Positions 1 to 64,000 of a stretch of DNA of 64,000 nucleotides are shown here, in pieces. The first letter of the stretch is position 1; the number at the start of each line of letters is the position of its first letter. The position numbers and the translations under genes are program-made. Source of the stretch: Enterocloster lavalensis (GTDB lineage Bacteria; Bacillota; Clostridia; Lachnospirales; Lachnospiraceae); the NCBI RefSeq assembly GCF_902364025.1, contig NZ_CABJCG010000012.1:143949-207948 (forward strand). The letters run 5' to 3'. The notes beneath the pieces are model-generated. The model was not told the origin of the DNA and did no database searches. It saw only the letters and a list, made by a program, of their open reading frames with translations.

Positions 1-164
1 AAGACCACCCAGTCCTCCCCCGCTTCCTCCACAATCCCCAGAAGCAGGCCGTTCTGTTCCCCGGTCCACATCCCGTACTCCGCATCGTGGGCGTAAGCTG
101 TTCCCGTTCCCAACGCCGCCGTCAAGAATATTGCAGCCGCTACTGCCGTCCATAATTTCCTCAT
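1..164 (-). CDS. N-terminal part of a secreted protein, cut by window edge
   Basis: The reverse strand opens with ATG at 164 behind a GGAGGAGACAG ribosome binding site. About 54 residues are visible before the window ends. The first 25 or so are a classic signal peptide: Met-Arg-Lys, then a hydrophobic Ala/Leu stretch, then an Ala-Tyr-Ala type cleavage site. The mature part begins with acidic and Gly-rich sequence and no recognisable domain. The product is probably exported or wall-associated. The rest of the gene lies outside the window, so no function is assigned. Confidence 0.6.
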   Translation of the reverse strand, partial: MRKLWTAVAAAIFLTAALGTGTAYAHDAEYGMWTGEQNGLLLGIVEEAGEDWVV

Positions 165-300
165 CTGTCTCCTCCTCGCCGTGTTTTCGCTGTTGCCTCT
201 CCCCTGCCGGTTGACGGCATGGACTGTGTTTCCATCATAATACCGCGACGCCGACCGCCCGGTTGATTCCAGGCTGATGGCCAATCCTGCATTTTCTTAA

Positions 301-306
301 ATTATA
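301..306 (-). promoter_or_regulatory. Possible -10 box for the secreted-protein gene
   Basis: A perfect TATAAT reads on the minus strand, about 140 bp upstream of the start at 164. No convincing -35 box sits 16-18 bp away. The 165-403 stretch otherwise shows no gene. Confidence 0.3.
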
Positions 307-403
307 ACATAGACCCTCTGCAAAAACTTTACGGCCTTCTTAATTTATCCTGAATCCTGTCCCCAGCGTGCGGACCCGCCTGCGCCGTCCCGGAGCTTTC
401 CCC

Positions 404-1033
404 TCACGCCCCTCTGGTCCTTGAAAATGCCAGGAAAATGAACAGCAGGCCCGACAGCCAGGAAAGGTCCAGTCCGTCCCTGGCAATCAGACGGCGTCCG
501 GCGTAAAGCCCGGCGTACATCAGCGCCATCCCCATTACAAAGCAGGTTCCGACGGTCAGAAGGGCCGGCAGATCCACAAACGCGGCCATGGTTCCGGCCA
601 CCAGGGAGTCGATGGACATGGCTAAGCCCAGGCAGATCGTTTCTTTCCAGGAGAGAGACTTGGAATTATCCCAGTCCGCCGCCATGGGATCCCCGTATAT
701 GTTGATGATGATTTTCAGCCCCGACAGGGAAAAACGGAAATTCTTGTTGAGCGTACAATGATTGTTGATATATCGCTTGATGCTGTAATCCAGAAGTTTT
801 ACCACTCCCAGGAAAAACAGACAGACAAACCCCACCGACCGGGCCAGCTCCTGGGGCACCAGCACCTGAATCAGGGTTCCCAGGCCCAGCGCCAGCCCCA
901 GGCAGCCGCTGCAGATGCCGTTTAAGGCCACGGCCTTCTGCCAGGAAATCTGCACCTGGTTGGCGCCGTAGGCCAGGCTGGCCACAAAAGTGTCCGTGCA
1001 GAGCGCAAGGACAAAGGTAATGATTTTCAGCAT
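404..1033 (-). CDS. ytaF: Sporulation membrane protein YtaF (MntP-like fold)
   Basis: The 209-residue polytopic protein has about six hydrophobic helices in two repeated halves. Each half carries the Asp-containing helix typical of the YtaF/MntP (DUF204) family: ALCTDTFVASLAYGAN near residue 10 and GLAMSIDSLVAGTMAAF in the second half. YtaF is a membrane protein found in endospore formers; MntP relatives export manganese. The internal ATG at 1033 is preferred because the upstream extension is hydrophilic and atypical, although its ribosome site (GGATGG) is weak. It lies downstream of the MATE gene on the same strand. Its presence supports a spore-forming host. The transported ion is unknown. 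Confidence 0.8.
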   Translation of the reverse strand: MLKIITFVLALCTDTFVASLAYGANQVQISWQKAVALNGICSGCLGLALGLGTLIQVLVPQELARSVGFVCLFFLGVVKLLDYSIKRYINNHCTLNKNFRFSLSGLKIIINIYGDPMAADWDNSKSLSWKETICLGLAMSIDSLVAGTMAAFVDLPALLTVGTCFVMGMALMYAGLYAGRRLIARDGLDLSWLSGLLFIFLAFSRTRGA

Positions 1034-1115
1034 ATTGCCATCCGTTGCTTTTTCTTTTAGTATATTCCCGCCCGTTCGGATTGGTAACTCCCTGTCCCCT
1101 CCCGGCGCGCGCAAA

Positions 1116-1144
1116 GGAGGGCTCCCCCTGACGGAAAGCCCTCC
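1116..1144 (-). terminator. Hairpin downstream of MATE gene 1
   Basis: A perfect 8-bp stem (GGAGGGCT/AGCCCTCC) with a 13-nt loop lies 40 bp after the MATE stop codon. On the minus strand it is followed only by TTT, so termination would be weak or partial. Confidence 0.35.
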
Positions 1145-1183
1145 CGGATTGTCTGCCTGTAAACGCCGTTTTCTCCCCTGCCC

Positions 1184-2569
1184 TCACGGCTTTGGTTCCA
1201 CAATATTCTGAATCCAAATCCCATTTTTTACCAATACGACGCCGATGAAACATTTGATCAGGTCAATCATCTGGCAGGCCAGATAGAGCGGCACGATGGG
1301 AAGCCCGGTGTATCTGCTGAGCACATAGGCGAAGGGAATATTCACCAGCCACATGAACACGCTGTCGAACAGGAAGGTGACGACGGTTTTTCCGCCGGAG
1401 CGCAGCGTGAAATAGGATGCGTGGATAAACGCCCCCATGGGCATGCAAATGGCGATGATGCGGATAAATGAAGCCGCCAGCGCTTTTACTTCCCCGCTGG
1501 TATTGTAGATTTCCGGGAACAGGGGCGCTAAAAGGGCCAGAATCGCTCCGATGCAGACGCAGGCCGCCACGGAGAACGCGATCAGCTTCGTGTCCGTTTC
1601 CCTGGCTTCCTTCATCTTTCCCGCGCCCAGCAGCTGTCCCACGATGATGGAAACCGCATTTCCGAAGGCCAGGTAAACCACGTTAAACACATTGCCGATG
1701 GTGGAGGAAATGTTGAGCCCCGCAACGGCCTCCAGCCCCCGCAGAGAATAGCACTGCATGATCGCGGCCATTCCCACGGCCCACAGCGCCTCGTTGATCA
1801 TCAGCGGCGTGCCTTTGATCACAATGCTCTTAACCAGACCGGCCGGGATGTAAAAGCTCCTGTACGCCCCCGCGATGAAGGGATTTCTCCTGGTATGCCG
1901 GTGCGTCCAGATAATCACGATGGAGGCCTCCACATACCGGGAAATCACGGTGGCCACGGCGGCTCCCACCACCCCCAGGGCCGGGGCCCCGAATTTGCCG
2001 AAAATCAGAATATAGTTCAGCACCAGGTTCACGAAAACCGCCGCGATTCCCGCTTTCATGGGAATCACCGTCTCCGCGCACTCCCTCAGGGTGCTGATGT
2101 AAACCTGTTCCACGCCAAAGGGGAGCAGGCCCAGCAGCATGACCGCCAGATATTTTTTTCCCTGTCCCAGGGCCAGCCCCAAAGCGGCCTCGTTGCCCTC
2201 CCCGTGGAGATACATGGTAATCAGTCCCTCGCCCTGAAACAGGAGCAGGGCAAGGGCCGCGGCGGTCAGAATCAGGCTGGCGATCATTTTAAACCGGAAG
2301 GTATGGCGGACTCCATCATGGTTTCCGCCGCCGAAAAACTGGGCGCCAAAGATTCCTGCGCCGGAGATCACCCCGAAAATGCTGATATTATAGACAAACA
2401 GCAGCTGGTTCACAATGGCCACGCCCGTCATCTGTTCCGTGCCCACCATTCCCACCATAATGTTGTCCAGAAGGCCGACAAAATTTGTGATGCCGTTCTG
2501 AATCATGATCGGCACGGCGATCATTAAAACCCGCTGATAAAATTTTTTGTTTCCGATTAACTGTCTCAT
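1184..2569 (-). CDS. MATE family multidrug/cation exporter (copy 1)
   Basis: The 461-residue protein has twelve predicted membrane helices and the two-lobed MATE arrangement. The N-lobe motif is PIMIQNGITNFVGLLDNIMVG and the matching C-lobe begins near SIVIKGTPLMINEALWAVG. MATE proteins use Na+ or H+ gradients to expel cationic drugs and metabolites. ATG at 2569 follows GGGGGTACG; the longer upstream reading crosses the promoter and leader hairpins and is rejected. A good promoter and two leader hairpins precede it. It is one of three MATE genes in the window, and substrates cannot be read from sequence. Confidence 0.88.
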   Translation of the reverse strand: MRQLIGNKKFYQRVLMIAVPIMIQNGITNFVGLLDNIMVGMVGTEQMTGVAIVNQLLFVYNISIFGVISGAGIFGAQFFGGGNHDGVRHTFRFKMIASLILTAAALALLLFQGEGLITMYLHGEGNEAALGLALGQGKKYLAVMLLGLLPFGVEQVYISTLRECAETVIPMKAGIAAVFVNLVLNYILIFGKFGAPALGVVGAAVATVISRYVEASIVIIWTHRHTRRNPFIAGAYRSFYIPAGLVKSIVIKGTPLMINEALWAVGMAAIMQCYSLRGLEAVAGLNISSTIGNVFNVVYLAFGNAVSIIVGQLLGAGKMKEARETDTKLIAFSVAACVCIGAILALLAPLFPEIYNTSGEVKALAASFIRIIAICMPMGAFIHASYFTLRSGGKTVVTFLFDSVFMWLVNIPFAYVLSRYTGLPIVPLYLACQMIDLIKCFIGVVLVKNGIWIQNIVEPKP

Positions 2570-2581
2570 CCGTACCCCCCG

Positions 2582-2686
2582 GCAGGAACGCGCCTGCCCT
2601 TTAACGATTGTGACCGGCATTTCCTGAAAATGCCCGGAAATGCCGCCGTATCGCTTCAGTATATCACACCCCTGTGCGCAGGGCAA
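2582..2686 (-). promoter_or_regulatory. Promoter and hairpin leader of MATE gene 1
   Basis: Minus-strand TTGCCC (2681-2686) and TATACT (2658-2663) are 17 bp apart. Between the promoter and the gene are two perfect hairpins: a 9-bp stem GGCATTTCC/GGAAATGCC at 2616-2644, and a GGCAGG/CCTGCC stem at 2582-2599 ending just before the ribosome site. They could be regulatory RNA or repressor sites; no known riboswitch was recognised. Confidence 0.55.
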
Positions 2687-2744
2687 TAATGGCCGTGTTC
2701 GGGAATCCGGATTTCGGATTCCCTCCGCCCATATTTCCCGCAGC

Positions 2745-2776
2745 AAAAAAGCGGACCGCCTGCGGCAGCCGGGTCC
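2745..2776 (-). terminator. Intrinsic terminator after dhaM
   Basis: On the minus strand a hairpin of GGACC...GGTCC with an inner CTGC/GCAG stem is followed by GCTTTTTT. It lies about 50 bp after the dhaM stop and would close the glycerol/DHA operon. Confidence 0.7.
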
Positions 2777-2827
2777 TCACAGAACCTGGCCACTTTCCGG
2801 CGAATCCGCGTTGGAATTTTTATTTCC

Positions 2828-3208
2828 CTAAAATTTCGGAGTGGTGCCGACCTTCGCCAGATCCTCTTTGATGGCTTCAAAGCTCATTCCGCCCACCGCG
2901 TCGATGGTGGCCACCACAGCCCCTTCCACCAGCGGGCAGTCCACCATCTCCACCTTCTGGCCCTCGAACAGCTCCACCACCATCTCCGTGGTCATCACGG
3001 CGCTGCCCAAATCCATGATCACCAGCACGCCGTCCTCCGAGCGCACGGACTCGATGGCGTCGCGGATCTTCTCAAAGCAGGTGCCAAAGCCCCCGTCGGC
3101 CATACCGCCTGCCGCGGCTACCGGAGCCGCCGGCGCCATCAGGGCCGTGAGCTCCACCACGCTCTTCGCCAGATTCTCGCTGTGGGATACTACAACCAGA
3201 CCTACCAT
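2828..3208 (-). CDS. dhaM: Dihydroxyacetone kinase phosphotransfer subunit DhaM (EIIA-like)
   Basis: This 126-residue single-domain protein resembles the mannose-type EIIA fold. The start MVGLVVVSHSENLA places the phospho-accepting histidine at residue 9, and VLVIMDLGSAVMTTEM is the typical core. DhaM receives phosphate from HPr and passes it to ADP bound on DhaL. It has only the short EIIA-like domain, as in Gram-positive DhaM, without the fused HPr/EI modules of E. coli. It is the last gene of glpK-dhaK-dhaL-dhaM. The ribosome site is GGGGG, eight bases before ATG. Confidence 0.93.
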   Translation of the reverse strand: MVGLVVVSHSENLAKSVVELTALMAPAAPVAAAGGMADGGFGTCFEKIRDAIESVRSEDGVLVIMDLGSAVMTTEMVVELFEGQKVEMVDCPLVEGAVVATIDAVGGMSFEAIKEDLAKVGTTPKF

Positions 3209-3223
3209 TTTCCCATCCCCCTT

Positions 3224-3856
3224 TTATCCTTCTTGTATACAGTGTGCAATCGTCTCCAACAGATAGGCGTAAGACGTGGCCCCCGGGTCCTGATGGCCCA
3301 GTCCCCGCTCACCCATATAGCTGGCCCGCCCTTTGGTGGCGACCAGATCCTTGGTGTGCTCCGCTCCCGCCCAGGCCGCCTTCACGCCGGCTTCCAGCAT
3401 GGGACCTGGGCCTTCGCCTTGGGCCTGCGCCTCTTTCATTGCCTCCAGGGAGGGACACATGGCATCCAACATGGTTGCCTCCTCCACCTGCGCGCGGCCC
3501 CGCTTTTTAACGGCCTCCACCGCGGCATCCAGCATGGCCAGAAAGCCCTCCGCGTCCACCTCCGTCTTTCCGGCGGCCGCCGCGCCCGCCTTCATAAACG
3601 CCGATCCGTACAGCGGCCCAGAGGCTCCGCCCACGGTGGACACCAGGGTCATTCCCACGTCCTTTAAAATGGAGCCGACGTCCTTTCCCTCCATTCCGGG
3701 CAGTTTCTGCTCCACCGCCTGAAAACCGCGGTCCAGGTTGATCCCGTGGTCGCTGTCGCCGATGGGCTGATCCAGCCGGGTCAGATAATCCTTCTCATTG
3801 GCAATGGTCCGGCCCATGGCTCTCAAAATCTCCAACACCTTTTTTGTATCCGCCAT
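3224..3856 (-). CDS. dhaL: PTS-dependent dihydroxyacetone kinase, ADP-binding subunit DhaL
   Basis: The 210-residue DhaL/DAK2 domain binds ADP, which is rephosphorylated in place by DhaM. The Mg-ADP binding signature LDQPIGDSDHGINLDRGF near residue 30 carries the conserved Asp/His residues, and the Gly-rich stretch STVGGASGPLYGSAFMKAG follows near residue 80. ATG at 3856 has GGAGG nine bases upstream; an upstream TTG at 3862 is too close to that site. It lies 13 bp after dhaK, so the two are probably translated together. Confidence 0.93.
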   Translation of the reverse strand: MADTKKVLEILRAMGRTIANEKDYLTRLDQPIGDSDHGINLDRGFQAVEQKLPGMEGKDVGSILKDVGMTLVSTVGGASGPLYGSAFMKAGAAAAGKTEVDAEGFLAMLDAAVEAVKKRGRAQVEEATMLDAMCPSLEAMKEAQAQGEGPGPMLEAGVKAAWAGAEHTKDLVATKGRASYMGERGLGHQDPGATSYAYLLETIAHCIQEG

Positions 3857-3869
3857 TTCCAACCGCCTC

Positions 3870-4859
3870 CTATCGCCATGCCGGCGTGTCCGCCGGAGCG
3901 TCGAGCAGCGCCTTCATCTCATCATCCAGGCGCAGCAGGCTGATGGAAAAACCCTGCATCTCCAGGGAGGTCATATACTCGCCCACAAAGGTACGGTATA
4001 CGCGCACTCCCTTTGCCGCAAGCACGTCGGCCACGTGGTTGTTGATGATGTAGAGCTCCATCAGGGGCGTTGCTCCCGCTCCGTTGATCATCACCGCCAC
4101 CTCCCGCCCGCTGTAGTCCAGATCTCCCAATATCTGTTCCAGCAGCATGCCGGCCGTCTCGTCGGCTGTGCCCATCGTTTCCCGGTGGGTTCCCGGCTCC
4201 CCGTGGATGCCGATGCCCACCTCCATCTCGTCCTCCGCCAGCGTAAATCCAGGCGTTCCGGCACCGGGCACCGTGCAGGGGGCGATGGCCGCTCCCATAG
4301 TGCGCACGTTATCGATGACCCTCTGGGCCATTTCCTGCACCTGGTCCAGGGAAGCGCCGGTTTCGGCCAGCGCTCCGGCGATCTTGTGGACAAATACGGT
4401 TCCCGCAACGCCGCGCCGTCCCACCGTGTACAGGCTGTCCTTCACAGCCACGTCGTCGTTTGTGACCACCTGTCGGACTTCGATCTCATCCATATCGGCC
4501 GCCATCTCCGCCGCCATCTCAAAATTCATCACGTCGCCGGTGTAGTTTTTCACCACCATCAGCACGCCCGCGTCCGTGGCCACCGCCTTGATGGCCTCGT
4601 AAATCTGATCCGGCGTGGGGGAGGTGAACACGGCTCCCGCCACCGCGGCGTCCAGCATGCCGGTCCCAACGTACCCGCCGTGGGCCGGCTCATGGCCGCT
4701 TCCTCCCCCGCTGATGATGGCTACCTTGCCTTCCTTTTTCACCGCCCGGACCACCACATTGCCACAGTCCAGCTTGCGCAGATGCTGCGGATGAGCCTTG
4801 ACCATCCCCTGGATCATCTGCTCCTCCACCATGGAGGGATCGTTGATAAATTTTTTCAT
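3870..4859 (-). CDS. dhaK: Dihydroxyacetone kinase, DHA-binding subunit DhaK
   Basis: At 329 residues this is full length for DhaK. The subunit binds dihydroxyacetone covalently through a histidine, here in GIGIHGEPG near residue 218, and takes phosphate from DhaL-ATP to give DHA phosphate. The Gly-rich SGGGSGHEPAHGGYVG near residue 50 and KNYTGDVMNFEMA are family hallmarks. ATG at 4859 has an AGGGGA ribosome site. It lies between glpK and dhaL, so the operon can feed both glycerol 3-phosphate and DHA phosphate into glycolysis. No glycerol dehydrogenase or DhaR-type regulator is present locally. Confidence 0.94.
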   Translation of the reverse strand: MKKFINDPSMVEEQMIQGMVKAHPQHLRKLDCGNVVVRAVKKEGKVAIISGGGSGHEPAHGGYVGTGMLDAAVAGAVFTSPTPDQIYEAIKAVATDAGVLMVVKNYTGDVMNFEMAAEMAADMDEIEVRQVVTNDDVAVKDSLYTVGRRGVAGTVFVHKIAGALAETGASLDQVQEMAQRVIDNVRTMGAAIAPCTVPGAGTPGFTLAEDEMEVGIGIHGEPGTHRETMGTADETAGMLLEQILGDLDYSGREVAVMINGAGATPLMELYIINNHVADVLAAKGVRVYRTFVGEYMTSLEMQGFSISLLRLDDEMKALLDAPADTPAWR

Positions 4860-4901
4860 ATTGAACCGTCCCCTTTCCCTGACTTCGCCCCACAGGCGCT
4901 T

Positions 4902-7087
<2,186 letters not shown>

Positions 7088-7128
7088 TGTCATGCTCCTT
7101 TCTCTTGTGAATATAAAAAGATGCTTCT

Positions 7129-7134
7129 ATTATA
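7129..7134 (-). promoter_or_regulatory. -10 box for the metallo-hydrolase/glpK/dha operon
   Basis: A perfect TATAAT reads toward the operon 42 bp upstream of the first start codon. The -35 region is poor, which suggests an activator or another control element. No catabolite-control (cre) site was recognised. Confidence 0.45.
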
Positions 7135-7189
7135 CAATGGCCTGTAGATTTTTTCCAGAGTATTGGCCGGGAATTTATCGGGTGTACCT

Positions 7190-7645
7190 CTATCTTCCCT
7201 CCATTTTCCCCAGCAGCCGCTCCAGGTTCCCCACCGTGACCCGGTCCATGAAATGCTCCACCTTTTCCACCTGCTCCAGTTCATCCTCCGTGCCGTTGAG
7301 GGCGCAGAAAAAGCGGTGCAGGACCTGGTGGCGGTGCAGCAGGTATTCGCCCTCCCGCAGCCCCTTTTCCGTGACCTCCACAGCCCCGTATTTCTGAAAA
7401 TCGATGTAGCCAAGGCCTTTTAGATTTCCCAGCATCTTGGAAGCGGAGGAGGGCCTGACGTGAAGGCTCTCCGCCAGGACGTTGACCCGCAGGGGGCGCC
7501 CCTCCCGCTGCAGGCGGCATAACATTTCCAGGTAATCCTCCATGGATGAGGTGAGCCCCTCGGCCCCGGCCTGCTGGTATTCCTTCATGGTATAAAAACC
7601 GCTGTCCTTATTTTGCGGCACTTTTTGATTGGGATCTGTAACCAA
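7190..7645 (-). CDS. DtxR/MntR-family metal-dependent repressor
   Basis: The 151-residue protein has an N-terminal winged helix (SMEDYLEMLCRLQ, then ...NVLAESLHVRPSSASKMLGNLKG...) and a C-terminal dimerisation/metal domain with HRHQVLHRFF and EQVEKVEHFMD, whose His/Glu residues are typical ligands. Such proteins repress iron or manganese uptake genes when metal is replete. TTG at 7645 is chosen because AGGAGG lies six bases upstream; the first ATG at 7588 would remove 19 residues. It is divergent from feoA-feoB with a dyad between them, so control of feo and of itself is likely. It lacks the SH3-like third domain of long DtxR proteins. Confidence 0.88.
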   Translation of the reverse strand: MVTDPNQKVPQNKDSGFYTMKEYQQAGAEGLTSSMEDYLEMLCRLQREGRPLRVNVLAESLHVRPSSASKMLGNLKGLGYIDFQKYGAVEVTEKGLREGEYLLHRHQVLHRFFCALNGTEDELEQVEKVEHFMDRVTVGNLERLLGKMEGR

Positions 7646-7671
7646 TGTGCTCCTCCTGCAATACTATAACA

Positions 7672-7697
7672 TTAGGAAAAATGTTTCCTTATCCTAA
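7672..7697. promoter_or_regulatory. Candidate DtxR-type operator between dtxR and feoA
   Basis: The 26-bp dyad has outer arms TTAGGA and TCCTAA and inner arms GGAAA and TTTCC. It lies in the short divergent intergenic region, overlapping where both promoters should be. The TTAGG/CCTAA arms resemble known DtxR/IdeR boxes. Confidence 0.6.
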
Positions 7698-7720
7698 ATC
7701 TATTTTGAGGTGGCTTATTT

Positions 7721-7954
7721 ATGAATAAAATTCATTCGTTAAACGATATAAAACCCGGCCAAAAGGCCACAGTGAAGGAACTTGTCTCCACAGGGAGCAT
7801 CCGCAGAAGGCTTCTGGACATCGGACTGGTGGAAAACACCGAGGTGGAGTGCCTTGGCAGAAGCCCGGCCGGCGATCCCTGCGCCTATCTGATCCGCGGC
7901 GCGGTGATCGCGATCCGTTCCGAAGATTGCCGCAACATTCTGGTGCAGGCTTAA
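7721..7954 (+). CDS. feoA: Ferrous iron transport protein A
   Basis: The 77-residue protein has the SH3-like FeoA fold. The start LNDIKPGQKATVKEL, the central IRRRLLDIGLVENTEVEC and the end YLIRGAVIAIRSEDCRNI are family signatures. FeoA acts at the cytoplasmic side of FeoB and is needed for Fe2+ uptake. The ribosome site is GAGGTGGC. Unusually for a feo operon, 143 bp separate it from feoB, filled by an inverted-repeat element. Confidence 0.92.
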   Translation: MNKIHSLNDIKPGQKATVKELVSTGSIRRRLLDIGLVENTEVECLGRSPAGDPCAYLIRGAVIAIRSEDCRNILVQA

Positions 7955-7965
7955 TATGCTAAGTT

Positions 7966-8070
7966 ATTGCAACCGTTCAGACGGCGGAACATTGGCGCGA
8001 AAATCTACTTACAAGCGAGACTGACCCGGCTTCCCGTACCAATTTTCCCGTCGTCTGAACTGTTACAAAA
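7966..8070. repeat. Imperfect 30-bp inverted-repeat element between feoA and feoB
   Basis: The left arm (7966-7995) contains CAACCGTTCAGACGGCGG. The right arm (8039-8070) contains CCGTCGTCTGAACTGTTAC, its imperfect reverse complement. About 43 bp lie between them. A related copy is at 19783-19848, with the right-arm core TCTGAACTGTT in common. This suggests a small dispersed non-coding element, possibly MITE- or REP-like. It could fold in the feo mRNA and alter feoB expression. Confidence 0.6.
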
Positions 8071-8097
8071 TATTATTAGAAAAAGGAGTTTATAACT

Positions 8098-10464
8098 ATG
8101 GGGCTGACCAACACTTCGGTCGGAATGGGCGCTGTCGATTCCGGCCTGGAGATCCGCAAACAGGCACCGACAGATAAAGTAGTGGCAATCGCCGGCAATC
8201 CCAATGTGGGCAAAAGCACTCTGTTCAACAACCTTACGGGAATGAACCAGCATACCGGAAACTGGCCGGGCAAAACCGTGTCCAACGCCCAGGGCTGGTG
8301 CAAAACCGGGCGTCACGGGTACGTGCTGGTGGATATTCCCGGAACCTATTCCCTGATGGCCCATTCCGCTGAGGAAGAGGTGGCCAGAAATTTCATCTGC
8401 TTCGGCAAAAGCGACGCCGTGGTGGTGGTGTGCGACGCCACCTGCCTGGAGCGCAACTTAAACCTGGTGCTCCAGACCATGGAAATCTCGGACCGGGTGC
8501 TGGTCTGCGTCAATCTGTTGGATGAGGCGAAGCGCAAACACATTTCCATTGACTTAAACGCCCTGTCGGATGAACTGGGCGTCCCGGTGGCCGGAACCGT
8601 GGCCCGGAAGAAGAAATCCCTGGACCGGATGATGGATCAGCTGGATGACCTGGTGGACCGGGAGACCGCGCTCACGCCGTTTAAAGTGCAGTACGATCCT
8701 CTGATCGAGCAGGCCATCCGCATCGCGGAGCCCGCGATCCGCGCCGCGGTGTGCGGGAAAAGTCCCGTGGGCGGATCGGATACGGCGGCGGAAGCCGGAG
8801 AGGCGGCAGCTGGGGAGGTGGCAGCTGGGGAGGTGGCAGCCCAGGATGAGGCAACCCGGGATAGGGCGGCCAGCGCTGAAGCCCGGAATATCGAAGAGGC
8901 CTCAGACGAAACCGGGAACGCGGCCGTTGGGGAGGTGGCCGAGGCCGCCGCGATTTCTCCCTGCTGCGATTCCCCCGCAGCTTTAAGCCCCCGCTGGCTG
9001 GCTTTAAAGCTCCTGGATTACGACAAATCCCTGATGGATGAGTTGAAAGCCTACTTAGGTTTTGACATTTTGGAAGACCCGGCGGTGGCCGCAGGAGTGG
9101 AGGCGGCCAGGGACTATCTGAAGGCGGGCGGCCTCCGGCCGGAGCAGTTGAAGGATAAGATCGTTTCCGGGCTGGTGAAGGCGGCGGAAGCCGTGAGCCG
9201 GAAGGCCGTACATTTCCAGAAGGAGGGCTACAACGACGGGGACCGCCGGCTGGATAAGGTGCTCACCAGCAAATGGGCCGGATACCCCATTATGCTGGCG
9301 CTGCTGGCCCTGGTATTCTGGATCACCATCACCGGCGCCAACTATCCCTCTGCCCTGCTCTCCGACCTGCTGTTTAAGGTGCAGGACCGGCTGCTGGACG
9401 TCTTTCACTACATCGGAGCTCCGGAATGGCTCACCGGGATGCTGGTCCTCGGCATCTACCGGGTGTTGGCATGGGTGGTGTCGGTGATGCTGCCGCCCAT
9501 GGCCATTTTCTTCCCCATGTTCACCCTGCTGGAAGATTCCGGTTATCTGCCCCGCATCGCCTACAACCTGGATAAACCCTTCAAATGCTGCCACGCCTGC
9601 GGCAAACAGGCGCTGACCATGTGCATGGGCTTCGGCTGCAACGCGGCGGGCATCGTGGGCTGCCGGATCATCGACTCCCCCAGGGAGCGGCTGATCGCCA
9701 TGGTCACCAACAACTTTGTGCCCTGCAACGGCCGGTTTCCCACCCTGATCGCCATTATCTCCATGTTTTTCGTGGGCGTGGCGGGCGGAGCCGGAAATAC
9801 CCTGCTCTCCTCCCTGCTGCTGACCCTGCTGATTCTGTTCGGAATCCTCATGACCTTCGCGGTGTCCAAGGCCCTGTCCATGACCGTATTAAAGGGCGTT
9901 CCCTCCTCCTTCACCCTGGAGCTGCCGCCCTACCGCCGCCCGCAGATCGGCAAGGTGATCGTGCGCTCGATTTTTGACCGCACCCTCTTCGTCCTGGGCC
10001 GGGCCATCGTGGTGGCCGCACCGGCGGGCCTGCTGATCTGGATCATGGCCAACGTGTATGTAGGCGATTTAAGCCTTCTGGCCCACTGTTCCGCGTTCCT
10101 GGACCCCTTTGCAAGGCTCATGGGCCTGGACGGCGTGATTCTGATGGCCTTCATCCTGGGGCTTCCGGCAAATGAGATTGTGATCCCCATCATTATCATG
10201 GCCTACATGGCCCAGGGCAGCCTGCTGGAATTCGACAGCCTGACCCAGTTAAAGGAACTGCTGGTGGCCAACGGCTGGACCTGGGTTACGGCGGTCTGCA
10301 CCATGCTGTTCTCCCTGATGCACTGGCCCTGCTCCACCACCCTTTTGACGATCCGCAAGGAGACGGGCGGCTGGAAATGGGTGATCGCCTCCTTCCTCAT
10401 CCCCACGCTCTGCGGTTTCGTGCTGTGCATGTTGGTGGCGGGAGTGGCCGGAATGCTGGCGTAA
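8098..10464 (+). CDS. feoB: Ferrous iron transporter FeoB with an unusual Ala/Glu-rich insertion
   Basis: The 788-residue protein has an N-terminal G domain (G1 GNPNVGKST at 33-41, G3 DIPG near 80, G4 NLLD near 140), a helical region, then about ten membrane helices. Gate motifs include the Cys-rich KCCHACGKQALTMCMGFGCNAAG segment (residues 496-518) and LPANEIVIPI. It imports Fe2+ through the cytoplasmic membrane. Residues about 220-287, inside the helical spacer, are an acidic Ala/Glu/Gly repeat (units such as GEVAAGEVAA) not expected in FeoB. ATG at 8098 follows AAAAAGGAG. A strong hairpin follows the gene. Confidence 0.95.
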   Translation: MGLTNTSVGMGAVDSGLEIRKQAPTDKVVAIAGNPNVGKSTLFNNLTGMNQHTGNWPGKTVSNAQGWCKTGRHGYVLVDIPGTYSLMAHSAEEEVARNFICFGKSDAVVVVCDATCLERNLNLVLQTMEISDRVLVCVNLLDEAKRKHISIDLNALSDELGVPVAGTVARKKKSLDRMMDQLDDLVDRETALTPFKVQYDPLIEQAIRIAEPAIRAAVCGKSPVGGSDTAAEAGEAAAGEVAAGEVAAQDEATRDRAASAEARNIEEASDETGNAAVGEVAEAAAISPCCDSPAALSPRWLALKLLDYDKSLMDELKAYLGFDILEDPAVAAGVEAARDYLKAGGLRPEQLKDKIVSGLVKAAEAVSRKAVHFQKEGYNDGDRRLDKVLTSKWAGYPIMLALLALVFWITITGANYPSALLSDLLFKVQDRLLDVFHYIGAPEWLTGMLVLGIYRVLAWVVSVMLPPMAIFFPMFTLLEDSGYLPRIAYNLDKPFKCCHACGKQALTMCMGFGCNAAGIVGCRIIDSPRERLIAMVTNNFVPCNGRFPTLIAIISMFFVGVAGGAGNTLLSSLLLTLLILFGILMTFAVSKALSMTVLKGVPSSFTLELPPYRRPQIGKVIVRSIFDRTLFVLGRAIVVAAPAGLLIWIMANVYVGDLSLLAHCSAFLDPFARLMGLDGVILMAFILGLPANEIVIPIIIMAYMAQGSLLEFDSLTQLKELLVANGWTWVTAVCTMLFSLMHWPCSTTLLTIRKETGGWKWVIASFLIPTLCGFVLCMLVAGVAGMLA

Positions 10465-10528
10465 GCCAGGCGGCGGTTTTCCAATACCGAACAACTACAA
10501 TCGTTGATGATGTACCGGAAATCGACGA

Positions 10529-10570
10529 AGAGACCGCGTACCCCCTCTGTATCGGGGAGACGCGGTCTCT
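10529..10570. terminator. Strong bidirectional hairpin between feoB and the DUF378 gene
   Basis: A perfect 11-bp stem (AGAGACCGCGT/ACGCGGTCTCT) is extended by an inner CCCC/GGGG pair. It lies between convergent genes. The U-tract is poor on both strands, so it may act mainly as an mRNA-stabilising or Rho-assisted end. Confidence 0.65.
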
Positions 10571-10596
10571 GTGCGTTTATGCTGGTGCGTTTGGCG

Positions 10597-10800
10597 CTAC
10601 TGGTCGCCGCTCCGTGAGAAAAACGTGAGCAGGTACAGGCCGCAGATTCCGACTACGCCATAGATGATCCGGCTGAACCAGGTGCCGGAACCGAAGATCC
10701 AGGACACCAGATTGAAATTGAAAAATCCAATCAGGCCCCAGTTGACGGCTCCGATCAGGCTGACCGTCAGGGCGGTGTAGTCAAGCGCTTTATTTCCCAT
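10597..10800 (-). CDS. DUF378 small membrane protein
   Basis: The 67-residue protein has two hydrophobic helices. The conserved pattern ALTVSLIGAVNWGLIGFFNFNLV followed by IIYGVVGICGLYLL matches the DUF378 family, whose role is unknown. Two ATGs occur; the second (10800) has AGGAGG eight bases upstream, while the first is only two bases away. It is a single-gene unit convergent with feoB, with no functional clue from its neighbours. Confidence 0.82.
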   Translation of the reverse strand: MGNKALDYTALTVSLIGAVNWGLIGFFNFNLVSWIFGSGTWFSRIIYGVVGICGLYLLTFFSRSGDQ

Positions 10801-10910
10801 AGTCATTACCTCCTTTTATATGCAATTACAGTATGTGCCAAAAAGAGCCAGACTATACAAAAATAAGAAAAATATGCAGGGACCACCGCAACCGCAGCCC
10901 GCTTCCCTCC

Positions 10911-12848
10911 TTACGCCGTCTTTGCCGCCAGCTTGCCCGTGTACAGCTGATAATATCTTCCGCCCTCCGCGATCAGCTGCGCATGGCTTCCTCGCTCGAT
11001 GATCCGGCCCTGCTCCAGCACCATGATGCAGTCCGAATTGCGGATGGTGGACAGGCGGTGAGCGATGACAAAGGTGGTCCGGCCCGCCATCAGACGGTCC
11101 ATTCCCTGCTGCACCAGGGTCTCGGTGCGGGTGTCGATGGAGGAGGTTGCCTCATCCAGGATCAGTACCGGCGGGTCGGCCACCGCCGCCCTGGCGATGG
11201 ACAACAACTGCCGCTGTCCCTGGCTTAAATTGGCTCCGTCCCCGGTCAGAACAGTGTCGTAACCGTCCGGCAGACGGCGGATGAAGCCGTCCGCATTGGC
11301 CAGCCTTGCGGCCGCGATACACTCCTGGTCCGTGGCGTCCAGGCGGCCGTAGCGGATATTGTCCATGACCGTTCCGGTGAACAGATGGGTGTCCTGAAGC
11401 ACCATCCCCAGAGAACGCCGCAGGTCCGCCTTGCGGATCTTGTTGATGTTGATTCCGTCGTAGCGGATTTTCCCGTCCTGGATGTCGTAAAAGCGGTTGA
11501 TCAGGTTGGTGATCGTGGTCTTTCCCGCGCCGGTGGAGCCCACAAAGGCGATCTTCTGGCCCGGGGTGGCGAACAGCTTGATGTTGTGGAGCACGATCTT
11601 GTTCTCATCGTAACCGAAATCCACGTCGTTAAACGTCACATCGCCCTCCAGCTTGGTGTAGGTGACAGTGCCGTCCGCCTGGTGGGGATGGCGCCACGCC
11701 CAGATTCCGGTTCGTTCTTTTGTCTCTGTCAGACTGCCGTCCTGCCGGTATTTGGCGTTGACCAGCTCCACATAGCCGTCGTCGGTCTCCGGCTTCTCAT
11801 CCAGCAGGTCAAACACCCGCTCCGCTCCGGCCATGGCCATGACAATGCTGTTCATCTGCTGGCTGATCTGGGTGATGGGCTGGGTAAAGTTTTTGTTCAG
11901 GGTCAGAAAGGATACCAGGGCTCCCAGGGTCAGACCGTTTAAGCCTTTGATGGCTAACGCCGCCCCCACCACGGCGCAGAGCACGTAGCTGATGTTTCCC
12001 AGGTTGGCGTTGATGGGCATCATGATGTTGGCGAACTTGTTGGCGTTGTTGGCGCTGTCCCGCAGCTGGTCGTTGATCCGCCTGAAATCCTCCAGCGCCT
12101 TCTCCTCGTGACAGAATACCTTGACCACCTTCTGCCCCTCCATCATTTCCTCAATGTAGCCGTTGACCGCCCCGATGTCCCGCTGCTGCCGCCCGAAGTA
12201 CACGCCGGACTTTCCGCTTAAGCGGGAGGTGGTAAAGAGCATCACCGCCACCATGCAGAGGGTGACCAGGGTCAGCGGCACATCCAGAGTCAGCATGCTG
12301 ACAAACGCGATCACAATGGTCACGGCCGAGTTGATCACCTGAGGGATACTCTGGCTCAAAAGCTGCCGCAGGGTGTCCACGTCGTTGGTGTAGATGGACA
12401 TGATGTCGCCGTGGGCGTGGGTGTCGAAATATTTGATGGGCAGCGATTCCATGTGGGTGAACAGCTCCACCCGCAGGTTGCGCATGGTGCCCTGGCTCAC
12501 GCTGACCATGATCCGGTTGTAACCGTAGGAACAGAGAATTCCCAGCAGATACGTGCTCGCCAGGGAAAGCAGCGCCGCTGCCAGCGGCCCGAACTGGGGA
12601 TTACCGGTTCCTGCCAGCGGCAGAATGTAGTCGTCGATCAGCACCTGCATAAACAGGATTCCCCGCTGGGTTGCCAGAGCTGCCCCCAAAATGCAGACAA
12701 CAGCTGCCATAAAATGGAATTTATAAGATTTCAGCATATAAGCCAACACCCGTTTCATCACCGGGAGTGGATTGGCCGCGCCTTTACCTCCTCCCGGAGC
12801 CGCCGCGCCTTTCGGCCCGCCTATGGTTTTCATCCTGCGCTCAGCCAT
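10911..12848 (-). CDS. ABC exporter half-transporter with canonical ATPase site
   Basis: The 645-residue type IV ABC half-exporter has six membrane helices (about 40-330) followed by an ATP-binding domain. Walker A is VGSTGAGKTT, the signature is NLSQGQRQLL and Walker B is VLILDEATSSIDT with the catalytic Glu. Its partner is the next gene, whose Walker B ends in Asp, the arrangement of heterodimeric multidrug exporters such as BmrCD, LmrCD and TM287/288. ATG at 12848 overlaps the partner's stop region by a few bases, so translation is coupled. An inserted stretch of about 50 residues before the ATPase domain (near 350-400) is somewhat longer than usual. Confidence 0.9.
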   Translation of the reverse strand: MAERRMKTIGGPKGAAAPGGGKGAANPLPVMKRVLAYMLKSYKFHFMAAVVCILGAALATQRGILFMQVLIDDYILPLAGTGNPQFGPLAAALLSLASTYLLGILCSYGYNRIMVSVSQGTMRNLRVELFTHMESLPIKYFDTHAHGDIMSIYTNDVDTLRQLLSQSIPQVINSAVTIVIAFVSMLTLDVPLTLVTLCMVAVMLFTTSRLSGKSGVYFGRQQRDIGAVNGYIEEMMEGQKVVKVFCHEEKALEDFRRINDQLRDSANNANKFANIMMPINANLGNISYVLCAVVGAALAIKGLNGLTLGALVSFLTLNKNFTQPITQISQQMNSIVMAMAGAERVFDLLDEKPETDDGYVELVNAKYRQDGSLTETKERTGIWAWRHPHQADGTVTYTKLEGDVTFNDVDFGYDENKIVLHNIKLFATPGQKIAFVGSTGAGKTTITNLINRFYDIQDGKIRYDGININKIRKADLRRSLGMVLQDTHLFTGTVMDNIRYGRLDATDQECIAAARLANADGFIRRLPDGYDTVLTGDGANLSQGQRQLLSIARAAVADPPVLILDEATSSIDTRTETLVQQGMDRLMAGRTTFVIAHRLSTIRNSDCIMVLEQGRIIERGSHAQLIAEGGRYYQLYTGKLAAKTA

Positions 12849-14616
12849 TTTCCTCGCCTTCCTTTCCAATTCCTCCGGGCTGGTCGAAATCGCCGCCGCC
12901 CTTCATCTGTGTCTCATAAATTTCCCGGTAAATGATATTACCCGACAACAGGTTTTCGTGGGTGTCAAATCCGCTTATGCGCCCTTCGTTCAGCACCAGA
13001 ATGCGGTCCGCGTGTTCCACGCTGGAAACGCGCTGGGCGATGATGATCTTGGTGGTTCCGGGGATGTGCTCGGCAAATGCCGCGCGTATCCTGGCATCCG
13101 TTGCCGTGTCCACCGCGCTGGTGGAGTCGTCCAGAATCAATACCCTGGGCTTTTTCAAAAGGGCTCTGGCGATGCACAGGCGCTGCTTCTGCCCGCCGGA
13201 GACGTTGGAGCCCCCCTGCTCGATGTGGGTGTCATATCCGTCGGGAAGGCGACTTATGAACTCGTCTGCGCAGGCCAGACGGCAGACCTCCTCGCACTCC
13301 TGCCGGGTGGCCTGTTCATTTCCCCAGCGCAGATTGTCCAGGATGGTGCCGGTGAACAGTACATTTTTCTGCAGCACCACGGCCACCTGGTCCCGGAGCG
13401 CCTCCATATCATAGCGGCGCACGTCGATTCCGCCCACCCGCACGCTGCCCTGGGTCACGTCGTAGAGGCGGCTGATCAGGTTCACCAGGCTGGATTTGCC
13501 GCAGCCGGTTTGGCCAATCACACCCACGGTCTCGCCGGAGCGGATGTGCAGGTCGATGTCCGCCAGCGTTTCCTTGCCGCTGCCACCATGCTTGTAGGAA
13601 AAACTCACATGGTCGAAGTCGATGGACCCGTCGGGAATCTCCGTAATTGGCCGGTCCGGGTTTACCAGGTCCGGCTGTTCCTCCAGAATTTCCGCAATCC
13701 GCCGCCCGCTGGCCGCGCTCATGGTCACCATCACGAAAATCATGGAGAGCATCATCAGCGACATCAGAATGCTCATGATGTAGCTGAACATGCTGGTCAG
13801 CTGGCCGGTGGTCATATCGCCTCCCACCACCAGGTGGGCGCCGAACCAGGACAGCGACAGCACGCAGCCGTAGATCACCAGCATCATAGTGGGGTTGTTG
13901 AAGGCCAGAATGGACTCGGCCTTCACGAACATTTGGTAAAGCTGCCCGGCCGCATCGGTAAATTTCCGGTTCTCGTGGTCCTCGCGGACAAATGCCTTCA
14001 CCACGCGGATGGCGGACACATTTTCCTGCACGCTGGCGTTTAACGCGTCGTATTTGCGGAACACCACGTCGAAAATTTTCGTGGTGCACTTCACGATGAG
14101 AGCCAGCACGCAGCCCAGCACAATGATGGCGGCCACGAACACCAGGCTCAATCTGGCGTTGGTCGCAAAGCACATGGCCATGCTGCACAGCAGCATAAAG
14201 GGCGCGCGCACCGCGATCCTCAGAATCATCTGGTAGGAGTTCTGCACGTTGGTCACATCCGTGGTCATGCGGGTCACCAGACCTGCGGTGCTGAATTTGT
14301 CAATGTTGGAAAATGAAAACCGCTGGATATTTTCGTACATCCCGTCCCGCAGATTGCAGGCAAAGCCCGAGGCTGCGCTGGCTGCAAAGGTCCCGGCCAG
14401 GGCGCCGCAGGCCAGGCTGCAAAACGCGATGGCGAGCATCAGGCCGCCGTACTGGAGCACCTTGGTCATATTTCCGGCTTCGATTCCTTGGTCGATCAGC
14501 GATGCGGTGATGAATGGGATCAGCACCTCCATCAGCACCTCCAGGGCGGTGAACACCGGGGTCAGGATGGAGTCTCTGCGGTACTGCTTCACCTGGCCCA
14601 GTAAGGTCATTATCAT
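12841..14616 (-). CDS. ABC exporter half-transporter with degenerate Walker B
   Basis: The 591-residue half-exporter has a TMD followed by an NBD (Walker A IGQTGCGKSS, signature NVSGGQKQRL). Walker B reads VLILDDSTSAVDT, with Asp replacing the catalytic Glu, so this subunit forms the non-hydrolysing site of a heterodimer with the downstream gene. ATG at 14616 has GAGGAGG seven bases upstream and overlaps the marR stop by four bases (ATGA). The marR-ABC-ABC order strongly suggests drug- or metabolite-induced export. Confidence 0.9.
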   Translation of the reverse strand: MIMTLLGQVKQYRRDSILTPVFTALEVLMEVLIPFITASLIDQGIEAGNMTKVLQYGGLMLAIAFCSLACGALAGTFAASAASGFACNLRDGMYENIQRFSFSNIDKFSTAGLVTRMTTDVTNVQNSYQMILRIAVRAPFMLLCSMAMCFATNARLSLVFVAAIIVLGCVLALIVKCTTKIFDVVFRKYDALNASVQENVSAIRVVKAFVREDHENRKFTDAAGQLYQMFVKAESILAFNNPTMMLVIYGCVLSLSWFGAHLVVGGDMTTGQLTSMFSYIMSILMSLMMLSMIFVMVTMSAASGRRIAEILEEQPDLVNPDRPITEIPDGSIDFDHVSFSYKHGGSGKETLADIDLHIRSGETVGVIGQTGCGKSSLVNLISRLYDVTQGSVRVGGIDVRRYDMEALRDQVAVVLQKNVLFTGTILDNLRWGNEQATRQECEEVCRLACADEFISRLPDGYDTHIEQGGSNVSGGQKQRLCIARALLKKPRVLILDDSTSAVDTATDARIRAAFAEHIPGTTKIIIAQRVSSVEHADRILVLNEGRISGFDTHENLLSGNIIYREIYETQMKGGGDFDQPGGIGKEGEENG

Positions 14617-15071
14617 AAATCTGCCTCCTCTTTTATCATGGTTTGAACGTTTTCATACATTCGCTGCAAAAGCCCGGTAAAGGCTTCTGCCTCATCCTCC
14701 GTGAAATCACGGTAAATCTGCCGCACCACGCGGTCCACCCTGCGCTCCATTTTCTGGTGGAGCAGGCCGGACCTGCCGGTGGGTTCTATGCGTTTTTGCC
14801 GGTCATCCGACGGTTCGGCGGTGAGGGTCACAAACCCCTTGGCCCTCAGCTTTTTGATCAGAGCGCAGACCGCGGCGCGGGAGACGCCTAAGTCCCGGTG
14901 GAGATCCGTGGAGTACACGGCCTTCCCCCTGTGCTCCTCCAGATAGCCCAGGACGTCGCACTGGGCCGCCGTCAGATCCATCTCAGCCATCCCCGCGTTG
15001 ATTGAGGATTCCAGCCCCAGATTCACTTTTTTCAACAGGCGCAGAGCCCGCCGTCCTTCCATTTGATCCAT
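14613..15071 (-). CDS. MarR-family transcriptional regulator
   Basis: The 152-residue winged-helix protein contains the MarR core (TAAQCDVLGYLEEH, then YSTDLHRDLGVSRAAVCALIKKLRAKG) and the wing LTAEPSDDRQKRIEPT. Terminal helices should form the dimer interface. It is the first gene of a three-gene operon with the ABC pair, the usual arrangement for a repressor released by an exported compound. A 19-bp dyad lies upstream. ATG at 15071 has an AGGAAGG site. Confidence 0.9.
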   Translation of the reverse strand: MDQMEGRRALRLLKKVNLGLESSINAGMAEMDLTAAQCDVLGYLEEHRGKAVYSTDLHRDLGVSRAAVCALIKKLRAKGFVTLTAEPSDDRQKRIEPTGRSGLLHQKMERRVDRVVRQIYRDFTEDEAEAFTGLLQRMYENVQTMIKEEADL

Positions 15072-15188
15072 TTGCCGCCTTCCTTTCTGTCCGGCAGAAC
15101 CGGTTGGCCCGGCCGGATTGTTCGGATGTAAACAATTCGCACATGAACTGTTTTACACCAAAGCTTCTTGAAAGTGAAATCAAAAAAT

Positions 15189-15207
15189 GTTATTATTAAT
15201 AAATAAC
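15189..15207. promoter_or_regulatory. Dyad in the marR/lysR divergent region
   Basis: GTTATT and AAATAAC arms flank ATTAAT, with a further TTATTAAT nearby. The site lies between the divergent marR and lysR genes in an AT-rich stretch. It is a candidate operator for either regulator; which one is not determinable by eye. Confidence 0.4.
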
Positions 15208-15299
15208 TTTTATTAATGTTTATGAAGTTCTTTTATTATAAGGGATTTTGGCAGATTTGCCGTTGGAACATTGATTGGAAAAATATGGGAGGTATTGTC

Positions 15300-16196
15300 A
15301 TGAACACCACACAACTGGAGTGTTTTGTAACCGTGGCGGAGAACCTGAATTTCGCCCGGGCCGCATCCATTCTGCACATCACCCAGCCCGCGGTAACCCA
15401 CCAGATCGTTTCCCTGGAGGGTGAGCTGGATGCAAAGCTCTTTATCCGCACCACCCGCTCCGTAAAACTGACCCCCGAGGGCTGGAGTTTTCTGGCAGAT
15501 GCAAAGAACATCCTCAACATGACCTACGGGGCCAAGGCTAAGCTGGCCCACCAGGCCCGGGAGGAGGTGCGTTTTTTCGGCATCGGCTGCCACAGCGCCC
15601 TGGAGCTGGCCCTGCTTCCCCCTGTGCTGCAAAAGATGCGCGAACGATATCCCCAGGTGCACCCGTACATCAATCTGATCCCCTTCAGCTCCCTGCAGAA
15701 CCTGCTGGATGAGGAATCCATAAATGTGATGATGAGCTTTCAGGCGGAGCACGTAAAAAAGGAGCCGGGCACCTTTCTCGAACTGGCAAAGGTGCCTGTC
15801 TCCTGTGTGATCGCTCCCTCCCATCCCTTTGCAGGCCGCAGCCGCCTGTACCTGGAGGAACTGCGCCAGGGCGGAATGGTTTTGTGCGAGCCGGGCAAGA
15901 ATCCGGCGGCCATCGCCCGGGTTCAGGGGCAGCTCATCGGTTACCACCCGCCGGAGGAGCTGTATTTTACGGAAAATCCCGCCTGCGCCCTGACGTTAGT
16001 GGAGGCCGGCCTGGGCTTTACCCTGCTGCCGGACGTGGCCGCCATGCGCCACCCGCGCCTGATTTACGTCCCCGTGGAGGACGCCGGGGTGCTCTCCTAC
16101 GGCCTGTATTATAAATCGCTGAAGGACCAGCCGGTGCTAAAGGACTTTATCAGCTTCATGCGCGGGCCCTTCTCCGCCAAGGCCGGAGACGCTTAA
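15300..16196 (+). CDS. LysR-family transcriptional regulator
   Basis: The 298-residue protein has an N-terminal LysR helix-turn-helix (TQLECFVTVAENLNFARAA, then HITQPAVTHQIVSLEGELDAKLF) and a substrate-binding domain from residue 90. ATG at 15300 has GGGAGG, and the longer reading is not supported. It is convergent with, and overlaps by four bases, an SDR oxidoreductase gene. Regulation of that gene or of the marR side is possible, but LysR proteins usually act divergently, so the target is uncertain. Confidence 0.9.
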   Translation: MNTTQLECFVTVAENLNFARAASILHITQPAVTHQIVSLEGELDAKLFIRTTRSVKLTPEGWSFLADAKNILNMTYGAKAKLAHQAREEVRFFGIGCHSALELALLPPVLQKMRERYPQVHPYINLIPFSSLQNLLDEESINVMMSFQAEHVKKEPGTFLELAKVPVSCVIAPSHPFAGRSRLYLEELRQGGMVLCEPGKNPAAIARVQGQLIGYHPPEELYFTENPACALTLVEAGLGFTLLPDVAAMRHPRLIYVPVEDAGVLSYGLYYKSLKDQPVLKDFISFMRGPFSAKAGDA

Positions 16197-16963
16197 GGCT
16201 TCATCCCCACGCCGCCCTGGATGAACAGCGTATCGCCGGTTATGTACTTGGCGTCGTAACTGGCCAGGAACACGCAGACCTTGCCGATGTCCTTCTGGGC
16301 GTCGCCGTAACGGCCTAACGGAATCTCATCCAGATTCTTCCGGAACATCTCCGGATTTTCCTGTCCCCACTGCGCCAGCTTGTCGGTCATCACCAACGGA
16401 AGCACCACGTTTACGTTGATATCGTAGGCGCCCCACTCGTTGGCGGCCACGCGGGAAAGGCCGCGGATGCCCTCCTTGGCTGCGGCGTAGGAGCTCTGTC
16501 CCGGTTTCCCGGAGATGCCCGCGCCGGAGGCGAAGTTGATCACCGATCCCTTGGTCTCCTTGAGGAATGGGAAGGCGTATTTCATGTAGAAAAATGTGGC
16601 GTACAGGCCGGAGTAAATGGCCTTGTCAAAGTCGGCCTGGGTGTGCTCCACCAGGGTCAGCCCCGAGGCGGAGGTCTGGGCGCTGTTGATCAGCACATTC
16701 AGCTTGCCAAAATGGGCCGCGCCCTTTTCCACCGCTTCCTTTACCTCGTCCTCCTTGGAACCGTCCGCCACGCAGGTAAATACCTCGGTGCCGAAATCGT
16801 GTTCCAGCTCCGCCTTGGTCCGCTCCATTCCGCCCGGAAAAATATCCGTCAGTATCATCTTGGCGCCCTCATCCGCAAACGCCCGGGCCACGCCCCTGGC
16901 GATTCCGCCGCCGCCACCTGTCAAAAGTACAACCCGGTCTTCCATTCTTCTCAAATGCTGCAT
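16193..16963 (-). CDS. SDR-family NAD(P)-dependent oxidoreductase
   Basis: The 256-residue Rossmann protein has a TGGGGGIARGVA cofactor loop near residue 14, INSAQTSASG in place of the NNAG motif, and the catalytic Ser...Tyr-x-x-x-Lys as SSYAAAKEG. It resembles 3-oxoacyl reductase-type SDRs with a C-terminal ITGDTLFIQGG segment. It reduces or oxidises an unidentified ketone/alcohol. ATG at 16963 follows AAGGAGG. It has its own good promoter and is a single-gene unit. Confidence 0.88.
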   Translation of the reverse strand: MQHLRRMEDRVVLLTGGGGGIARGVARAFADEGAKMILTDIFPGGMERTKAELEHDFGTEVFTCVADGSKEDEVKEAVEKGAAHFGKLNVLINSAQTSASGLTLVEHTQADFDKAIYSGLYATFFYMKYAFPFLKETKGSVINFASGAGISGKPGQSSYAAAKEGIRGLSRVAANEWGAYDINVNVVLPLVMTDKLAQWGQENPEMFRKNLDEIPLGRYGDAQKDIGKVCVFLASYDAKYITGDTLFIQGGVGMKP

Positions 16964-17046
16964 AGCTGATCCTCCTTTTCTTTCTCTTCGTCCGGCCGCC
17001 CTGGGCAACCCGGACCGGTAACAATTCCCAATCAATTTCTGTTTTC

Positions 17047-17074
17047 ATTATATCGGGTATAAATTTTTTGTCAA
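17047..17074 (-). promoter_or_regulatory. Promoter of the SDR gene
   Basis: Minus-strand TTGACA (17069-17074) and TATAAT (17047-17052) are separated by 16 bp, about 85 bp upstream of the SDR start. The remaining 17075-17297 stretch shows no gene. Confidence 0.75.
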
Positions 17075-17299
17075 TAACAGAATTTTTCGTTTGTTATTTA
17101 TCTATCGCAGCGAAAAAGCGCATTGAATTCAGTGTTTTTTAGTTTTTCATGCATAATCGTGCGACGTTTTCTTGTGCAAATGGTCAAAAATATTTTTAGT
17201 TTCGAGTTTTAATTAACAATATTTTTTAGTTTTTGAGAGGGGGAAGGGGAGACTTTAGAGGCAAATCCTGGTTAGGGGAGGTTCTGCCCATCCGCGCAC

Positions 17300-17346
17300 A
17301 AAAAACGCCGGAGATTCCGCGCATCTGCGCGCCGAATCCGCCGGCG
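17300..17346 (-). terminator. Intrinsic terminator after the CarD-like gene
   Basis: On the minus strand a long hairpin closes with CGCCGG/CCGGCG and has a GATTC/GAATC inner stem. It is followed by TTTTTT, about 30 bp after the stop at 17378. Confidence 0.8.
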
Positions 17347-17377
17347 GTTCTTATTTCCATTTATTGTCAGTTTCTAT

Positions 17378-17884
17378 TCAAATCACAGCAGGGCGTTCCA
17401 GGCGTTCCCCGATATATGCGGGCATCTGGTCCGGGTGCATCCCCAACGCCGCGGCCAGCTCCCCGTAGAGCAGCTTCTGCGCCCGCTTCATATTCTCCTC
17501 GTCCCGGACGGCCAGGCGGTTTCCCTTGCCCTTTCTGACCTGTCCCACCTCAAAAATTCCCTTGATCATTGCGGCCAGCTCCCGGTGGTTCCCGGAAAGC
17601 AGAATCTGCTTGTATACCTGGGCTTTTTCCTTTTCGCCGATGTCCCTGCGCCCCTCAATGCCGGGAAGCTGTTCGATGAAGGCTTCCGCCTCCTCCCGGG
17701 TCATGATGGGCCTCATCTTCACCTTCTCATTGTCGACCGGCACATAGATCACCGAGTCTTTTTCAAACACCGGAACAAGCGAATAATACACCCGGTCGTT
17801 TTTCAGGAACTCCAGCCGGGAAATCTCCTCGATCCTGCATACGCCTGCGGTTTCATAGAGAATCAAATCTCCTTTTTCAAACAT
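17378..17884 (-). CDS. CarD-like transcriptional regulator
   Basis: The 168-residue protein begins with an RNA-polymerase interacting (CdnL/TRCF-like) Tudor fold: FEKGDLILYETAGVCRIEEI and YYSLVPVFEKDSVIYVPVDN. A helical C-terminal domain rich in Lys/Arg follows. CarD-type proteins bind the RNAP beta subunit and stabilise open complexes, affecting growth-related promoters. ATG at 17884 has AGGTGATG. A degenerate copy of the 51-bp repeat lies directly upstream. It is monocistronic with a strong terminator. Confidence 0.85.
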   Translation of the reverse strand: MFEKGDLILYETAGVCRIEEISRLEFLKNDRVYYSLVPVFEKDSVIYVPVDNEKVKMRPIMTREEAEAFIEQLPGIEGRRDIGEKEKAQVYKQILLSGNHRELAAMIKGIFEVGQVRKGKGNRLAVRDEENMKRAQKLLYGELAAALGMHPDQMPAYIGERLERPAVI

Positions 17885-17912
17885 TTCATCACCTTTCCAA
17901 TCTTACGCCGCT

Positions 17913-17973
17913 CTTGTGACCATCGGTTACCGCTTCCATTCGATAAGGGATGCGTTCCCTTATAAATTATACC
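17913..17973 (-). repeat. Degenerate copy of the 51-bp repeat upstream of carD
   Basis: Reading toward the gene, TATAATTTATAAGGGAACGC and ATCCCTTATCG match the 5' half of the repeat units at 35685 and 62005. The dyad half is diverged. The TATAAT points at the carD gene and may serve as its -10 box. Confidence 0.55.
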
Positions 17974-18069
17974 AGATTCCAAACCTCCCTGTAATAGGCG
18001 GTTTTTCACGAAATTCCCCAGGCTGGGCGTTGTGCACAATCACAGTGCCCGGGCCGGTTCTCCGCCTTC

Positions 18070-18121
18070 AAACGTCAAAAAGCCGCCGTACAGAACTCTG
18101 TGCGGCAGCTTTTTGACGTTT
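18070..18121. terminator. Strong bidirectional terminator between carD and the HD gene
   Basis: A 14-bp perfect stem (AAACGTCAAAAAGC/GCTTTTTGACGTTT) carries an inner GCCG/CGGC pair. It lies 12 bp after the stop of the HD-domain gene on the minus strand and has U-rich arms on both strands. Confidence 0.8.
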
Positions 18122-18132
18122 GTCTTACATGG

Positions 18133-18627
18133 TCAGGCAGGCACCACGGTTACGCGTCCGCGTCTGGCCAGCGCGATGGCAATATGGCAGCCCTCCATCG
18201 TGGCGCAGACTTTGTCCGCCAGCGTGATGATCCATGCCTCCCGATTCCTTGGAAGAGGCCCCAGAGGGAACATGTGGCTCAAAATCGCTTCCCGCTCCCG
18301 GTCGCTGATGCCAAAGAGCGCTTCGCTGTTCTTTGCCGCGGCTTTGGGGTGGTAGTACGCCTGGGATTCTCCCGTGGGCGTCACCGCCTTAAAGTCGTAG
18401 GGGCAGAAGTCGTGCAGCAGGCCAGCCCTGGCGGCCGCCCGCGCATCACAGCCCAGCTTCCCGGCAATCAGCCAGGACAGGTAGGATACGTTGAGACTGT
18501 GCATGAACCGGTTGGTCCAATGGTGATGGACGTACTGGCTCAGCCGCAAAAATTCGCTGTTTGTGAGGATGTTCCACACATCCTCCAAATACTCCGGGGC
18601 GATATCCTCCGACAATTCAATATCCAT
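18133..18627 (-). CDS. HD-domain phosphohydrolase
   Basis: The 164-residue protein carries the HD metal-binding pattern: NRFMHSLNVS (first His), LLHDFCPYD (the HD pair), SHMF, and the final Asp in TLADK. Such proteins hydrolyse nucleotides or phosphoesters in the cytoplasm. The closest style is small single-domain HD hydrolases of Firmicutes; the substrate is not evident. ATG at 18627 has only a weak GAGTGA site. It is a single gene flanked by terminators. Confidence 0.8.
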   Translation of the reverse strand: MDIELSEDIAPEYLEDVWNILTNSEFLRLSQYVHHHWTNRFMHSLNVSYLSWLIAGKLGCDARAAARAGLLHDFCPYDFKAVTPTGESQAYYHPKAAAKNSEALFGISDREREAILSHMFPLGPLPRNREAWIITLADKVCATMEGCHIAIALARRGRVTVVPA

Positions 18628-18759
18628 CGGCTATCACTCGCTTTCATTTTCTGATAATTCCATTATGAGGGATGTGCCGGGAAATTGCAAGGGGGTGTGC
18701 GGAATTTCGTGGAAACGCCAGAGATCCGGCGTTCCGGCGCAGGGAGGACAGGCGCCGTG

Positions 18760-19746
18760 TCACAGCAGATGCTTTCTCAATTCCGCGCCGTCCATTGGGC
18801 TTAAATAGGCCGGGGCCACGTCGAACACGGTCTTGCAGCCCTTCTGTCCCTCCGCGGCCATGCGGTAAGCCGCACGGGCGTAAGCGACGATCACCGAGGC
18901 GGTGAACTCCGGGTTGGAATCCAGCTTCAGGCTGTACTCGATCACATGGCTGTGCTCGCTGTCCCAGCCGGTATGCCCGCTGCGGATCACGAAACCGCCG
19001 TGGGGAATCCCGCTGTGGTCGCGCTGCAGCTCCTCCTCGCTGATAAAATGCACCGTGGTGTCATAGTCCGCAAAGTAGTTGGGCATGTTCACGATCTCTT
19101 CCTCGATGCGCTTTAAGTCGGCTCCCTCCTCTGCCACCACGTAGCAGTCGCGGGTGTGCTTCTGGCGGGTGGTGAGCTCCGGGTTCTCCCCGGCCCGGAC
19201 CGACGCTAAGGCGCTGTCCACGGGTACGGTGTACTGCCTGGCGTCCTTCACCCCCGGAATCCGGCGGATGGCGTCGGAATGCCCCTGGCTCACGCCCTTG
19301 CCCCAGAAGGTGTAGTCCCTGCCCTCCGGCAGCACCGCGCCCGCCAGCAGGCGGTTTAAGGAGAACATTCCCGGATCCCAGCCCACGGAAATGATGGCCA
19401 CGTGGCCGCTCTCCCCGGCCGCCGCGTCCACAGCCTCGAAATGCTGCGGGATATTGGCGTGGGTGTCAAAGCTGTCCACCACGTTGAAGTGCCGGGCGAA
19501 CCCGGGCGTCTGCACCGGCAGGTCGGTGGCGCTGCCGCCGCAGAGGATCATCACGTCGATCTGGTCCTTCATTCCCACAGCCGCCTCCACCGGCAGCACC
19601 TTCACGCCGGGAGTGAGAATCTTCACGCCCGCCGGATCGCGCCGGGTAAACACCGCCGCCAGCTCCATGTCCGGATTGTGCTTCACCGCGCACTCCACGC
19701 CTTTTCCCAGATTACCATAGCCTAAAATTCCGATTCTGATTGTCAC
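18760..19746 (-). CDS. ddh: meso-Diaminopimelate D-dehydrogenase
   Basis: The 328-residue NADP enzyme converts tetrahydrodipicolinate and ammonia to meso-diaminopimelate in one step for lysine and peptidoglycan synthesis. The N-terminal Rossmann loop is IGILGYGNLGKGVE. Family motifs include CGGSATDLP, DSFDTH, SVGWDPGMFSLNRLL and GFVIRSGHTGW. The start is GTG at 19746, since no ATG precedes the Rossmann strand; the ribosome site is AGGGAAG. It is monocistronic. An inverted-repeat element related to that at feoA/feoB lies just upstream. Confidence 0.95.
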   Translation of the reverse strand: MTIRIGILGYGNLGKGVECAVKHNPDMELAAVFTRRDPAGVKILTPGVKVLPVEAAVGMKDQIDVMILCGGSATDLPVQTPGFARHFNVVDSFDTHANIPQHFEAVDAAAGESGHVAIISVGWDPGMFSLNRLLAGAVLPEGRDYTFWGKGVSQGHSDAIRRIPGVKDARQYTVPVDSALASVRAGENPELTTRQKHTRDCYVVAEEGADLKRIEEEIVNMPNYFADYDTTVHFISEEELQRDHSGIPHGGFVIRSGHTGWDSEHSHVIEYSLKLDSNPEFTASVIVAYARAAYRMAAEGQKGCKTVFDVAPAYLSPMDGAELRKHLL

Positions 19747-19782
19747 GTCTCATCTTCCCTTTCTTGTGCGTTTCCTTTTGGC

Positions 19783-19848
19783 AAAAATTCGTAACAGCTC
19801 AGGCAGCCGATGTGAAGTTTCCCACCATCTGAACTGTTGCAAAAATTT
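19783..19848. repeat. Second copy of the dispersed inverted-repeat element
   Basis: The left arm AAAATTCGTAACAGCTCAGG and the right arm CATCTGAACTGTTGCAAAA pair imperfectly across about 15 bp. The right arm closely matches that of the copy at 8039-8070. It lies 40 bp upstream of ddh, in its 5' region. Confidence 0.5.
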
Positions 19849-19927
19849 AAAAACAGTATAACACTGTAATGCGGTAAATTACAATGGGCGAAATGGAAAA
19901 TTTTTGTGAACTGTTTTCAAACGCTTC

Positions 19928-20896
19928 TCAGAGGGCAGCCCGGTATCCCGCCCGCGGATCCGGCTCCCGCTCCCGAAGCAGCGCGGCCACCGCAGCCTCG
20001 TACTCTCCCGCCGACTTCGCTTTCTTGATCTTCTTTCCGTACCGGTCCGCCTCCGGGAACATACAGATCAGATAGGTCCACATTTCCTTCATTTTGAACA
20101 GCACATTGCGTTCCTCCGGGATCGCACGGCAATAGCCCTCGTACAATGCCTGGTGGAAAGCCGCCAGACGGGAGGAGGTCAGGGGCGCTTCTTCCACGCC
20201 TCTTATCCGCTCCGCCAGGGCCGGGTTGGCCAGAAGCCCGCGGCCCAGCATAACGCTTCCCACAGACGGGAACCGGGCCGCCGCGCTGCGAAATGCCTCT
20301 GCGGTGAAGACGTCCCCATTGTAGCACAGGGGCGCCCTGCTCTCCTTCACCGCGTACCCGAAGGACTCCCAGTCCGGAGTATTTTTGTAAAAATCCGTCC
20401 GCAGCCTGGGGTGCACGGTCAGCTCGCGGATGGGATAGCGGTTGAAAATCTCCATCAGCTCGGGAAATTCCTCCGGCACGGCGATACCGATCCGGGTCTT
20501 GACGGAGATTTCCAGGTCCACCTCCTGAAAAATCTGGTCCAGAAAGCGGTTTAACGCCTCCTGCCTGGCCAGAAATCCGGCCCCCTTGTACTTGGAGACC
20601 ACGGTGCCGGAGGGGCAGCCCAGGTTTAAGTTCACCTCCCGGTAGCCTCTGGCCTTCATCTCGCCTGCGGCCCAGATAAAGTCCTCAGCGCGGTTGGTAA
20701 GAATCTGGGGCACCAGGGGAATCCCCTGGTTGTGCTCCGGCAGAACGTCCTTCTCCTCTTTCGCAGTAAATTTGTGGTTCTGATTGGGCGACAAAAAGGG
20801 AGTGAAATATTTGTCCACTCCGCCGAAGCAGGCGCGGTGGGCGTTCCGGTACACGTATCCTGTCAGCCCCTCCATGGGGGCAAAATATAGGTTCAT
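19928..20896 (-). CDS. dus: tRNA-dihydrouridine synthase
   Basis: The 322-residue FMN enzyme reduces uridines in tRNA D-loops. The N-terminal YFAPMEGLTGYVYRNA is the FMN-binding start, LNLGCPSGTVVSKYKGAGFL contains the catalytic Cys, and KTRIGI, LTVHPRLRTDFY and YNGDVF follow in the expected order. ATG at 20896 has GGAG nine bases upstream. It lies 23 bp after the XRE-cupin gene on the same strand, so the two may be cotranscribed. The paralogue class (DusA/B/C) is not resolved. Confidence 0.92.
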   Translation of the reverse strand: MNLYFAPMEGLTGYVYRNAHRACFGGVDKYFTPFLSPNQNHKFTAKEEKDVLPEHNQGIPLVPQILTNRAEDFIWAAGEMKARGYREVNLNLGCPSGTVVSKYKGAGFLARQEALNRFLDQIFQEVDLEISVKTRIGIAVPEEFPELMEIFNRYPIRELTVHPRLRTDFYKNTPDWESFGYAVKESRAPLCYNGDVFTAEAFRSAAARFPSVGSVMLGRGLLANPALAERIRGVEEAPLTSSRLAAFHQALYEGYCRAIPEERNVLFKMKEMWTYLICMFPEADRYGKKIKKAKSAGEYEAAVAALLREREPDPRAGYRAAL

Positions 20897-20918
20897 AGCG
20901 TTTTTCTCCAAACGATTG

Positions 20919-21470
20919 TCAGGGATTGTAAATGATCATGTGCAGCAACACCGGTTCCGCTCCGATATTTTTATAGGAATGGACCGCGTCGGCCTTAAAC
21001 CGTATGCTTTCCCCTTTCTCCACCTGAAAGCTCCGGCCTCCGGTGCAGATTTCAATTTTTCCTGAAAATATGGTAATAAACTCCGCGGCCCCTTTCAGAT
21101 GCGGTTCCGACTCCCAATAGCTCCCCTCCTCCAATTCCAGATAATACACCGCGAACCTGCGGTTTTCATCATCCGGAAAAATGGAGTAATTTTTCACCTT
21201 TCCCCCGTCCTCCAGCAGCGGCTGCAGGTCCGATGTTTTAACCAGTTCATACGGGCTTTTGGGGCGCACGGTGAGCGCGTCGAAGGGCACCTTCATTCCA
21301 TTTGAAATCTTCCACAGGGTGGATATGGTCGGATTGCCGCCGCCCCGCTCAATCTGCGCAAGCATGCTTTTGCTGACGCCGCTCAGCTTCGATAGCTCGT
21401 CCATGCTCAGCTTTCTCTCTTCCCGAAGCCTTTTTATATTTTTAGCGACGATTTGATTCATCTGATCCAA
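20919..21470 (-). CDS. XRE-family regulator with C-terminal cupin
   Basis: The 183-residue protein has an N-terminal helix-turn-helix (NIKRLREERKLSMDELSKLSG, then VSKSMLAQIERGGGNPTISTL) and a cupin sensor domain (PHLKGAAEFITIFSGKIEIC, VEKGESIRFKADAVHSY). Such proteins often sense small metabolites. TTG at 21470 is chosen because AGAGGAG lies seven bases upstream. ATGs at 21494 and 21506 lack ribosome sites and would overlap the promoter region. It is divergent from a LysE-type exporter across a dyad-rich region, so it probably controls that gene and itself. Confidence 0.82.
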   Translation of the reverse strand: MDQMNQIVAKNIKRLREERKLSMDELSKLSGVSKSMLAQIERGGGNPTISTLWKISNGMKVPFDALTVRPKSPYELVKTSDLQPLLEDGGKVKNYSIFPDDENRRFAVYYLELEEGSYWESEPHLKGAAEFITIFSGKIEICTGGRSFQVEKGESIRFKADAVHSYKNIGAEPVLLHMIIYNP

Positions 21471-21487
21471 AAAAGCACTCCTCTCTA

Positions 21488-21537
21488 TTGACATTATATT
21501 GCACATATTGTATTATTATATCGTGCATGTGCGATAT
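21488..21537 (+). promoter_or_regulatory. LysE promoter and candidate XRE-cupin operator
   Basis: Plus-strand TTGACA (21488-21493) and TATTAT (21511-21516) are 17 bp apart. They overlap and abut the dyad ATATCG...CGATAT (21518-21537), whose centre TGCATGTG repeats the nearby GCACATA motif. A minus-strand TATAAT at 21515-21520 overlaps the plus -10. A repressor bound here would block both directions. Confidence 0.6.
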
Positions 21538-21636
21538 AATATTCTTTTTGTACCATTATACAATTTCAAATCCTATTTGTAAAGGGAAACCGCGTAAGGA
21601 ATGCGCGTCCATGAACTCATCAGAAAGGGGTCAGAT

Positions 21637-22218
21637 ATGTTTCATTTATACGATTTTTTAATTTACTGTTTTATCACCGCCTACACGCCGGGAGCGAATA
21701 ACCTCCTCGCGATGAGCAATGCCATCCGGCTGGGTTTCCGGCGGAGCCTCCGCTTTCTCTTTGGGATTGTGGCCGGTTTTACAGCGGTTATGTTCCTCTG
21801 CACGGCCTTCAGCGCAACGCTCTATTCGCTGCTTCCGAAAGTGAAACTCGTCATGCAGATACTGGGCGCGGCCTACATGCTGTATCTGGCCCGGAAAGTC
21901 TGGAAAAGCTCCGCCGACCTGGAGACCGGAGGCGGAAAGGAAACCGGCTTCCTCTCGGGTATGGTGCTCCAGTTCGCGAATCCTAAAATCTATATCTATG
22001 CAATCACGGCGATGTCCCTGTACATACTGCCCGTATACCAAACAACGCTGTCCTTGGCCGGGTTCGCCGTCATACTCTCTCTGATCGGAGCCTCCGGTTG
22101 TTTTATATGGGCAATGTTTGGCGCCACGTTCTGTAAATTCTTTTCCAGGCACGCCAAACCGGTCAATACCGTGATGGCCCTTCTTCTGGTCTACTGCGCC
22201 GTTGCGCTCTTTCATTAG
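21637..22218 (+). CDS. LysE/RhtB-family amino-acid exporter
   Basis: The 193-residue protein has about six membrane helices and the family start YDFLIYCFITAYTPGANNLLAM, followed by GFRRSLRFLFGIVAGF and NPKIYIYAITAM. LysE/RhtB proteins export amino acids or related small molecules. ATG at 21637 has AAAGGGG six bases upstream. It is divergent from the XRE-cupin regulator, its probable controller, and is followed by a good terminator. The substrate is not known. Confidence 0.88.
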   Translation: MFHLYDFLIYCFITAYTPGANNLLAMSNAIRLGFRRSLRFLFGIVAGFTAVMFLCTAFSATLYSLLPKVKLVMQILGAAYMLYLARKVWKSSADLETGGGKETGFLSGMVLQFANPKIYIYAITAMSLYILPVYQTTLSLAGFAVILSLIGASGCFIWAMFGATFCKFFSRHAKPVNTVMALLLVYCAVALFH

Positions 22219-22226
22219 CATCGCAA

Positions 22227-22267
22227 TTTGCCCGCCTGCTTTTCACGGCAGACGGGCAAACATTTTT
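22227..22267. terminator. Terminator between lysE-type gene and dctM
   Basis: The stem TTTGCCCG/CGGGCAAA with an inner CCTGC/GGCAG is followed by ATTTTT on the plus strand. It separates convergent genes and has A-rich flanks for the minus strand too. Confidence 0.75.
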
Positions 22268-22276
22268 CATGGATGA

Positions 22277-23581
22277 TTATTTGATCAGCCCGGCCATGGT
22301 CGGAAGCGCCATGCTGACCGCCGGTATGTAGGTCACTAACACCAGGCCCACCAGGATGGAGGCGTAGTACATCAACATATAGGGCATCACCTTGGCCAGG
22401 GAGGTTTTTCCCACCTTGATGGCCACGAACAGGGTGTTGCCCACCGGGGGCGTGATGTTTCCGATGCACAGGTTGTACACCAGGATCAGGCCGAACTGCA
22501 CGGGGTGCATGCCAAAGGTCCTGACGATGGGCAGAAACAGCGGGGTGAAGATCAGGATGGCGGGCGTCACGTCCATAAAGGTGCCCGCGATCAGCAGGAT
22601 CACGTTCATGATCAGCAGGATGATCACCGGGCTGTTGGTCATGCCCAGGAGCGCCGCGCTGATGGCCTGGGGAATCTGGGTGAAGGCCATCACCCATCCC
22701 AGGATATTGGACACGCCGATGAGGAACACGATCATTCCGCTCATCTTGGCGCTGTCTACCAGAATTTTCCAAAAGCTCTTCCAGGTAATGTTCCGGTAGC
22801 AGATGCCCAGAACCAGGGCGTAGACCACGGCGATGGCCGAGCCCTCGGTGGCGGTAAACACTCCTGCGATGATTCCGCCGATAACCACCACGATCAGGGA
22901 CAGGGCGGGGATCGCCTTTAAGGTGGCGATTCCCAGCTGCTTCCAGTCAAATTTCCCCGGAGTGCCCGCATACCCCTTCTTGCGGGCAATGATCACCGCC
23001 ACCACCACGCAGCAGATGGCCCAGAGAATTCCCGGGATGTACCCGGCCAGAAACAGGGCGGCCACGGAGGTTCCCCCGGAAACCAGGGAGTAGGTGATGA
23101 GCGCGTTGCTGGGCGGGATCAGAAGGCCCGATGGGGCGCTTGATCCGTTGGTTGCGGCGCAGACGGCCCGCTCATAACCCTGTTTGTCCTCCCCCTCCTG
23201 GACCATGCTGCCCACGGCGGCCGCGGCTGCGGAGGCGGAACCGGAGATCGCGCCAAACAGCGCGTTGGCGCCCACGTTGGTGACCAGCAGGGCACCGGGA
23301 AGCTTGCCTAAGATGGCCAGCACAAAGTCCACCAGCCGTTTGGCGATGCCGCCCTGGTTCATCAGGTTGCCCGCCAGTACGAAAAAGGGGATGGCCGTCA
23401 GGCTGAATTTGCTCATGCCCACAAAAGTTCTCTGGGCCGCGGTCAGCACGGACACGTCCAGCGATACCATCTGTACGATGGCGGCCAGGGCGGAAATTCC
23501 GATCGCATAGGAGATCGGGACCCCTGCGATCAGCAGCACCGCCAACACAAGTATAATGATTGCCAAAGACTCCATTGCCAT
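22277..23581 (-). CDS. dctM: TRAP transporter large permease (DctM)
   Basis: The 434-residue protein has about twelve membrane helices and the DctM repeats: GAISGSASAAAAAVGSMVQ and GSSAPSGLLIPPSNALITYS in the first half, and DVTPAILIFTPLFLPI with NITPPVGNTLFVA in the second. It forms the ion-coupled channel of a tripartite transporter for organic acids. ATG at 23581 has GGAGG eight bases upstream and lies three bases after the dctQ stop. It is the last gene of dctP-dctQ-dctM. Confidence 0.95.
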   Translation of the reverse strand: MAMESLAIIILVLAVLLIAGVPISYAIGISALAAIVQMVSLDVSVLTAAQRTFVGMSKFSLTAIPFFVLAGNLMNQGGIAKRLVDFVLAILGKLPGALLVTNVGANALFGAISGSASAAAAAVGSMVQEGEDKQGYERAVCAATNGSSAPSGLLIPPSNALITYSLVSGGTSVAALFLAGYIPGILWAICCVVVAVIIARKKGYAGTPGKFDWKQLGIATLKAIPALSLIVVVIGGIIAGVFTATEGSAIAVVYALVLGICYRNITWKSFWKILVDSAKMSGMIVFLIGVSNILGWVMAFTQIPQAISAALLGMTNSPVIILLIMNVILLIAGTFMDVTPAILIFTPLFLPIVRTFGMHPVQFGLILVYNLCIGNITPPVGNTLFVAIKVGKTSLAKVMPYMLMYYASILVGLVLVTYIPAVSMALPTMAGLIK

Positions 23582-23584
23582 AAT

Positions 23585-24115
23585 TTACGCCTCCTCCTTT
23601 TTCAGATTGTCCACCAGGCTGTCCTCCTCGCTGGTGGGCAGAACGGGGATATTTCCCTTGACGATGTCGTAGATATTCATAGCCGTGTAAACCATGTTCA
23701 GCACTCCGCACAGCGGCAGTACGATGTAGAACACGCCGATGGCAACCCCGAGGGAGGAAGTCATCTGTCCCATGGCCAGGCTGGTGATCTGGACGCCGCC
23801 GAACACCAGGATGACGGCGGAGAAGGCGAAGGCCACCAACTCCGCAAAGATGGAAAATGCCATTTTAAGGCCGCCGGGCATCCGCTCCACGATGACCGGA
23901 ATATTCATGTGTCCCCGCTCGCTGGTCACCAGGCTGGCTCCCAGCAGGGCCATCCAGGCGAACAGATAAGACACCAGTTCCTCGGACCAGGAGGAGGGAT
24001 TTTGCAGCAGATACCGTGTGACAACCTGCCAACAGGTCAGAACGACCATGGCCAAAAAGCTCAGACCCGCCAGACCGTTCAGTAAATGTGTCAATGCGTT
24101 TCGCAACTGTTTCAT
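23585..24115 (-). CDS. dctQ: TRAP transporter small permease (DctQ)
   Basis: The 176-residue protein has four membrane helices with the family pattern LSFLAMVVLTCWQVVTRYLL and SWSEELVSYLFAWMALLGAS. It scaffolds the large subunit. The dctP stop and this ATG overlap as TGATG, with GGGGGG seven bases upstream, so translation is coupled. Confidence 0.93.
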   Translation of the reverse strand: MKQLRNALTHLLNGLAGLSFLAMVVLTCWQVVTRYLLQNPSSWSEELVSYLFAWMALLGASLVTSERGHMNIPVIVERMPGGLKMAFSIFAELVAFAFSAVILVFGGVQITSLAMGQMTSSLGVAIGVFYIVLPLCGVLNMVYTAMNIYDIVKGNIPVLPTSEEDSLVDNLKKEEA

Positions 24116-25158
24116 CACTTGTCCCCCCCTGTCTTTGTATCCGCCGGATACTGAAGATTGTAGACCTGAATCTGATCATAGATGGGCTGCAGCGCCGGAT
24201 TGTTGCCGATCACGGTCTCGTGCAGCGGCCTGCACGCCTCCACAAAGGGCTGCTGGTCCGGGTACACAAACTGCACCTGCTGGTCGTTCTGCGCCCGCTC
24301 CTTGGCGTTCTCCACGGCCTTCACCCACTCTTCCCGCTCCACCTGGTTCACCAGCTTAAAGCCCTCCTCGAACACGGCCCGGTCCTCCTCGGACAGGCTT
24401 TCCATGAAGGCGTTGTTGCCGATCAGGATGTCCGGCACCATCTGGTGCATGTCGTAGGAATAGTATTTGCAGATATCGCCGTGGCCGTTGTCGGTCAGGG
24501 CCATCTCATTGTTCTCCGCCCCGTCGATGATCCCGGACTGAAGCGCCGTGTAGACGTCGCCGAAGCCCATGGGCGTGGCGGAACCGCCCAGCAGCCGCAT
24601 CATCTCGATGTTGGTCGGGGACTGCTGCACGCGGATCTTAAGTCCCTTCAAGTCCCCGGGCTTCTCAATGGGTTTGTTGATGGTGTAAAAGTTCCGGGTG
24701 CCCGCGTCCAGCCAGGTCACGGCCGTGAAGCCCGCCTTCTTGGTGGAATCGAAAATCGGCTCCGTCACGTCCGGGTCGTCCATGGCCTTGTGGTAGGCCT
24801 CCGGGCTGGCGAACAGATAGGGCAGATTAAAAATCTCATAGTTCTTGCTGAATGCCTCCAGTATGGCGTTGCTGGCCACACAGAAGTCGATGGCTCCGGT
24901 CTGTGTCAGCTGCACCATGTCCGTCTGGGACCCCAAAAGCTCGCTGGGGTACACCTCCACCACGTACTTGTCCCCCAGCTTTTCATTGATAAAATCCTGA
25001 AACGCCGTGAGTGCGAGGTGGGTCGGATGGTTGGTGGACTGGTTGTGACCGATCCGGATGGTTCTCTTTTCCTGGGTGCTCCCGCAGCCGCTTAAGGTCA
25101 GACACGCAAGCGCAGCGCAGCAGGCCAGTGACAATACTTTTGTCAGTTTCCTCCTCAT
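24115..25158 (-). CDS. dctP: TRAP transporter substrate-binding lipoprotein (DctP)
   Basis: The 347-residue extracytoplasmic protein has a lipobox (ALACLTLSGCGS, Cys about 26) that anchors it outside the membrane. The DctP fold is shown by IRIGHNQSTNHPTHLALTAF, VEVYPSELLGSQTDMVQ, the ligand-binding Arg region LDAGTRNFYTINKPI, and LKIRVQQSPTNIEMMRLLGG. The Arg is the usual carboxylate clamp, so an organic acid (such as a C4-dicarboxylate, sugar acid or 2-oxo acid) is likely. ATG at 25158 follows GGAGGG. No catabolic genes flank it to name the substrate. Confidence 0.93.
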   Translation of the reverse strand: MRRKLTKVLSLACCAALACLTLSGCGSTQEKRTIRIGHNQSTNHPTHLALTAFQDFINEKLGDKYVVEVYPSELLGSQTDMVQLTQTGAIDFCVASNAILEAFSKNYEIFNLPYLFASPEAYHKAMDDPDVTEPIFDSTKKAGFTAVTWLDAGTRNFYTINKPIEKPGDLKGLKIRVQQSPTNIEMMRLLGGSATPMGFGDVYTALQSGIIDGAENNEMALTDNGHGDICKYYSYDMHQMVPDILIGNNAFMESLSEEDRAVFEEGFKLVNQVEREEWVKAVENAKERAQNDQQVQFVYPDQQPFVEACRPLHETVIGNNPALQPIYDQIQVYNLQYPADTKTGGDK

Positions 25159-25455
25159 AGTTTCATCCCTCCTGATGATTGCTTCTATCCTGTCCCGCTC
25201 CCCGGCGGAACCATTTCGATGGGGATTCTAACACAGGAAAAACTCTTTGAAAACCCTTTAAAACAAAGCTTAGCAGCATTCTAGCATATCTGGTAAAGAA
25301 TTAATTTTTGCCCCAAAAAGAGGACAAAATTTTCCACGTTGCGGGATTGGGGAATGTAGATTTCCAGCATGAAATATGTTTGTTAAAAAAGGGAGGACGC
25401 GGTGAAATGATCCGGCAACAAGCGCCCGCAGGCTGCTCCAGCGGCCCATTGCGTT

Positions 25456-25505
25456 CAAAATAAGCGCCGTCCGGCAGCTGGATTTCAGCTGCCGGACGGC
25501 GCTTA
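25456..25505 (-). terminator. 20-bp perfect-stem terminator after the SUFU-like gene
   Basis: A perfect 20-bp stem (TAAGCGCCGTCCGGCAGCTG and its complement) has a 5-nt loop and is followed on the minus strand by TTTTG. It lies 24 bp after the stop at 25529. The rest of 25159-25455 holds no gene. Confidence 0.85.
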
Positions 25506-25528
25506 AATTCTCTCGATTTACTTATATC

Positions 25529-26584
25529 CTAGATCAGGTTCCACCCTGCCGCCTCCCCGCCCTTTCGGGCGAGAATCCCCTCTTCTCCATGTTTCATCAC
25601 GTCCTCATACTCCCCGGCCGTCAGCAGCATGACCCACAGCAGGTTCACCGGCTCGCCCATAAAATCCGGGTAGGACGGTCCGCGGTCCACCGGGCACAGG
25701 GCGGGATTCAGCAACAGCACGGCGGCGTAACCCGGCGCGGCCTCGCAGGGAATCGTGTGCCCGTGCCCCAGCCATCCGATCTCCCGCCAGGGAAGGGCCG
25801 CCTGGGCTGCCACGTAGCTGAGCATGGCCCGCGCCCTGCCCTCGTCCGTGCCGGGCGGAAACGCGATCCCCAGCTCGAACCGGCGGTATTTCCACGAATC
25901 CTCCTGGAAATACTGCTCTATCTTCGGCTGGGACAACGCGCCGTTTCCCAGGGTGAAGGCGTAGCGGTTCCCGCCCTTCTCCCCGGTGACCAGCGCCCGG
26001 GGCGGGAACTGTCCGCCGTCGATGGCGAAATACTGCCGGTGGGGCCCGAAATAGTCTTCCAGCGCCGCCAGCTGTTCCCCCTGAAGCTCCTGGAAATAAT
26101 CCCCCGCCATAGCCTCCCAGTAAGCGCGGCTGCGGTCTGCTCTCAAAGACAGCGCCGGAAGGGCCGTTTTCAGCTCCCAGGCAAAGGGGCCAACCCCCTT
26201 GGCAAACAGAGAGTACCCCGGGAACTTCTCTCCCGCCCAGCCTGGAATCGCCGCAATCATCCGCTCGCCCTCGAAAAGAAAGGCAGCGTCCCCCTCCTCG
26301 AACCAGACGATGGACAGCCTGTCCCGATCCAGCTCTATGCCCCCGGGATCGTGGTCCACGTATTCCAGCGGCATCCGGGGCGCTTCCCCGCTGTCCATGG
26401 CGGCGTAATCCATCTCTTCCATGGCAGGCCGGCGGTTGCACACCCAGCAGCTTCTGATCTCCGCCATCTCCGTGCCCGGATAGACCCAGAGATAGAAATA
26501 GACTGTGCTGTCATTGGCTTCCACAAACGCCTGCATGTTGCAGAGCGGGGACCATTGCTCCAACAATGTTTCCGTGTCGTTCAT
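25529..26584 (-). CDS. SUFU-like domain protein of unknown function
   Basis: The 351-residue soluble protein is without signal peptide. The C-terminal 150 residues (FELGIAFPPG, PWREIGWLGHGHTIP, AVLLLNPALCP, NLLWVMLLTAGEYEDVMKHG) resemble bacterial suppressor-of-fused (SUFU) domains, which are frequent in immunity proteins and in polymorphic-toxin neighbourhoods. No toxin gene is adjacent. The N-terminal half is not recognised. ATG at 26584 is chosen because AGGGAGG lies nine bases upstream; the ATG at 26593 abuts it. The function remains open. Confidence 0.6.
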   Translation of the reverse strand: MNDTETLLEQWSPLCNMQAFVEANDSTVYFYLWVYPGTEMAEIRSCWVCNRRPAMEEMDYAAMDSGEAPRMPLEYVDHDPGGIELDRDRLSIVWFEEGDAAFLFEGERMIAAIPGWAGEKFPGYSLFAKGVGPFAWELKTALPALSLRADRSRAYWEAMAGDYFQELQGEQLAALEDYFGPHRQYFAIDGGQFPPRALVTGEKGGNRYAFTLGNGALSQPKIEQYFQEDSWKYRRFELGIAFPPGTDEGRARAMLSYVAAQAALPWREIGWLGHGHTIPCEAAPGYAAVLLLNPALCPVDRGPSYPDFMGEPVNLLWVMLLTAGEYEDVMKHGEEGILARKGGEAAGWNLI

Positions 26585-26627
26585 GTGATACATCCTCCCT
26601 CTGTTTTACTGCGGGTTCCGGCCGCGG

Positions 26628-27437
26628 TCACAGGTCAAAAAGCTCCTGCAAAACGGCCAGAATCCCCTCGTGATCATTGTCCGGGGCTGTAAGGGCCACG
26701 CGCTCCCGCACTTCCGCGGGGGCGTTGGCCATGGCGTAGCCTCTTCCTGCGGCCTGGAGCATTCCCACGTCGTTTAAGCCGTCTCCAAAGGCGATGGATT
26801 CCTCAACCGGGATGCCCAGCTTGGAGCAGAGCATACGGATTCCGGCGGATTTCATCACGGTCCCGTCCATAACCTCCAGATACTCCGGCTTGGATGCGCC
26901 CAGAGACAGCTGGGGATATACCTGGTGAATGCGCTCCTGGGCGCTGCGGATTTCCTCCGGCTCCCCCATCAGTAGAAATTTGTGCACGCCGCCCATGGCT
27001 GCAAACCGCTCGGCCACAGTCCCCACGGACGCCTTCAGGCCGGTGATGGCTTCCTCTCCCCGCACCCAGGGATTCCGGTCGTCATCCACCACCCACAAAC
27101 TGCCCCCGTAAGTATTGCAGCAGAGCTGTGGAAATTCCCGGTCGAACATGTCCTTGAGCGCAACCGCAAGCTCCAGACCGATTTTTTTCTCCGAGAGCAC
27201 ATTTCCCTCTGCATCCTGTATCAGGCCGCCGCTGAAACTCACCATCGGCGCATGATTCCCCAGTTCCCGCTTAATCGGCTCCATCCCCTCCGGGCTGCGC
27301 GCCGAGATCAGCACAAACGGAATCCCCCGCTGTTCCAGCTCAAGGATCGCTTCCCTGGTCTTTACCGGCACCCGGTTTTGGCTGTCCAGCAGCGTCCCGT
27401 CGATATCGCTGAATACGATTTTAAAATGTCCTGTCAT
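26628..27437 (-). CDS. Cof-type HAD phosphatase
   Basis: The 269-residue HAD protein has motif I FSDIDGTLLDS (nucleophile Asp), motif II VLISARS, a type IIB cap, motif III Lys in VMKSAG, and motif IV AFGDGLNDVGML. Cof-like enzymes dephosphorylate sugar phosphates, flavin precursors or pyridoxal phosphate. ATG at 27437 follows AGGAGG. It may be cotranscribed with the SUFU-like gene 43 bp downstream. Substrate unassigned. Confidence 0.9.
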   Translation of the reverse strand: MTGHFKIVFSDIDGTLLDSQNRVPVKTREAILELEQRGIPFVLISARSPEGMEPIKRELGNHAPMVSFSGGLIQDAEGNVLSEKKIGLELAVALKDMFDREFPQLCCNTYGGSLWVVDDDRNPWVRGEEAITGLKASVGTVAERFAAMGGVHKFLLMGEPEEIRSAQERIHQVYPQLSLGASKPEYLEVMDGTVMKSAGIRMLCSKLGIPVEESIAFGDGLNDVGMLQAAGRGYAMANAPAEVRERVALTAPDNDHEGILAVLQELFDL

Positions 27438-27665
27438 CACCTGTCCTCCTTCTGCCCGTCGCGTTTGTCCCCCGCTCCGGACATGTGTCCTATCTATCTT
27501 ACCATCACTGCGGTGTTTTGCAAAGTAAAAAGTGGTATCTGCGCGCTCCACGCTCTTCAAAAAACAGATTGCAGTTTCTCCCCGCAGCTTCTATAATAAA
27601 CCTATGTAACCGTGCGGTTCCCTCACCGCCACGAAACGAGACGTTAGAAAATGGAGAATTCACAG

Positions 27666-28607
27666 ATGAGCAGCTTTCTAGTGGCGGTAAACGCCGTCGT
27701 CCCCTTCCTGATCTACATTTCCTTCGGCTACGGAGTCCGGCGCAGCGGCCTGGCCGACGAGACCTTCCTCGGCCGGTTGAACCAGCTGGTATTTAAGGCA
27801 TTTTTTCCGATCCTGATGTTCAACAATCTGTACAAAATCGAGACCGGTTTTACGTTAAACCCCAAGCTGGTGGTATTTGCCGTCGCCGGTATTCTGATCC
27901 TGCAGGTTGTCCTGCTCCTTACCGTCCCCCGGCTGGTCCGGGAAAATCCCAAACGCGGTGTGATTATCCAGGCCATCTACCGCAGCAACTTCGTGCTCTT
28001 TGGCATTCCCCTGACCGCCAGCATCTACGGCGCGGGAGGCACCACCCTGGCGTCCATGATGATCGCCATCGTCATTCCCATCTACAACGTGACCGCAGTG
28101 TTCATTTTGGAGCTCTTCCGCGGCGGAAAGCCACGCCCGGCGGTTCTGCTGAAAAATGTGTGCACAAACCCGCTGATTCTGGGCGCTGCCGCGGGATTTG
28201 TGGCCTTTATTCTGGGGCTGCGCCTGCCCGCCTGTGTGGAGAAGCCCGTGGGGCAGTTTGCGGACCTGACCACCCCCTTAGCCCTCTTCGTGCTGGGCGG
28301 CACCATGCATTTTTCCTCCATCCGCGGCAATGCCAGGTATCTGGTGCCTGCGCTGGCGGTCAAACTGGTGCTGCTGCCCGCCGTGATCTTCGCCCTGGCG
28401 CTGGCTTTGGGCTTTGACAGCCTGGAGCGCTTCGTCCTCTTCACCATGTTCGCCACCCCCATCGCCGCCTCCTCCTACTCCATGGCGGAGAATATGGGCG
28501 GAGACGGCGAGCTGGCCGGCGAGTTCGTGGTTTTGAGCACCGCGGTATCCGTGATCACAATCTTTTTGTGGGTGTTTGTTCTCAGGGAAATGGGACTGGT
28601 CGGCTGA
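27666..28607 (+). CDS. AEC-family transporter (auxin efflux carrier fold)
   Basis: The 313-residue protein has about ten membrane helices. The N-terminal FLIYISFGYGVRRSGLAD, the middle RSNFVLFGIPLTASIYG and the C-terminal FTMFATPIAASSYSMAENMGGD are hallmarks of the family that includes malate/malonate permeases. ATG at 27666 has GGAG nine bases upstream; the ATG at 27651 has none. A terminator overlaps the stop codon. The substrate is probably an organic acid or amino acid. Confidence 0.88.
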   Translation: MSSFLVAVNAVVPFLIYISFGYGVRRSGLADETFLGRLNQLVFKAFFPILMFNNLYKIETGFTLNPKLVVFAVAGILILQVVLLLTVPRLVRENPKRGVIIQAIYRSNFVLFGIPLTASIYGAGGTTLASMMIAIVIPIYNVTAVFILELFRGGKPRPAVLLKNVCTNPLILGAAAGFVAFILGLRLPACVEKPVGQFADLTTPLALFVLGGTMHFSSIRGNARYLVPALAVKLVLLPAVIFALALALGFDSLERFVLFTMFATPIAASSYSMAENMGGDGELAGEFVVLSTAVSVITIFLWVFVLREMGLVG

Positions 28608-28620
28608 CCGGTCCTTTTTT
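28593..28620 (+). terminator. Terminator overlapping the end of the AEC gene
   Basis: The stem GGACTGGTC/GACCGGTCC with a 4-nt loop is followed by TTTTTT and includes the AEC stop codon. Its last bases reach the stop of the convergent CDF gene. Confidence 0.85.
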
Positions 28621-29545
28621 AAGTTTCCCCCTCCTCCAGCTCCCCGGCATAGGGGTTCACATGGACCATGCAGTGTTTGACCTGGGGAAATTCCGCCTCG
28701 ATGGCGTCGTGCACCTGGTGGGCGATGCCGTGGGCCTGGTCCAAACGCAGGGACGGGTCCGCGGAAATCTCAATGTCCACATAAACCCGCGGCCCGAACA
28801 TGCGGGTGCGGATATCGTCGACGCCCAGAACCGGTTCCGTCTCCAGCGCCACCCTGCGCATGGCCTCCACCGTCCCGTCATCGCAGGATTTATCCACCAT
28901 CCGGTCCACCGCGTCCCGGAAAATCCCCGCCGCTGCCTTCACAATAAAGATGCAGATCACCAGGCTGGCCACCGGGTCCAACACCGCGATCCCCATCCTG
29001 GCCCCGGCGATTCCCACCAGGGCGCCCACGGAGGAGAGGGCGTCCGAGCGATGATGCCAGGCGTCCGCCATCAGCGCCTGGGAATCGATCTTCCTGGCCG
29101 CAGCCCTGGTATACCAGTACATCCACTCTTTCACCACAATGGATACCACCGCCGCAATCAATGCCAGCCGGCCCGGAACCGCCAGACCGCCCGCGCTCTG
29201 GACCACAACGGTTTTCACCGCCTCGATGCCCACTCCCGCCCCGGTGGCAAACAGCACCGCGGCCAGCAGGACGGCGGCCACACATTCCATTCGCTCGTGG
29301 CCGTAGGGGTGTTCCTTGTCGGACTGGCGGTCCGCCATCGCCACCCCGGCCATCACAATCAGGGTGCTGAGCACATCCGAAGCCGTGTGAATCCCGTCGG
29401 AAATCATGGCTCCGGAATGCGCGGCCACGCCCGCGAACAGCTTAAACGCGGACAGCACAAGATTGATCGCTATGCTGACCCGCGACACATACATGGCAGT
29501 CTGCCTTCCGCTTCGAATTTTCCGTTTCCTTCCAATTAAGTTCAT
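28619..29545 (-). CDS. Cation diffusion facilitator (Zn/Fe/Mn efflux)
   Basis: The 308-residue protein has six membrane helices and a cytoplasmic domain. Transport-site residues appear as AMISDGIHTASDVLSTL in helix 2 and ALMADAWHHRSDALSSVG in helix 5, giving a D-H-x-x-D type site rather than the pure Zn HxxxD. ERMECVAAVLLA and VDIEISADPSLRLDQAHGIAH also fit CDF. It exports divalent metal in exchange for protons. ATG at 29545 has GGGAGGGAG. The metal is uncertain, with Mn or Fe as plausible as Zn. Confidence 0.9.
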   Translation of the reverse strand: MNLIGRKRKIRSGRQTAMYVSRVSIAINLVLSAFKLFAGVAAHSGAMISDGIHTASDVLSTLIVMAGVAMADRQSDKEHPYGHERMECVAAVLLAAVLFATGAGVGIEAVKTVVVQSAGGLAVPGRLALIAAVVSIVVKEWMYWYTRAAARKIDSQALMADAWHHRSDALSSVGALVGIAGARMGIAVLDPVASLVICIFIVKAAAGIFRDAVDRMVDKSCDDGTVEAMRRVALETEPVLGVDDIRTRMFGPRVYVDIEISADPSLRLDQAHGIAHQVHDAIEAEFPQVKHCMVHVNPYAGELEEGET

Positions 29546-29614
29546 CCAATCTCCCTCCCAACGTCAAGTTCCGCCGCTTTTTCGCAGAAATACAGCAGTT
29601 TACAGGTGCAAAAA

Positions 29615-29658
29615 GGCATCCGCGGAACAATCAAAAAAACCATTGTCCCGCAGATGCC
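29615..29658. terminator. 17-bp imperfect hairpin upstream of the CDF gene
   Basis: GGCATCCGCGGAACAAT pairs with ATTGTCCCGCAGATGCC across a short A-rich loop. On the minus strand TTTTTG follows, giving terminator form. It lies 230 bp after the GH1 stop, beyond a first terminator, and may be a backup or leader hairpin of the CDF gene. The rest of 29546-29827 holds no gene. Confidence 0.5.
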
Positions 29659-29826
29659 GCCTGATCCACCTGCTGCCGCTTATGCGGCCCGGCCCGCGCG
29701 CTGCCGCCCGCGGCCTGTTTCCTTTATACCATTACGATTCCTCAGCGCGCCGGCTGATTCTGTAATTCATTCTATGACGGAAAGGCGCGTCCGGTTCCAG
29801 CCCGGAGCTCCATTTTGCAAAAATCG

Positions 29827-29871
29827 CAAAAAACGCGTTGTCCGAGCGTTTTGTATGCTCAGACAACGCGT
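29827..29871 (-). terminator. Terminator after the GH1 gene
   Basis: ACGCGTTGTC/GACAACGCGT with an inner GAGC/GCTC forms a strong stem, followed on the minus strand by TTTTTTG. It lies 17 bp after the stop. Confidence 0.85.
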
Positions 29872-29887
29872 GGTTGCAGCCAATCGT

Positions 29888-31312
29888 TCACAGTCCGTTG
29901 TTGCGGATTACATTCTGGTACCAGTAAAAGCTGTCCTTGGGAATCCTGCGCAGGTCCCGCAGTTCCCGGTCGTCGCGGTTCACATAGATCAGGCCGTAAC
30001 GCTTTTTGAAGCCCTGGTGGGAGCTCAAAAGGTCCATGACGGACCAGGGACAGTATCCGAAGAGCTCCACCCCGTCCGCGATGGCGTCCGCGCAGGCATT
30101 TATATGGCTCTTCAAATAGGCGATCCGGCCGGGATCGTGCACCTGTCCGTCCGCGCTCAGCACGTCGGCGGCTCCCAGACCGTTTTCCGTGATGATCATG
30201 GGCAGGCGGTATTTCCGGTAATACTCGTTGAGCACTAGACGCAGCCCCATGGGATCGATCTGCGCGCCGTACTCGCTGGCCTCCAGAAAGGGATTTCGCT
30301 CGTCCCGGAAATATCCGAACTGGTCGAAATCCACCTCGTTGCCCCGAAACTGCCGTTGCCCCGCCGGGTGGGACGGATCGGCCGGAAGGTAGGAGGCGCA
30401 CAGGGTCCGGTAGTAGTTTACCCCCAGATAGTCGATCCTTGCGCCTGCAAGCAGCGCCCCGTCCCCGGACCTGGTCTCCGGCATGATATTCCGCTCCTGG
30501 AGATAGCGCAGGTAATAACCCGGATAACGCCCGGCCGTGTACATTTCCAGGGCATACTCCGTCTTGAACCGGTCGTTGCTGCGGGCGGCCCACACATCCC
30601 TGGGATCCGGGGTGGCGGGGTAGGTGCAGGTGGAGGATATGGCCGGACCCACAAACGCGCCGGGCGCCAGCTCCCGGCAGGCCCGGACGGCCAGGGCGTG
30701 GGCCAAAAACATGTGGTAGTCCATCTGCGCCCGCTGCCGGTCCGCCTCCCAGGGATCCTCTGCCCGGATATTCATGCGCTCGTCCACCCGGATCATCAGA
30801 TTCTGCTCATTGTGCACCTGCCAGTATTTCACCCGGTTCCCGTAACGCGCAAAACAGATTCTCGCGTACCGCTCAAAGGCGTGGACGCATTCCCGGCTCT
30901 CCCAGCCATTGTATTGCTCCACCAGGCGGTAGGGAAGGTCAAAATGGTACAACGTCACAAGCGGTTCGATGCCGTGATATTTCAGCCGGTCGATGACCTG
31001 GTCGTAGAATTCCAGTCCGGCCTCATTGACCGGGCCGTCCCCGTCGGGAATAATCCTGGCCCAGGACAGGGAAAACCGGTACGCCTTCAGCCCCAGCCGG
31101 GCGAATAGCTCAATATCCTCCTGAAACCGGTGGTAAAAGTCGCTGGCCACCCGGGTGTCCGCCTGGAGATGGGCGCGCTTTGCGGCATTGACATCCGCCA
31201 CCGTGGGCCCCTTGCCATCCTCCTCCGCCGCGCCTTCGATCTGAAAGGCCGAGGAGGACGCGCCCCACAAGAAATGTTCCGGAAATTTTCGTACCTTATA
31301 TTCTGTCACCAT
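29888..31312 (-). CDS. GH1 beta-glucosidase / 6-phospho-beta-glucosidase
   Basis: The 474-residue TIM-barrel glycosidase has the N-terminal FPEHFLWGASSSAFQIEGA, acid/base region WQVHNEQNLMI (Glu of NEQ) and nucleophile MIITENGLGAAD. It hydrolyses beta-glucosides in the cytoplasm. The upstream, overlapping PTS EIIBC gene makes phosphorylated beta-glucosides the likely substrate. ATG at 31312 has AGAGG just upstream; an alternative ATG at 31324 overlaps the EIIBC stop as ATGA. NEQN in place of NEP is a slight departure. Specificity for P-sugar is inferred from context. Confidence 0.9.
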   Translation of the reverse strand: MVTEYKVRKFPEHFLWGASSSAFQIEGAAEEDGKGPTVADVNAAKRAHLQADTRVASDFYHRFQEDIELFARLGLKAYRFSLSWARIIPDGDGPVNEAGLEFYDQVIDRLKYHGIEPLVTLYHFDLPYRLVEQYNGWESRECVHAFERYARICFARYGNRVKYWQVHNEQNLMIRVDERMNIRAEDPWEADRQRAQMDYHMFLAHALAVRACRELAPGAFVGPAISSTCTYPATPDPRDVWAARSNDRFKTEYALEMYTAGRYPGYYLRYLQERNIMPETRSGDGALLAGARIDYLGVNYYRTLCASYLPADPSHPAGQRQFRGNEVDFDQFGYFRDERNPFLEASEYGAQIDPMGLRLVLNEYYRKYRLPMIITENGLGAADVLSADGQVHDPGRIAYLKSHINACADAIADGVELFGYCPWSVMDLLSSHQGFKKRYGLIYVNRDDRELRDLRRIPKDSFYWYQNVIRNNGL

Positions 31313-31320
31313 CTGCCCTC

Positions 31321-32964
31321 TCATTCTCCATTTTGTTCCCGGTCTGAGGCCGGCAGTTCCTCAAATCCCACCAGGTAGGTGAGCGCTGCCGCCCCGAAAA
31401 AGGCCGCTCCGATGCCCGCCAGGTAAAAAGCGAACCTCGTCATGCCATAGGCCGCGTAGGTAAAGACCGTCAGCACGCCGTTGTTGGCAAAAGCGTCGCC
31501 GTAGACATTTCCGATTCCCATGACCGCGCCGCCCACCGCCCCGCAGATCACCGCGCAGACCATGGGCTTTTTTAACCGCAGGTTGCAGCCGTAGATCGCA
31601 GGCTCGGTCACGCCCACCACCGAGGCGGTCAGGGCGGCGGAGGCTGCGATCTGTCTCAGCTCCCGGTTTCCGGTTTTCAGGCACACCCCCAGGGCAGCCC
31701 CGCCCTGGGCGAAATTGGCCGCACCGGCAAACGCCAGCAGGTTCTGCCGCCCGTTCACTGCCACATCGTTGAGCCCGATGGGAAGCAGCGCCCGGTGCGC
31801 TCCGAAAATGACGCAGACGCCCCAGAGCCCGCCCACCAGCGCGCCGCCCAGAACCGTGCTGAAGCCCATCATCGTGTCGTAGAGATACTGGATCCCGTTG
31901 CCCACGTAAATTCCCACAGGTCCCAAAACCACCAGGGTGAGCGGCAGGATCACAAGCAGCTCCAGCCCGGGCACCGCAATCAGCCGGACGATCTCCGGGA
32001 TGACGCGGGTGAGCCACCGCTCCAGAACCGCCATACACAAAATGGCAAGGATGATGGGGATAACGGACTCCGTGTAGGAGAACACCTTGACCGAGGAACC
32101 GATCTGCCAGGCGTTTTTCAGCACCGGCAGGCCGAAAATGGTGGTGGCCTGCTCCGTGTTCTGGATCAGCACATCCATCTGTGGATACACCAGCGAGGCG
32201 CCCACCACCATGGCCATCACCCGGTTGCAGCGGAAAGCCTTTGCACAGGTCATTGCCAAAAAAATGGGCATAAAATAGAAAATCACCTGGCTGGCCGCGT
32301 TCAAAATCACGTAGGTGTCCGTGGCCGCCAGATCGATGCCGTAGCGCTCCAGCAAAAGCCGCGCCGCAGTCAGCAGCCCTTTGATCAGCCCCGACGCCGC
32401 GATGGCCGGGATCAGGGGAGTGAAAATTTCCGCCACTTTCTGCAGAATCAGATCTCCGATGGGGCGCCGGGGGGAAGTGGGGGCTGCACCCGGGGCCGGA
32501 GTGGGGGCTGCGCCCGGGGCCGGAGTGGGGGCTGCGCCCGGGGCCGGAGCGTGGGACGCGCCCGGGGCCGGAGCGGGGGACGCGCCCGAGGTCGGAGCGG
32601 GGGACGCGCCTGGAGTCGGAGCGGAGGACGCGCCCGGGGTCGGAGCGGGGGACGCGCCCGGCAATGGAGTGGGGGTAGCGCCCGACGGCGCCCCGCCTCC
32701 ACTGCTCTTCTCCTTCAATATATCTTCCAATTCCTGGTAAATCCCCTGCACCTTTGTGCCGCAGACCACCTGGTACTGACCGCCCGCTCTGACCACGGAA
32801 ATGACGCCCTCCGCCCGGCTCACCTCCTCGTCCCTTGGAATGCGTTCATCCTTCAGGACAAAGCGCAGGCGCGTAAAACAATGGGTGACCTCCTTAACAT
32901 TGTCCGCGCCTCCCACAAGGTTTAAAATTGTCTCTGCCACTCTTCTCTTATCCATATCGGACAT
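31321..32964 (-). CDS. PTS beta-glucoside-type EIIBC with tandem-repeat linker
   Basis: The 547-residue protein begins with an EIIB domain whose phospho-Cys lies in THCFTRLRFVLKD (about residue 29) and ends with a ten-helix EIIC domain (IGDLILQKVAEIFTPLIPAIAASG onward). The 80-residue linker (about 88-168) is a Pro/Ala/Gly repeat of 8-residue units encoded by 24-bp tandem repeats, much longer than normal. No EIIA domain is attached or nearby, so a shared EIIA must be used. It imports and phosphorylates a beta-glucoside for the GH1 enzyme downstream. Start is ATG 32964 or 32955. No BglG-type antiterminator is adjacent. Confidence 0.92.
   Translation of the reverse strand: MSDMDKRRVAETILNLVGGADNVKEVTHCFTRLRFVLKDERIPRDEEVSRAEGVISVVRAGGQYQVVCGTKVQGIYQELEDILKEKSSGGGAPSGATPTPLPGASPAPTPGASSAPTPGASPAPTSGASPAPAPGASHAPAPGAAPTPAPGAAPTPAPGAAPTSPRRPIGDLILQKVAEIFTPLIPAIAASGLIKGLLTAARLLLERYGIDLAATDTYVILNAASQVIFYFMPIFLAMTCAKAFRCNRVMAMVVGASLVYPQMDVLIQNTEQATTIFGLPVLKNAWQIGSSVKVFSYTESVIPIILAILCMAVLERWLTRVIPEIVRLIAVPGLELLVILPLTLVVLGPVGIYVGNGIQYLYDTMMGFSTVLGGALVGGLWGVCVIFGAHRALLPIGLNDVAVNGRQNLLAFAGAANFAQGGAALGVCLKTGNRELRQIAASAALTASVVGVTEPAIYGCNLRLKKPMVCAVICGAVGGAVMGIGNVYGDAFANNGVLTVFTYAAYGMTRFAFYLAGIGAAFFGAAALTYLVGFEELPASDREQNGE
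32480..32695. repeat. 24-bp tandem repeats in the EIIBC linker
   Basis: There are eight 24-bp copies from 32480 to 32671 and a degenerate ninth to 32695. The consensus is close to GGGGACGCGCCCGGGGCCGG plus AGYG. Each encodes eight residues of the type PGASPAPT. Copy number is likely to vary between strains because the units are nearly identical. Confidence 0.9.
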
Positions 32965-33014
32965 CACCTGACCTTTTGCATATCATGCCGTTCGTATTGT
33001 GGACGTTGCCCCTT

Positions 33015-33386
33015 TTATTCCGCCAGGGCCCGAACCGGGGTTCCCAGGTCCATGCTGACCATCAGCGCCCGGTTGACGCGCAGCAGATCGGAGAAATCCA
33101 AATGACCTATGTAGTCCCGCAGTCTGCTTTTATCAATGGTGCGCACCTGTTCCAGCAGGATCATGGAATCCTTCTGCAGCCCGTACCGGCTCTGCTCGAT
33201 CAGCACGTGGGTTGGCAGGTTGTGCTTGTCCATACGGCTGGTAATCGCCGCCACAATCACGGTGGGGCTGAATTTGTTGCCCACATTGTTCTGAATCACC
33301 AGAACGGGCCGCACGCCTCCCTGTTCGCTTCCCACCACCGGGGAGAGGTCTGCAAAATAAATGTCGCCTTTATATAATAATTTCAT
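33015..33386 (-). CDS. MazF/PemK-family endoribonuclease toxin, no antitoxin seen
   Basis: The 123-residue protein has the MazF fold: YKGDIYFADLSPVVGSEQGG with the Arg in VRPVLVIQNN, and later QVRTIDKSRL. MazF cuts single-stranded mRNA at short motifs. In Firmicutes a small MazE-like gene normally precedes it. Here the 206 bp upstream to the diguanylate cyclase gene contain no such ORF on the same strand, so it is an orphan or its antitoxin is elsewhere. ATG at 33386 has GGAGG seven bases upstream. Confidence 0.9.
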   Translation of the reverse strand: MKLLYKGDIYFADLSPVVGSEQGGVRPVLVIQNNVGNKFSPTVIVAAITSRMDKHNLPTHVLIEQSRYGLQKDSMILLEQVRTIDKSRLRDYIGHLDFSDLLRVNRALMVSMDLGTPVRALAE

Positions 33387-33536
33387 GAATATTCCTCCTC
33401 CTGCACCGCGCGCCCGGGCCAACGCCTGCCTGCGCGCCTGCAATCAATTCCTATCCATGATTCTCTCCGGCTTTTTCCATTTTATTCAGGCCCGGGCGAT
33501 TCTTTTTTGCGGCGGCGCTCGTGGCGGGGCGGCATC

Positions 33537-33568
33537 CAAAAAAGCCGCCGATGTCTCCATCAGCGGCT
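33537..33568 (-). terminator. Terminator after the diguanylate cyclase gene
   Basis: On the minus strand AGCCGCTGATG pairs with CATCGGCGGCT (one mismatch) around GAGA, and TTTTTT follows. It lies 25 bp after the stop and separates the gene from mazF. Confidence 0.8.
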
Positions 33569-33592
33569 CGTCCAACGTCTGAACCCTTTTCC

Positions 33593-35506
33593 TTATTCTT
33601 CCAACTCTCTATGTTTCCGTTCCCGCTTCACCTTGTACATCGCCGTGTCCGCGCACTTAAGCAGGCTCGCGTAGTCCTCCCCGTCCTCGGGGTAAAAGGC
33701 GCAGCCCGCGGAAAAACGCACCGGAATGGGCTCCCCGCCGGTCAGTTCCGCCGTCTCCACATTCATCACATTGCGAAGCCGTTCGATCAGCGCTTCCAGC
33801 TCCTCCCGGTTGGCGCAGCCGTACAGGAACGCGGCAAATTCGTCCCCGCTTAGGCGGGCCAGAACGCTCTTCTCGCTGCAGACGGACCGGAAAATCCTCG
33901 CCACGCCCTGCAGATAGCGGTCCCCGTTCTGGTGCCCGAACCGGTCGTTGACCTGCTTGAGATTGTCCGCATCCGCCATGAGCATCGCACAGGCCCCCAG
34001 CTCGTTGGGGTTGCCGAACAGCTCCTCCATGCGCCGGTAAAACGCACGCCGGTTGTACAGGCCGGTGAGCAGATCGATGTCCCGCTCCTGCTCGATCCGC
34101 CTGCGCTCCCGGATATCCTCCGTCACATCCACGATCAGTCCCAAAACGCTGTACTCCCGGAAATACGTCTCCAGGCGGACAAACCGCTCCGGCTCTCCGG
34201 GCAGGACGTACACACCCTTCTCCTCGTTCAGCGGGTTCTGCCGTATGGCTTCCAGATGTTCCTCAAACAGAGCGTGATCGGCAAACAGCTGTGTTGCCTC
34301 ATCCCCGGCCAGCCCCAGGATTCCGGCCACCCTGCTGGTGACCATCACCCGCCTCATCCTCTGGTTGTATTCATAAACTCCGATGGGCACCTGGGCCACG
34401 TCCAGAATCTGCGACAGCTTGTTGGTATTGTCCCGAATACTGCGCACCATCAGATTGATGCGCCCGCTGAGCTCCGAGAACTCCGGCGTGCTGTCCTCCT
34501 CCACCGTGGTTTCCAGATTGCCGACGGTGATCTCCGTCAGCTTCCGGTTGATGGAGGAAATCCCGTCCACAATGTATCGGTCAATGTAGTTGGAGATGGA
34601 GACGATCATCAGCAGCGCCACCAGCACCAGATACAGTGCCACCAGGGCGGTACTCCGGTTTACCCCGCGGTACAGCGAAACGCTGCTCCGCGCCATCCCC
34701 AAAATCACCGAGCCGGACGGCGCGAACACGCAGTAGCTGTCCACCCCGTCAAGCTCCGCCCGCAATCCCTTTCGGCTGCTCAGAACCTGTTCCGGTCCAA
34801 GACCCACATCCTCTAATTCTTTTCCCACAAGCGCATCCTGGGTGGCTCCCAGAATCCGAAAATTCTCCGGGTCCACGGCAAAAATCACAGACCCGTTCTC
34901 CACTGTCACCAAAGAGAAAATGTAGGACAGCTCGTTCTTCTTCATGGCCTCCAGCACGCGGGTGGGCTCCAGGCCGATCTGCACGATCCCCTGCCCGTCC
35001 GGCCTCCAAACCGCCGCGTACTGCATGAGCTTGCTCTCCGCGGTGTTGGGCGTGATATCCTGGCACAGCTCCAGGCTGCGGTCCGTCAGCATGGGCAGGA
35101 AAAAGCGCATCTGCTCGCCGGAATTGAAATTGTAGCCATAATACTTTGGCTCGGAACCCGCGTACAGATTACCCTGGGTGTCAAAGAGGTGCAGTTCGTC
35201 CACCTGCAGCAGGCCGGCGATCTTCTTCATCTCCGCCTGATCCGGGATCACCTCCGGGTGGCTCTGTAAAATGTAGGCCGCCGCCTTGGCCCTTATAAAG
35301 CAGTCCTGCTTCAACTCCTGCCTGGCCCTGGCCGTATCCTGCTCGTTCTGGTCCAGAATCCGCTCAATCTGCTTAAAATTGTCCAGCGCTTCCTCATGCA
35401 TTCCCCTCCGGGCGCTCTGAATCTGCACAAAATAATTTAGGAACAGGGTCAGCAGCATGGCGGTCAGAATCACCATACACAGCCGTCTGCGAATCATCCG
35501 CTTCAT
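33593..35506 (-). CDS. Membrane sensor diguanylate cyclase (GGDEF)
   Basis: The 637-residue protein has a first membrane helix (about 7-27), an extracellular sensor of about 240 residues resembling a double-Cache fold, a second helix (ALVALYLVLVALLMIVSISN), HAMP-like and PAS-like regions, and a C-terminal GGDEF domain (DIDLLTGLYNRRAFYRRM to the end). The active loop reads SGDEF, a variant usually active, so it should make cyclic di-GMP from GTP in response to an outside ligand. No EAL domain is present. ATG at 35506 follows AGGGGGAA. It is single-gene with its own terminator. Confidence 0.9.
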   Translation of the reverse strand: MKRMIRRRLCMVILTAMLLTLFLNYFVQIQSARRGMHEEALDNFKQIERILDQNEQDTARARQELKQDCFIRAKAAAYILQSHPEVIPDQAEMKKIAGLLQVDELHLFDTQGNLYAGSEPKYYGYNFNSGEQMRFFLPMLTDRSLELCQDITPNTAESKLMQYAAVWRPDGQGIVQIGLEPTRVLEAMKKNELSYIFSLVTVENGSVIFAVDPENFRILGATQDALVGKELEDVGLGPEQVLSSRKGLRAELDGVDSYCVFAPSGSVILGMARSSVSLYRGVNRSTALVALYLVLVALLMIVSISNYIDRYIVDGISSINRKLTEITVGNLETTVEEDSTPEFSELSGRINLMVRSIRDNTNKLSQILDVAQVPIGVYEYNQRMRRVMVTSRVAGILGLAGDEATQLFADHALFEEHLEAIRQNPLNEEKGVYVLPGEPERFVRLETYFREYSVLGLIVDVTEDIRERRRIEQERDIDLLTGLYNRRAFYRRMEELFGNPNELGACAMLMADADNLKQVNDRFGHQNGDRYLQGVARIFRSVCSEKSVLARLSGDEFAAFLYGCANREELEALIERLRNVMNVETAELTGGEPIPVRFSAGCAFYPEDGEDYASLLKCADTAMYKVKRERKHRELEE

Positions 35507-35684
35507 CCCGCTTCCCCCTTTCGCTCCGCCCAGCCGCTGCCGGCGGAATTTTCCCAAATTCCCGCCGCTCACCGTCGGCTGTTCTGTCTCTATTATAAAT
35601 GTCCCACAGCTCAAAGGGAAGGAAAAATTTCCCTCTTTCGAAAATCTTATGGATTCTGCGGATGACGGGCGGGCAAAAATGCGT

Positions 35685-35924
35685 TATAATCAAGGAAACG
35701 TATCTCTTATCGACAGCCTACGGCTGACGACAAGGTATAATCAAGGAAACGCATCTCTTATCGACAGCCTGCGGCTGACGACAAGGTATAATCAAGGAAA
35801 CGTATCTCTTATCGACAGCCTACGGCTGACGACAAGGTATAATCAAGGAAACGTATCTCTTATCGACAGCCTGCGGCTGACGACAAGGTATAATCAAGGA
35901 AACGCATCTCTGAGAAAACAGAGA
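35685..35924 (+). repeat. Tandem array of 51-bp repeats upstream of the RelA/SpoT-HEPN gene
   Basis: TATAAT recurs at 35685, 35736, 35787, 35838 and 35889, an exact 51-bp period. There are four full units and a fifth partial one ending near 35911. Each unit reads TATAATCAAGGAAACGYATC, then CTCTTATCGACAGCC, then a short dyad CAGCCTRCGGCTG. Units alternate at single Y/R positions. The array is followed by a small TCTCTG/CAGAGA hairpin (35907-35924) and ends 35 bp before the next gene. There are no unique spacers. Related units are found at 62005 and 17913. Confidence 0.9.
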
Positions 35925-35958
35925 CAGACTTAAATAACAATATTGACGGGGAATAGCC

Positions 35959-37200
35959 ATGGATTTAATCAATCAATTTATTGAAAATTATAAACGAAAA
36001 CTGAATTTTTATGAGGCAGCGGGACGGCTTGCGGCGAAACAGCTGGAGGCTTCCCTTCAGTCCGCCGGTATCCGGGCCATGGTGACCTCCCGGCCCAAGG
36101 CGCCCGGCCGCCTCAAAAGCAAGGTTCTGATCCGGAATTCCAGAAGAGCCGTGCCCTATAAAAATATGCGTGAGATATATGAGGATATCGCCGACCTCTC
36201 CGGTGTCCGCGTGTCCCTGTATTTCCCGGGCGACCGCGACAAGACGGACAGTCTGGTCTGCGACCTGTTCACGATCCTGGAGACCAAACAGTTCCCGGAG
36301 CAGTCCAAGCCGCCCACCTACAACAAACGCTTTTCCGGTTACTGGGCCAACCACTATCGCGCCCGCATGCGGGAGGACTCCCTTGAACCCTCCCAGAAAA
36401 AGTACGCCGAGGCGCGCATCGAGATTCAGGTGGCTTCCGTTCTCATGCACGCCTGGTCCGAGGTGGAGCACGACCTGGTGTACAAGCCCCTTCAGGGTAC
36501 TCTCTCCGACGAGGAGCTGGCGATCCTGGACGAGCTGAACGGCCTGGTGCTGGCCGGAGAGATCGCCCTGGAACGCCTTCAGAGCGCAGGCAACGAACGG
36601 GTGCGCAACAAAAACGCCGCCTTTTCCAGCCAGTATGAGCTGGCCTCCTACCTGTACAATTATCTGAGCAACAATTTCCGACCCGAGGACATCGAGCTGC
36701 GCATGGGGAACATCGAGCTGCTGTTCCGCCTGATCAGCCGCCTCAAGATGAACACGGTCAAGGAGATCCAGCCCGTCCTCAAATCCGTGAAATTTGAGAA
36801 AGACCGCCGCAACATTTCCCAGCAGATCGTCGATCAGATCATCACGGGAAATGAAAAGCGCTACGCCATTTACCAGGAACTGCGGGACGGCCGGGAGGGC
36901 GGAGGCGAGGACAGCCGCCAGGCCGCCAGCTATTTCTTCAGCCAGTGGGTGCCTTTGGAGCGCATGCTCAACCGCATCTCCAACCGGAATTCCCAGAAGC
37001 TGCGGGGCGCCTTCAACATCAACACCTTGAACCGGATGAACGTGCTGGACAAGGACTGCCTAAACCGTATCGTTTCCCTGCGCAAGAGCCGCAACATGCT
37101 GATCCACGACATCGAGGTGCCGGAGGCCGACTTCATCACCAAACAGGGGGACGAGGCCAGGGAGCTGCTGGAAAAGCTGGGGGAACAATTCCCCTCCTGA
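35959..37200 (+). CDS. RelA/SpoT-domain protein with HEPN-like C-terminus
   Basis: The 413-residue soluble protein has an alarmone-synthetase-like N-terminus: YEDIADLSGVRVSLYF carries the metal-binding Asp and Arg, SGYWANHYRARM matches the substrate Tyr/His loop, and ARIEIQVASVLMHAWSEVEH matches the EIQ...W.E.EH motif of RelA/SpoT synthetases. The hydrolase HD domain and the TGS/ACT regulatory domains are absent. The C-terminus ends in helices containing SLRKSRNMLIHD, an Arg-x4-His (R378, H383) motif typical of HEPN ribonucleases. The fusion is unusual and suggests a stress or phage-defence effector rather than housekeeping ppGpp synthesis. ATG follows GGGGAATAGCC. Confidence 0.75.
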   Translation: MDLINQFIENYKRKLNFYEAAGRLAAKQLEASLQSAGIRAMVTSRPKAPGRLKSKVLIRNSRRAVPYKNMREIYEDIADLSGVRVSLYFPGDRDKTDSLVCDLFTILETKQFPEQSKPPTYNKRFSGYWANHYRARMREDSLEPSQKKYAEARIEIQVASVLMHAWSEVEHDLVYKPLQGTLSDEELAILDELNGLVLAGEIALERLQSAGNERVRNKNAAFSSQYELASYLYNYLSNNFRPEDIELRMGNIELLFRLISRLKMNTVKEIQPVLKSVKFEKDRRNISQQIVDQIITGNEKRYAIYQELRDGREGGGEDSRQAASYFFSQWVPLERMLNRISNRNSQKLRGAFNINTLNRMNVLDKDCLNRIVSLRKSRNMLIHDIEVPEADFITKQGDEARELLEKLGEQFPS

Positions 37201-37233
37201 GACTGAATTCCAATACCGCATAACCAAAGAAAC

Positions 37234-37262
37234 GGCTGGGCACATGGATCGTGTGCCCAGCC
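37234..37262. terminator. Hairpin between convergent relA-like and HMA genes
   Basis: An 11-bp perfect stem GGCTGGGCACA/TGTGCCCAGCC touches the HMA stop codon. The U-tracts are weak on both strands. Confidence 0.5.
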
Positions 37263-37633
37263 TACACCGTCTTTTCCACCCGGTAAACCGTGTACCCCGC
37301 GGTTTTCACCGCCGCCTTTAACTCCTGCTCGCCGTACTCCTGTTTCATGCGCACATCGGCCTGCTCTTCCCCCAAATCCACCTGGGCCCACACGCCCTCC
37401 AGTGCATTTAAGGCGTTCTCCACCCGGGCCGCGCAGCTGCCGCAGGACATTCCATCCACTTTCAGCAACACCCGGTAAGGGTAGTGGGACTTGTCCCGGT
37501 CCTTCACCCGTTTGAGCTTTACCCCCGGCCGGGCGGAAACGCCGCAGCAGCCGGAGGTGAGGCGCTTTAAATAGCTCCTCAGTCCGAACACAATCATGAT
37601 AATGAGCAGTAAACACAGAATCGCAGTTGACAT
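37262..37633 (-). CDS. Membrane-anchored heavy-metal-associated (HMA) domain protein
   Basis: The 123-residue protein has one N-terminal membrane helix (ILCLLLIIMIVFGLRSYL), a Cys pair in SGCCG, and a C-terminal HMA domain with the metal-binding GMSCGSCAARVENAL motif. Similar small proteins are linked to copper handling or accompany metal uptake systems. ATG at 37633 has AAGGAGG. Two DtxR-like dyads lie upstream, one overlapping the promoter, so iron- or manganese-dependent control is plausible. It is a single gene. Confidence 0.82.
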   Translation of the reverse strand: MSTAILCLLLIIMIVFGLRSYLKRLTSGCCGVSARPGVKLKRVKDRDKSHYPYRVLLKVDGMSCGSCAARVENALNALEGVWAQVDLGEEQADVRMKQEYGEQELKAAVKTAGYTVYRVEKTV

Positions 37634-37742
37634 TGAGATCCTCCTTTTCACATATAGGCGCCGTGTGACAGCGGCAATGTATTTCCGGATAAAACTTGCG
37701 GATTGCTGGCCGGAATGGATTGGCAGACGGCGGCCCGGTTTC

Positions 37743-37758
37743 GTTAGGAAAAGCTAAC
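37743..37758. promoter_or_regulatory. DtxR-like dyad upstream of the HMA gene (distal)
   Basis: GTTAGGAAAAGCTAAC has perfect GTTAG/CTAAC arms. It shares TTAGGAAAA with the dyad between dtxR and feoA. Confidence 0.4.
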
Positions 37759-37816
37759 CTCTGCCGATAAAAAAAGCGGCAGGGGATTTTATTGGCCGGC
37801 TCTCCCGGTTCTGTTT

Positions 37817-37847
37817 TCAGGTTAGCATTGATTAACCTGATTGTCAA
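37817..37847 (-). promoter_or_regulatory. HMA gene promoter overlapped by a DtxR-like dyad
   Basis: The dyad TCAGGTTA...TAACCTGA (37817-37840) resembles iron-regulator boxes. Minus-strand TTGACA (37842-37847) adjoins it and the -10 position (TAACCT) falls inside it, so a bound repressor would occlude polymerase. The rest of 37634-37984 holds no gene. Confidence 0.5.
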
Positions 37848-37984
37848 TCGCTTTTTCCGATCCATGGATGGAACTTCTGTCGAAATATCGATACCGGGTG
37901 GGGTGTACAGATTGGAAGGGGCCGCCGCATTGCGCAACGCCCCCTCCCATCCATACGATCCCGCTCAACCGTCAACGTTTTTAT

Positions 37985-38656
37985 CTACGCCTCATCTTCC
38001 GGAATCCGCTCAAACACGGACGCCGGCTGTTTGCATCTCGGGCAGGTAAAATCCTCAGGTAGCGGCCCTTCGTGTATGTAACCACACACCGTACAGCGCC
38101 AGCGCTCCGGCCGGGCCTCAGGCTCCCCGTCCCTGGAGGACTCTGTCTCCGGCTCCTCCTCGTTGGCGGGCAGCAGCTCCAGCAGGCGTTTGACTGCCTC
38201 CACGGGAACATCGGCGTAGTCCGGGTGATTCAGCATAGACCGCAGGAAACGGTTGGCGTTTCCGCTCTGAGGCAGCATGTATCCCGCCTCCCGCAGAATG
38301 TCCTCGGCCATCAGCCGGTTGGATTTCTCCAGAGCCCGGGCCAACTGGTCCAGCGCCGGGTTGTGGGTGGATTGTCCCAGTTCCCGGGCTACGGCCTCCT
38401 GGGCCGTCTTGCTGCCGGAAAGCGCGTTCAGTTTGTTTAAAACCGCGGCTTCCTTGGGCTGCTGAGGCGGCATATCCACCGGAACCATGGAGATCGCCTT
38501 GGAGGGACAGGACTCGGCGCAGGCGCCGCAGCCGATGCATTTCTCACGGTCAATGATGCTGTTCTCCGTGTCCGCAGCCCCTGTGGGGCAGACATACAGG
38601 CACAGGCAGTCCTTGGTACAAAGGCGCAGGTTGCGCATGGCAAATTTCTTCATCAT
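37985..38656 (-). CDS. Ferredoxin-rubredoxin fusion electron carrier
   Basis: The 223-residue protein has a two-[4Fe-4S] ferredoxin-like N-terminus (CTKDCLCLYVCPTG and CIGCGACAESCPSKA). A helical middle of about 110 residues follows, then a C-terminal rubredoxin-type knuckle pair CTVCGYIHEG...CPRCKQPASVF as in rubrerythrin. It probably passes electrons in peroxide or oxygen detoxification. The first cluster motif is incomplete compared with classic ferredoxins. ATG at 38656 overlaps the end of the upstream rubredoxin gene, so the two are coupled. Confidence 0.85.
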   Translation of the reverse strand: MMKKFAMRNLRLCTKDCLCLYVCPTGAADTENSIIDREKCIGCGACAESCPSKAISMVPVDMPPQQPKEAAVLNKLNALSGSKTAQEAVARELGQSTHNPALDQLARALEKSNRLMAEDILREAGYMLPQSGNANRFLRSMLNHPDYADVPVEAVKRLLELLPANEEEPETESSRDGEPEARPERWRCTVCGYIHEGPLPEDFTCPRCKQPASVFERIPEDEA

Positions 38657-38657
38657 T

Positions 38658-39386
38658 TTATGCCCTCCTTTCGATCTGACTGAACTTCCAGCCCGGAACC
38701 TTACACACAGGGCAGAGCTCCGGCGGATTGTCGCCTACATAGACGAAGCCGCAGATATCGCACACATAGAGATTGGTGTGCTCCAGCATGGCTTCCCCCT
38801 CTTTCTCCCAGCGCTTCAAAAGGGCATCCAGAATCCTTGTGACCTTCCCGCTCCACACCAGCGCCCGCTGCGCGCCCCGGTCCCCATTTTCCTTTGCCGC
38901 GGCCTCAGCCTGTGGAAAGCCCACGTTTAAATCCCGGCCGACCCGCTCTAAAAGTCCGGAGAGCTCCGCGCTCTCAGGCACGGGCGTCTTTGCCTTGAAG
39001 TAATCCGCCAGCTGCGTGAACAACGCTGACTCCTCCGCCCGGTACTGCTTCTCACAGCCCCTGGCCAGATTGGAACACAGCGCCGACAGCTCCCCGGCGG
39101 AGAGCTCCCGCAGCTCCTCGTCCCCGCTGCCATCCTCCGGCCCACGCGCCTCTTCTCCGCCGTCCCGTTCTCTCACCGTTTCCGGCCCCGCCGCCTTCAC
39201 AGTCCCATTTTCCGGCCTTTTTTGCGGCTCCACCGGATTGAACAGATCTTTGGAAGCGCCGCAGAGCGGACAGACCCATCCCTCCGGCAAATCCTCCCAC
39301 CGGGTTCCCGGCCCGATTCCCGCCGCCGGTATTCCCGCCGCCTCATCGTAGACATATCCGCAAATCGAACAGACATACTTTTTCAC
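38658..39386 (-). CDS. Double-rubredoxin protein with helical middle domain
   Basis: The 242-residue protein has an N-terminal rubredoxin ([10 protein letters not shown]...[14 protein letters not shown], full length), a charged linker, an all-helical segment rich in Glu (about 90-200, rubrerythrin-like without an obvious complete diiron motif set), and a C-terminal rubredoxin-like [10 protein letters not shown]...[11 protein letters not shown]. It is likely an electron-transfer partner in oxidative-stress defence with the downstream ferredoxin-rubredoxin. GTG at 39386 is chosen because AGGAGG lies seven bases upstream. Confidence 0.8.
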
Positions 39387-39460
39387 CTTGTGACCTCCTT
39401 CATGCAAAATGTACCGCTCCATCAGTTGCTTATGGGAGAAGTATAGCAGAAGCAGACAAA

Positions 39461-39625
39461 ATGTTCTGTAACTTGGTCACAAAATTAATAATAATTACTA
39501 TTTCTATTTATACCGGCATCTCCTACGCGATGAACGCCTCCGGCATTTTCTCTGTATTCCAGCTCTGGGCGTATGGCCCGATGGCCTCTGGAGCGGCCGC
39601 GGTGTTAATCAAACGCTTCATCTGA
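39461..39625 (+). pseudogene. Short hydrophobic ORF, possible CPBP-protease N-terminal remnant
   Basis: A 54-codon ORF (ATG 39461) encodes a hydrophobic peptide ending LWAYGPMASGAAAVLIKRFI. This resembles the first two helices of CPBP/CAAX-type membrane proteases, then stops. GGGAGA lies 20 bp upstream, too far for a good site. It is either a decayed gene fragment or a small membrane peptide. It is the only signal in the 39387-39645 gap. Confidence 0.3.
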
Positions 39626-39645
39626 ATCCACCTCTGCCCAGAGCC

Positions 39646-41097
39646 CTATTTGCCCTCTATTTTTTTAACCGTAAATCCCGTCTTTGCGTAAATCAAATCG
39701 ATGACCGGCGTGATATAATTCAAAAAACAGTACGGTATAAACGCAAGCGGAGACACGCCCAGCATCTGGGACGCATAGATGGCGTTGGAATTCCATGGAA
39801 TCAGCACAGCCCCGAAGGTGCCCGCGTCCTCCAGCGTCCGGGAAAGGTTCTCCGGCGCGATCCGGTTCGCCACAAAAATGTCCTTCATCAAAGTCGCGGT
39901 CACGATGGAGGCGAACAGCATGGAGGAGCCGATGGCGTTGGTCACGTAGGTGAGCGCCGCCGTGCAGGCGATGATTTTGAAGGTGGAATTGCCGCATTTT
40001 TTGATCAGCGGATTCACCAGCACGCTGAGCACGCCCGTCTTGTCCAGCATTCCCGAGATACAGAGCGCCAGGAAAATCGCCAGAAATGCGCTCATCATGC
40101 TCATAATACCGCCCCGGTTCAGCAGGATGTCCACAAACTCGCTTCCCGTGCTGATCACAAAGCCGTTTACCATAAAATCCAGCAGCGTTTTAAGCGCCAC
40201 CTGCTGGTGAAACACCGCCACGAACATGCCGGAAATGGTTCCGATCAACAGCGCGATAATGCTCGGCGTATTTTTCACCAGCAGAATCAGCACGATTCCG
40301 ATGGGCAGAAACTCCAGCCAGGTAAAATTGTAAAACTGGGTAAATGTGGCCATGATCTGGTTCGCGGTGCTGGTGTCATAGACCCCGGAAATGTTGCGCA
40401 GGCCCAGAATCACGAACAGTACCGCCGTGATGGCGTAGGCCGGCACCGTGGTCCAGAGCATGTGCTTCACGTGGGTCATCACGTCCGTTCCCGACACCGA
40501 CGCAGCCAAAATGGTGCTGTCCGACAATGGAGACATTTTATCCCCAAAGTATGCGCCGCAGATGATAGCGCCCGCCGTCATGGGCGATGGAATACCCATG
40601 GCATTTCCAATCCCGATCAGCGCCAGGCCCACGGTCCCCAGGGTTCCCCAGGAGGTGCCGGTGGCCAGGGAGGTGAAGGACGCCAGAATCAGCGCCGACA
40701 ACAGGAATATTTTCGGGGAAATGAACTTGAGCCCCAGATAGATGATCATGGGGATGGTTCCGCTGGCGATCCACACCGCGATCATGGCTCCGATCACGAT
40801 GAGCACCACATTGGGCTCAAAGGATGCCACGGCCATATCCCAGGCCATATCCTGCAATTCCCCGTATTTGTAACCCAGACGCATGAGCAGCGGAACCACC
40901 ACGATCCAGGAAAGTAAAAACATCAGTTCCAGCGGGGCCTCGAAAAAAATCAGGCCGAACGCCACAAATCCGAACACGCATCCCGTTACCAGTGCAGCGT
41001 ATCCGATCGACACCGGATACTTGAAATTCTTTGACAGGAGCTTATCGCTCTGTGCCTGCTCCTCCGCCTCGGAAATCTTAATATCTCGATCTACCAT
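39646..41097 (-). CDS. nhaC: NhaC-family Na+/H+ antiporter
   Basis: The 483-residue protein has about twelve membrane helices. NhaC signatures include SLATGTSWGTLGTVG, GAIICGAYFGDKMSPLSDSTILAA and the late AIGSSMLFASIVTATLM with PWNSNAIYA. Relatives exchange Na+ for H+, or organic substrates (malate/lactate, tyrosine/tyramine-like pairs). It is the last gene of an MFS - PLP lyase - NhaC group behind a sigma-54 promoter, so it may export or exchange a product of that pathway. ATG at 41097 has AAGGAGAAGG. Confidence 0.9.
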   Translation of the reverse strand: MVDRDIKISEAEEQAQSDKLLSKNFKYPVSIGYAALVTGCVFGFVAFGLIFFEAPLELMFLLSWIVVVPLLMRLGYKYGELQDMAWDMAVASFEPNVVLIVIGAMIAVWIASGTIPMIIYLGLKFISPKIFLLSALILASFTSLATGTSWGTLGTVGLALIGIGNAMGIPSPMTAGAIICGAYFGDKMSPLSDSTILAASVSGTDVMTHVKHMLWTTVPAYAITAVLFVILGLRNISGVYDTSTANQIMATFTQFYNFTWLEFLPIGIVLILLVKNTPSIIALLIGTISGMFVAVFHQQVALKTLLDFMVNGFVISTGSEFVDILLNRGGIMSMMSAFLAIFLALCISGMLDKTGVLSVLVNPLIKKCGNSTFKIIACTAALTYVTNAIGSSMLFASIVTATLMKDIFVANRIAPENLSRTLEDAGTFGAVLIPWNSNAIYASQMLGVSPLAFIPYCFLNYITPVIDLIYAKTGFTVKKIEGK

Positions 41098-41177
41098 TAC
41101 CCTTCTCCTTTTCCGCCGGGCAGGCTCCCATTGTCCCGCCCGGTGGCTGTCACGTATTTTGTATCTGTGGACGGCTC

Positions 41178-42356
41178 TTATTTAGGCCGCTTTTCGCTGG
41201 CTTTCTTCATGCACTCCAGCGCCTTCTCCAGAACCGCGGTCTGGGTGGCGACGTTCAGGCGGATAAATCCCATACCGGGCTTCCCGTAGTTGGCCCCGTT
41301 GTTCAGCTTCACGCCCGCGTCCTGGAACAGGTGCACCAGCTCAAAGGGCGTCAGGTTCCAGGCCCTGAAATCGATCCACAGAAGGTAGCTGGCCTCCGGC
41401 TCGATCACCTTCACCTCAGGCATGTTCTTTGCGATAAAGGATTTCACCAGTTCAATATTGTTCCTGAAATACTCGTTCTGCTGGTCCACATAGTATTCGC
41501 ACTCGTTGTACGCCGTGATCAGGGCCTCGATGCCCACGTAGTTGTAGTCGAAATGATAGTCGTCGTACACCACGTTATACTGATCTCTGAGCGCCTTGTT
41601 TTTGATCACCACGTAGGCGGAGTAGAAGCAGGCCAGATTGAAGGTCTTGCTGGGGGAGCCCATGACGATCACGTTGTCCCCGATCTCCTCCGACAAGGAA
41701 AAATAGGGGATGTGTCTGTGGGGCGCGTACACGATATCGCCGTGAATCTCATCGCTGACGATCAGGGTGTTGTTCTTCTTACAAATCTCGTACATGCGCA
41801 TAAGCTCGTCCCTGGTCCACACGCGTCCCACGGGGTTTGCGGGGTTACACACCAGCAGGATGCGCACCCGGGGATCGGAGGTTTTCTTCTCCAAATCTTC
41901 AAAATCAATCTCATATCGCCCGTCCTTCAAGATCAGGTCGTTGGTCTCCACAAAACGGCCCGCGCCCTGAATGACCACGTTGAAGGTGTTGTAAACCGGG
42001 GGCTGCAGGAGGATCTTGTCGCCAGGCCGGGTGTAAGCGTTTAAAATCATCCAGAGCGCGCCGGTCATCAGGCCCTGGGAGTGACGGACCGCCTCCGGCT
42101 CCAGGGCGATGCCGTAGCGCTTCCGATACCAGCCGCAGACCGCGTCCGCAAAACGGCGCTGGGGCAGGTAGCCGTAGGCGAACACGCCGAAGTCCACCCG
42201 CTCGCGCACCGCGTCGATCACTTCCCGGGGCGCTTTGAAATCGGTGTCCGCAACGCCCAGGGGAATGTATTTCCCGCTCTCGCCCTCGTAGTCCCACTTG
42301 AAGGAATCGGTGTTGACGCGGTTGATTGGTTCGTCAAAATTATGTACACAGCTCAT
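41178..42356 (-). CDS. PLP-dependent C-S beta-lyase / aminotransferase (MalY/PatB type)
   Basis: The 392-residue fold-type I PLP enzyme has the PLP-Lys in MGSPSKTFNLACF, the Asp region VSDEIHGDIVY, the Asn in LLVCNPANPVGRVW, and GVADTDFKAP at the start. These are typical of cystathionine beta-lyase/MalY proteins, which split C-S bonds to give thiol, pyruvate and ammonia. It lies between an MFS transporter and NhaC, suggesting uptake and breakdown of a sulfur amino acid or conjugate. ATG at 42356 has a GAGAAGG site. Lyase versus transaminase is not settled. Confidence 0.9.
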   Translation of the reverse strand: MSCVHNFDEPINRVNTDSFKWDYEGESGKYIPLGVADTDFKAPREVIDAVRERVDFGVFAYGYLPQRRFADAVCGWYRKRYGIALEPEAVRHSQGLMTGALWMILNAYTRPGDKILLQPPVYNTFNVVIQGAGRFVETNDLILKDGRYEIDFEDLEKKTSDPRVRILLVCNPANPVGRVWTRDELMRMYEICKKNNTLIVSDEIHGDIVYAPHRHIPYFSLSEEIGDNVIVMGSPSKTFNLACFYSAYVVIKNKALRDQYNVVYDDYHFDYNYVGIEALITAYNECEYYVDQQNEYFRNNIELVKSFIAKNMPEVKVIEPEASYLLWIDFRAWNLTPFELVHLFQDAGVKLNNGANYGKPGMGFIRLNVATQTAVLEKALECMKKASEKRPK

Positions 42357-42393
42357 GTTATTTACCTTCTCTTTCTATAATCTATTTTCAGTT

Positions 42394-43617
42394 TTATTTA
42401 ATTTTCTTTTTCATGTGGGCCAGCAGGAAACAGCAGCCCACTCCAAGCACCGCGAATACCATCATGGCGATGAAAATATAGCGGTAGCCCTGGATGCCCG
42501 GATACGCGTCCATAAAGTAGCCGTACAGGGTGAAAATGAACAGGTCGGGGGTATTTCCCACGATGGAAAGAATACCCGCGGCCGCGCCGGACATCACGAT
42601 GGGGATCTGGATCTCGTCGGTGGTGGCGTAATAGGTTCCGCGGATGGTCATCATAACCGCCGCCAGCACCAGCATAAGTCCCACTACCACCACGATTCCC
42701 ATGGTTGTGGGGATCACCAGGTAAATTCCGGTCAGGATCGTGCCCAGGGTCAGGGCGATCTTTAAATAGTTGATGGAGGATCCCATCTTGTCGGCGATCA
42801 TACCGCCGATCGGAGCCGCGATAAAGGCGATCAGGTACTGGCGGACGATGTTTACCGCAACGCCCATGCTGACGGACATGCCGCAAATCTCGGTCAGATA
42901 GGATGAAAAATAGCTCAGGCCGTTGTAGAAGGAATACCCGAAGAATACGATTCCGCCCGCAACCCACACTCTGGGAAGCTTGGCCACGTGCACCAGTCCA
43001 TCCAGAGCCTCCTTGGCGTTTACCTTGCCCTCCACGTCATTTTTCTCGATCAGGAAAAAGCAGACGACGCCCAGGCCGCACAACGCGATGGCATAGAAAA
43101 TCATGGTGGCGCGCAGGCCCATTCTGCCCTCGCCGAAGTTGGTGAACATCCACAGCGCTGCGAAGGAAATGATGGTGGCGAACAGTCCGCGGCCGCCTTC
43201 CAGCAGTCCGAACATCCGCCCCTGTTCCTCAGCGGTTCCGATCATACGGGTGCCCTTGATCATGGCTTCCCAGAACAATAGCGTTATGGTGATTCCCATG
43301 ACCGCCTGTATGATCAGCACGCTGGTAAACGGCGGATAAGCGGCCAGCCAGAAGCCGCACAGGCCGGTGGAAATCAGGGATACCGGTATCAGATATTTTA
43401 CGGGGACAAGGTCCGTGATCCATCCGCCCGGCAGGTACGCGATAAACTGGGTCACCGCAAAGGCCGTCATCATCAGGCCGAACTGGGTGTTGGTGAAACC
43501 GAATGCCTCCTGCATCGCTACATAGAACACATCGCGCAAATAGGCCAGCTTGAATATGGTACCCCCCGCCATGCAGATTGCGATCAGCGTAGCCCATTGC
43601 TTAAAACTTTTTTTCAT
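42394..43617 (-). CDS. MFS transporter
   Basis: The 407-residue protein has twelve membrane helices. The first half contains FTNTQFGLMMTAFAVTQFIAYLPGGWITD, the MFS A-like motif between helices 2 and 3. ATG at 43617 follows AAGGAG; the upstream extension overlaps the sigma-54 promoter and is excluded. It is the first gene of the sigma-54 group with the C-S lyase and NhaC, so it probably imports the substrate. Identity of that substrate is unknown. Confidence 0.88.
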   Translation of the reverse strand: MKKSFKQWATLIAICMAGGTIFKLAYLRDVFYVAMQEAFGFTNTQFGLMMTAFAVTQFIAYLPGGWITDLVPVKYLIPVSLISTGLCGFWLAAYPPFTSVLIIQAVMGITITLLFWEAMIKGTRMIGTAEEQGRMFGLLEGGRGLFATIISFAALWMFTNFGEGRMGLRATMIFYAIALCGLGVVCFFLIEKNDVEGKVNAKEALDGLVHVAKLPRVWVAGGIVFFGYSFYNGLSYFSSYLTEICGMSVSMGVAVNIVRQYLIAFIAAPIGGMIADKMGSSINYLKIALTLGTILTGIYLVIPTTMGIVVVVGLMLVLAAVMMTIRGTYYATTDEIQIPIVMSGAAAGILSIVGNTPDLFIFTLYGYFMDAYPGIQGYRYIFIAMMVFAVLGVGCCFLLAHMKKKIK

Positions 43618-43679
43618 ACTTGACTCCTTCCATCTGTTGCGTATAAATTTTTGTATTGTACATGTACGCTTATATAACA

Positions 43680-43696
43680 AGCAAATATCATGCCAA
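43680..43696 (-). promoter_or_regulatory. Sigma-54 (-24/-12) promoter of the MFS-lyase-nhaC operon
   Basis: The minus strand reads TTGGCATGATATTTGCT, which fits the consensus TGGCAC-N5-TTGCW at all key positions with GG and GC at the right spacing. It lies 62 bp upstream of the MFS start, and the adjacent upstream gene is a sigma-54 activator. Confidence 0.8.
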
Positions 43697-43755
43697 AAAT
43701 TCAAATACGCCTAAACAGAAGGTTTTACCGATTTTCCAAATCTCCGCGCGCAAAA

Positions 43756-43809
43756 AGTGACAATTTTTTTGGCGCCAAATTATTTTACACTGCCAAAAAA
43801 ATTGTCACT
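43756..43809. promoter_or_regulatory. 18-bp inverted repeat: activator site and possible terminator
   Basis: AGTGACAATTTTTTTGGC (43756-43773) and its perfect complement (43792-43809) flank an 18-bp centre. It lies 60-115 bp upstream of the -24/-12 promoter, where activator binding sites normally sit, and directly after the activator gene's stop, where it could also end that transcript. Confidence 0.75.
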
Positions 43810-43815
43810 ATGCAA

Positions 43816-45627
43816 TCAAAGTCCGTACTTTTTGATTTTATGCTGCAAGGCCTGCCGGGTGATCATAAGCTCTCTGGCCGCCGCGGACACATTTCCGCCC
43901 AGGCGCGCCAATGTAGCGGCGAGGATGGATTTCTCGTAGGCGTCCATGGCCTCCTTTAGGGGGATGGGCGGGAGCTCCGGTGATTGGCCGGGGCTGCCTG
44001 GGAAACCGCCGGGCCGATGGGCGGTCGGTTCTCCCGGCAGGGCGCGGAAATCCCCCAGAACGGCCGGAATGGTTGTTGGGAAATCCATGGGATCCGTAGA
44101 GCCTGCGGCTGAGGAAATCGGAGAATCCAAAGGCTGCGAAGCGGCCGGGGCCGCCGCCATGGAAGCTGCTGCATCCACCGTACCCGCCGCTATGGGAGCC
44201 GCTGCGGCCCCCGCTGCACCCGCTGCACCCGGCCCCGCCGTACCAGCCGTACCTGCCGCCACGGGAACCGCTGATCCCGTGGGCCCCGGCTCCGCTGTAC
44301 CAGCCGTACCCGCCGCCACGGGGGCCGCTGCCCCCGCCGCCCCCGGCTCCGCGAAGAAACTGCGGTAATAAGGCGAGATATGTTCCAGGCGGAGCACATC
44401 CAGATTCTGTTCGGAAACAGAATAGGCGCTCTCGACCACATGCTGGAGCTCCCGCACATTTCCCGGCCACTGGTAGCGGAGAAAGCGCTCCATCAGCCCG
44501 GAGTCAATCCGCCGGATGTGCTGGCCGTACTCCCGGTTGAAGCGGGTGATAAAGCAGCCGCACAAGAGCGGAATGTCGCTCTTGCGGCTGCGCAGGGGCG
44601 GGATGTGTAAAATGCAGGAGGACAGGCGGTAATACAGGTCCCGCCGCAGCTTGCCGTTCTCGATGCACTCCAGCGGGTCCTCGTTGAGGGCGCAGAGGAT
44701 GCGGCAGTTGATAGCCAGCTCCTTCTCCGAGCCGATGCGCCGGACGGTCTTGTTCTCAATCACCTTTAAAAGCTTGGCCTGGAGCGCGATGTCCATGCTG
44801 TTGATCTCATCCAGAAACAGGGTGCCGTTCTCCGCCTGCTCGAACAGCCCGGCCATGTTGTTGGCCCCGGTGTAGGACCCCTTCACCGTGCCGAAAAACA
44901 TGCTCTCCAGCAGAGTGGCCGGGATTGCGGCGCAGTTCACGGAGATAAACGGCCCGTTCTGAAACACGCTGTAGTTGTGAATGCTTTGGGCGAACAGCTC
45001 TTTGCCCGTGCCCGTCTCCCCGTAAATCAGCACGTTGGTCTGGTTCTGGGCCACGTGCTTGGCGTTGGAAATGGCCTCCACGAAGTTGATATCGTTGCCC
45101 AGAATGCTGCTGAAGGTGTACTTGGTGCCGTTGCGCGGCTTCTCCTCCTCAAAATGGGTGTACAGCTCCAGGCTCTGCTCCATGGTCTTTTTCATCACAG
45201 GCAGGTTCTTGATCAGGGAGTACACGGCCACGGTGCGGTTTTTGTAATTCACCGGAAACATCCGCTCAATAACGTTTAAAACCTTGTGGCTCTCCTTCAC
45301 CACATACTGGTTGAAATATTCGTTGGCCGCGATCCCCGTGTTCAGCACAATGGCGTGGCGGCTGTGTTTCGGCGTGTTCTCCGTGGGACAGTAAAGCTCC
45401 TCCATGCTCTTGTGCAGGGACTTCTTCGCGTCCACGCCCTCGATCACCTCGGCCGCCCGGTTGATGAAGATCACCTTGTTCTCGTCGTCCGAGATCACCA
45501 CCGCCTCCTCCACCTGGTTCAGCACCGCCTCATAAATCCGGTTCATCATCTCCGGGGTATATTCCATCCCGCTCCCAACCCGGTCTACCTCCCGCTCCCC
45601 GGCCCTGGCTTCCGTCTCATTCTGCAT
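43816..45627 (-). CDS. Sigma-54-dependent transcriptional activator with PAS sensor
   Basis: The 603-residue protein has an N-terminal PAS domain (about 30-140; EAVVISDDENKVIFINRAAE), an AAA+ domain with Walker A GETGTGKE (203-210), a GSYTGA variant of the sigma-54-contacting GAFTGA loop, Walker B GTLFLDEINSMD, and a Fis-type helix-turn-helix (NVSAAARELMITRQALQHKI) at the end. Between AAA+ and HTH lies an unusual stretch of about 115 residues rich in Ala, Gly and Pro. It probably senses a metabolite and activates the adjacent -24/-12 promoter. ATG at 45627 lies within the ackA coding end. Confidence 0.92.
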   Translation of the reverse strand: MQNETEARAGEREVDRVGSGMEYTPEMMNRIYEAVLNQVEEAVVISDDENKVIFINRAAEVIEGVDAKKSLHKSMEELYCPTENTPKHSRHAIVLNTGIAANEYFNQYVVKESHKVLNVIERMFPVNYKNRTVAVYSLIKNLPVMKKTMEQSLELYTHFEEEKPRNGTKYTFSSILGNDINFVEAISNAKHVAQNQTNVLIYGETGTGKELFAQSIHNYSVFQNGPFISVNCAAIPATLLESMFFGTVKGSYTGANNMAGLFEQAENGTLFLDEINSMDIALQAKLLKVIENKTVRRIGSEKELAINCRILCALNEDPLECIENGKLRRDLYYRLSSCILHIPPLRSRKSDIPLLCGCFITRFNREYGQHIRRIDSGLMERFLRYQWPGNVRELQHVVESAYSVSEQNLDVLRLEHISPYYRSFFAEPGAAGAAAPVAAGTAGTAEPGPTGSAVPVAAGTAGTAGPGAAGAAGAAAAPIAAGTVDAAASMAAAPAASQPLDSPISSAAGSTDPMDFPTTIPAVLGDFRALPGEPTAHRPGGFPGSPGQSPELPPIPLKEAMDAYEKSILAATLARLGGNVSAAARELMITRQALQHKIKKYGL

Positions 45628-46864
45628 GATGAGCTGCCCCTTTCGCCTTTGTCTCCCTGTTTTCCTTAACCTGGGCGGCCACCGCGGCAGCCTCCCTTGC
45701 GATCTCCAGTTCCTCGTTGGTCTTGACCACCAGCACGTTGACCCTGGAAGCGCCGTCGGAGATACGCACCGCCTCCCCCTGTTCCCGGTTCTTCACCTCG
45801 TCGATGGCGATGCCCAGAAATTCCAGATACTCGCAAATCTGTTCCCGGATATCAGAGTCATTCTCCCCTACCCCGGCGGTGAACACGATGTTGTCCACCC
45901 CGTTCATGGCCGCCGCGTAGCTGCCGATATATTTGGCCACCCGGTACACGAAAATCTCCCGGGCCAGGGCCGCCTTGTCATTGTATTTGATCTCCGCATC
46001 CTTCAGCTCCCTAAAATCGCTGGAAAAATTGCTGGAAATTCCCAGCACCCCCGACTCCTGATTCAAAATGGTCATGATCTGCTGGAAATCCAGATTTTCC
46101 TTCTTCGCCAGGTATTCCAGCGCTCCGGCGTCCACGTCCCCACAGCGGGTGCCCATCACCAGGCCCTCCAAAGGCGTGAAGCCCATGGAGTTGTCCACCA
46201 CCTGGCCGTATTTCACCGCGCAGATGCTGGCGCCGTTGCCCAGATGGCAGACGATGGTCTTTACGCGCCTGTAATCCTGGCCCATGAACTCCGCCGCCCG
46301 GCGGGACACGTATTTGTGGCTGATGCCGTGGAAGCCGTAACGGCGTATTTTCAGTTTCTCATAAAAACGATAGGGAAGGCCGTAGAGAAATGCCTTTGGC
46401 TCCATGGTCTGGTTGAACGCGGTGTCGAACACCCCCACCATCAGAATGTCCGGCATCAGCTCCCGGCATGCCGCCACGCCCACCAGATTAGCCGGGTTGT
46501 GCAGGGGCGCCAGGTCGTTGCACTCGGTCATAGCCTGGATCACCTCCTCGGTGATAACCACGGAACCGGTAAATTTCTCGCCCCCGTGGACCAGCCGGTG
46601 TCCCACCACGTCGATCTCCGAAAAATCCTTCAGCACGCCGCGCTCCGGGTCCACCAGCATCCTTAACAACACTCCCACCGCAGCCTTGTGGTCCGGCATT
46701 GCCACCGGCTCCTTCAGGGAAATTCCCCCGTCCGTCCGGTAATTAAAAATCCCGTCGATTCCGATCCGCTCGCAAACGCCCTTTGCCAGAGCCTTCTCGT
46801 TTTCCGGGTCCACCACCTGGAATTTTAACGACGAGCTGCCGCTGTTGATCACCAAAATCTTCAT
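45617..46864 (-). CDS. ackA: Acetate kinase
   Basis: The 415-residue ASKHA enzyme makes ATP and acetate from acetyl phosphate and ADP. Signatures are VLVINSGSSSLKFQ at the start, GHRLVHGGEKF, GVFDTAFNQTM, RRYGFHGISHKYVS, CHLGNGAS and FTAGVGEND. ATG at 46864 has GGAGGG seven bases upstream. No pta precedes it. Instead it heads a unit that runs, with an 11-bp overlap, into the sigma-54 activator. The last 15-20 residues are a slightly long, charged tail. Confidence 0.96.
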   Translation of the reverse strand: MKILVINSGSSSLKFQVVDPENEKALAKGVCERIGIDGIFNYRTDGGISLKEPVAMPDHKAAVGVLLRMLVDPERGVLKDFSEIDVVGHRLVHGGEKFTGSVVITEEVIQAMTECNDLAPLHNPANLVGVAACRELMPDILMVGVFDTAFNQTMEPKAFLYGLPYRFYEKLKIRRYGFHGISHKYVSRRAAEFMGQDYRRVKTIVCHLGNGASICAVKYGQVVDNSMGFTPLEGLVMGTRCGDVDAGALEYLAKKENLDFQQIMTILNQESGVLGISSNFSSDFRELKDAEIKYNDKAALAREIFVYRVAKYIGSYAAAMNGVDNIVFTAGVGENDSDIREQICEYLEFLGIAIDEVKNREQGEAVRISDGASRVNVLVVKTNEELEIAREAAAVAAQVKENRETKAKGAAHHAE

Positions 46865-46927
46865 ATGTTTGCCCTCCCTCGCGCTGCGGCGGCGTTGGCC
46901 TCAACGGGCCGGACCGCATTTTGTTTT

Positions 46928-46957
46928 ATTTTAGCATTGGGTGCCTGGTATTTGCAA
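46928..46957 (-). promoter_or_regulatory. ackA promoter
   Basis: Minus-strand TTGCAA (46952-46957) and TAAAAT (46928-46933) have an 18-bp spacer, 65 bp upstream of ackA. Confidence 0.55.
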
Positions 46958-47086
46958 TAAGAAATGAGGCCGCTTGAATAAAACGGTGCGCAGTACCTGC
47001 TATGATTTTGCCAGATTGTCTGGTATAATCAAAAGGATGTAAGGCCCTATCAGTTCAATTCTAAGAAATAGACGGTGCGCAAAGTA

Positions 47087-47218
47087 ATGACATTCTCTAT
47101 GTACATGAGAAAGCAGCGGGCTGGGCGACTTCTACATGGCATCCAAAAATACCAATGGCTGATCAACGAAAACCATGAGGAGATCGCTTCCTTTTTGGAA
47201 AACGGCCTGATTTTATAA
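47087..47218 (+). CDS. Small ORF or gene remnant before a membrane protein gene
   Basis: A 43-codon ORF (ATG 47087, TAA 47216-47218) encodes a peptide ending NENHEEIASFLENGLIL, with a basic middle (MRKQRAGRLLHG). No ribosome site is visible, and an in-frame TAG lies just upstream. The composition looks protein-like, so it may be the tail of a decayed gene. No family was recognised. The remainder of 46865-47238 contains only the ackA promoter. Confidence 0.25.
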   Translation: MTFSMYMRKQRAGRLLHGIQKYQWLINENHEEIASFLENGLIL

Positions 47219-47238
47219 TCTTTTGGAGGTGATCCGGC

Positions 47239-47982
47239 ATGACAATTCCTGAAATCCTGCTTGCAATTCTGGTACTGGCCCTTTTCTTTCTGGGCCTTGC
47301 GGCCATGGTCATTTTTCCGATAGCGGCCATTGTGCTGGCCGTTGTGTTCGTCGTGCGCAGAAAAAAGGGCGGTTTGAAACTGATGTGGGTGCCCGGGCTT
47401 CTGCTGCTCATCAGCCTGGCCGCCTGGAACCTGGACAGTCTGTTCGTCAACGGTCCCGGCTACTATTTCCACCACGACCCGGGCTCCAAGGTTTACAACG
47501 AGGGATATATCATCCCCCACTACGAGGACATGTACGGGGAGACCCTGGAGCTGGTAGAAAAAGAGGTCATCGACTCCTGCAACGCCGTCTACACCCTGAA
47601 ATCCGGTCTCACCGGAGATACCTTCACCGCAGAAAGCCGCTATTACGACACCTGTTCCGGGAGCTTCGACATGCTGCATCTGACGGAAAACTACGGTGAA
47701 ATCCTGGGCAAGCGCCTGGCCGGCGGAGAGACGGTGAGCCTGCCCTTTGACGAAGGCTACTCCGTGAAAATGCCGGACGGGAAATACGCCTGGTTCATGA
47801 TCTTTAAGTCGCGGGATGGTTACCGTTTCACCATCGATGCAGAGAAAAAGCGCCGGGAAGAAGCGTTCGACCAGCCCGTTTCTGGAGACCGTTTTTCTCT
47901 GGATATGGAAGCCGGGGGGCTGGTTTTGAAGGTGGCGCTGATGGACGGAAGCGTGGCGGAGCACTGGATTTTCAAAAACTGA
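47239..47982 (+). CDS. Membrane-anchored protein of unknown function
   Basis: The 247-residue protein has two N-terminal membrane helices (about 5-32 and 48-66) separated by RRKKGG. An external or cytosolic domain of 180 residues follows, with several Tyr/Asp-rich strands (GPGYYFHHDPGSKVYNEGY, VYTLKSGLTGDTFTAESRYYD, PDGKYAWFMIFKSRDGYRFTI). No family was recognised. ATG at 47239 has TTTTGGAGGTGAT, a strong site. A bidirectional terminator follows 130 bp downstream. Confidence 0.75.
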   Translation: MTIPEILLAILVLALFFLGLAAMVIFPIAAIVLAVVFVVRRKKGGLKLMWVPGLLLLISLAAWNLDSLFVNGPGYYFHHDPGSKVYNEGYIIPHYEDMYGETLELVEKEVIDSCNAVYTLKSGLTGDTFTAESRYYDTCSGSFDMLHLTENYGEILGKRLAGGETVSLPFDEGYSVKMPDGKYAWFMIFKSRDGYRFTIDAEKKRREEAFDQPVSGDRFSLDMEAGGLVLKVALMDGSVAEHWIFKN

Positions 47983-47989
47983 AATCCGC

Positions 47990-48118
47990 GGCCCCGCCTC
48001 CTCTCTCATCCCCGCAATCGTTTCCCGGATCACGTCTTCCATCTGCATCCCCAGCATCTCACAGCCGTTGCGGATCGTATCGCAGTTGACGCCAGCAGCA
48101 ATGGACCGAAGATAAGAC
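47990..48118 (-). pseudogene. Possible minus-strand gene fragment
   Basis: The minus strand encodes an uninterrupted protein-like stretch (YLRSIAAGVNCDTIRNGCEM, then MQMEDVIRETIAGM) that begins inside the terminator stem and runs antisense into the previous gene. No start signal is evident. It is probably a remnant of a deleted gene; the family is not recognised. Confidence 0.25.
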
Positions 48119-48153
48119 GCCGGAAGTCACAAGCGGTTTCCGGCGTCTTATCT
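48110..48153. terminator. Bidirectional terminator
   Basis: A 16-bp perfect stem AGATAAGACGCCGGAA/TTCCGGCGTCTTATCT lies between the unknown membrane gene and the broken PRD gene. Confidence 0.75.
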
Positions 48154-48196
48154 TGTATACAGTATTCTTTTTATCTGTCCTGATCTCATCCCAGGA

Positions 48197-48841
48197 TCAC
48201 AAAACTTCCAATATAACCCGTCCCAATCTACCTTCCTCACCGGCCTCCACGCTCCCCTTAAACCGCTTTCCGGCGAGCTCATCAACTGGAATTCCGGTCT
48301 GCACCATCATCGGCGCGCCGAAGGCCCTGGCCAGAATCGCTGCATGTGAAAATTCTGATCCGGACGTCAGCGGAATTTCATCCCAATTCTGCTTGATCCG
48401 AAGATGCATGGCGTAATAGATCACCTCGTCGTCCGGGATCACAAAGTCGTAGGCCTCCTCCATGGCCTCGGTCAGCCGCTTGGCTGCGGTGTACTCCACC
48501 GCGTCACGGTATTCCGCCTGGAGGGCCTTGTCGGCCTCGATAAAGCTGTAAAACCGGTACCGGGTCAAAGCGATAAACACGCGGATCACCAGGTTGGACA
48601 GGGAGACGTCCAACAGCACGATGGAAAACTCCCGGCAGACCAGCCGCAAAATGATTCTAATTCCCTCCACCTCCTGGCGGTTTAAGCCGTCCCGTAACAC
48701 GTTCTCCTTCTTGCCGAAGTGCTTTTCATTGTCGAAAAAGAACTCGGAGATGGCCAGCCGCTTGTTTCACTCGCTGCTCTCCAGGCGGACGTTCCCCTTC
48801 TTCTCCATCACCAGCTTCAATTTTCTCAGATTACTATAACA
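48197..48841 (-). pseudogene. Broken PRD-regulator / PEP-mobile-domain chimera
   Basis: Reading down from about 48841, the minus strand encodes KLKLVMEKKGNVRLESSE, an in-frame TGA at 48767-48769, then NKRLAISEFFFDN and a PRD domain (VSLSNLVIRVFIALTRYRFYSFI). This is the layout of a BglG-type PTS regulator that has lost its N-terminus. After IKQNWDEIP the frame changes character to SGSEFSHAAILARAFGAP, the phospho-His region of PEP-utilising mobile domains (enzyme I/PPDK type), and ends GRLGRVILEVL. A fusion by deletion plus a nonsense codon is the simplest reading. Confidence 0.7.
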
Positions 48842-49014
48842 TTTTTTTGCGGAAAAGGACAGTGTTTCCGAAGGCGGCGGAGGCGGGTACAAAATCAGTA
48901 ACAAAATTGACGCACTGCTCCGTTTGTGCTAAACTCATTACAAATTCATGTTTCAGACTGCCGACGGGCAGGAAGATAACAGGCATTCATTATGATTTAA
49001 AAGGAGAATTCCAC

Positions 49015-49515
49015 ATGTTCAGAGAAATGAGAAGAAAACGCCAGCTGCTGCCCCAGGAACAGGCCCTGGAGATTCTGGAGAACGGCACCTCCGGCGTGCT
49101 GGCCCTGTCCGGCGACGGCGGCTACCCCTACGCAGTGCCCATGAGCTACGTCTACAACGACGGAAAGATTTATTTTCACTGTGCAAAGGCGGGACACAAG
49201 ATCGACGCCATCCGCAGCTGCGACAAGGCCTCCTTCTGCGTGACCGGCCAGGACAACGTGGTTCCCGGCGAATACACCACCTATTTCCGAAGCGCCATCG
49301 CCTTCGGCAGAATCCGGGTGATTGAGGACGACGCCGAAAAGCGCAGCGCCATCGAGTGTCTGGCCGCCAAGTACACGCCGGACGACGAGAAGGGCCGTAT
49401 GGAGGAGATCGACAAAGAGTACCGCGCCCTCTGCATGCTGGAGTTTGTCATCGAACACCTGACCGGCAAGGAAGCCATCGAGCTGGTCAGAAAACGCGAG
49501 GCCGATACGCAGTAA
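49015..49515 (+). CDS. Pyridoxamine 5'-phosphate oxidase-family flavoprotein (NimA-like)
   Basis: The 166-residue split-barrel flavin-binding protein has GTSGVLALSGDGGYPYAVPMSYVY near the start, KIYFHCAKAGHKIDAI and NVVPGEYTTYFRSAIAFG. These match the PNPOx-like family that includes 5-nitroimidazole-reducing Nim proteins. ATG at 49015 follows AAAAGGAG; the longer upstream reading lacks coding character. The physiological substrate is unknown. It is monocistronic, with a terminator 100 bp downstream. Confidence 0.85.
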   Translation: MFREMRRKRQLLPQEQALEILENGTSGVLALSGDGGYPYAVPMSYVYNDGKIYFHCAKAGHKIDAIRSCDKASFCVTGQDNVVPGEYTTYFRSAIAFGRIRVIEDDAEKRSAIECLAAKYTPDDEKGRMEEIDKEYRALCMLEFVIEHLTGKEAIELVRKREADTQ

Positions 49516-49616
49516 ATGCGGCCCGCCCTGCGAAAAATATTCACATCTCAGACGTACGCCCCATTGGCGTATCACGGCAATGGACCGCAGGCTGCGCCAG
49601 CAGTCCCTTTGATTCG

Positions 49617-49662
49617 GAAAAGGAGCCCAGCGCTGAAATAAATCGCGCCGGACTCCTTTTTA
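49617..49662. terminator. Terminator between PNPOx-like gene and alpha/beta hydrolase
   Basis: AAAAGGAG...CTCCTTTT forms an outer stem with an inner GCGC/GCGC pair, and T-runs follow on both strands. It separates convergent genes. Confidence 0.7.
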
Positions 49663-49689
49663 CAGTTCCACGATGGCATCACAGTTCCC

Positions 49690-50520
49690 CTACGGCAGCC
49701 GGTTCAAAAATTCCTCCAGCAGTCCGTTCCATCTCTCCGGGTACTCATAGAACATCAGATGGCCGCCCATGACCTGAATCTCATAGCCGGACAGCTGCTG
49801 TTCCACAAAGGGCCTTGCCACATCGGCCCAGTGCTCCGCGATGAACATCAGACTGGGCATACCAGCGCCCACCTCCCTGGCGGTTTCCAGGAAATTGGAA
49901 AAGATGGCGTCGCAGAACAGGGCTTTGCAGACCCAGTAAGGCGTCCGCCCGGAGATATCCAGCAGATATTCCAGCTCCGCGGGTTCCATCTCATGCTGAA
50001 TCATCACGCCGGTGGCGTAATCGCTGAAAAACGCTCTGGAATCCTCGGGGCTTGTCAGGTACTGGGTCGCCACCTCGGACAGCTCCTCCATGGTCCCCTC
50101 GGTCCACCATGTGGGATCAGCGGACAGGGGCAGCGGAGACATGTCGATGGTCACCGCGCCCCTCAGCTTCTCCTTCCCAAACTGGCGGATGTAGCTCCAC
50201 ACCTCCAGATTTCCCGTGCTCCAGCCCACTAACACGGCTCCGTCTAACCCAAGGCCGTCTATCAGCGAGGCCAGATCCCGCCCGTGGGTCATATAATCGT
50301 TGCCGTCCACCGTCTTGGCCGACAGGCCCTGCCCCCGCGGGTCGATGGCGATCACCCGGTAATTACCGGAAAAATACTCCAGCTGGGCCTTAAAAATTTC
50401 CCCCGAAAAGGTCAGCCCCGGAATGAACACCAGCGGCCTTCCCTCCCCCTTCTCCAGATAGTGCAGCTCGATCCCCGGCGACACGCAGAAATACTTGCTC
50501 TCAATGCGATCCTTTGCCAT
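49690..50520 (-). CDS. Alpha/beta-fold hydrolase
   Basis: The 276-residue protein has the oxyanion region FIPGLTFSGE, AIDPRGQGLS, the nucleophile elbow VLVGWSTGN, and the catalytic His in VMGGHLMFYEYPE. This fits a cytoplasmic esterase, C-C hydrolase or haloperoxidase-like enzyme. ATG at 50520 follows AGGAGGGGG. The neighbours do not indicate a substrate. Confidence 0.88.
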   Translation of the reverse strand: MAKDRIESKYFCVSPGIELHYLEKGEGRPLVFIPGLTFSGEIFKAQLEYFSGNYRVIAIDPRGQGLSAKTVDGNDYMTHGRDLASLIDGLGLDGAVLVGWSTGNLEVWSYIRQFGKEKLRGAVTIDMSPLPLSADPTWWTEGTMEELSEVATQYLTSPEDSRAFFSDYATGVMIQHEMEPAELEYLLDISGRTPYWVCKALFCDAIFSNFLETAREVGAGMPSLMFIAEHWADVARPFVEQQLSGYEIQVMGGHLMFYEYPERWNGLLEEFLNRLP

Positions 50521-50614
50521 ATGTCCCCCTCCTTAACCTTTAGAATATACCTCTATTCTATCATGTTGCGGGGGCGGCCTCAAGGAAATCCTTACAGACT
50601 TGATCCATTTCCCC

Positions 50615-51988
50615 TCACTTCTTCCCCGGAGCGCCGCCGATCAGCTTTTTAGCCGTCCATTTCCCGCGCAGGAAATAAACGGCCCCCACAACCGCGGGCA
50701 GAACCGGCGACACGGCCTGGCCGATATACACCCCGGCAAATCCCATCTGAAGGGGAAATGCCAGCAGCCAGCACACCGGGAGGCGCAGGATCATGGCGTC
50801 TAAAAACGCGTTGCACATGGCGATATTGGCGGACCCGACGCCGATGGCAAAAGAATCGAAGGTGTACATGACGGCATAGACCAGACTGTTTACGCTGCAG
50901 CAGATCCGAAGGTAAAGCACCCCGTCCCTGACCACATCCGCGCTGGACGGATCGAACAGCATGATCAAATGTTCGGAACCGATCTGAACCGCGGCCACCG
51001 CCGCGAATGTCACGGCCAGGTTCAAAATCAGGCCGCTCTTTGCGGTTTTCTTCACCCGGTCCACATTCTGAGCGCCCATATTCTGCCCCGCCATGGTGGT
51101 GATCGCCTGCCCGATGGCCCAGCAGGGCATCCCTGCCATAGTGTTGATCTTCAGCCCGATGCCGGAGGCCGCGGCCACTGAGACGCCGAATGTATTTAAC
51201 ATCCCCGTGATGAGCAGGTAGGAAATGTTCACCACCGCCATCTGGACCGCGGTGGGCAGTCCCACCTTTAAAATGACAGCCAGCTTTTCTTTTCGGACAG
51301 CGAAGCTTTTCAGTTTAAAGTCGAACAGGAACTCTTTCCGCCTCAGATAGACGACGGATATGACCAGGGATACCCCCTGGGAAAAAATAGTAGCGTATGC
51401 GGCGCCCTCTGTCCCCATCCTCAGAGGTCCCACCAGCAGCAGGTCGAGACAGATATTGACCGCCGCGGCCACCGCCACAAAATACAGCGGGCTTTTCGAG
51501 TCCCCCAGCCCCTTCATCAGGGCGCAGACCGCATTGTAACCGAACACAAACACGGTCCCGGCGCAGAGAATCCGCATGTACCCGCAGGCGTCCTCCATGG
51601 CCTCCGCGGGCACGCGGAGGAGCGCAAACACCGGCTCATAGAGGAGCAGACCGGCGGCCGTGACAAGAATTGCCGCGATAAAGGACACGCTGAACAGAGT
51701 CCCCACCGTCTCCCTCTGCCCCTGCTCGTCACCGGCCCCCTTGTATTGGGCCGCCAAAACCGTTCCGCCCATGGTCAGGCCGATGCAGATGGAATTGATG
51801 ATAAAGCCGATCATGGAGGCATTGCTGATCGCGGCAAGGCCGGTCTTTCCCACAAAACGCCCCACCACAACCATATCGGCGATGCTGTAAAGCGATTGCA
51901 GCAGATTCGCCCCAAACAGCGGCAGCGCAAAACGCAGCAGCTTCCCGGGAACATTTCCCGACGTTAAATCCTGATTTCTATGTTCCAT
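50615..51988 (-). CDS. MATE family exporter (copy 2), attenuator-controlled candidate
   Basis: The 457-residue MATE protein has the two six-helix lobes: LPLFGANLLQSLYSIADMVVVGRF in the first and VGLPTAVQMAVVNISYLLI in the second. ATG at 51988 has AAAGG about ten bases upstream; the longer reading runs through the leader terminator region. The 5' leader of about 300 nt carries a promoter, a small ORF and an intrinsic terminator (separate entries). This suggests the exporter is induced by a compound that affects translation. It differs from copy 1, and its own substrate is unknown. Confidence 0.9.
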   Translation of the reverse strand: MEHRNQDLTSGNVPGKLLRFALPLFGANLLQSLYSIADMVVVGRFVGKTGLAAISNASMIGFIINSICIGLTMGGTVLAAQYKGAGDEQGQRETVGTLFSVSFIAAILVTAAGLLLYEPVFALLRVPAEAMEDACGYMRILCAGTVFVFGYNAVCALMKGLGDSKSPLYFVAVAAAVNICLDLLLVGPLRMGTEGAAYATIFSQGVSLVISVVYLRRKEFLFDFKLKSFAVRKEKLAVILKVGLPTAVQMAVVNISYLLITGMLNTFGVSVAAASGIGLKINTMAGMPCWAIGQAITTMAGQNMGAQNVDRVKKTAKSGLILNLAVTFAAVAAVQIGSEHLIMLFDPSSADVVRDGVLYLRICCSVNSLVYAVMYTFDSFAIGVGSANIAMCNAFLDAMILRLPVCWLLAFPLQMGFAGVYIGQAVSPVLPAVVGAVYFLRGKWTAKKLIGGAPGKK

Positions 51989-52020
51989 TTCAAATAATCC
52001 TTTCAGAGTATGATTCGGCG

Positions 52021-52049
52021 CAATGGGGCGCAGGCGCCTCATTGCGGGG
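52021..52049 (-). promoter_or_regulatory. Hairpin between leader terminator and MATE gene 2
   Basis: On the minus strand CGCAATGAGGCGC pairs with GCGCCCCATTGCG (one mismatch) just upstream of the ribosome site. It may protect the mRNA or modulate translation of the exporter. Confidence 0.45.
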
Positions 52050-52052
52050 AGC

Positions 52053-52083
52053 AAAAAAACCGCAGACAAAACACTGTCCGCGG
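52053..52083 (-). terminator. Intrinsic terminator in the MATE 2 leader (attenuator)
   Basis: CCGCGGACA pairs with TGTCTGCGG (one G-U) around a short loop, followed by TTTTTTT, 65 bp before the exporter start. An upstream leader segment (52208-52218, CAGACAGAACA) can pair over 11 bp with the loop and 3' arm (52063-52073, TGTTTTGTCTG), so the two structures exclude each other. Confidence 0.75.
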
Positions 52084-52143
52084 CCTTTGATCCAACCCTT
52101 TTCGATTATCTGAACGGCAACACAAATAAGGCTCTTAAATCCG

Positions 52144-52266
52144 TTAACTCCGGTTTAAACAGCCCCGCCTCTCAAAAAACATCTCAATCCGGTCGGGCTC
52201 CACACAATGTTCTGTCTGATTGAATTGTGCAGAGCCGGATACAATACAAAATTTTCCAAATAACAC
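52144..52266 (-). CDS. 40-codon leader ORF upstream of MATE gene 2
   Basis: GTG at 52266 is preceded by GAGGGGTGA at good spacing. The ORF encodes 40 residues starting MLFGKFCIVSGSAQF and ending FFERRGCLNRS, with TAA at 52144-52146. Codons 17-20 (CAG ACA GAA CAT) contain the candidate antiterminator sequence. These codons lie in the loop of a hairpin formed by GCACAAT and ATTGTGT. Ribosome position on this ORF could decide whether the downstream terminator forms. The peptide itself has no known family. Confidence 0.55.
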   Translation of the reverse strand: MLFGKFCIVSGSAQFNQTEHCVEPDRIEMFFERRGCLNRS

Positions 52267-52296
52267 TGTGTTCACCCCTCTCTCATTCTTTGTTTC

Positions 52297-52325
52297 ATTA
52301 TAAAAATATTTCCCGCTATTGTCAA
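52297..52325 (-). promoter_or_regulatory. Consensus promoter of the MATE 2 leader transcript
   Basis: The minus strand has a perfect TTGACA (52320-52325) and a perfect TATAAT (52297-52302) at the ideal 17-bp spacing. It begins 13 bp after the metallophosphoesterase stop, so the exporter is a separate transcription unit with a leader of about 300 nt. Confidence 0.85.
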
Positions 52326-52338
52326 CCGTGCCGCACCG

Positions 52339-53037
52339 TCAATCCAGAATCCGCTCCGGCCGGAATTTCAGGTAATCGGAGGAGACCAGGCGGTACTCCA
52401 CGCCCTCCACCTCGCCCATAAGACTGTCCTGATACCGGGCCTGGCCGTGGCAGTGGGAGTAGACCACCTGCTCTGCCCCGTACTCCTCCGCCATCCGCGT
52501 GAAGCCGCTCTCCATCTCCCCGATGCTGGTGGGCGGGTAATGCAGGAACATGATAAACCGCAAAAATCCCTCCGCTGCCGCCATCTCAAAGGACATACGC
52601 AGCCGCTCCAATTCCCGGTTCACCAGCTTCTCAAAATGCTCCGGCGTGTCCCGCCCCTCGTCGCAGTACCCCTTCGTGCCCACCAGGGCGCAGTCCTCAT
52701 AGGCGTAAAAGTTGTTCTGCAAAAAACACAGCCGCCCGGCGTACTGTTCGTTCAGCCGGTATGTCTTTTTGGCGTCCCAGAACATATCGTGGTTGCCCCG
52801 CAGCAGAATCTTCCTCCCCGGCAGGGCGGCGATAAATTCCAGGTCCGCAGCGCACTCCTCCAGGTTTCTCCCCCAGGAATGATCCCCGGTCACCACCACC
52901 GTGTCCTCAGGGGCCACGCGCTTTTTCCAGTGCTTCTCAATCCTCGCCACATGGTTTTTCCACTCTGCCCCAAATACTTCCATGGGTTTATTCACAGTAA
53001 ACGACAGATGCAGATCGCCGATTGCGTACAATGCCAT
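52339..53037 (-). CDS. Metallophosphoesterase
   Basis: The 232-residue calcineurin-like phosphoesterase has YAIGDLHLSF (DxH), VVVTGDHSWG (GD with His), LLRGNHDMFWD (GNHD), a metal-binding His in FLHYPPTS, and VYSHCHGQ (GHxH-like). It hydrolyses a phosphodiester or phosphomonoester in the cytoplasm; the substrate is unknown. ATG at 53037 has AGAGGA. It follows the YccF gene by 71 bp and may be in that operon. Confidence 0.88.
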   Translation of the reverse strand: MALYAIGDLHLSFTVNKPMEVFGAEWKNHVARIEKHWKKRVAPEDTVVVTGDHSWGRNLEECAADLEFIAALPGRKILLRGNHDMFWDAKKTYRLNEQYAGRLCFLQNNFYAYEDCALVGTKGYCDEGRDTPEHFEKLVNRELERLRMSFEMAAAEGFLRFIMFLHYPPTSIGEMESGFTRMAEEYGAEQVVYSHCHGQARYQDSLMGEVEGVEYRLVSSDYLKFRPERILD

Positions 53038-53108
53038 TTGACAGTCCTCTTTTCTTACAGTCCTCTCTCCCCGCCAAGCGGGCCGGTGGAGCGGACGTCT
53101 CCCACTCC

Positions 53109-53468
53109 TTAGACAATCTCCGCCCCAAAGGGCATAAGCGCCAGCTTTGCCAGCTTAAACTGCTGCAGCCCAAAGGGAATCCCGATCACCGTGACGCAGA
53201 GGACCAGCCCCAACGCCAGGTGCTCCAGAGCCAGCGGAAGGCCGGACACCAGCAGCCAGATCACGTTCAGCAGAAAGGACACCGCTCCGCCTCCGTAGCG
53301 CACCTCCTTGCCGAAGGGGAAGAAACTTAAAGACGCCAGCTTAAAGCACTGCATCCCCACCGGAATCCCCACAATCGTGATACACCACAGGCAGCCCGCC
53401 AGACACCAGCTGAGTCCGCTGATGGCTCCGCCGAATATAAACCAAAGTAAATTTCCCAGACAACCCAT
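53109..53468 (-). CDS. yccF: YccF-domain membrane protein
   Basis: The 119-residue protein is an internal duplication of the YccF domain. Each half has a helix pair ending in a short motif: ITIVGIPVGMQCFKLASLSFFPFGKEV in the first and VTVIGIPFGLQQFKLAKLALMPFGAEI in the second. The family is found in many bacteria with unknown role. ATG at 53468 has AGGAGG seven bases upstream. It lies 13 bp after the winged-helix gene and is probably cotranscribed. Confidence 0.88.
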   Translation of the reverse strand: MGCLGNLLWFIFGGAISGLSWCLAGCLWCITIVGIPVGMQCFKLASLSFFPFGKEVRYGGGAVSFLLNVIWLLVSGLPLALEHLALGLVLCVTVIGIPFGLQQFKLAKLALMPFGAEIV

Positions 53469-53481
53469 TAAAAGCCTCCTT

Positions 53482-53754
53482 TCAGGCCGGACGCTCCAGA
53501 CAGAAGAGTTTCTTTCCCCCGGTGCCGCACTGCACCACCCGGAAATTAAACAGATTTCCGTCCGTCCAAAGCTCCATTGCGTCCAGAATCCTTGTGACCG
53601 TGGACCGGTTCATCACCCGGTCCTTGTCAAACGCGAAGGCCGCAAACTCCCGGTTCACAAAATCCGTGATCTCCGTGATCGTCAGCGGGTGCTCCCTGGT
53701 CGCATGATTTTCGAGTATATTCATAATCAGAAGTGGAAACATGGTCTGATGCAT
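53482..53754 (-). CDS. Small winged-helix protein
   Basis: The 90-residue protein reads like the DNA-binding part of WYL-type regulators: MNILENHATREHPLTITEITDFVN, then NRSTVTRILDAMELW, a helix-turn-helix with a wing. No effector domain follows; the gene ends cleanly with a short basic tail. It precedes yccF by 13 bp and may regulate that unit. Homology is by pattern only. Confidence 0.6.
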   Translation of the reverse strand: MHQTMFPLLIMNILENHATREHPLTITEITDFVNREFAAFAFDKDRVMNRSTVTRILDAMELWTDGNLFNFRVVQCGTGGKKLFCLERPA

Positions 53755-53780
53755 AGCTGGTCTACCTCACTCTCCGCATC

Positions 53781-53800
53781 AAAAAAGGGCCGCCGGGCCC
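53781..53800 (-). terminator. Terminator of the small-peptide unit
   Basis: GGGCC/GGCCC with a four-base loop is followed by TTTTTT on the minus strand, 20 bp after the small ORF stop and just before the winged-helix gene. Confidence 0.65.
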
Positions 53801-53819
53801 CCGTGTTTCCAACAATCGG

Positions 53820-53951
53820 TCAGAGGGCGCCCTGGCAGTGATGAAAAGTTACGCCAATACGTCCGCTGCCGCAATACGATCCATAGGACCGACTGACGGC
53901 ACCGGACTGTCCATAACTCGCCCTGTTTGCCTTGCATAATTTGACGATCAT
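53820..53951 (-). CDS. 43-residue Ser/Gly/Tyr/Cys-rich peptide in its own transcription unit
   Basis: ATG at 53951 (or GTG 53954) has AAAGGAG upstream. The product starts MIVKLCKANRASYGQSG and continues with SRSYGSYCGSGRIG and FHHCQGAL, with three Cys and many Ser/Gly/Tyr residues. A promoter (TTGACA, TATACT) and a terminator bracket it closely, so it looks like a real unit rather than chance. The style recalls precursor peptides of modified natural products, but no maturation enzyme is adjacent. Function unknown. Confidence 0.5.
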   Translation of the reverse strand: MIVKLCKANRASYGQSGAVSRSYGSYCGSGRIGVTFHHCQGAL

Positions 53952-53984
53952 CACAAACGCTCTCCTTTCCGATTTCTTGCTCAT

Positions 53985-54014
53985 AGTATACACAAAAACT
54001 GCCTTCCTTGTCAA
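53985..54014 (-). promoter_or_regulatory. Promoter of the small-peptide unit
   Basis: Minus-strand TTGACA (54009-54014) and TATACT (53985-53990) have an 18-bp spacer. The -35 box begins four bases after the 3' end of tRNA-Ser. Confidence 0.65.
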
Positions 54015-54017
54015 TCA

Positions 54018-54105
54018 CGCAGATGGAAGGATTCGAACCTTCGGACCGGTTACCCGGTCAACTCCTTAGCGGGGAGCCGCAATCGGCCATCTCTGCCACA
54101 TCTGC
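54018..54105 (-). tRNA. tRNA-Ser (GCU)
   Basis: The minus strand folds with acceptor GCAGATG/CATCTGC, a D arm, an anticodon stem CTCC/GGAG with loop CCGCTAA (anticodon GCT), the long variable arm of serine tRNAs (GACCGGGTAACCGGTC) and the T loop GGTTCGAATCC. It is 88 nt with discriminator G. CCA is not encoded. Confidence 0.95.
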
Positions 54106-54109
54106 CCAG

Positions 54110-54193
54110 TGGAGAGGGGCGGACTTGAACCGCCAGAGTCCGTAGACACCAGATTTACAGTCTGGCCCGCTTCCAGTTACGGTTTACCTCTCC
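54110..54193 (-). tRNA. tRNA-Tyr (GUA)
   Basis: The minus strand has acceptor GGAGAGG/CCTCTCC with discriminator A, anticodon stem CCAGA/TCTGG with loop CTGTAAA (anticodon GTA), a long variable arm as expected for tyrosine tRNA, and T loop GGTTCAAGTCC. Four bases separate it from tRNA-Ser, so the two are cotranscribed. Confidence 0.95.
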
Positions 54194-54288
54194 GTTTTGC
54201 CTTGCATGTGTTTGTCATGAACGTAATATAGCATGGGGAGGTGTGCAGATTTGCGCTATTTTTAATTATTTTTAAAAAATATTCCGAT

Positions 54289-54317
54289 TTGACAGACGTG
54301 AGACAACGGATTAAACT
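54289..54317 (+). promoter_or_regulatory. NUDIX gene promoter
   Basis: TTGACA (54289-54294) and TAAACT (54312-54317) are 17 bp apart, 45 bp upstream of the start. Confidence 0.65.
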
Positions 54318-54361
54318 GAAGATATTACATTATGAATCGTTCACAAGGGAGGCTCTTGAAA

Positions 54362-54790
54362 ATGGTAAACGTAAATTTTTATGAAACAGTAAATGATCCG
54401 CTATTTAAGTTCGCGGTCATTATCGCCAAAACCGGTGGAAAATGGGTACTCTGCAAACACCGTGCCAGAACCACCTACGAGTTTCCGGGCGGACACAGAG
54501 AGCCCGGCGAACGTATTTTGGATACCGCCAAACGGGAATTATATGAAGAAACCGGGGCAACCGACTTTGGGATCACTCCGGTATGCGCATATTCCGTGAC
54601 GGACGGGGATCCTTTGAACGCCCGGGAAATCTTCGGAATGCTGTACTATGCCGACATAAAAACCTTTGAGGCGGAGCTCCACAGTGAAATTGAATCCATC
54701 CTCATCACAGAACATCTGGCCGATCATTGGACCTATCCGCTGATACAGCCGGAGCTGCTGGCGGAGGCTAAACGCAGAGGTTATCTATAA
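54362..54790 (+). CDS. NUDIX hydrolase
   Basis: The 142-residue protein has a complete Nudix box, GGHREPGERILDTAKRELYE followed by ETGA, with the metal-binding Glu residues. It hydrolyses a nucleoside diphosphate derivative such as an oxidised dNTP; the substrate is unknown. ATG at 54362 has GGGAGG nine bases upstream; ATG 54332 has none. Monocistronic. Confidence 0.9.
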   Translation: MVNVNFYETVNDPLFKFAVIIAKTGGKWVLCKHRARTTYEFPGGHREPGERILDTAKRELYEETGATDFGITPVCAYSVTDGDPLNAREIFGMLYYADIKTFEAELHSEIESILITEHLADHWTYPLIQPELLAEAKRRGYL

Positions 54791-54899
54791 TTCTGCCGCG
54801 TGTTCCATATCCGCCTGCAAAATTCCCGTTCCAACCAACTGCCCAGGTCCGTTTTCCATCTTCCGCTCCCTCCCCACAGCTGCTAAAATAAGTCGAATC

Positions 54900-55310
54900 C
54901 TACGAACACTTCACCGTCAACAAAACCTGTATATCCTCGAACTGTTCCGGCCCGGCGACCCGGTAGTGGATCCAGCCGCCGTCGCCGCAGGGATATTTGT
55001 GGTCGATCAGCTCCCGGGTATCGGCCCGGAGCTGCTCGTAGACGGATTTGTACTGCTGGTCCGAAAGGCGCAGCATCACAGTGAATCCGTTGTCCTCCGC
55101 AAACACATTGCACAAAAGTTTCCGCTTCTTCCGGTACGCCACGCCCCATCCATACTGGTTCCCATAAGGGAATACAATCTGCTGCTCCGTTTCAAAGGTT
55201 TTCCCCAGCCATTGATTCAGCAAAATAAACCGTTCGCCATTTTCGCCGCAATAATCCGCCATCGCTTCCAGGCTCGGCTTGATCTGTTTGTCGAGCATTC
55301 TCTCATACAT
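54900..55310 (-). CDS. DUF3788 protein
   Basis: The 136-residue soluble protein matches DUF3788 by pattern: KPSLEAMADYCGENGERF at the start, YGWGVAYRKKRKLLCNVFAEDNGFTVML in the middle and GGWIHYRV near the end. The family is small and uncharacterised and is often found near regulators in Clostridia. ATG at 55310 has GAGGAGGAG. It is divergent from the tetR unit across 190 bp that contain the TetR dyads. Confidence 0.75.
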   Translation of the reverse strand: MYERMLDKQIKPSLEAMADYCGENGERFILLNQWLGKTFETEQQIVFPYGNQYGWGVAYRKKRKLLCNVFAEDNGFTVMLRLSDQQYKSVYEQLRADTRELIDHKYPCGDGGWIHYRVAGPEQFEDIQVLLTVKCS

Positions 55311-55410
55311 CGCTTCTCCTCCTCTGCGGGTTTCGTCCTCATGAGCCCCAAAATCCCCGGCTTATGCCCTATTTTATCACAGAGACGCGTTCTGATTAAG
55401 CGTTTTATTT

Positions 55411-55477
55411 ATGAACGCGTTCATTTAATATTGACAAAACATCCTTCCGCGCATATACTATACATGAACACGTTCAT
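55411..55477 (+). promoter_or_regulatory. tetR promoter flanked by two palindromic operators
   Basis: ATGAACGCGTTCAT (55411-55424) is a perfect 14-bp palindrome, and ATGAACACGTTCAT (55464-55477) is a one-base variant. Between them lie TTGACA (55431-55436) and TATACT (55454-55459) at 17 bp. This is a textbook autorepressor layout. Confidence 0.85.
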
Positions 55478-55500
55478 TTATCAAATAAGAAGGTGATAGG

Positions 55501-56049
55501 ATGAGAAAAAAAGACGACACCTTGCGCGATACCCTGCTGGACTGCGCGCGCTGTGTGGCGGACGCCGAGGGCATCGAGGCGGTCAATATCCGCTCCATCG
55601 CCCGGAAGGCCGGGATTGCAACCGGAACCGTTTACAATTACTTTGCAAATAAAGACGAAATCCTTCTGGCGCTCACGGAAGCTTACTGGAAACAGGCGCT
55701 GGCCGAGCTGGGGGACGCCGTCACCTCCGATTCCTTCTGCGGCCAGCTGGAAGAAATATTCGCCTTTTTGAGGGACCGGATCGACCGCTCCGCCGGGCGG
55801 CTCATGGGCAGCCTGGTCAATGTGGAGGCGGCGGGCCTGGGCCGTATGGAATCCATGCAGGCGGCTCTGGAACAATCGCTGGTCCGGCGGATGGAGCTGG
55901 ACGGGCGGGTTCGAAGGGACGTCTGGAACGAAACCTTCACCAGGGAACAGTTCGCCCGATTTCTGATGATGAATCTGACCATGCTCCTGAGGATTCGGGC
56001 GCAGAATATTGATTTTTTAATAGAACTCGTCAAACGGACGCTTTATTAA
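55501..56049 (+). CDS. TetR/AcrR-family repressor
   Basis: The 182-residue protein has the N-terminal HTH AEGIEAVNIRSIARKAGIATG, then TVYNYFANKDEILLALTE, and an all-helical ligand domain. The twin operators upstream indicate autoregulation and control of the two membrane-protein genes that follow at short spacing. ATG at 55501 has AAGGTGAT. The inducer is unknown. Confidence 0.9.
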   Translation: MRKKDDTLRDTLLDCARCVADAEGIEAVNIRSIARKAGIATGTVYNYFANKDEILLALTEAYWKQALAELGDAVTSDSFCGQLEEIFAFLRDRIDRSAGRLMGSLVNVEAAGLGRMESMQAALEQSLVRRMELDGRVRRDVWNETFTREQFARFLMMNLTMLLRIRAQNIDFLIELVKRTLY

Positions 56050-56063
56050 AGGAAGGTGAATTC

Positions 56064-56747
56064 ATGACCGCACAGGCAATCGCCGAAACTGTTTTTGACA
56101 TTCTGTATCTCAGCTTCGCACTATTTTCAGGGCTTACCATGGCGGCAAAAGGCAGAAGCCCCATGGTGAGACGGGCGGGATGGATGGCCGCGCTTCTGGG
56201 CGCGGGCGACTCCTTCCATCTCGTGCCCCGCTCCTACGCCCTCTGGACCAACGGTTTGGAAGCAAACGCCGCAGCGTTGGGCTTTGGGAAATTTGTCACC
56301 TCCATCACCATGACCGTCTTTTACCTGATTCTTTATTATATCTGGCGGGACCGATACCAGATCCGTGGGCGGCGGGGCCTCACGGGAACCATGTGGCTGC
56401 TTTCCGCCCTGCGCATCGCCCTCTGCCTGCTCCCGCAAAACCAGTGGCTGGCCTACCGCCCGCCTCTTCTCCCGGGAATTTTGCGCAATGTCCCCTTTGC
56501 AATCATGGGGATCCTTGTGATCGTCATGTTTGCCCGGGAAGCCAAGGAACACAGCGACCCCGTTTTCCGTTTTATGCCCCTGGCCGTTGGTCTCTCCTTC
56601 GGCTTCTACCTGCCGGTGGTACTGTTCAGCGGAATCGTGCCGGTTGTGGGCGTGCTGATGATCCCAAAAACGCTGGCCTACGTCTGGATCGTCCGGATGT
56701 GTTGGCAGCTCTACCGGCAGCCCAACGGACGGCCGGCAACCATATGA
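56064..56747 (+). CDS. Seven-helix membrane protein of unknown function, TetR operon
   Basis: The 227-residue protein has about seven membrane helices, with FHLVPRSYALWTNG after helix 2 and conserved-looking charged loops. No known family was recognised. It starts 14 bp after tetR with AAGGAAGGTGA and overlaps the next gene region, so it is surely in the TetR operon. It is likely an integral membrane enzyme or transporter component. Confidence 0.7.
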   Translation: MTAQAIAETVFDILYLSFALFSGLTMAAKGRSPMVRRAGWMAALLGAGDSFHLVPRSYALWTNGLEANAAALGFGKFVTSITMTVFYLILYYIWRDRYQIRGRRGLTGTMWLLSALRIALCLLPQNQWLAYRPPLLPGILRNVPFAIMGILVIVMFAREAKEHSDPVFRFMPLAVGLSFGFYLPVVLFSGIVPVVGVLMIPKTLAYVWIVRMCWQLYRQPNGRPATI

Positions 56748-56761
56748 AAGGAAAAACCACA

Positions 56762-57175
56762 ATGATAAAACGCTATCTGAACACTGCTATACTGTACGCG
56801 ATTCTCGCCATGATCTTCGGAGTCTTTTACCGGGAATTCACGAAATTTAACCATTTTACGGGCAAGACCAATCTGTCCGTCATGCACACCCATTACTTTC
56901 TCCTCGGCATGTTTTTCTTCCTGTTTTTGATGCTGCTGGAACAAAACTTCGGCTTTTCCAGCCAGCCGAACACCGGTAAGCTCTTGGTCACCTACCAACT
57001 CGGCCTGAATATCACAGCCCTCGGCTTTTTGATGAGAGGGCTGACCCAGGTATGGGGAACCGCCCTAAGCCGCACAATGGACGCCTCGATCTCAGGAATC
57101 GCGGGGATCGGGCACATTCTCATGGGAGTGAGTTTGATCCTACTGCTGCTGAAAATCAAAAAACAAGTATCTTAA
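56762..57175 (+). CDS. DUF2871 membrane protein
   Basis: The 137-residue protein has four membrane helices. YREFTKFNHFTGKTNLSVMH, then THYFLLGMFFFLFLMLLEQ, and SGIAGIGHILMGVSLILL match DUF2871, a family of unknown function with several conserved His residues in or near helices, hinting at a metal or haem site. ATG at 56762 has AAAGGA nine bases upstream; ATG 56744 overlaps the previous stop. Last gene of the TetR operon, followed by a terminator. Confidence 0.8.
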   Translation: MIKRYLNTAILYAILAMIFGVFYREFTKFNHFTGKTNLSVMHTHYFLLGMFFFLFLMLLEQNFGFSSQPNTGKLLVTYQLGLNITALGFLMRGLTQVWGTALSRTMDASISGIAGIGHILMGVSLILLLLKIKKQVS

Positions 57176-57184
57176 CAACAGACT

Positions 57185-57240
57185 GCAGGCCCTAATCCGG
57201 TCCCACAAAATGGTCACCGGATCAGGGCCTGCTTTTATTT
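57185..57240. terminator. Strong terminator between the TetR operon and GNAT gene
   Basis: GCAGGCCCTAATCCGGT pairs with ACCGGATCAGGGCCTGC (one mismatch), followed by TTTTATTT on the plus strand. It serves both convergent transcripts. Confidence 0.85.
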
Positions 57241-57247
57241 TACCCGC

Positions 57248-57718
57248 TTATCCAATCAAATTTCCGTCCCACGCTCTCACCATAACGTCCTCGCCGTGGA
57301 TATCCTTCTCCCCGATAAACCGGAAGCCGTACTGTTCATACAGCCGGGTGGCCACATCATTTCCCTCGATCACACTGAGATAGACGTCTTTTTCCGGATA
57401 CTCCCGGGAGAGGCGTTCCAGCAGCGCTTCCAGCGCCGCCCTGCCGTATCCCCGGCCCTGAAACCGGGCGTCGATCAGCAGACGGTCCAGCCAGAGCCGC
57501 CCCTCGGGCGGGTACTCCTCCCGGAAAAATCCGTACATGGAAAATCCCACCGGCAGGTCCCCGTCATAGATTCCCACCGGCCGCCATCCGCCGTACTCCC
57601 CGGCTTCCTCCATACACTGGGCTACGGTCTCAATGTAGCCCTTCTGGCCGGGCAGCACGCCCAGACGCAGTATTTCCTCCCGATTTTGCGCTGTCACAGG
57701 TTCCAAATGCAGTCTCAT
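57248..57718 (-). CDS. GNAT-family N-acetyltransferase
   Basis: The 156-residue protein has the acetyl-CoA loop LLIDARFQGRGYGRAALEAL and VIEGNDVATRLYEQYGFRFIGE. The start (LEPVTAQNREEILRLGV) resembles the spermidine acetyltransferase BltD group. It acetylates an amine, possibly a polyamine. ATG at 57718 or TTG at 57721 fits the GGAG site. It lies 49 bp after prfH, so it may be the third gene of the rtcB-prfH transcript. Confidence 0.85.
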   Translation of the reverse strand: MRLHLEPVTAQNREEILRLGVLPGQKGYIETVAQCMEEAGEYGGWRPVGIYDGDLPVGFSMYGFFREEYPPEGRLWLDRLLIDARFQGRGYGRAALEALLERLSREYPEKDVYLSVIEGNDVATRLYEQYGFRFIGEKDIHGEDVMVRAWDGNLIG

Positions 57719-57767
57719 CAATGATCGTCTCCTTTTCCGATTCCATTTTCAATTCTGTTTCCCGGCC

Positions 57768-58355
57768 TCACCGCCGCCTCACAAACTCCCTGCCCTCGTA
57801 AATCCGCACCGGATTCCCCCGCTCCAGCCGGTTGTGCTCCATCCAGGCCAGCTCCTTCTCTCTGCGGGCGCACTGCAGGTCGCGGTCCGCCAGGATGTCG
57901 CACAGCCGGTTCAATGCAATCTGCTTATTCATGTGCTGGCTCCTGGCTTCCGTGGACACCACCGCGATGCCGGTAGGAATATGCACTACCCGCACGCCGG
58001 TCTCCACCTTGTTGACATTCTGGCCGCCCTTTCCGCCGCTGCGGAAGGTCTCGAAGCGCACCTGCATCTCCTTGCTGGTTCTGGGAACTTCTTCCATAAT
58101 GCTGACGTCGATGTACCAATTTTTCCGTTTATGCTCCGGCCGGAGCGGGCTTTTGCACACCCAAAGCACGCTGCCCTCCAGCCCGGACAAGTCCGCCTCC
58201 GCCTCCAGCACGACAGAGGAGAATCCTCCCCTGCGCCCTTTGACGCCGCTTATCATCTGAATACCTTCCACCTCCCGCCGCAGCGCCTGATAAAACAGCC
58301 CCACGGCCAGCTCGCACTCCTCCGGCCCCTGGCCGGAACTAATCTGTATTCTCAT
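57768..58355 (-). CDS. prfH: Peptide chain release factor homologue PrfH
   Basis: The 195-residue protein has the release-factor catalytic domain with GGQ in RSGGKGGQNVNKVETGVRVV, but lacks the stop-codon recognition domain 2 and domain 1. The start ISSGQGPEECELAVGLFYQA is characteristic of PrfH. PrfH is encoded next to a special RtcB ligase and, in studied systems, releases peptides from ribosomes damaged at the decoding centre, allowing 16S rRNA to be religated. ATG at 58355 has AGGTGG; it sits 10 bp from the rtcB stop. The basic C-terminus is complete. Confidence 0.92.
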   Translation of the reverse strand: MRIQISSGQGPEECELAVGLFYQALRREVEGIQMISGVKGRRGGFSSVVLEAEADLSGLEGSVLWVCKSPLRPEHKRKNWYIDVSIMEEVPRTSKEMQVRFETFRSGGKGGQNVNKVETGVRVVHIPTGIAVVSTEARSQHMNKQIALNRLCDILADRDLQCARREKELAWMEHNRLERGNPVRIYEGREFVRRR

Positions 58356-58364
58356 ATCCGCCAC

Positions 58365-59438
58365 CTACCCTTTGAACGTAATCAGCGGACGCAGGGTGGC
58401 GACCACGCGGATGAGGCCGTATTCCAGCAGGGAATCGATCACCTGCTCCACGTTTTTGTATGCCTCGGGCGCTTCCGCAAACAGCAGGTTGGTGTCGTGA
58501 CAGACCACATGGCTCTTATATTTGGTGCTGCGGATGGAATTGCGGTCGTATTTCTGGTCGATACGGCTTTTGCAAATGCTTCTGGCCCATTTCCGGCCCG
58601 CGCCGTGGGAGACGGAGTCCAGGGAAAACGCCGTGTCCTCCCCGGGCATGCAGACATAGGTCAGGCTGCCCCGGGACCCGGGGATCACCACCGGCCCCTG
58701 TTTGGTGGACACGCTGCCCTTGCGGTGAAGCCAGCCCTCGGGCCGCCGCTCCACGTAATTGTGGCAGCTCTGAACCACCGGTACCACGGTGTCGTCCACC
58801 CCCAGATAATCCAGCAGCTTTTCAGCCACCGCCAGCCGGTTCCGGTCCGCCCACAAAAGGGCCCGGTCGTGCTCCGAACGATAAGCCAGAGCCTGCTCAG
58901 AGTCTTCCCGGATCCCCCCGGGATTATAAAACCGGGAGAGAATATCCTGGCCGTAGCCCCGGGAGCCGGAGTGCACCAGAAGGAATACCTGGCCGTCCAT
59001 CAGCCCCAGCGCCTGGGCCATTTCCGGGTCCGGGGCATTTTCCAGGCACTGAAACTCCGCAAAGTGATTGCCGGAACCTATGGTGCCGAAGTCCCGGATC
59101 GGGCACTCCTCCCCGTAGGGATTCCCGCTGGGGATATCGGACAGCTCCCGGATGGAATTCAGCCGGGTCACGCACCGCTCCACCTTGAAGCGTCCCCGGC
59201 GGACGCCGGTGGAAAACAGGCTCATGCCGCAGCCGATGTCGTTTCCAATCAGGTGGGGATAAAACAGGCCCTGGCTCAAAACCGCCATGCCCACCGGGGT
59301 TTTTCCAGGATGGAGGTCCGGCAGGCCCACGGTTTTCACCACTCCGGGGAGGCGGCTCACGCCCGCCAGCTGGTCCTTGGCCGCCTGCTCCACCCAGTTT
59401 TTATGGTTGCTGATCAATATTAAATTTTCTTTCTCCAA
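58365..59438 (-). CDS. rtcB: RtcB-family RNA ligase (PrfH-associated)
   Basis: The 357-residue GTP- and Mn-dependent ligase joins 2',3'-cyclic phosphate or 3'-phosphate RNA ends to 5'-OH ends. Metal and guanylylation residues appear in VGLPDLHPGKTPVGMA, LIGNDIGCGMSLF, IGSGNHFAEFQ, HSGSRGYGQ, SCHNYVER and SVSHGAGRKWAR (the last carries the guanylylated His). It is shorter than housekeeping RtcB, as are the PrfH-linked forms. TTG at 59438 is chosen because AAGGAG lies eight bases upstream. A promoter, 12-codon leader ORF and terminator precede it. Confidence 0.92.
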   Translation of the reverse strand: MEKENLILISNHKNWVEQAAKDQLAGVSRLPGVVKTVGLPDLHPGKTPVGMAVLSQGLFYPHLIGNDIGCGMSLFSTGVRRGRFKVERCVTRLNSIRELSDIPSGNPYGEECPIRDFGTIGSGNHFAEFQCLENAPDPEMAQALGLMDGQVFLLVHSGSRGYGQDILSRFYNPGGIREDSEQALAYRSEHDRALLWADRNRLAVAEKLLDYLGVDDTVVPVVQSCHNYVERRPEGWLHRKGSVSTKQGPVVIPGSRGSLTYVCMPGEDTAFSLDSVSHGAGRKWARSICKSRIDQKYDRNSIRSTKYKSHVVCHDTNLLFAEAPEAYKNVEQVIDSLLEYGLIRVVATLRPLITFKG

Positions 59439-59495
59439 ATCAAGTTCTCCTTCATAAGTCTCAGGGCCAGGTCCATTTCCCGAAAAAAAGGGTAC

Positions 59496-59520
59496 AAAAA
59501 AACACGACAACGAGCCGTGT
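59496..59520 (-). terminator. Intrinsic terminator between leader ORF and rtcB
   Basis: ACACGGC pairs with GTCGTGT (one G-U) around a five-base loop and is followed by seven T. It lies 45 bp after the leader ORF and 57 bp before rtcB, so most transcripts should stop here unless prevented. Confidence 0.75.
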
Positions 59521-59564
59521 GCGAAAAAAGCCTTCTACACCTGTCCCTGTCAAAATTTACGTGG

Positions 59565-59603
59565 TTATTGAATTTTTACCTCTCTTTTACCGTTTGCCAA
59601 CAT
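59565..59603 (-). CDS. 12-codon leader ORF (MLANGKREVKIQ) upstream of rtcB-prfH
   Basis: ATG at 59603 has AAAAGGAG eight bases upstream, one of the best sites in the region. The ORF ends after 12 residues at TAA (59565-59567). It lies between the promoter and the terminator ahead of rtcB. Its 5' side contains the hairpin GAAGGAC/GTCCTTC (59625-59642) close to the ribosome site. A leader-peptide attenuator is the natural reading; a reporter would be needed to prove translation. Confidence 0.55.
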   Translation of the reverse strand: MLANGKREVKIQ

Positions 59604-59657
59604 AACAACCACTCCTTTTCTTATGAAGGACTCGGGTCCTTCTTGATCTACGGTTTA

Positions 59658-59686
59658 CTATATACGGAAAATGGGGAAATGTCAAT
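59658..59686 (-). promoter_or_regulatory. rtcB-prfH promoter
   Basis: The minus strand has perfect TTGACA (59681-59686) and TATAGT (59658-59663) with a 17-bp spacer. There is no sigma-54 site here, unlike the E. coli rtcBA operon. Confidence 0.8.
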
Positions 59687-59819
59687 CCTTAAATTGCTTG
59701 AGTATGGTGAATTTGGGCAAAGGCGCGCAGCAGCTTCGCTTGCGGAGCATTATTTTCAGGGCGGCAACAGCGGCCCTTGCCCGGGATTGCGTGCAGCGTT
59801 GTTATTCCTGTTGATACGG

Positions 59820-60515
59820 TCAGCTCTGTAATATTCCATAAAGATATTCCAGCAACTCTCCCTTTTTCAAAGGTTCTGTATGGCTTAAAACACAAAACTC
59901 GCAATTTGTATCCTCTATCATCATTATTAGTTTTTTTAACTTACGATGATCCATAAATCCCCCATTGAAAAAATCCTCGCTTGTCGAATCTCCTAAAAAG
60001 AGAACCTTTTCTTCCGGCACATAAATACATACCGCATCTTCTGAATGAGGGGATACTGTTTGAAATATTTTAGCAGTCAATCCGCCCAGATTTAATATAA
60101 TCTCCTCCCTGAATTCGATGTCTGATAAAACAATATTCAACGATTGCTTATTATGATATTCCCTTTTAAAACAGGGATCCGCCGTTTTCAGTTTATCTAT
60201 ATACTGCAAATCAACTGCTTTTTGTTGCTCCTTTCGCAAAAATTCATTTGTCCGGCAGCAGGCTATACTCGCGCCTTGAATCTGGTGCATTCCAAATGTA
60301 TGGTCATAATGCCAATGGGTAATCGCTGTAAAGTCAGGCTTTTTTAATCCCGATTGGTTTAAATGTTCATAAAAATCATTCACATGATTGTCAGAATATC
60401 CGGCATCAATGGCTAATGACATCCTGCTTCCTTTTAAGTACGCAAGCATCGGACGATCCACTTCCGGTTGATGTGGGTCATAATAAATGTTATCGGTTAA
60501 TTTTTTTAATCTCAT
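59820..60515 (-). CDS. Metallo-beta-lactamase fold hydrolase, AT-rich gene
   Basis: The 231-residue protein has the zinc motif ITHWHYDHTFGMH, later ligands in TVSPHSEDAV and LFLGDSTSEDFF, and a final VLSHTEPL, complete for a two-metal site. The gene is clearly more AT-rich than its neighbours, with many TTT, AAA and ATT codons, suggesting acquisition from a lower-GC relative. ATG at 60515 has AAAGG. It follows MATE gene 3 by 37 bp and may be cotranscribed. Substrate unknown. Confidence 0.85.
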   Translation of the reverse strand: MRLKKLTDNIYYDPHQPEVDRPMLAYLKGSRMSLAIDAGYSDNHVNDFYEHLNQSGLKKPDFTAITHWHYDHTFGMHQIQGASIACCRTNEFLRKEQQKAVDLQYIDKLKTADPCFKREYHNKQSLNIVLSDIEFREEIILNLGGLTAKIFQTVSPHSEDAVCIYVPEEKVLFLGDSTSEDFFNGGFMDHRKLKKLIMMIEDTNCEFCVLSHTEPLKKGELLEYLYGILQS

Positions 60516-60552
60516 TCTTTATACCTTTCATAAATTGTGCGTTTCGTTCTCA

Positions 60553-61881
60553 CTATTTCTGCCAGGCAAGCACATGCCGCTTCCGCATCATCCTTCCAAC
60601 ATACAACATCAACATAACGCCCCAGGACGCCGCCTCCGCGTATGCGATGATCATATTCCCGCAGGACGCCGCAAACCAGTAGGAAAACAGGATGCGCGAG
60701 ATCAGGGCCAGAATTCCCGCCAGACTGGAATACACCACGTCCCCGATCCCTTCCAGATACCCGCGGATGGACATGCAGAACCCATACACCACGTAAAAAC
60801 TCGCGATCCGCTGGAAAAAGTTCCGACCGATTTCCGTGACCGCGGCGCTCACGCCGAACATGGCGATCAGGGGGCCGCCGGCCCGGATGACCAGAAATGT
60901 CAGGGCCAGTGAAACCGCCGTCATCATGACTGTGCCCGCCAGGACAACCCTGGGAATCTGCCGGTGTTTTCCCGCCCCGTAGTTCTGGGCCACAATAGTG
61001 GAGATGCCGGAGCCAATGTTGATCATTGGCAGAAAAATGATGGTGTCCACTCGGTACGCCGTGGTAATTGCGGCCACCGTCTGGGTGCCGAATCCGTTCA
61101 TGAAATTCTGCAAAATCAGATTTCCGAAGGCGTTGACGCAGGACTGGACCATGGGCGGAAGCCCCAGATGAATCCCTGCCTTCACAGCCGCCCGGTCCAC
61201 CGGGCAGCGGAAAGGATGAATCCGCAGGAATTCGTATTTTCTGCTGTAATAGATGATATACCCCGTCATGGCGGCCTGGGAGACAACCGTGGCGATGGCC
61301 GCGCCCTTCACACCCATCTGGCAGAATGCCACCAGGATCACGTCCAGAATCACATTCACAACGGACGAGCACAGGATCGAGAAAAACGGCGCCCGGCTGT
61401 TGCCTGCCCCGCGCAGGGCGGCGGCGTAGACGTTGTACACCGCCATGACCGGGACTCCGGCCAGAATAATCTGCAGGTAATCCTCCGCCATAACGATGGT
61501 GTCCGGGGTAGTGTTCAGCAGGCGAAGCAGGGGATACGCGCACAGGATTCCGATCCCCGCCAGCACCAGGAACACCGCGCCCAAAATCACGGAAAAGGAG
61601 GACAGCGTATTCCGGATCTCCTCCAGCCTGCCACTGCCATAGCGCTGGGCAAACAGCACCGCCAGCCCCAGGGTGAAGCCGTTGACGGCCAGCAAAAACA
61701 GGCCGCTCACCGTGCCCGTGGCTCCGATTGCCGCCAGCGCCTCCTCACCGGCCACATTTCCCACAATAAAGGCGTCCACCCAGTTGTAAAGCTGCTGCAG
61801 GATTCCGCTGAGGATCAGGGGAACGCAGAATTTTACCAGTGTGGCGATGATATTTTCCTGTGTTGTCTCCTTATGGCGCAT
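60553..61881 (-). CDS. MATE family exporter (copy 3), riboswitch-controlled candidate
   Basis: The 442-residue MATE protein has N-lobe PLILSGILQQLYNWVDAFIVGNVAG and C-lobe HLGLPPMVQSCVNAFGNLILQNF. It resembles DinF/MepA-type exporters of Clostridia. ATG at 61881 has GAGGAGG about ten bases upstream. The leader holds a compact hairpin structure and the upstream region two 51-bp repeats (separate entries). In Clostridia, MATE genes of this kind are commonly preceded by guanidine-IV (mepA) riboswitches, which fits by context but is not proven here. Confidence 0.9.
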   Translation of the reverse strand: MRHKETTQENIIATLVKFCVPLILSGILQQLYNWVDAFIVGNVAGEEALAAIGATGTVSGLFLLAVNGFTLGLAVLFAQRYGSGRLEEIRNTLSSFSVILGAVFLVLAGIGILCAYPLLRLLNTTPDTIVMAEDYLQIILAGVPVMAVYNVYAAALRGAGNSRAPFFSILCSSVVNVILDVILVAFCQMGVKGAAIATVVSQAAMTGYIIYYSRKYEFLRIHPFRCPVDRAAVKAGIHLGLPPMVQSCVNAFGNLILQNFMNGFGTQTVAAITTAYRVDTIIFLPMINIGSGISTIVAQNYGAGKHRQIPRVVLAGTVMMTAVSLALTFLVIRAGGPLIAMFGVSAAVTEIGRNFFQRIASFYVVYGFCMSIRGYLEGIGDVVYSSLAGILALISRILFSYWFAASCGNMIIAYAEAASWGVMLMLYVGRMMRKRHVLAWQK

Positions 61882-61891
61882 GAATGTCCGT

Positions 61892-61972
61892 TCCTCCTCA
61901 AAAACAGAGGCGTTCTTTCGCTACCATACGGCCTGGATAGCCGTACCACAGGGGGTAACTTTCGAACGCCTC
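61892..61972 (-). ncRNA. Structured leader of MATE gene 3, candidate riboswitch (guanidine-IV-like)
   Basis: On the minus strand GAGGCGTTC (61964-61972) pairs with GAACGCCTC (61907-61915). Inside, GAAA faces GAAA across an internal loop, GTTACC pairs with GGTAGC, and TACGGC pairs with GCCGTA around TATCCAG. The 3' strand ends CCTC-TGTTTTT-GAGG, where CCTC could instead pair with the GAGG of the ribosome site. Forming the main stem would therefore free the RBS. The architecture and the MATE context suggest a ligand-responsive ON switch. Assignment to the mepA class is inference. Confidence 0.5.
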
Positions 61973-62004
61973 GCTACTTTTCAGATCAATTTTTAATTAT
62001 TTTA

Positions 62005-62107
62005 CTTTGTCAGCAGCCGCCAGGCTGATGATAAGGAATGCCTTTTCTTATTATACTTTGTCACCAGCCGCCAGGCTGATGATAAGGGATGCGTTTCCTT
62101 ATTATAA
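62005..62107 (-). repeat. Two tandem 51-bp repeats upstream of MATE gene 3
   Basis: CTTTGTCA recurs at 62005 and 62056, an exact 51-bp period. On the minus strand each unit reads TATAATAAGGAAACGCATCC, CTTATCATCAGCC and a GGCTGRTGACAAAG dyad arm, matching the array at 35685 in order and orientation to the gene. Each carries a TATAAT. Confidence 0.85.
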
Positions 62108-62190
62108 CAATGAATACCGCTGAAGTCAACAATACAGCCCAGCCTCCGCTCCCCCAGCGCCGCCCTCAAAATCAGCCGTCCTGCTGCCTG

Positions 62191-63111
62191 CTATACGGTA
62201 TCCCCGTCCCTGCCGTCTCTCTTCATCATGCGCCGGAAAAATCCGCACTCCTCATCATTGCACAGCTGTCCCTCCGCCTCCTGCACGGTCAGGTGAAATA
62301 CGTGGTAGAGCGGGTGCTCCTGATCCCCGTAAAGCTTATACTCACAGTACACGCCAGCCTCTTTCAGCTTTTCCCTGAGCCTGGGCGCCTGATCCATACA
62401 GAAATCTCCCACTGCAGTCATGAGGTACACCGGCGGGAAACTGCTGTTTACGTGATCTGTCACATTGATCAAACGGCGCTCCCGCGGGGAGCCCTTCTCC
62501 GGCAGCAGATCCCCCATGAGTTCCAAATTCATAACCCCGCCCTCATGTTCCTCCTCTGTCAACGGCTCATACGCGCCGCAGTTCAGCCCAATCGCCCTGG
62601 GGATAAATCCCTGAGGCGCCTTGAACGGATACCCGGCTGCGTACTCCGGAGAGGTGCAGATGGCGGTATACAGCCCCAGCAGGTGCGCCCCGGCAGAATC
62701 CCCCACCATGAAAATATTGTCCATATCAAATCCGTAGGTTTCACAATTCGCATAAACCCACTCCATCACTCGGTTGGTGTCCTCCAGCTGCGCGGGAAAT
62801 TTGGATTCCGGCGCCAGCCGGTACGAGAAATTCACCACCGCAAATCCCCTCCCGGCCAGCGACATGCAATAAAACTGGTACAGCTCCTTGTCCCCGTATA
62901 CCCAGCCGCCGCCGTGGATGCTCACAATCACCGGAAGCCGGTTTCCCCGCTCACTTATGGGGCGGTAAACATCCAGACGGTTCCAGACCAGATCCGGCCC
63001 GTAGGCAAGACCGTCGAACCGCTCAACTGTTTCCGGTGTGGTAAGCCCCACGTCCCGCTTCGCATCGTTAACGCTCCATTCCGCTCTCATTCGCTTACTT
63101 AATTCTGACAT
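62191..63111 (-). CDS. Alpha/beta hydrolase, esterase/lipase (HSL-like)
   Basis: The 306-residue enzyme has the oxyanion motif SIHGGGWVYGD, nucleophile elbow MVGDSAGAHLLG, an Asp region AVGDFCMDQAP and a catalytic His near GDQEHPLYHVFH. This is the hormone-sensitive-lipase style of carboxylesterase, with no signal peptide. ATG at 63111 has AGAGGGG and overlaps the stop of the upstream AraC-type gene (TAATG). Translation is coupled, so the regulator probably controls the hydrolase. Confidence 0.88.
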   Translation of the reverse strand: MSELSKRMRAEWSVNDAKRDVGLTTPETVERFDGLAYGPDLVWNRLDVYRPISERGNRLPVIVSIHGGGWVYGDKELYQFYCMSLAGRGFAVVNFSYRLAPESKFPAQLEDTNRVMEWVYANCETYGFDMDNIFMVGDSAGAHLLGLYTAICTSPEYAAGYPFKAPQGFIPRAIGLNCGAYEPLTEEEHEGGVMNLELMGDLLPEKGSPRERRLINVTDHVNSSFPPVYLMTAVGDFCMDQAPRLREKLKEAGVYCEYKLYGDQEHPLYHVFHLTVQEAEGQLCNDEECGFFRRMMKRDGRDGDTV

Positions 63112-64000
63112 TATGTTCCCCTCTCTGATTCTGTTCTGAGCAATTCCTGCCTGTATGCCCCAATGGTTTTTCCCACGTTACGCTTGAACACCTTGCAGAA
63201 ATACGTGGTATTGATATACCCGCAGCGGTCTGAAATATCCTTGACGGTGAGATTCTGATTCCGGCACAGCTCCTTCGCCCGGTCCATTCGCACCGCCGTC
63301 AGGTACTCCACAAATGTTCTTCCCGTCTTTTCTTTAAAAATATGGCTCAGGTAATAGGGACTGATGCCCACACTCTCCGCGCAGGCCATCAGGGAAATGT
63401 CCCGGATAAAATTGCTCTCAATATAGTGTTTGGCTGTTTCCACATAATCTTTTATCTTATCGGCATTATCCGCCGGCAAATCCGGTCGGTCCTTGTGGTC
63501 TTCCCTGAGTTTTGCGATACTCTCCCGGTAGGAGCGCGGCATATCGGAAAAGGACGGGTAGACAGTTCCCACCCCATAGAGGCATTCCGATCCCGTGCGC
63601 TCCATAAGCGCCCGGGCGATGAGCTCCGCCAGCCCCGCGCACCAGCTTCTCTGCTCCTCACGATCTGAACGATCGGGAGCAAAGAGCAGCACAACGATTC
63701 CGTCGGATGTGACGGTGGCCAGAAAGCCACAGATACCGTCCAGTATATTTCCTAACTCCCTATTCAGTTCCCTGGCCCCCATCCGGCCCGGCCTTTTGAT
63801 GAGAAATGTCGCGATACATCCTCCGGAAAAAATCAGCCCATTGATGTCCAGGTAAACCTTAAAATGTTCCTCATCGCATTTTTCCGAAAATATCGACATC
63901 AAAATTTCACTGCCCAGATAAGGGTTCACCACTTGCAGCGCCGAATCCAGATTGCTCTGTCTGCTGTTTTTCTTCCGCTCAGCCTCCACAGCCCTGCACA
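63111..64000 (-). CDS. AraC-family regulator, 5' end beyond the window
   Basis: About 296 residues are visible and the frame stays open to the edge. The C-terminal 100 residues are an AraC DNA-binding domain (ISLMACAESVGISPYYLSHIF, KEKTGRTFVEYLTAVRMDRA, ISDRCGYINTTYFCKVFKRNVG). The preceding 190 residues resemble the middle region of YesN-type response regulators (GLIFSGGCIATFLI, GICGFLATVTSDGIVVLLF). A receiver domain may lie outside the window. It overlaps the esterase gene by one base. Confidence 0.85.
   Translation of the reverse strand, partial: CRAVEAERKKNSRQSNLDSALQVVNPYLGSEILMSIFSEKCDEEHFKVYLDINGLIFSGGCIATFLIKRPGRMGARELNRELGNILDGICGFLATVTSDGIVVLLFAPDRSDREEQRSWCAGLAELIARALMERTGSECLYGVGTVYPSFSDMPRSYRESIAKLREDHKDRPDLPADNADKIKDYVETAKHYIESNFIRDISLMACAESVGISPYYLSHIFKEKTGRTFVEYLTAVRMDRAKELCRNQNLTVKDISDRCGYINTTYFCKVFKRNVGKTIGAYRQELLRTESERGT

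Follow-up and report, generated by a model that had tools for sequence, protein, structure and literature searches.

Small alarmone synthetases that carry a further module on the same polypeptide are already known as a kind. In Tde-SAS of Treponema denticola, the synthetase domain is followed by a C-terminal TPR domain, which is described as a brake, and the protein is a tetramer, as are RelP and RelQ (PMC10434055). CapRel, a fused toxSAS-antitoxin, likewise has a small synthetase and, C-terminal to it, a control domain on a single chain (PMC9712102). Among the published synthetase subgroups, fpRel2 has been recorded from Firmicutes and beta-proteobacteria (PMC3153485). HEPN domains, for their part, are described as partners of a nucleotidyltransferase fold in HepT/MntA, where HepT carries an RN-x3-H motif (PMC7641770). 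The words 'SpoT' and 'alarmone' are absent from the main text of the 2013 HEPN census (PMC3710099), and no description of a synthetase-HEPN fusion was found by title or start of abstract among the matches listed for the open-access literature, a search that reached few subscription papers. A HEPN tail on a fused small alarmone synthetase, as predicted here, appears to be new.

The window, i.e. the whole stretch of 64,000 nucleotides of Enterocloster lavalensis DNA that was analysed, contains a gene for such a protein, and its features are collected in Table 1. Both flanking genes, which encode a GGDEF protein and a protein with a heavy-metal-associated domain, are located on the opposite strand. 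The protein resembles Tde-SAS/DsRel in that a synthetase of about 220 amino acids and a C-terminal helical tail make up a single polypeptide of comparable length (410 aa) (PMC10434055), and its family has a TPR-tailed branch of its own; it differs from them in that the tail behind the linker appears to be a HEPN domain with a mostly conserved ribonuclease motif. Its closest named relative among the 80 loci kept is that of Enterocloster asparagiformis DSM 15981, whose protein is 99% identical. The two genes differ by 41 synonymous and four amino-acid changes (residues 27, 46, 106, and 291), residues 313-413 being free of any change, and with a dN/dS of 0.026 the gene is under strong purifying selection between the two.

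Table 1 Features of the synthetase-HEPN locus and of the associated repeat (positions refer to the window)
Feature	Position	Strand	Basis
Promoter-like ATGACG-17-TATAAT	35662..35690	+	Consensus match only; -10 box formed by the array's first TATAAT
51-bp tandem array, 4.5 copies, presumed 5' leader	35685..35911	+	Tandem Repeats Finder, 96% matches
Gene of the synthetase-HEPN protein	35959..37200	+	ATG start, ORF of 413 aa
Synthetase core, residues 1-215	35959..36603	+	Pfam RelA_SpoT at 45-176; RelQ/RelP-like fold
Helical linker, residues 216-312	36604..36894	+	Also present in TPR-tailed relatives
Predicted HEPN domain, residues 313-413	36895..37197	+	Profile comparison; weak family matches
F326-x3-W330-x3-E334, first long HEPN helix	36934..36960	+	Alignment conservation
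R378-N379-x3-H383, corresponding to the Rx4H motif of active HEPN ribonucleases	37090..37107	+	Alignment conservation
Another array of this dispersed repeat, ahead of a different reading frame	61997..62106	-	Tandem Repeats Finder

An earlier note on this DNA had proposed a RelA/SpoT domain of the synthetase-only type followed by a HEPN-like tail with an Arg-x4-His motif, and both assignments are borne out. The match to PF04607 (RelA_SpoT) reaches 39.5 bits (cut-off 27; E 7.9e-10), and neither a hydrolase nor a regulatory domain of long RSH proteins was matched in Pfam at E<=10, the only other match being a sub-threshold helical domain. Nine synthetase positions are identical in all 315 rows of the alignment, those of 69 TPR-tailed relatives included. 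With its catalytic residues present and the hydrolase domain absent, the protein is, as judged from these comparisons, a SYNTH-only RSH protein. CapRel structures align with residues 1-206 only (VIA), where the lack of further alignment proves nothing. The candidate family PDC-S33 of PADLOC matches 45 of 48 members weakly (E<=1, best 1e-8) and the window protein at residues 121-167 only (E 0.0012).

Residues 313-413 form a predicted HEPN domain. In a profile-profile comparison (hhalign), the tail matched HepT with a probability of 93.4% (E 2.6e-7 for one comparison), while five controls gave 0.1-1.0%. The predicted fold of the C-terminal domain appears compatible with HEPN; a Foldseek search with the tail alone returned nothing at E<=0.001 (best E 0.75), so that the weight of the assignment lies mainly on the profile comparison, together with the conservation of the motif and the VIA rows. 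Single-sequence matches to HEPN families were weak: those with positions given are located in the tail and below their cut-offs, the HepT match of the window protein far below, and the HepT models are the HEPN families matched by most members. TPR repeats were not matched in the window protein at E<=10.

The Arg-x4-His motif had been placed correctly, at R378-N-M-L-I-H383, and its conservation had been named beforehand as one of the checks to be made. The counts show that the motif is no chance occurrence. A first alignment of the window protein and 75 relatives (five of the 80 loci were left out as short or split) showed H383 and W330 in 76/76 rows and R378, N379, F326, and E334 in 75/76 each. 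In the HEPN-type rows of a wider set, R378 was present in 232/246, N379 in 231/246, and H383 in 240/246; R378 and H383 occurred together in 230/246 and all three residues in 226/246. The 246 rows are by no means independent: 163 share at least 55% identity with the window protein and 83 share less, and all three residues were found in 162 of the former and 64 of the latter. Fifty rows stem from a search with the core of a TPR-type protein and bias the set towards the lineage lacking the motif, and two of the misses, P0048 and P0219, look by eye like frame or end artefacts. The rest of the tail is variable, with a mean column identity of 31% in a 48-row alignment, in which G250, L255, Q289, W330, and H383 are invariant and Y226, L228, F326, E334, R378, and N379 nearly so.

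Some relatives carry a different tail. In G143, which belongs to the window's family, locus L119:685-2445 (-) combines this core and linker with TPR repeats behind them, and at least 69 TPR-tailed proteins (P0122-P0190) are contained among the best 120 of 2377 matches to the L119 core, the first named one among the matches listed being from Anaerobium acetethylicum. Another relative, P0240, bears a database name that cites both ppGpp synthetase and YutE/DUF86, so that automatic annotation has already caught the combination of synthetase and HEPN. In a thinned tree of 77 rows, built from core and linker by a quick method, one branch with an SH-aLRT support of 95 groups 11 of the 15 rows lacking the Arg/His pair, all nine TPR rows, and P0191, and contains a single row with both residues (P0208); the four remaining rows without the pair (L073, P0219, P0233, and P0234) are placed elsewhere. 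This grouping suggests that the HEPN residues were mostly retained outside one lineage, in which the HEPN domain decayed or was replaced and the synthetase stayed. By these sequence comparisons, the C-terminal tail is exchangeable between HEPN and TPR. With HEPN tails that keep the motif, HEPN tails in decay, TPR tails, and proteins lacking a tail, the family offers a natural series by which a brake, a sensor, and a second effector could be told apart.

At just short of an even chance, we read the protein as a self-contained effector of growth arrest or stress, possibly directed against phages, in which a synthetase would be gated by its tail and the tail would probably also act as RNase. This reading draws on the conserved synthetase site, the predicted HEPN homology, the mostly conserved motif, and the apparently exchangeable tail, and further on the lack of a recurrent partner gene, the patchy spread, and the purifying selection. 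The N-terminal domain would transfer pyrophosphate from ATP to a nucleotide, yielding (p)ppGpp or (p)ppApp, or alternatively, like some toxic relatives, to tRNA at its 3' end. The C-terminal module is taken as the gate because the TPR domain of Tde-SAS, acting as a brake, provides a precedent; a trigger at the tail or linker would release the synthetase, and the outcome would be growth arrest. HEPN ribonucleases act as dimers and Tde-SAS, RelP, and RelQ are tetramers, and assembly could for this reason also pair HEPN active sites, in which case that event could also initiate cleavage of RNA through R378, N379, and H383. A single chain with two outputs, alarmone synthesis (or tRNA pyrophosphorylation) and RNA cleavage, coupled through the linker and set off by one trigger, is a rather doubtful extension. 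We know of no characterised protein that combines alarmone synthesis or tRNA pyrophosphorylation with RNA cleavage; should both activities exist, the chemistry of the stringent response and RNA cleavage of the toxin type would reside in one protein. In the fused synthetases CapRel and Tde-SAS, the tail can gate an alarmone or tRNA-modifying output, and here the tail itself would be a probable RNase.

The main rival to the gated synthetase is a purely regulatory tail: the protein would be an accessory synthetase of (p)ppGpp, and its HEPN domain would sense RNA or tRNA by binding it, with R378, N379, and H383 holding the RNA and alarmone as the sole output. The invariance of the nine synthetase positions, set beside a HEPN motif that decays or gives way to TPR mostly within one branch, would be expected of such a protein, the strong purifying selection between window and DSM 15981 fits it, and braking is the only role given for the tail of Tde-SAS (PMC10434055). 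It is less easily reconciled with a tail that varies at most positions and yet, in the 48-row alignment, keeps H383 without exception and R378 and N379 nearly so, and HEPN domains fused behind a nucleotidyltransferase are reported to lose Rx4-6H in whole or in part (PMC3710099), whereas it is mostly kept here. We consider this rival unlikely, though not by far.

The roles could also be reversed in a toxin-antitoxin switch in cis, with the HEPN RNase as effector and the RelA/SpoT domain, which is of the Pol-beta type, controlling it either by a modification like the adenylylation of HepT by MntA or through its alarmone product acting on the HEPN domain. The layout of nucleotidyltransferase plus HEPN is that of HepT/MntA (PMC7641770), and it is the HepT models that most members match. 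Here, however, the partner is fused and of the RelA/SpoT type, and a comparison of the window protein with Pfam down to E<=10 gave no MNT domain, nor are the two flanking genes MNT genes. The tyrosine that is modified in the RX4HXY motif of HepT is missing, tyrosine at H+2 being present in one of 246 rows and replaced by Ile385 in the window protein, and adenylylation of the HepT type was rejected on this ground. The synthetase moreover persists where HEPN is decayed or absent, the reverse of what a toxin-antitoxin pair predicts, and a switch of this kind is thus quite improbable.

Slightly less probable again is an ordinary housekeeping synthetase of the RelQ/RelP type with an uninteresting tail. 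The core fold and the catalytic residues do resemble those of RelQ and RelP, and the gene is common within the genus, where 11 of 17 genomes match (two with split genes), among them six of the seven high-quality ones, and the six genomes without a match are all at most 90% complete. The addition of linker and HEPN domain sets the protein apart from RelQ and RelP, however, and its score with the NCBIfam model GTPPhKinYjbM (26.7 bits) is far under the cut-off of 320. The genomes of the genus, moreover, already possess a long-Rel-type frame and other small synthetases: in 16 of the 17, the best RelA_SpoT match is an open frame of 764-793 aa, and DSM 15981 has five RelA_SpoT matches in total, the synthetase-HEPN gene among them. 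The synthetase-HEPN gene is present in addition to these. Beyond the genus it is rare. The earlier note had named ubiquity as an argument against its own reading, and the protein is not ubiquitous: 12 of the 299 genomes of the window's family have a match at E<=1e-20 (the nearest genome, the TPR form, and a gene split in two are included), and in the phylum sample 1 of 398 matches at E<=1e-60, namely the nearest genome itself.

A scan of genome contigs yielded 106 relatives, of which 80 were kept, and relatives occur in at least Bacillota, Pseudomonadota, Actinomycetota, Bacteroidota, and Acidobacteriota. A tree of 48 rows, in which the Lachnospiraceae were thinned, required eight changes of phylum label for the five groups, where four is the minimum possible, which is no proof of transfer between phyla. 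Every neighbour family was found in at most two of the 34 distant loci, and the commonest adjacent family in 12 of the 46 loci of the Lachnospiraceae type. Neighbours of distant relatives include three integrases, and PDC-M11A, Dsr1, NsnA/PD-T4-2_A, and an OLD/AriA-like ATPase are strongly matched among them; of ten neighbours picked by hand for one comparison, four gave a match, and the Lachnospiraceae neighbours are no clean control. The patchy spread and these defence-type neighbours are circumstantial evidence for a role in defence; the common occurrence in the genus and purifying selection fit a stress regulator at least as well. Among plasmids, 16 records match the protein, one of them (Azospirillum) over at least 80% of its length, and among phages the protein has one partial match and the array DNA none. 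A Rhizobium plasmid protein (L121:4983-6068) is 24% identical to residues 3-274; in the vicinity of its gene are a DEAD/DEAH helicase and a gene labelled 'CxC ATPase DNA modification system associated'.

The array of 51-bp units ends 47 bases ahead of the start codon. Each unit begins with TATAAT..AAGGAAACG and contains an inner CAGCC/GGCTG hairpin, by which the strong folding of the array RNA (z -3.3 relative to shuffles) is explained. Two promoter-like sites are present in the array region, with 0.7 expected in shuffled sequences. The DSM 15981 locus shares the ATGACG-17-TATAAT site and has, in place of the array, just a short stretch resembling the start of one unit. Tandem Repeats Finder detected the array upstream of none of the 80 related genes (600 bases searched in 78, less in two); unrelated short-period repeats precede two of them (L017 and L055). 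The earlier note was right that related repeats occur elsewhere, as seen in the second array on the minus strand, and its suspicion of a dispersed repeat proved justified: the unit gave 69 matches at E<=10 in the DSM 15981 genome and none at E<=0.001 in 16 other genomes of the genus, and it is found at dozens of sites of E. asparagiformis, including those in L081-L118 and L124-L142. Of 39 sites surveyed (37 in DSM 15981 and two in the window), 19 show a single matched unit, one (L087, minus) is an antisense part-match that overlaps another site, and 31 start exactly at TATAAT. A hexamer agreeing with TTGACA in at least four of six positions lies 16-18 bases upstream of 19 sites, as against 12.6% in shuffled flanks, and in a simple reading-frame scan the sites are located mostly between frames. 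All this makes the array look like a dispersed repeat embedded in promoter and leader, present at the locus in this strain and outside the protein module.

The analogy to type III toxin-antitoxin loci drawn in the earlier note, with the array as RNA antitoxin against the synthetase-HEPN protein, is most improbable and was rejected. In its favour, the array lies directly upstream, would be co-transcribed if the promoter-like site is real, and folds better than shuffles, as its repeated hairpin alone would make it fold. Against it, the array is missing before all 80 relatives examined, the DSM 15981 locus has just the short stretch, and the repeat occurs at dozens of other sites of that genome. 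A coding function of the array (ORF 35457-35933) was also considered; no Pfam family was above cut-off, and the array was taken as non-coding. At the gathering thresholds of Rfam, three matches were obtained in the window, none of them in array or gene, and no literature on such a repeat was apparent by title among the matches listed. Elsewhere in the window, a NiCo riboswitch is located at 29641-29732 (-) (RF02683, 57 bits). Two further repeat arrays are found within reading frames on the minus strand: a 24-bp repeat (32476-32684) codes for an Ala/Pro/Gly/Ser-rich linker in a 548-aa frame (31321-32967) that by eye resembles a PTS transporter, and a 57-bp repeat (44211-44352) codes for an Ala/Gly/Pro-rich linker in a 603-aa frame (43816-45627) that by eye resembles a sigma-54 regulator.
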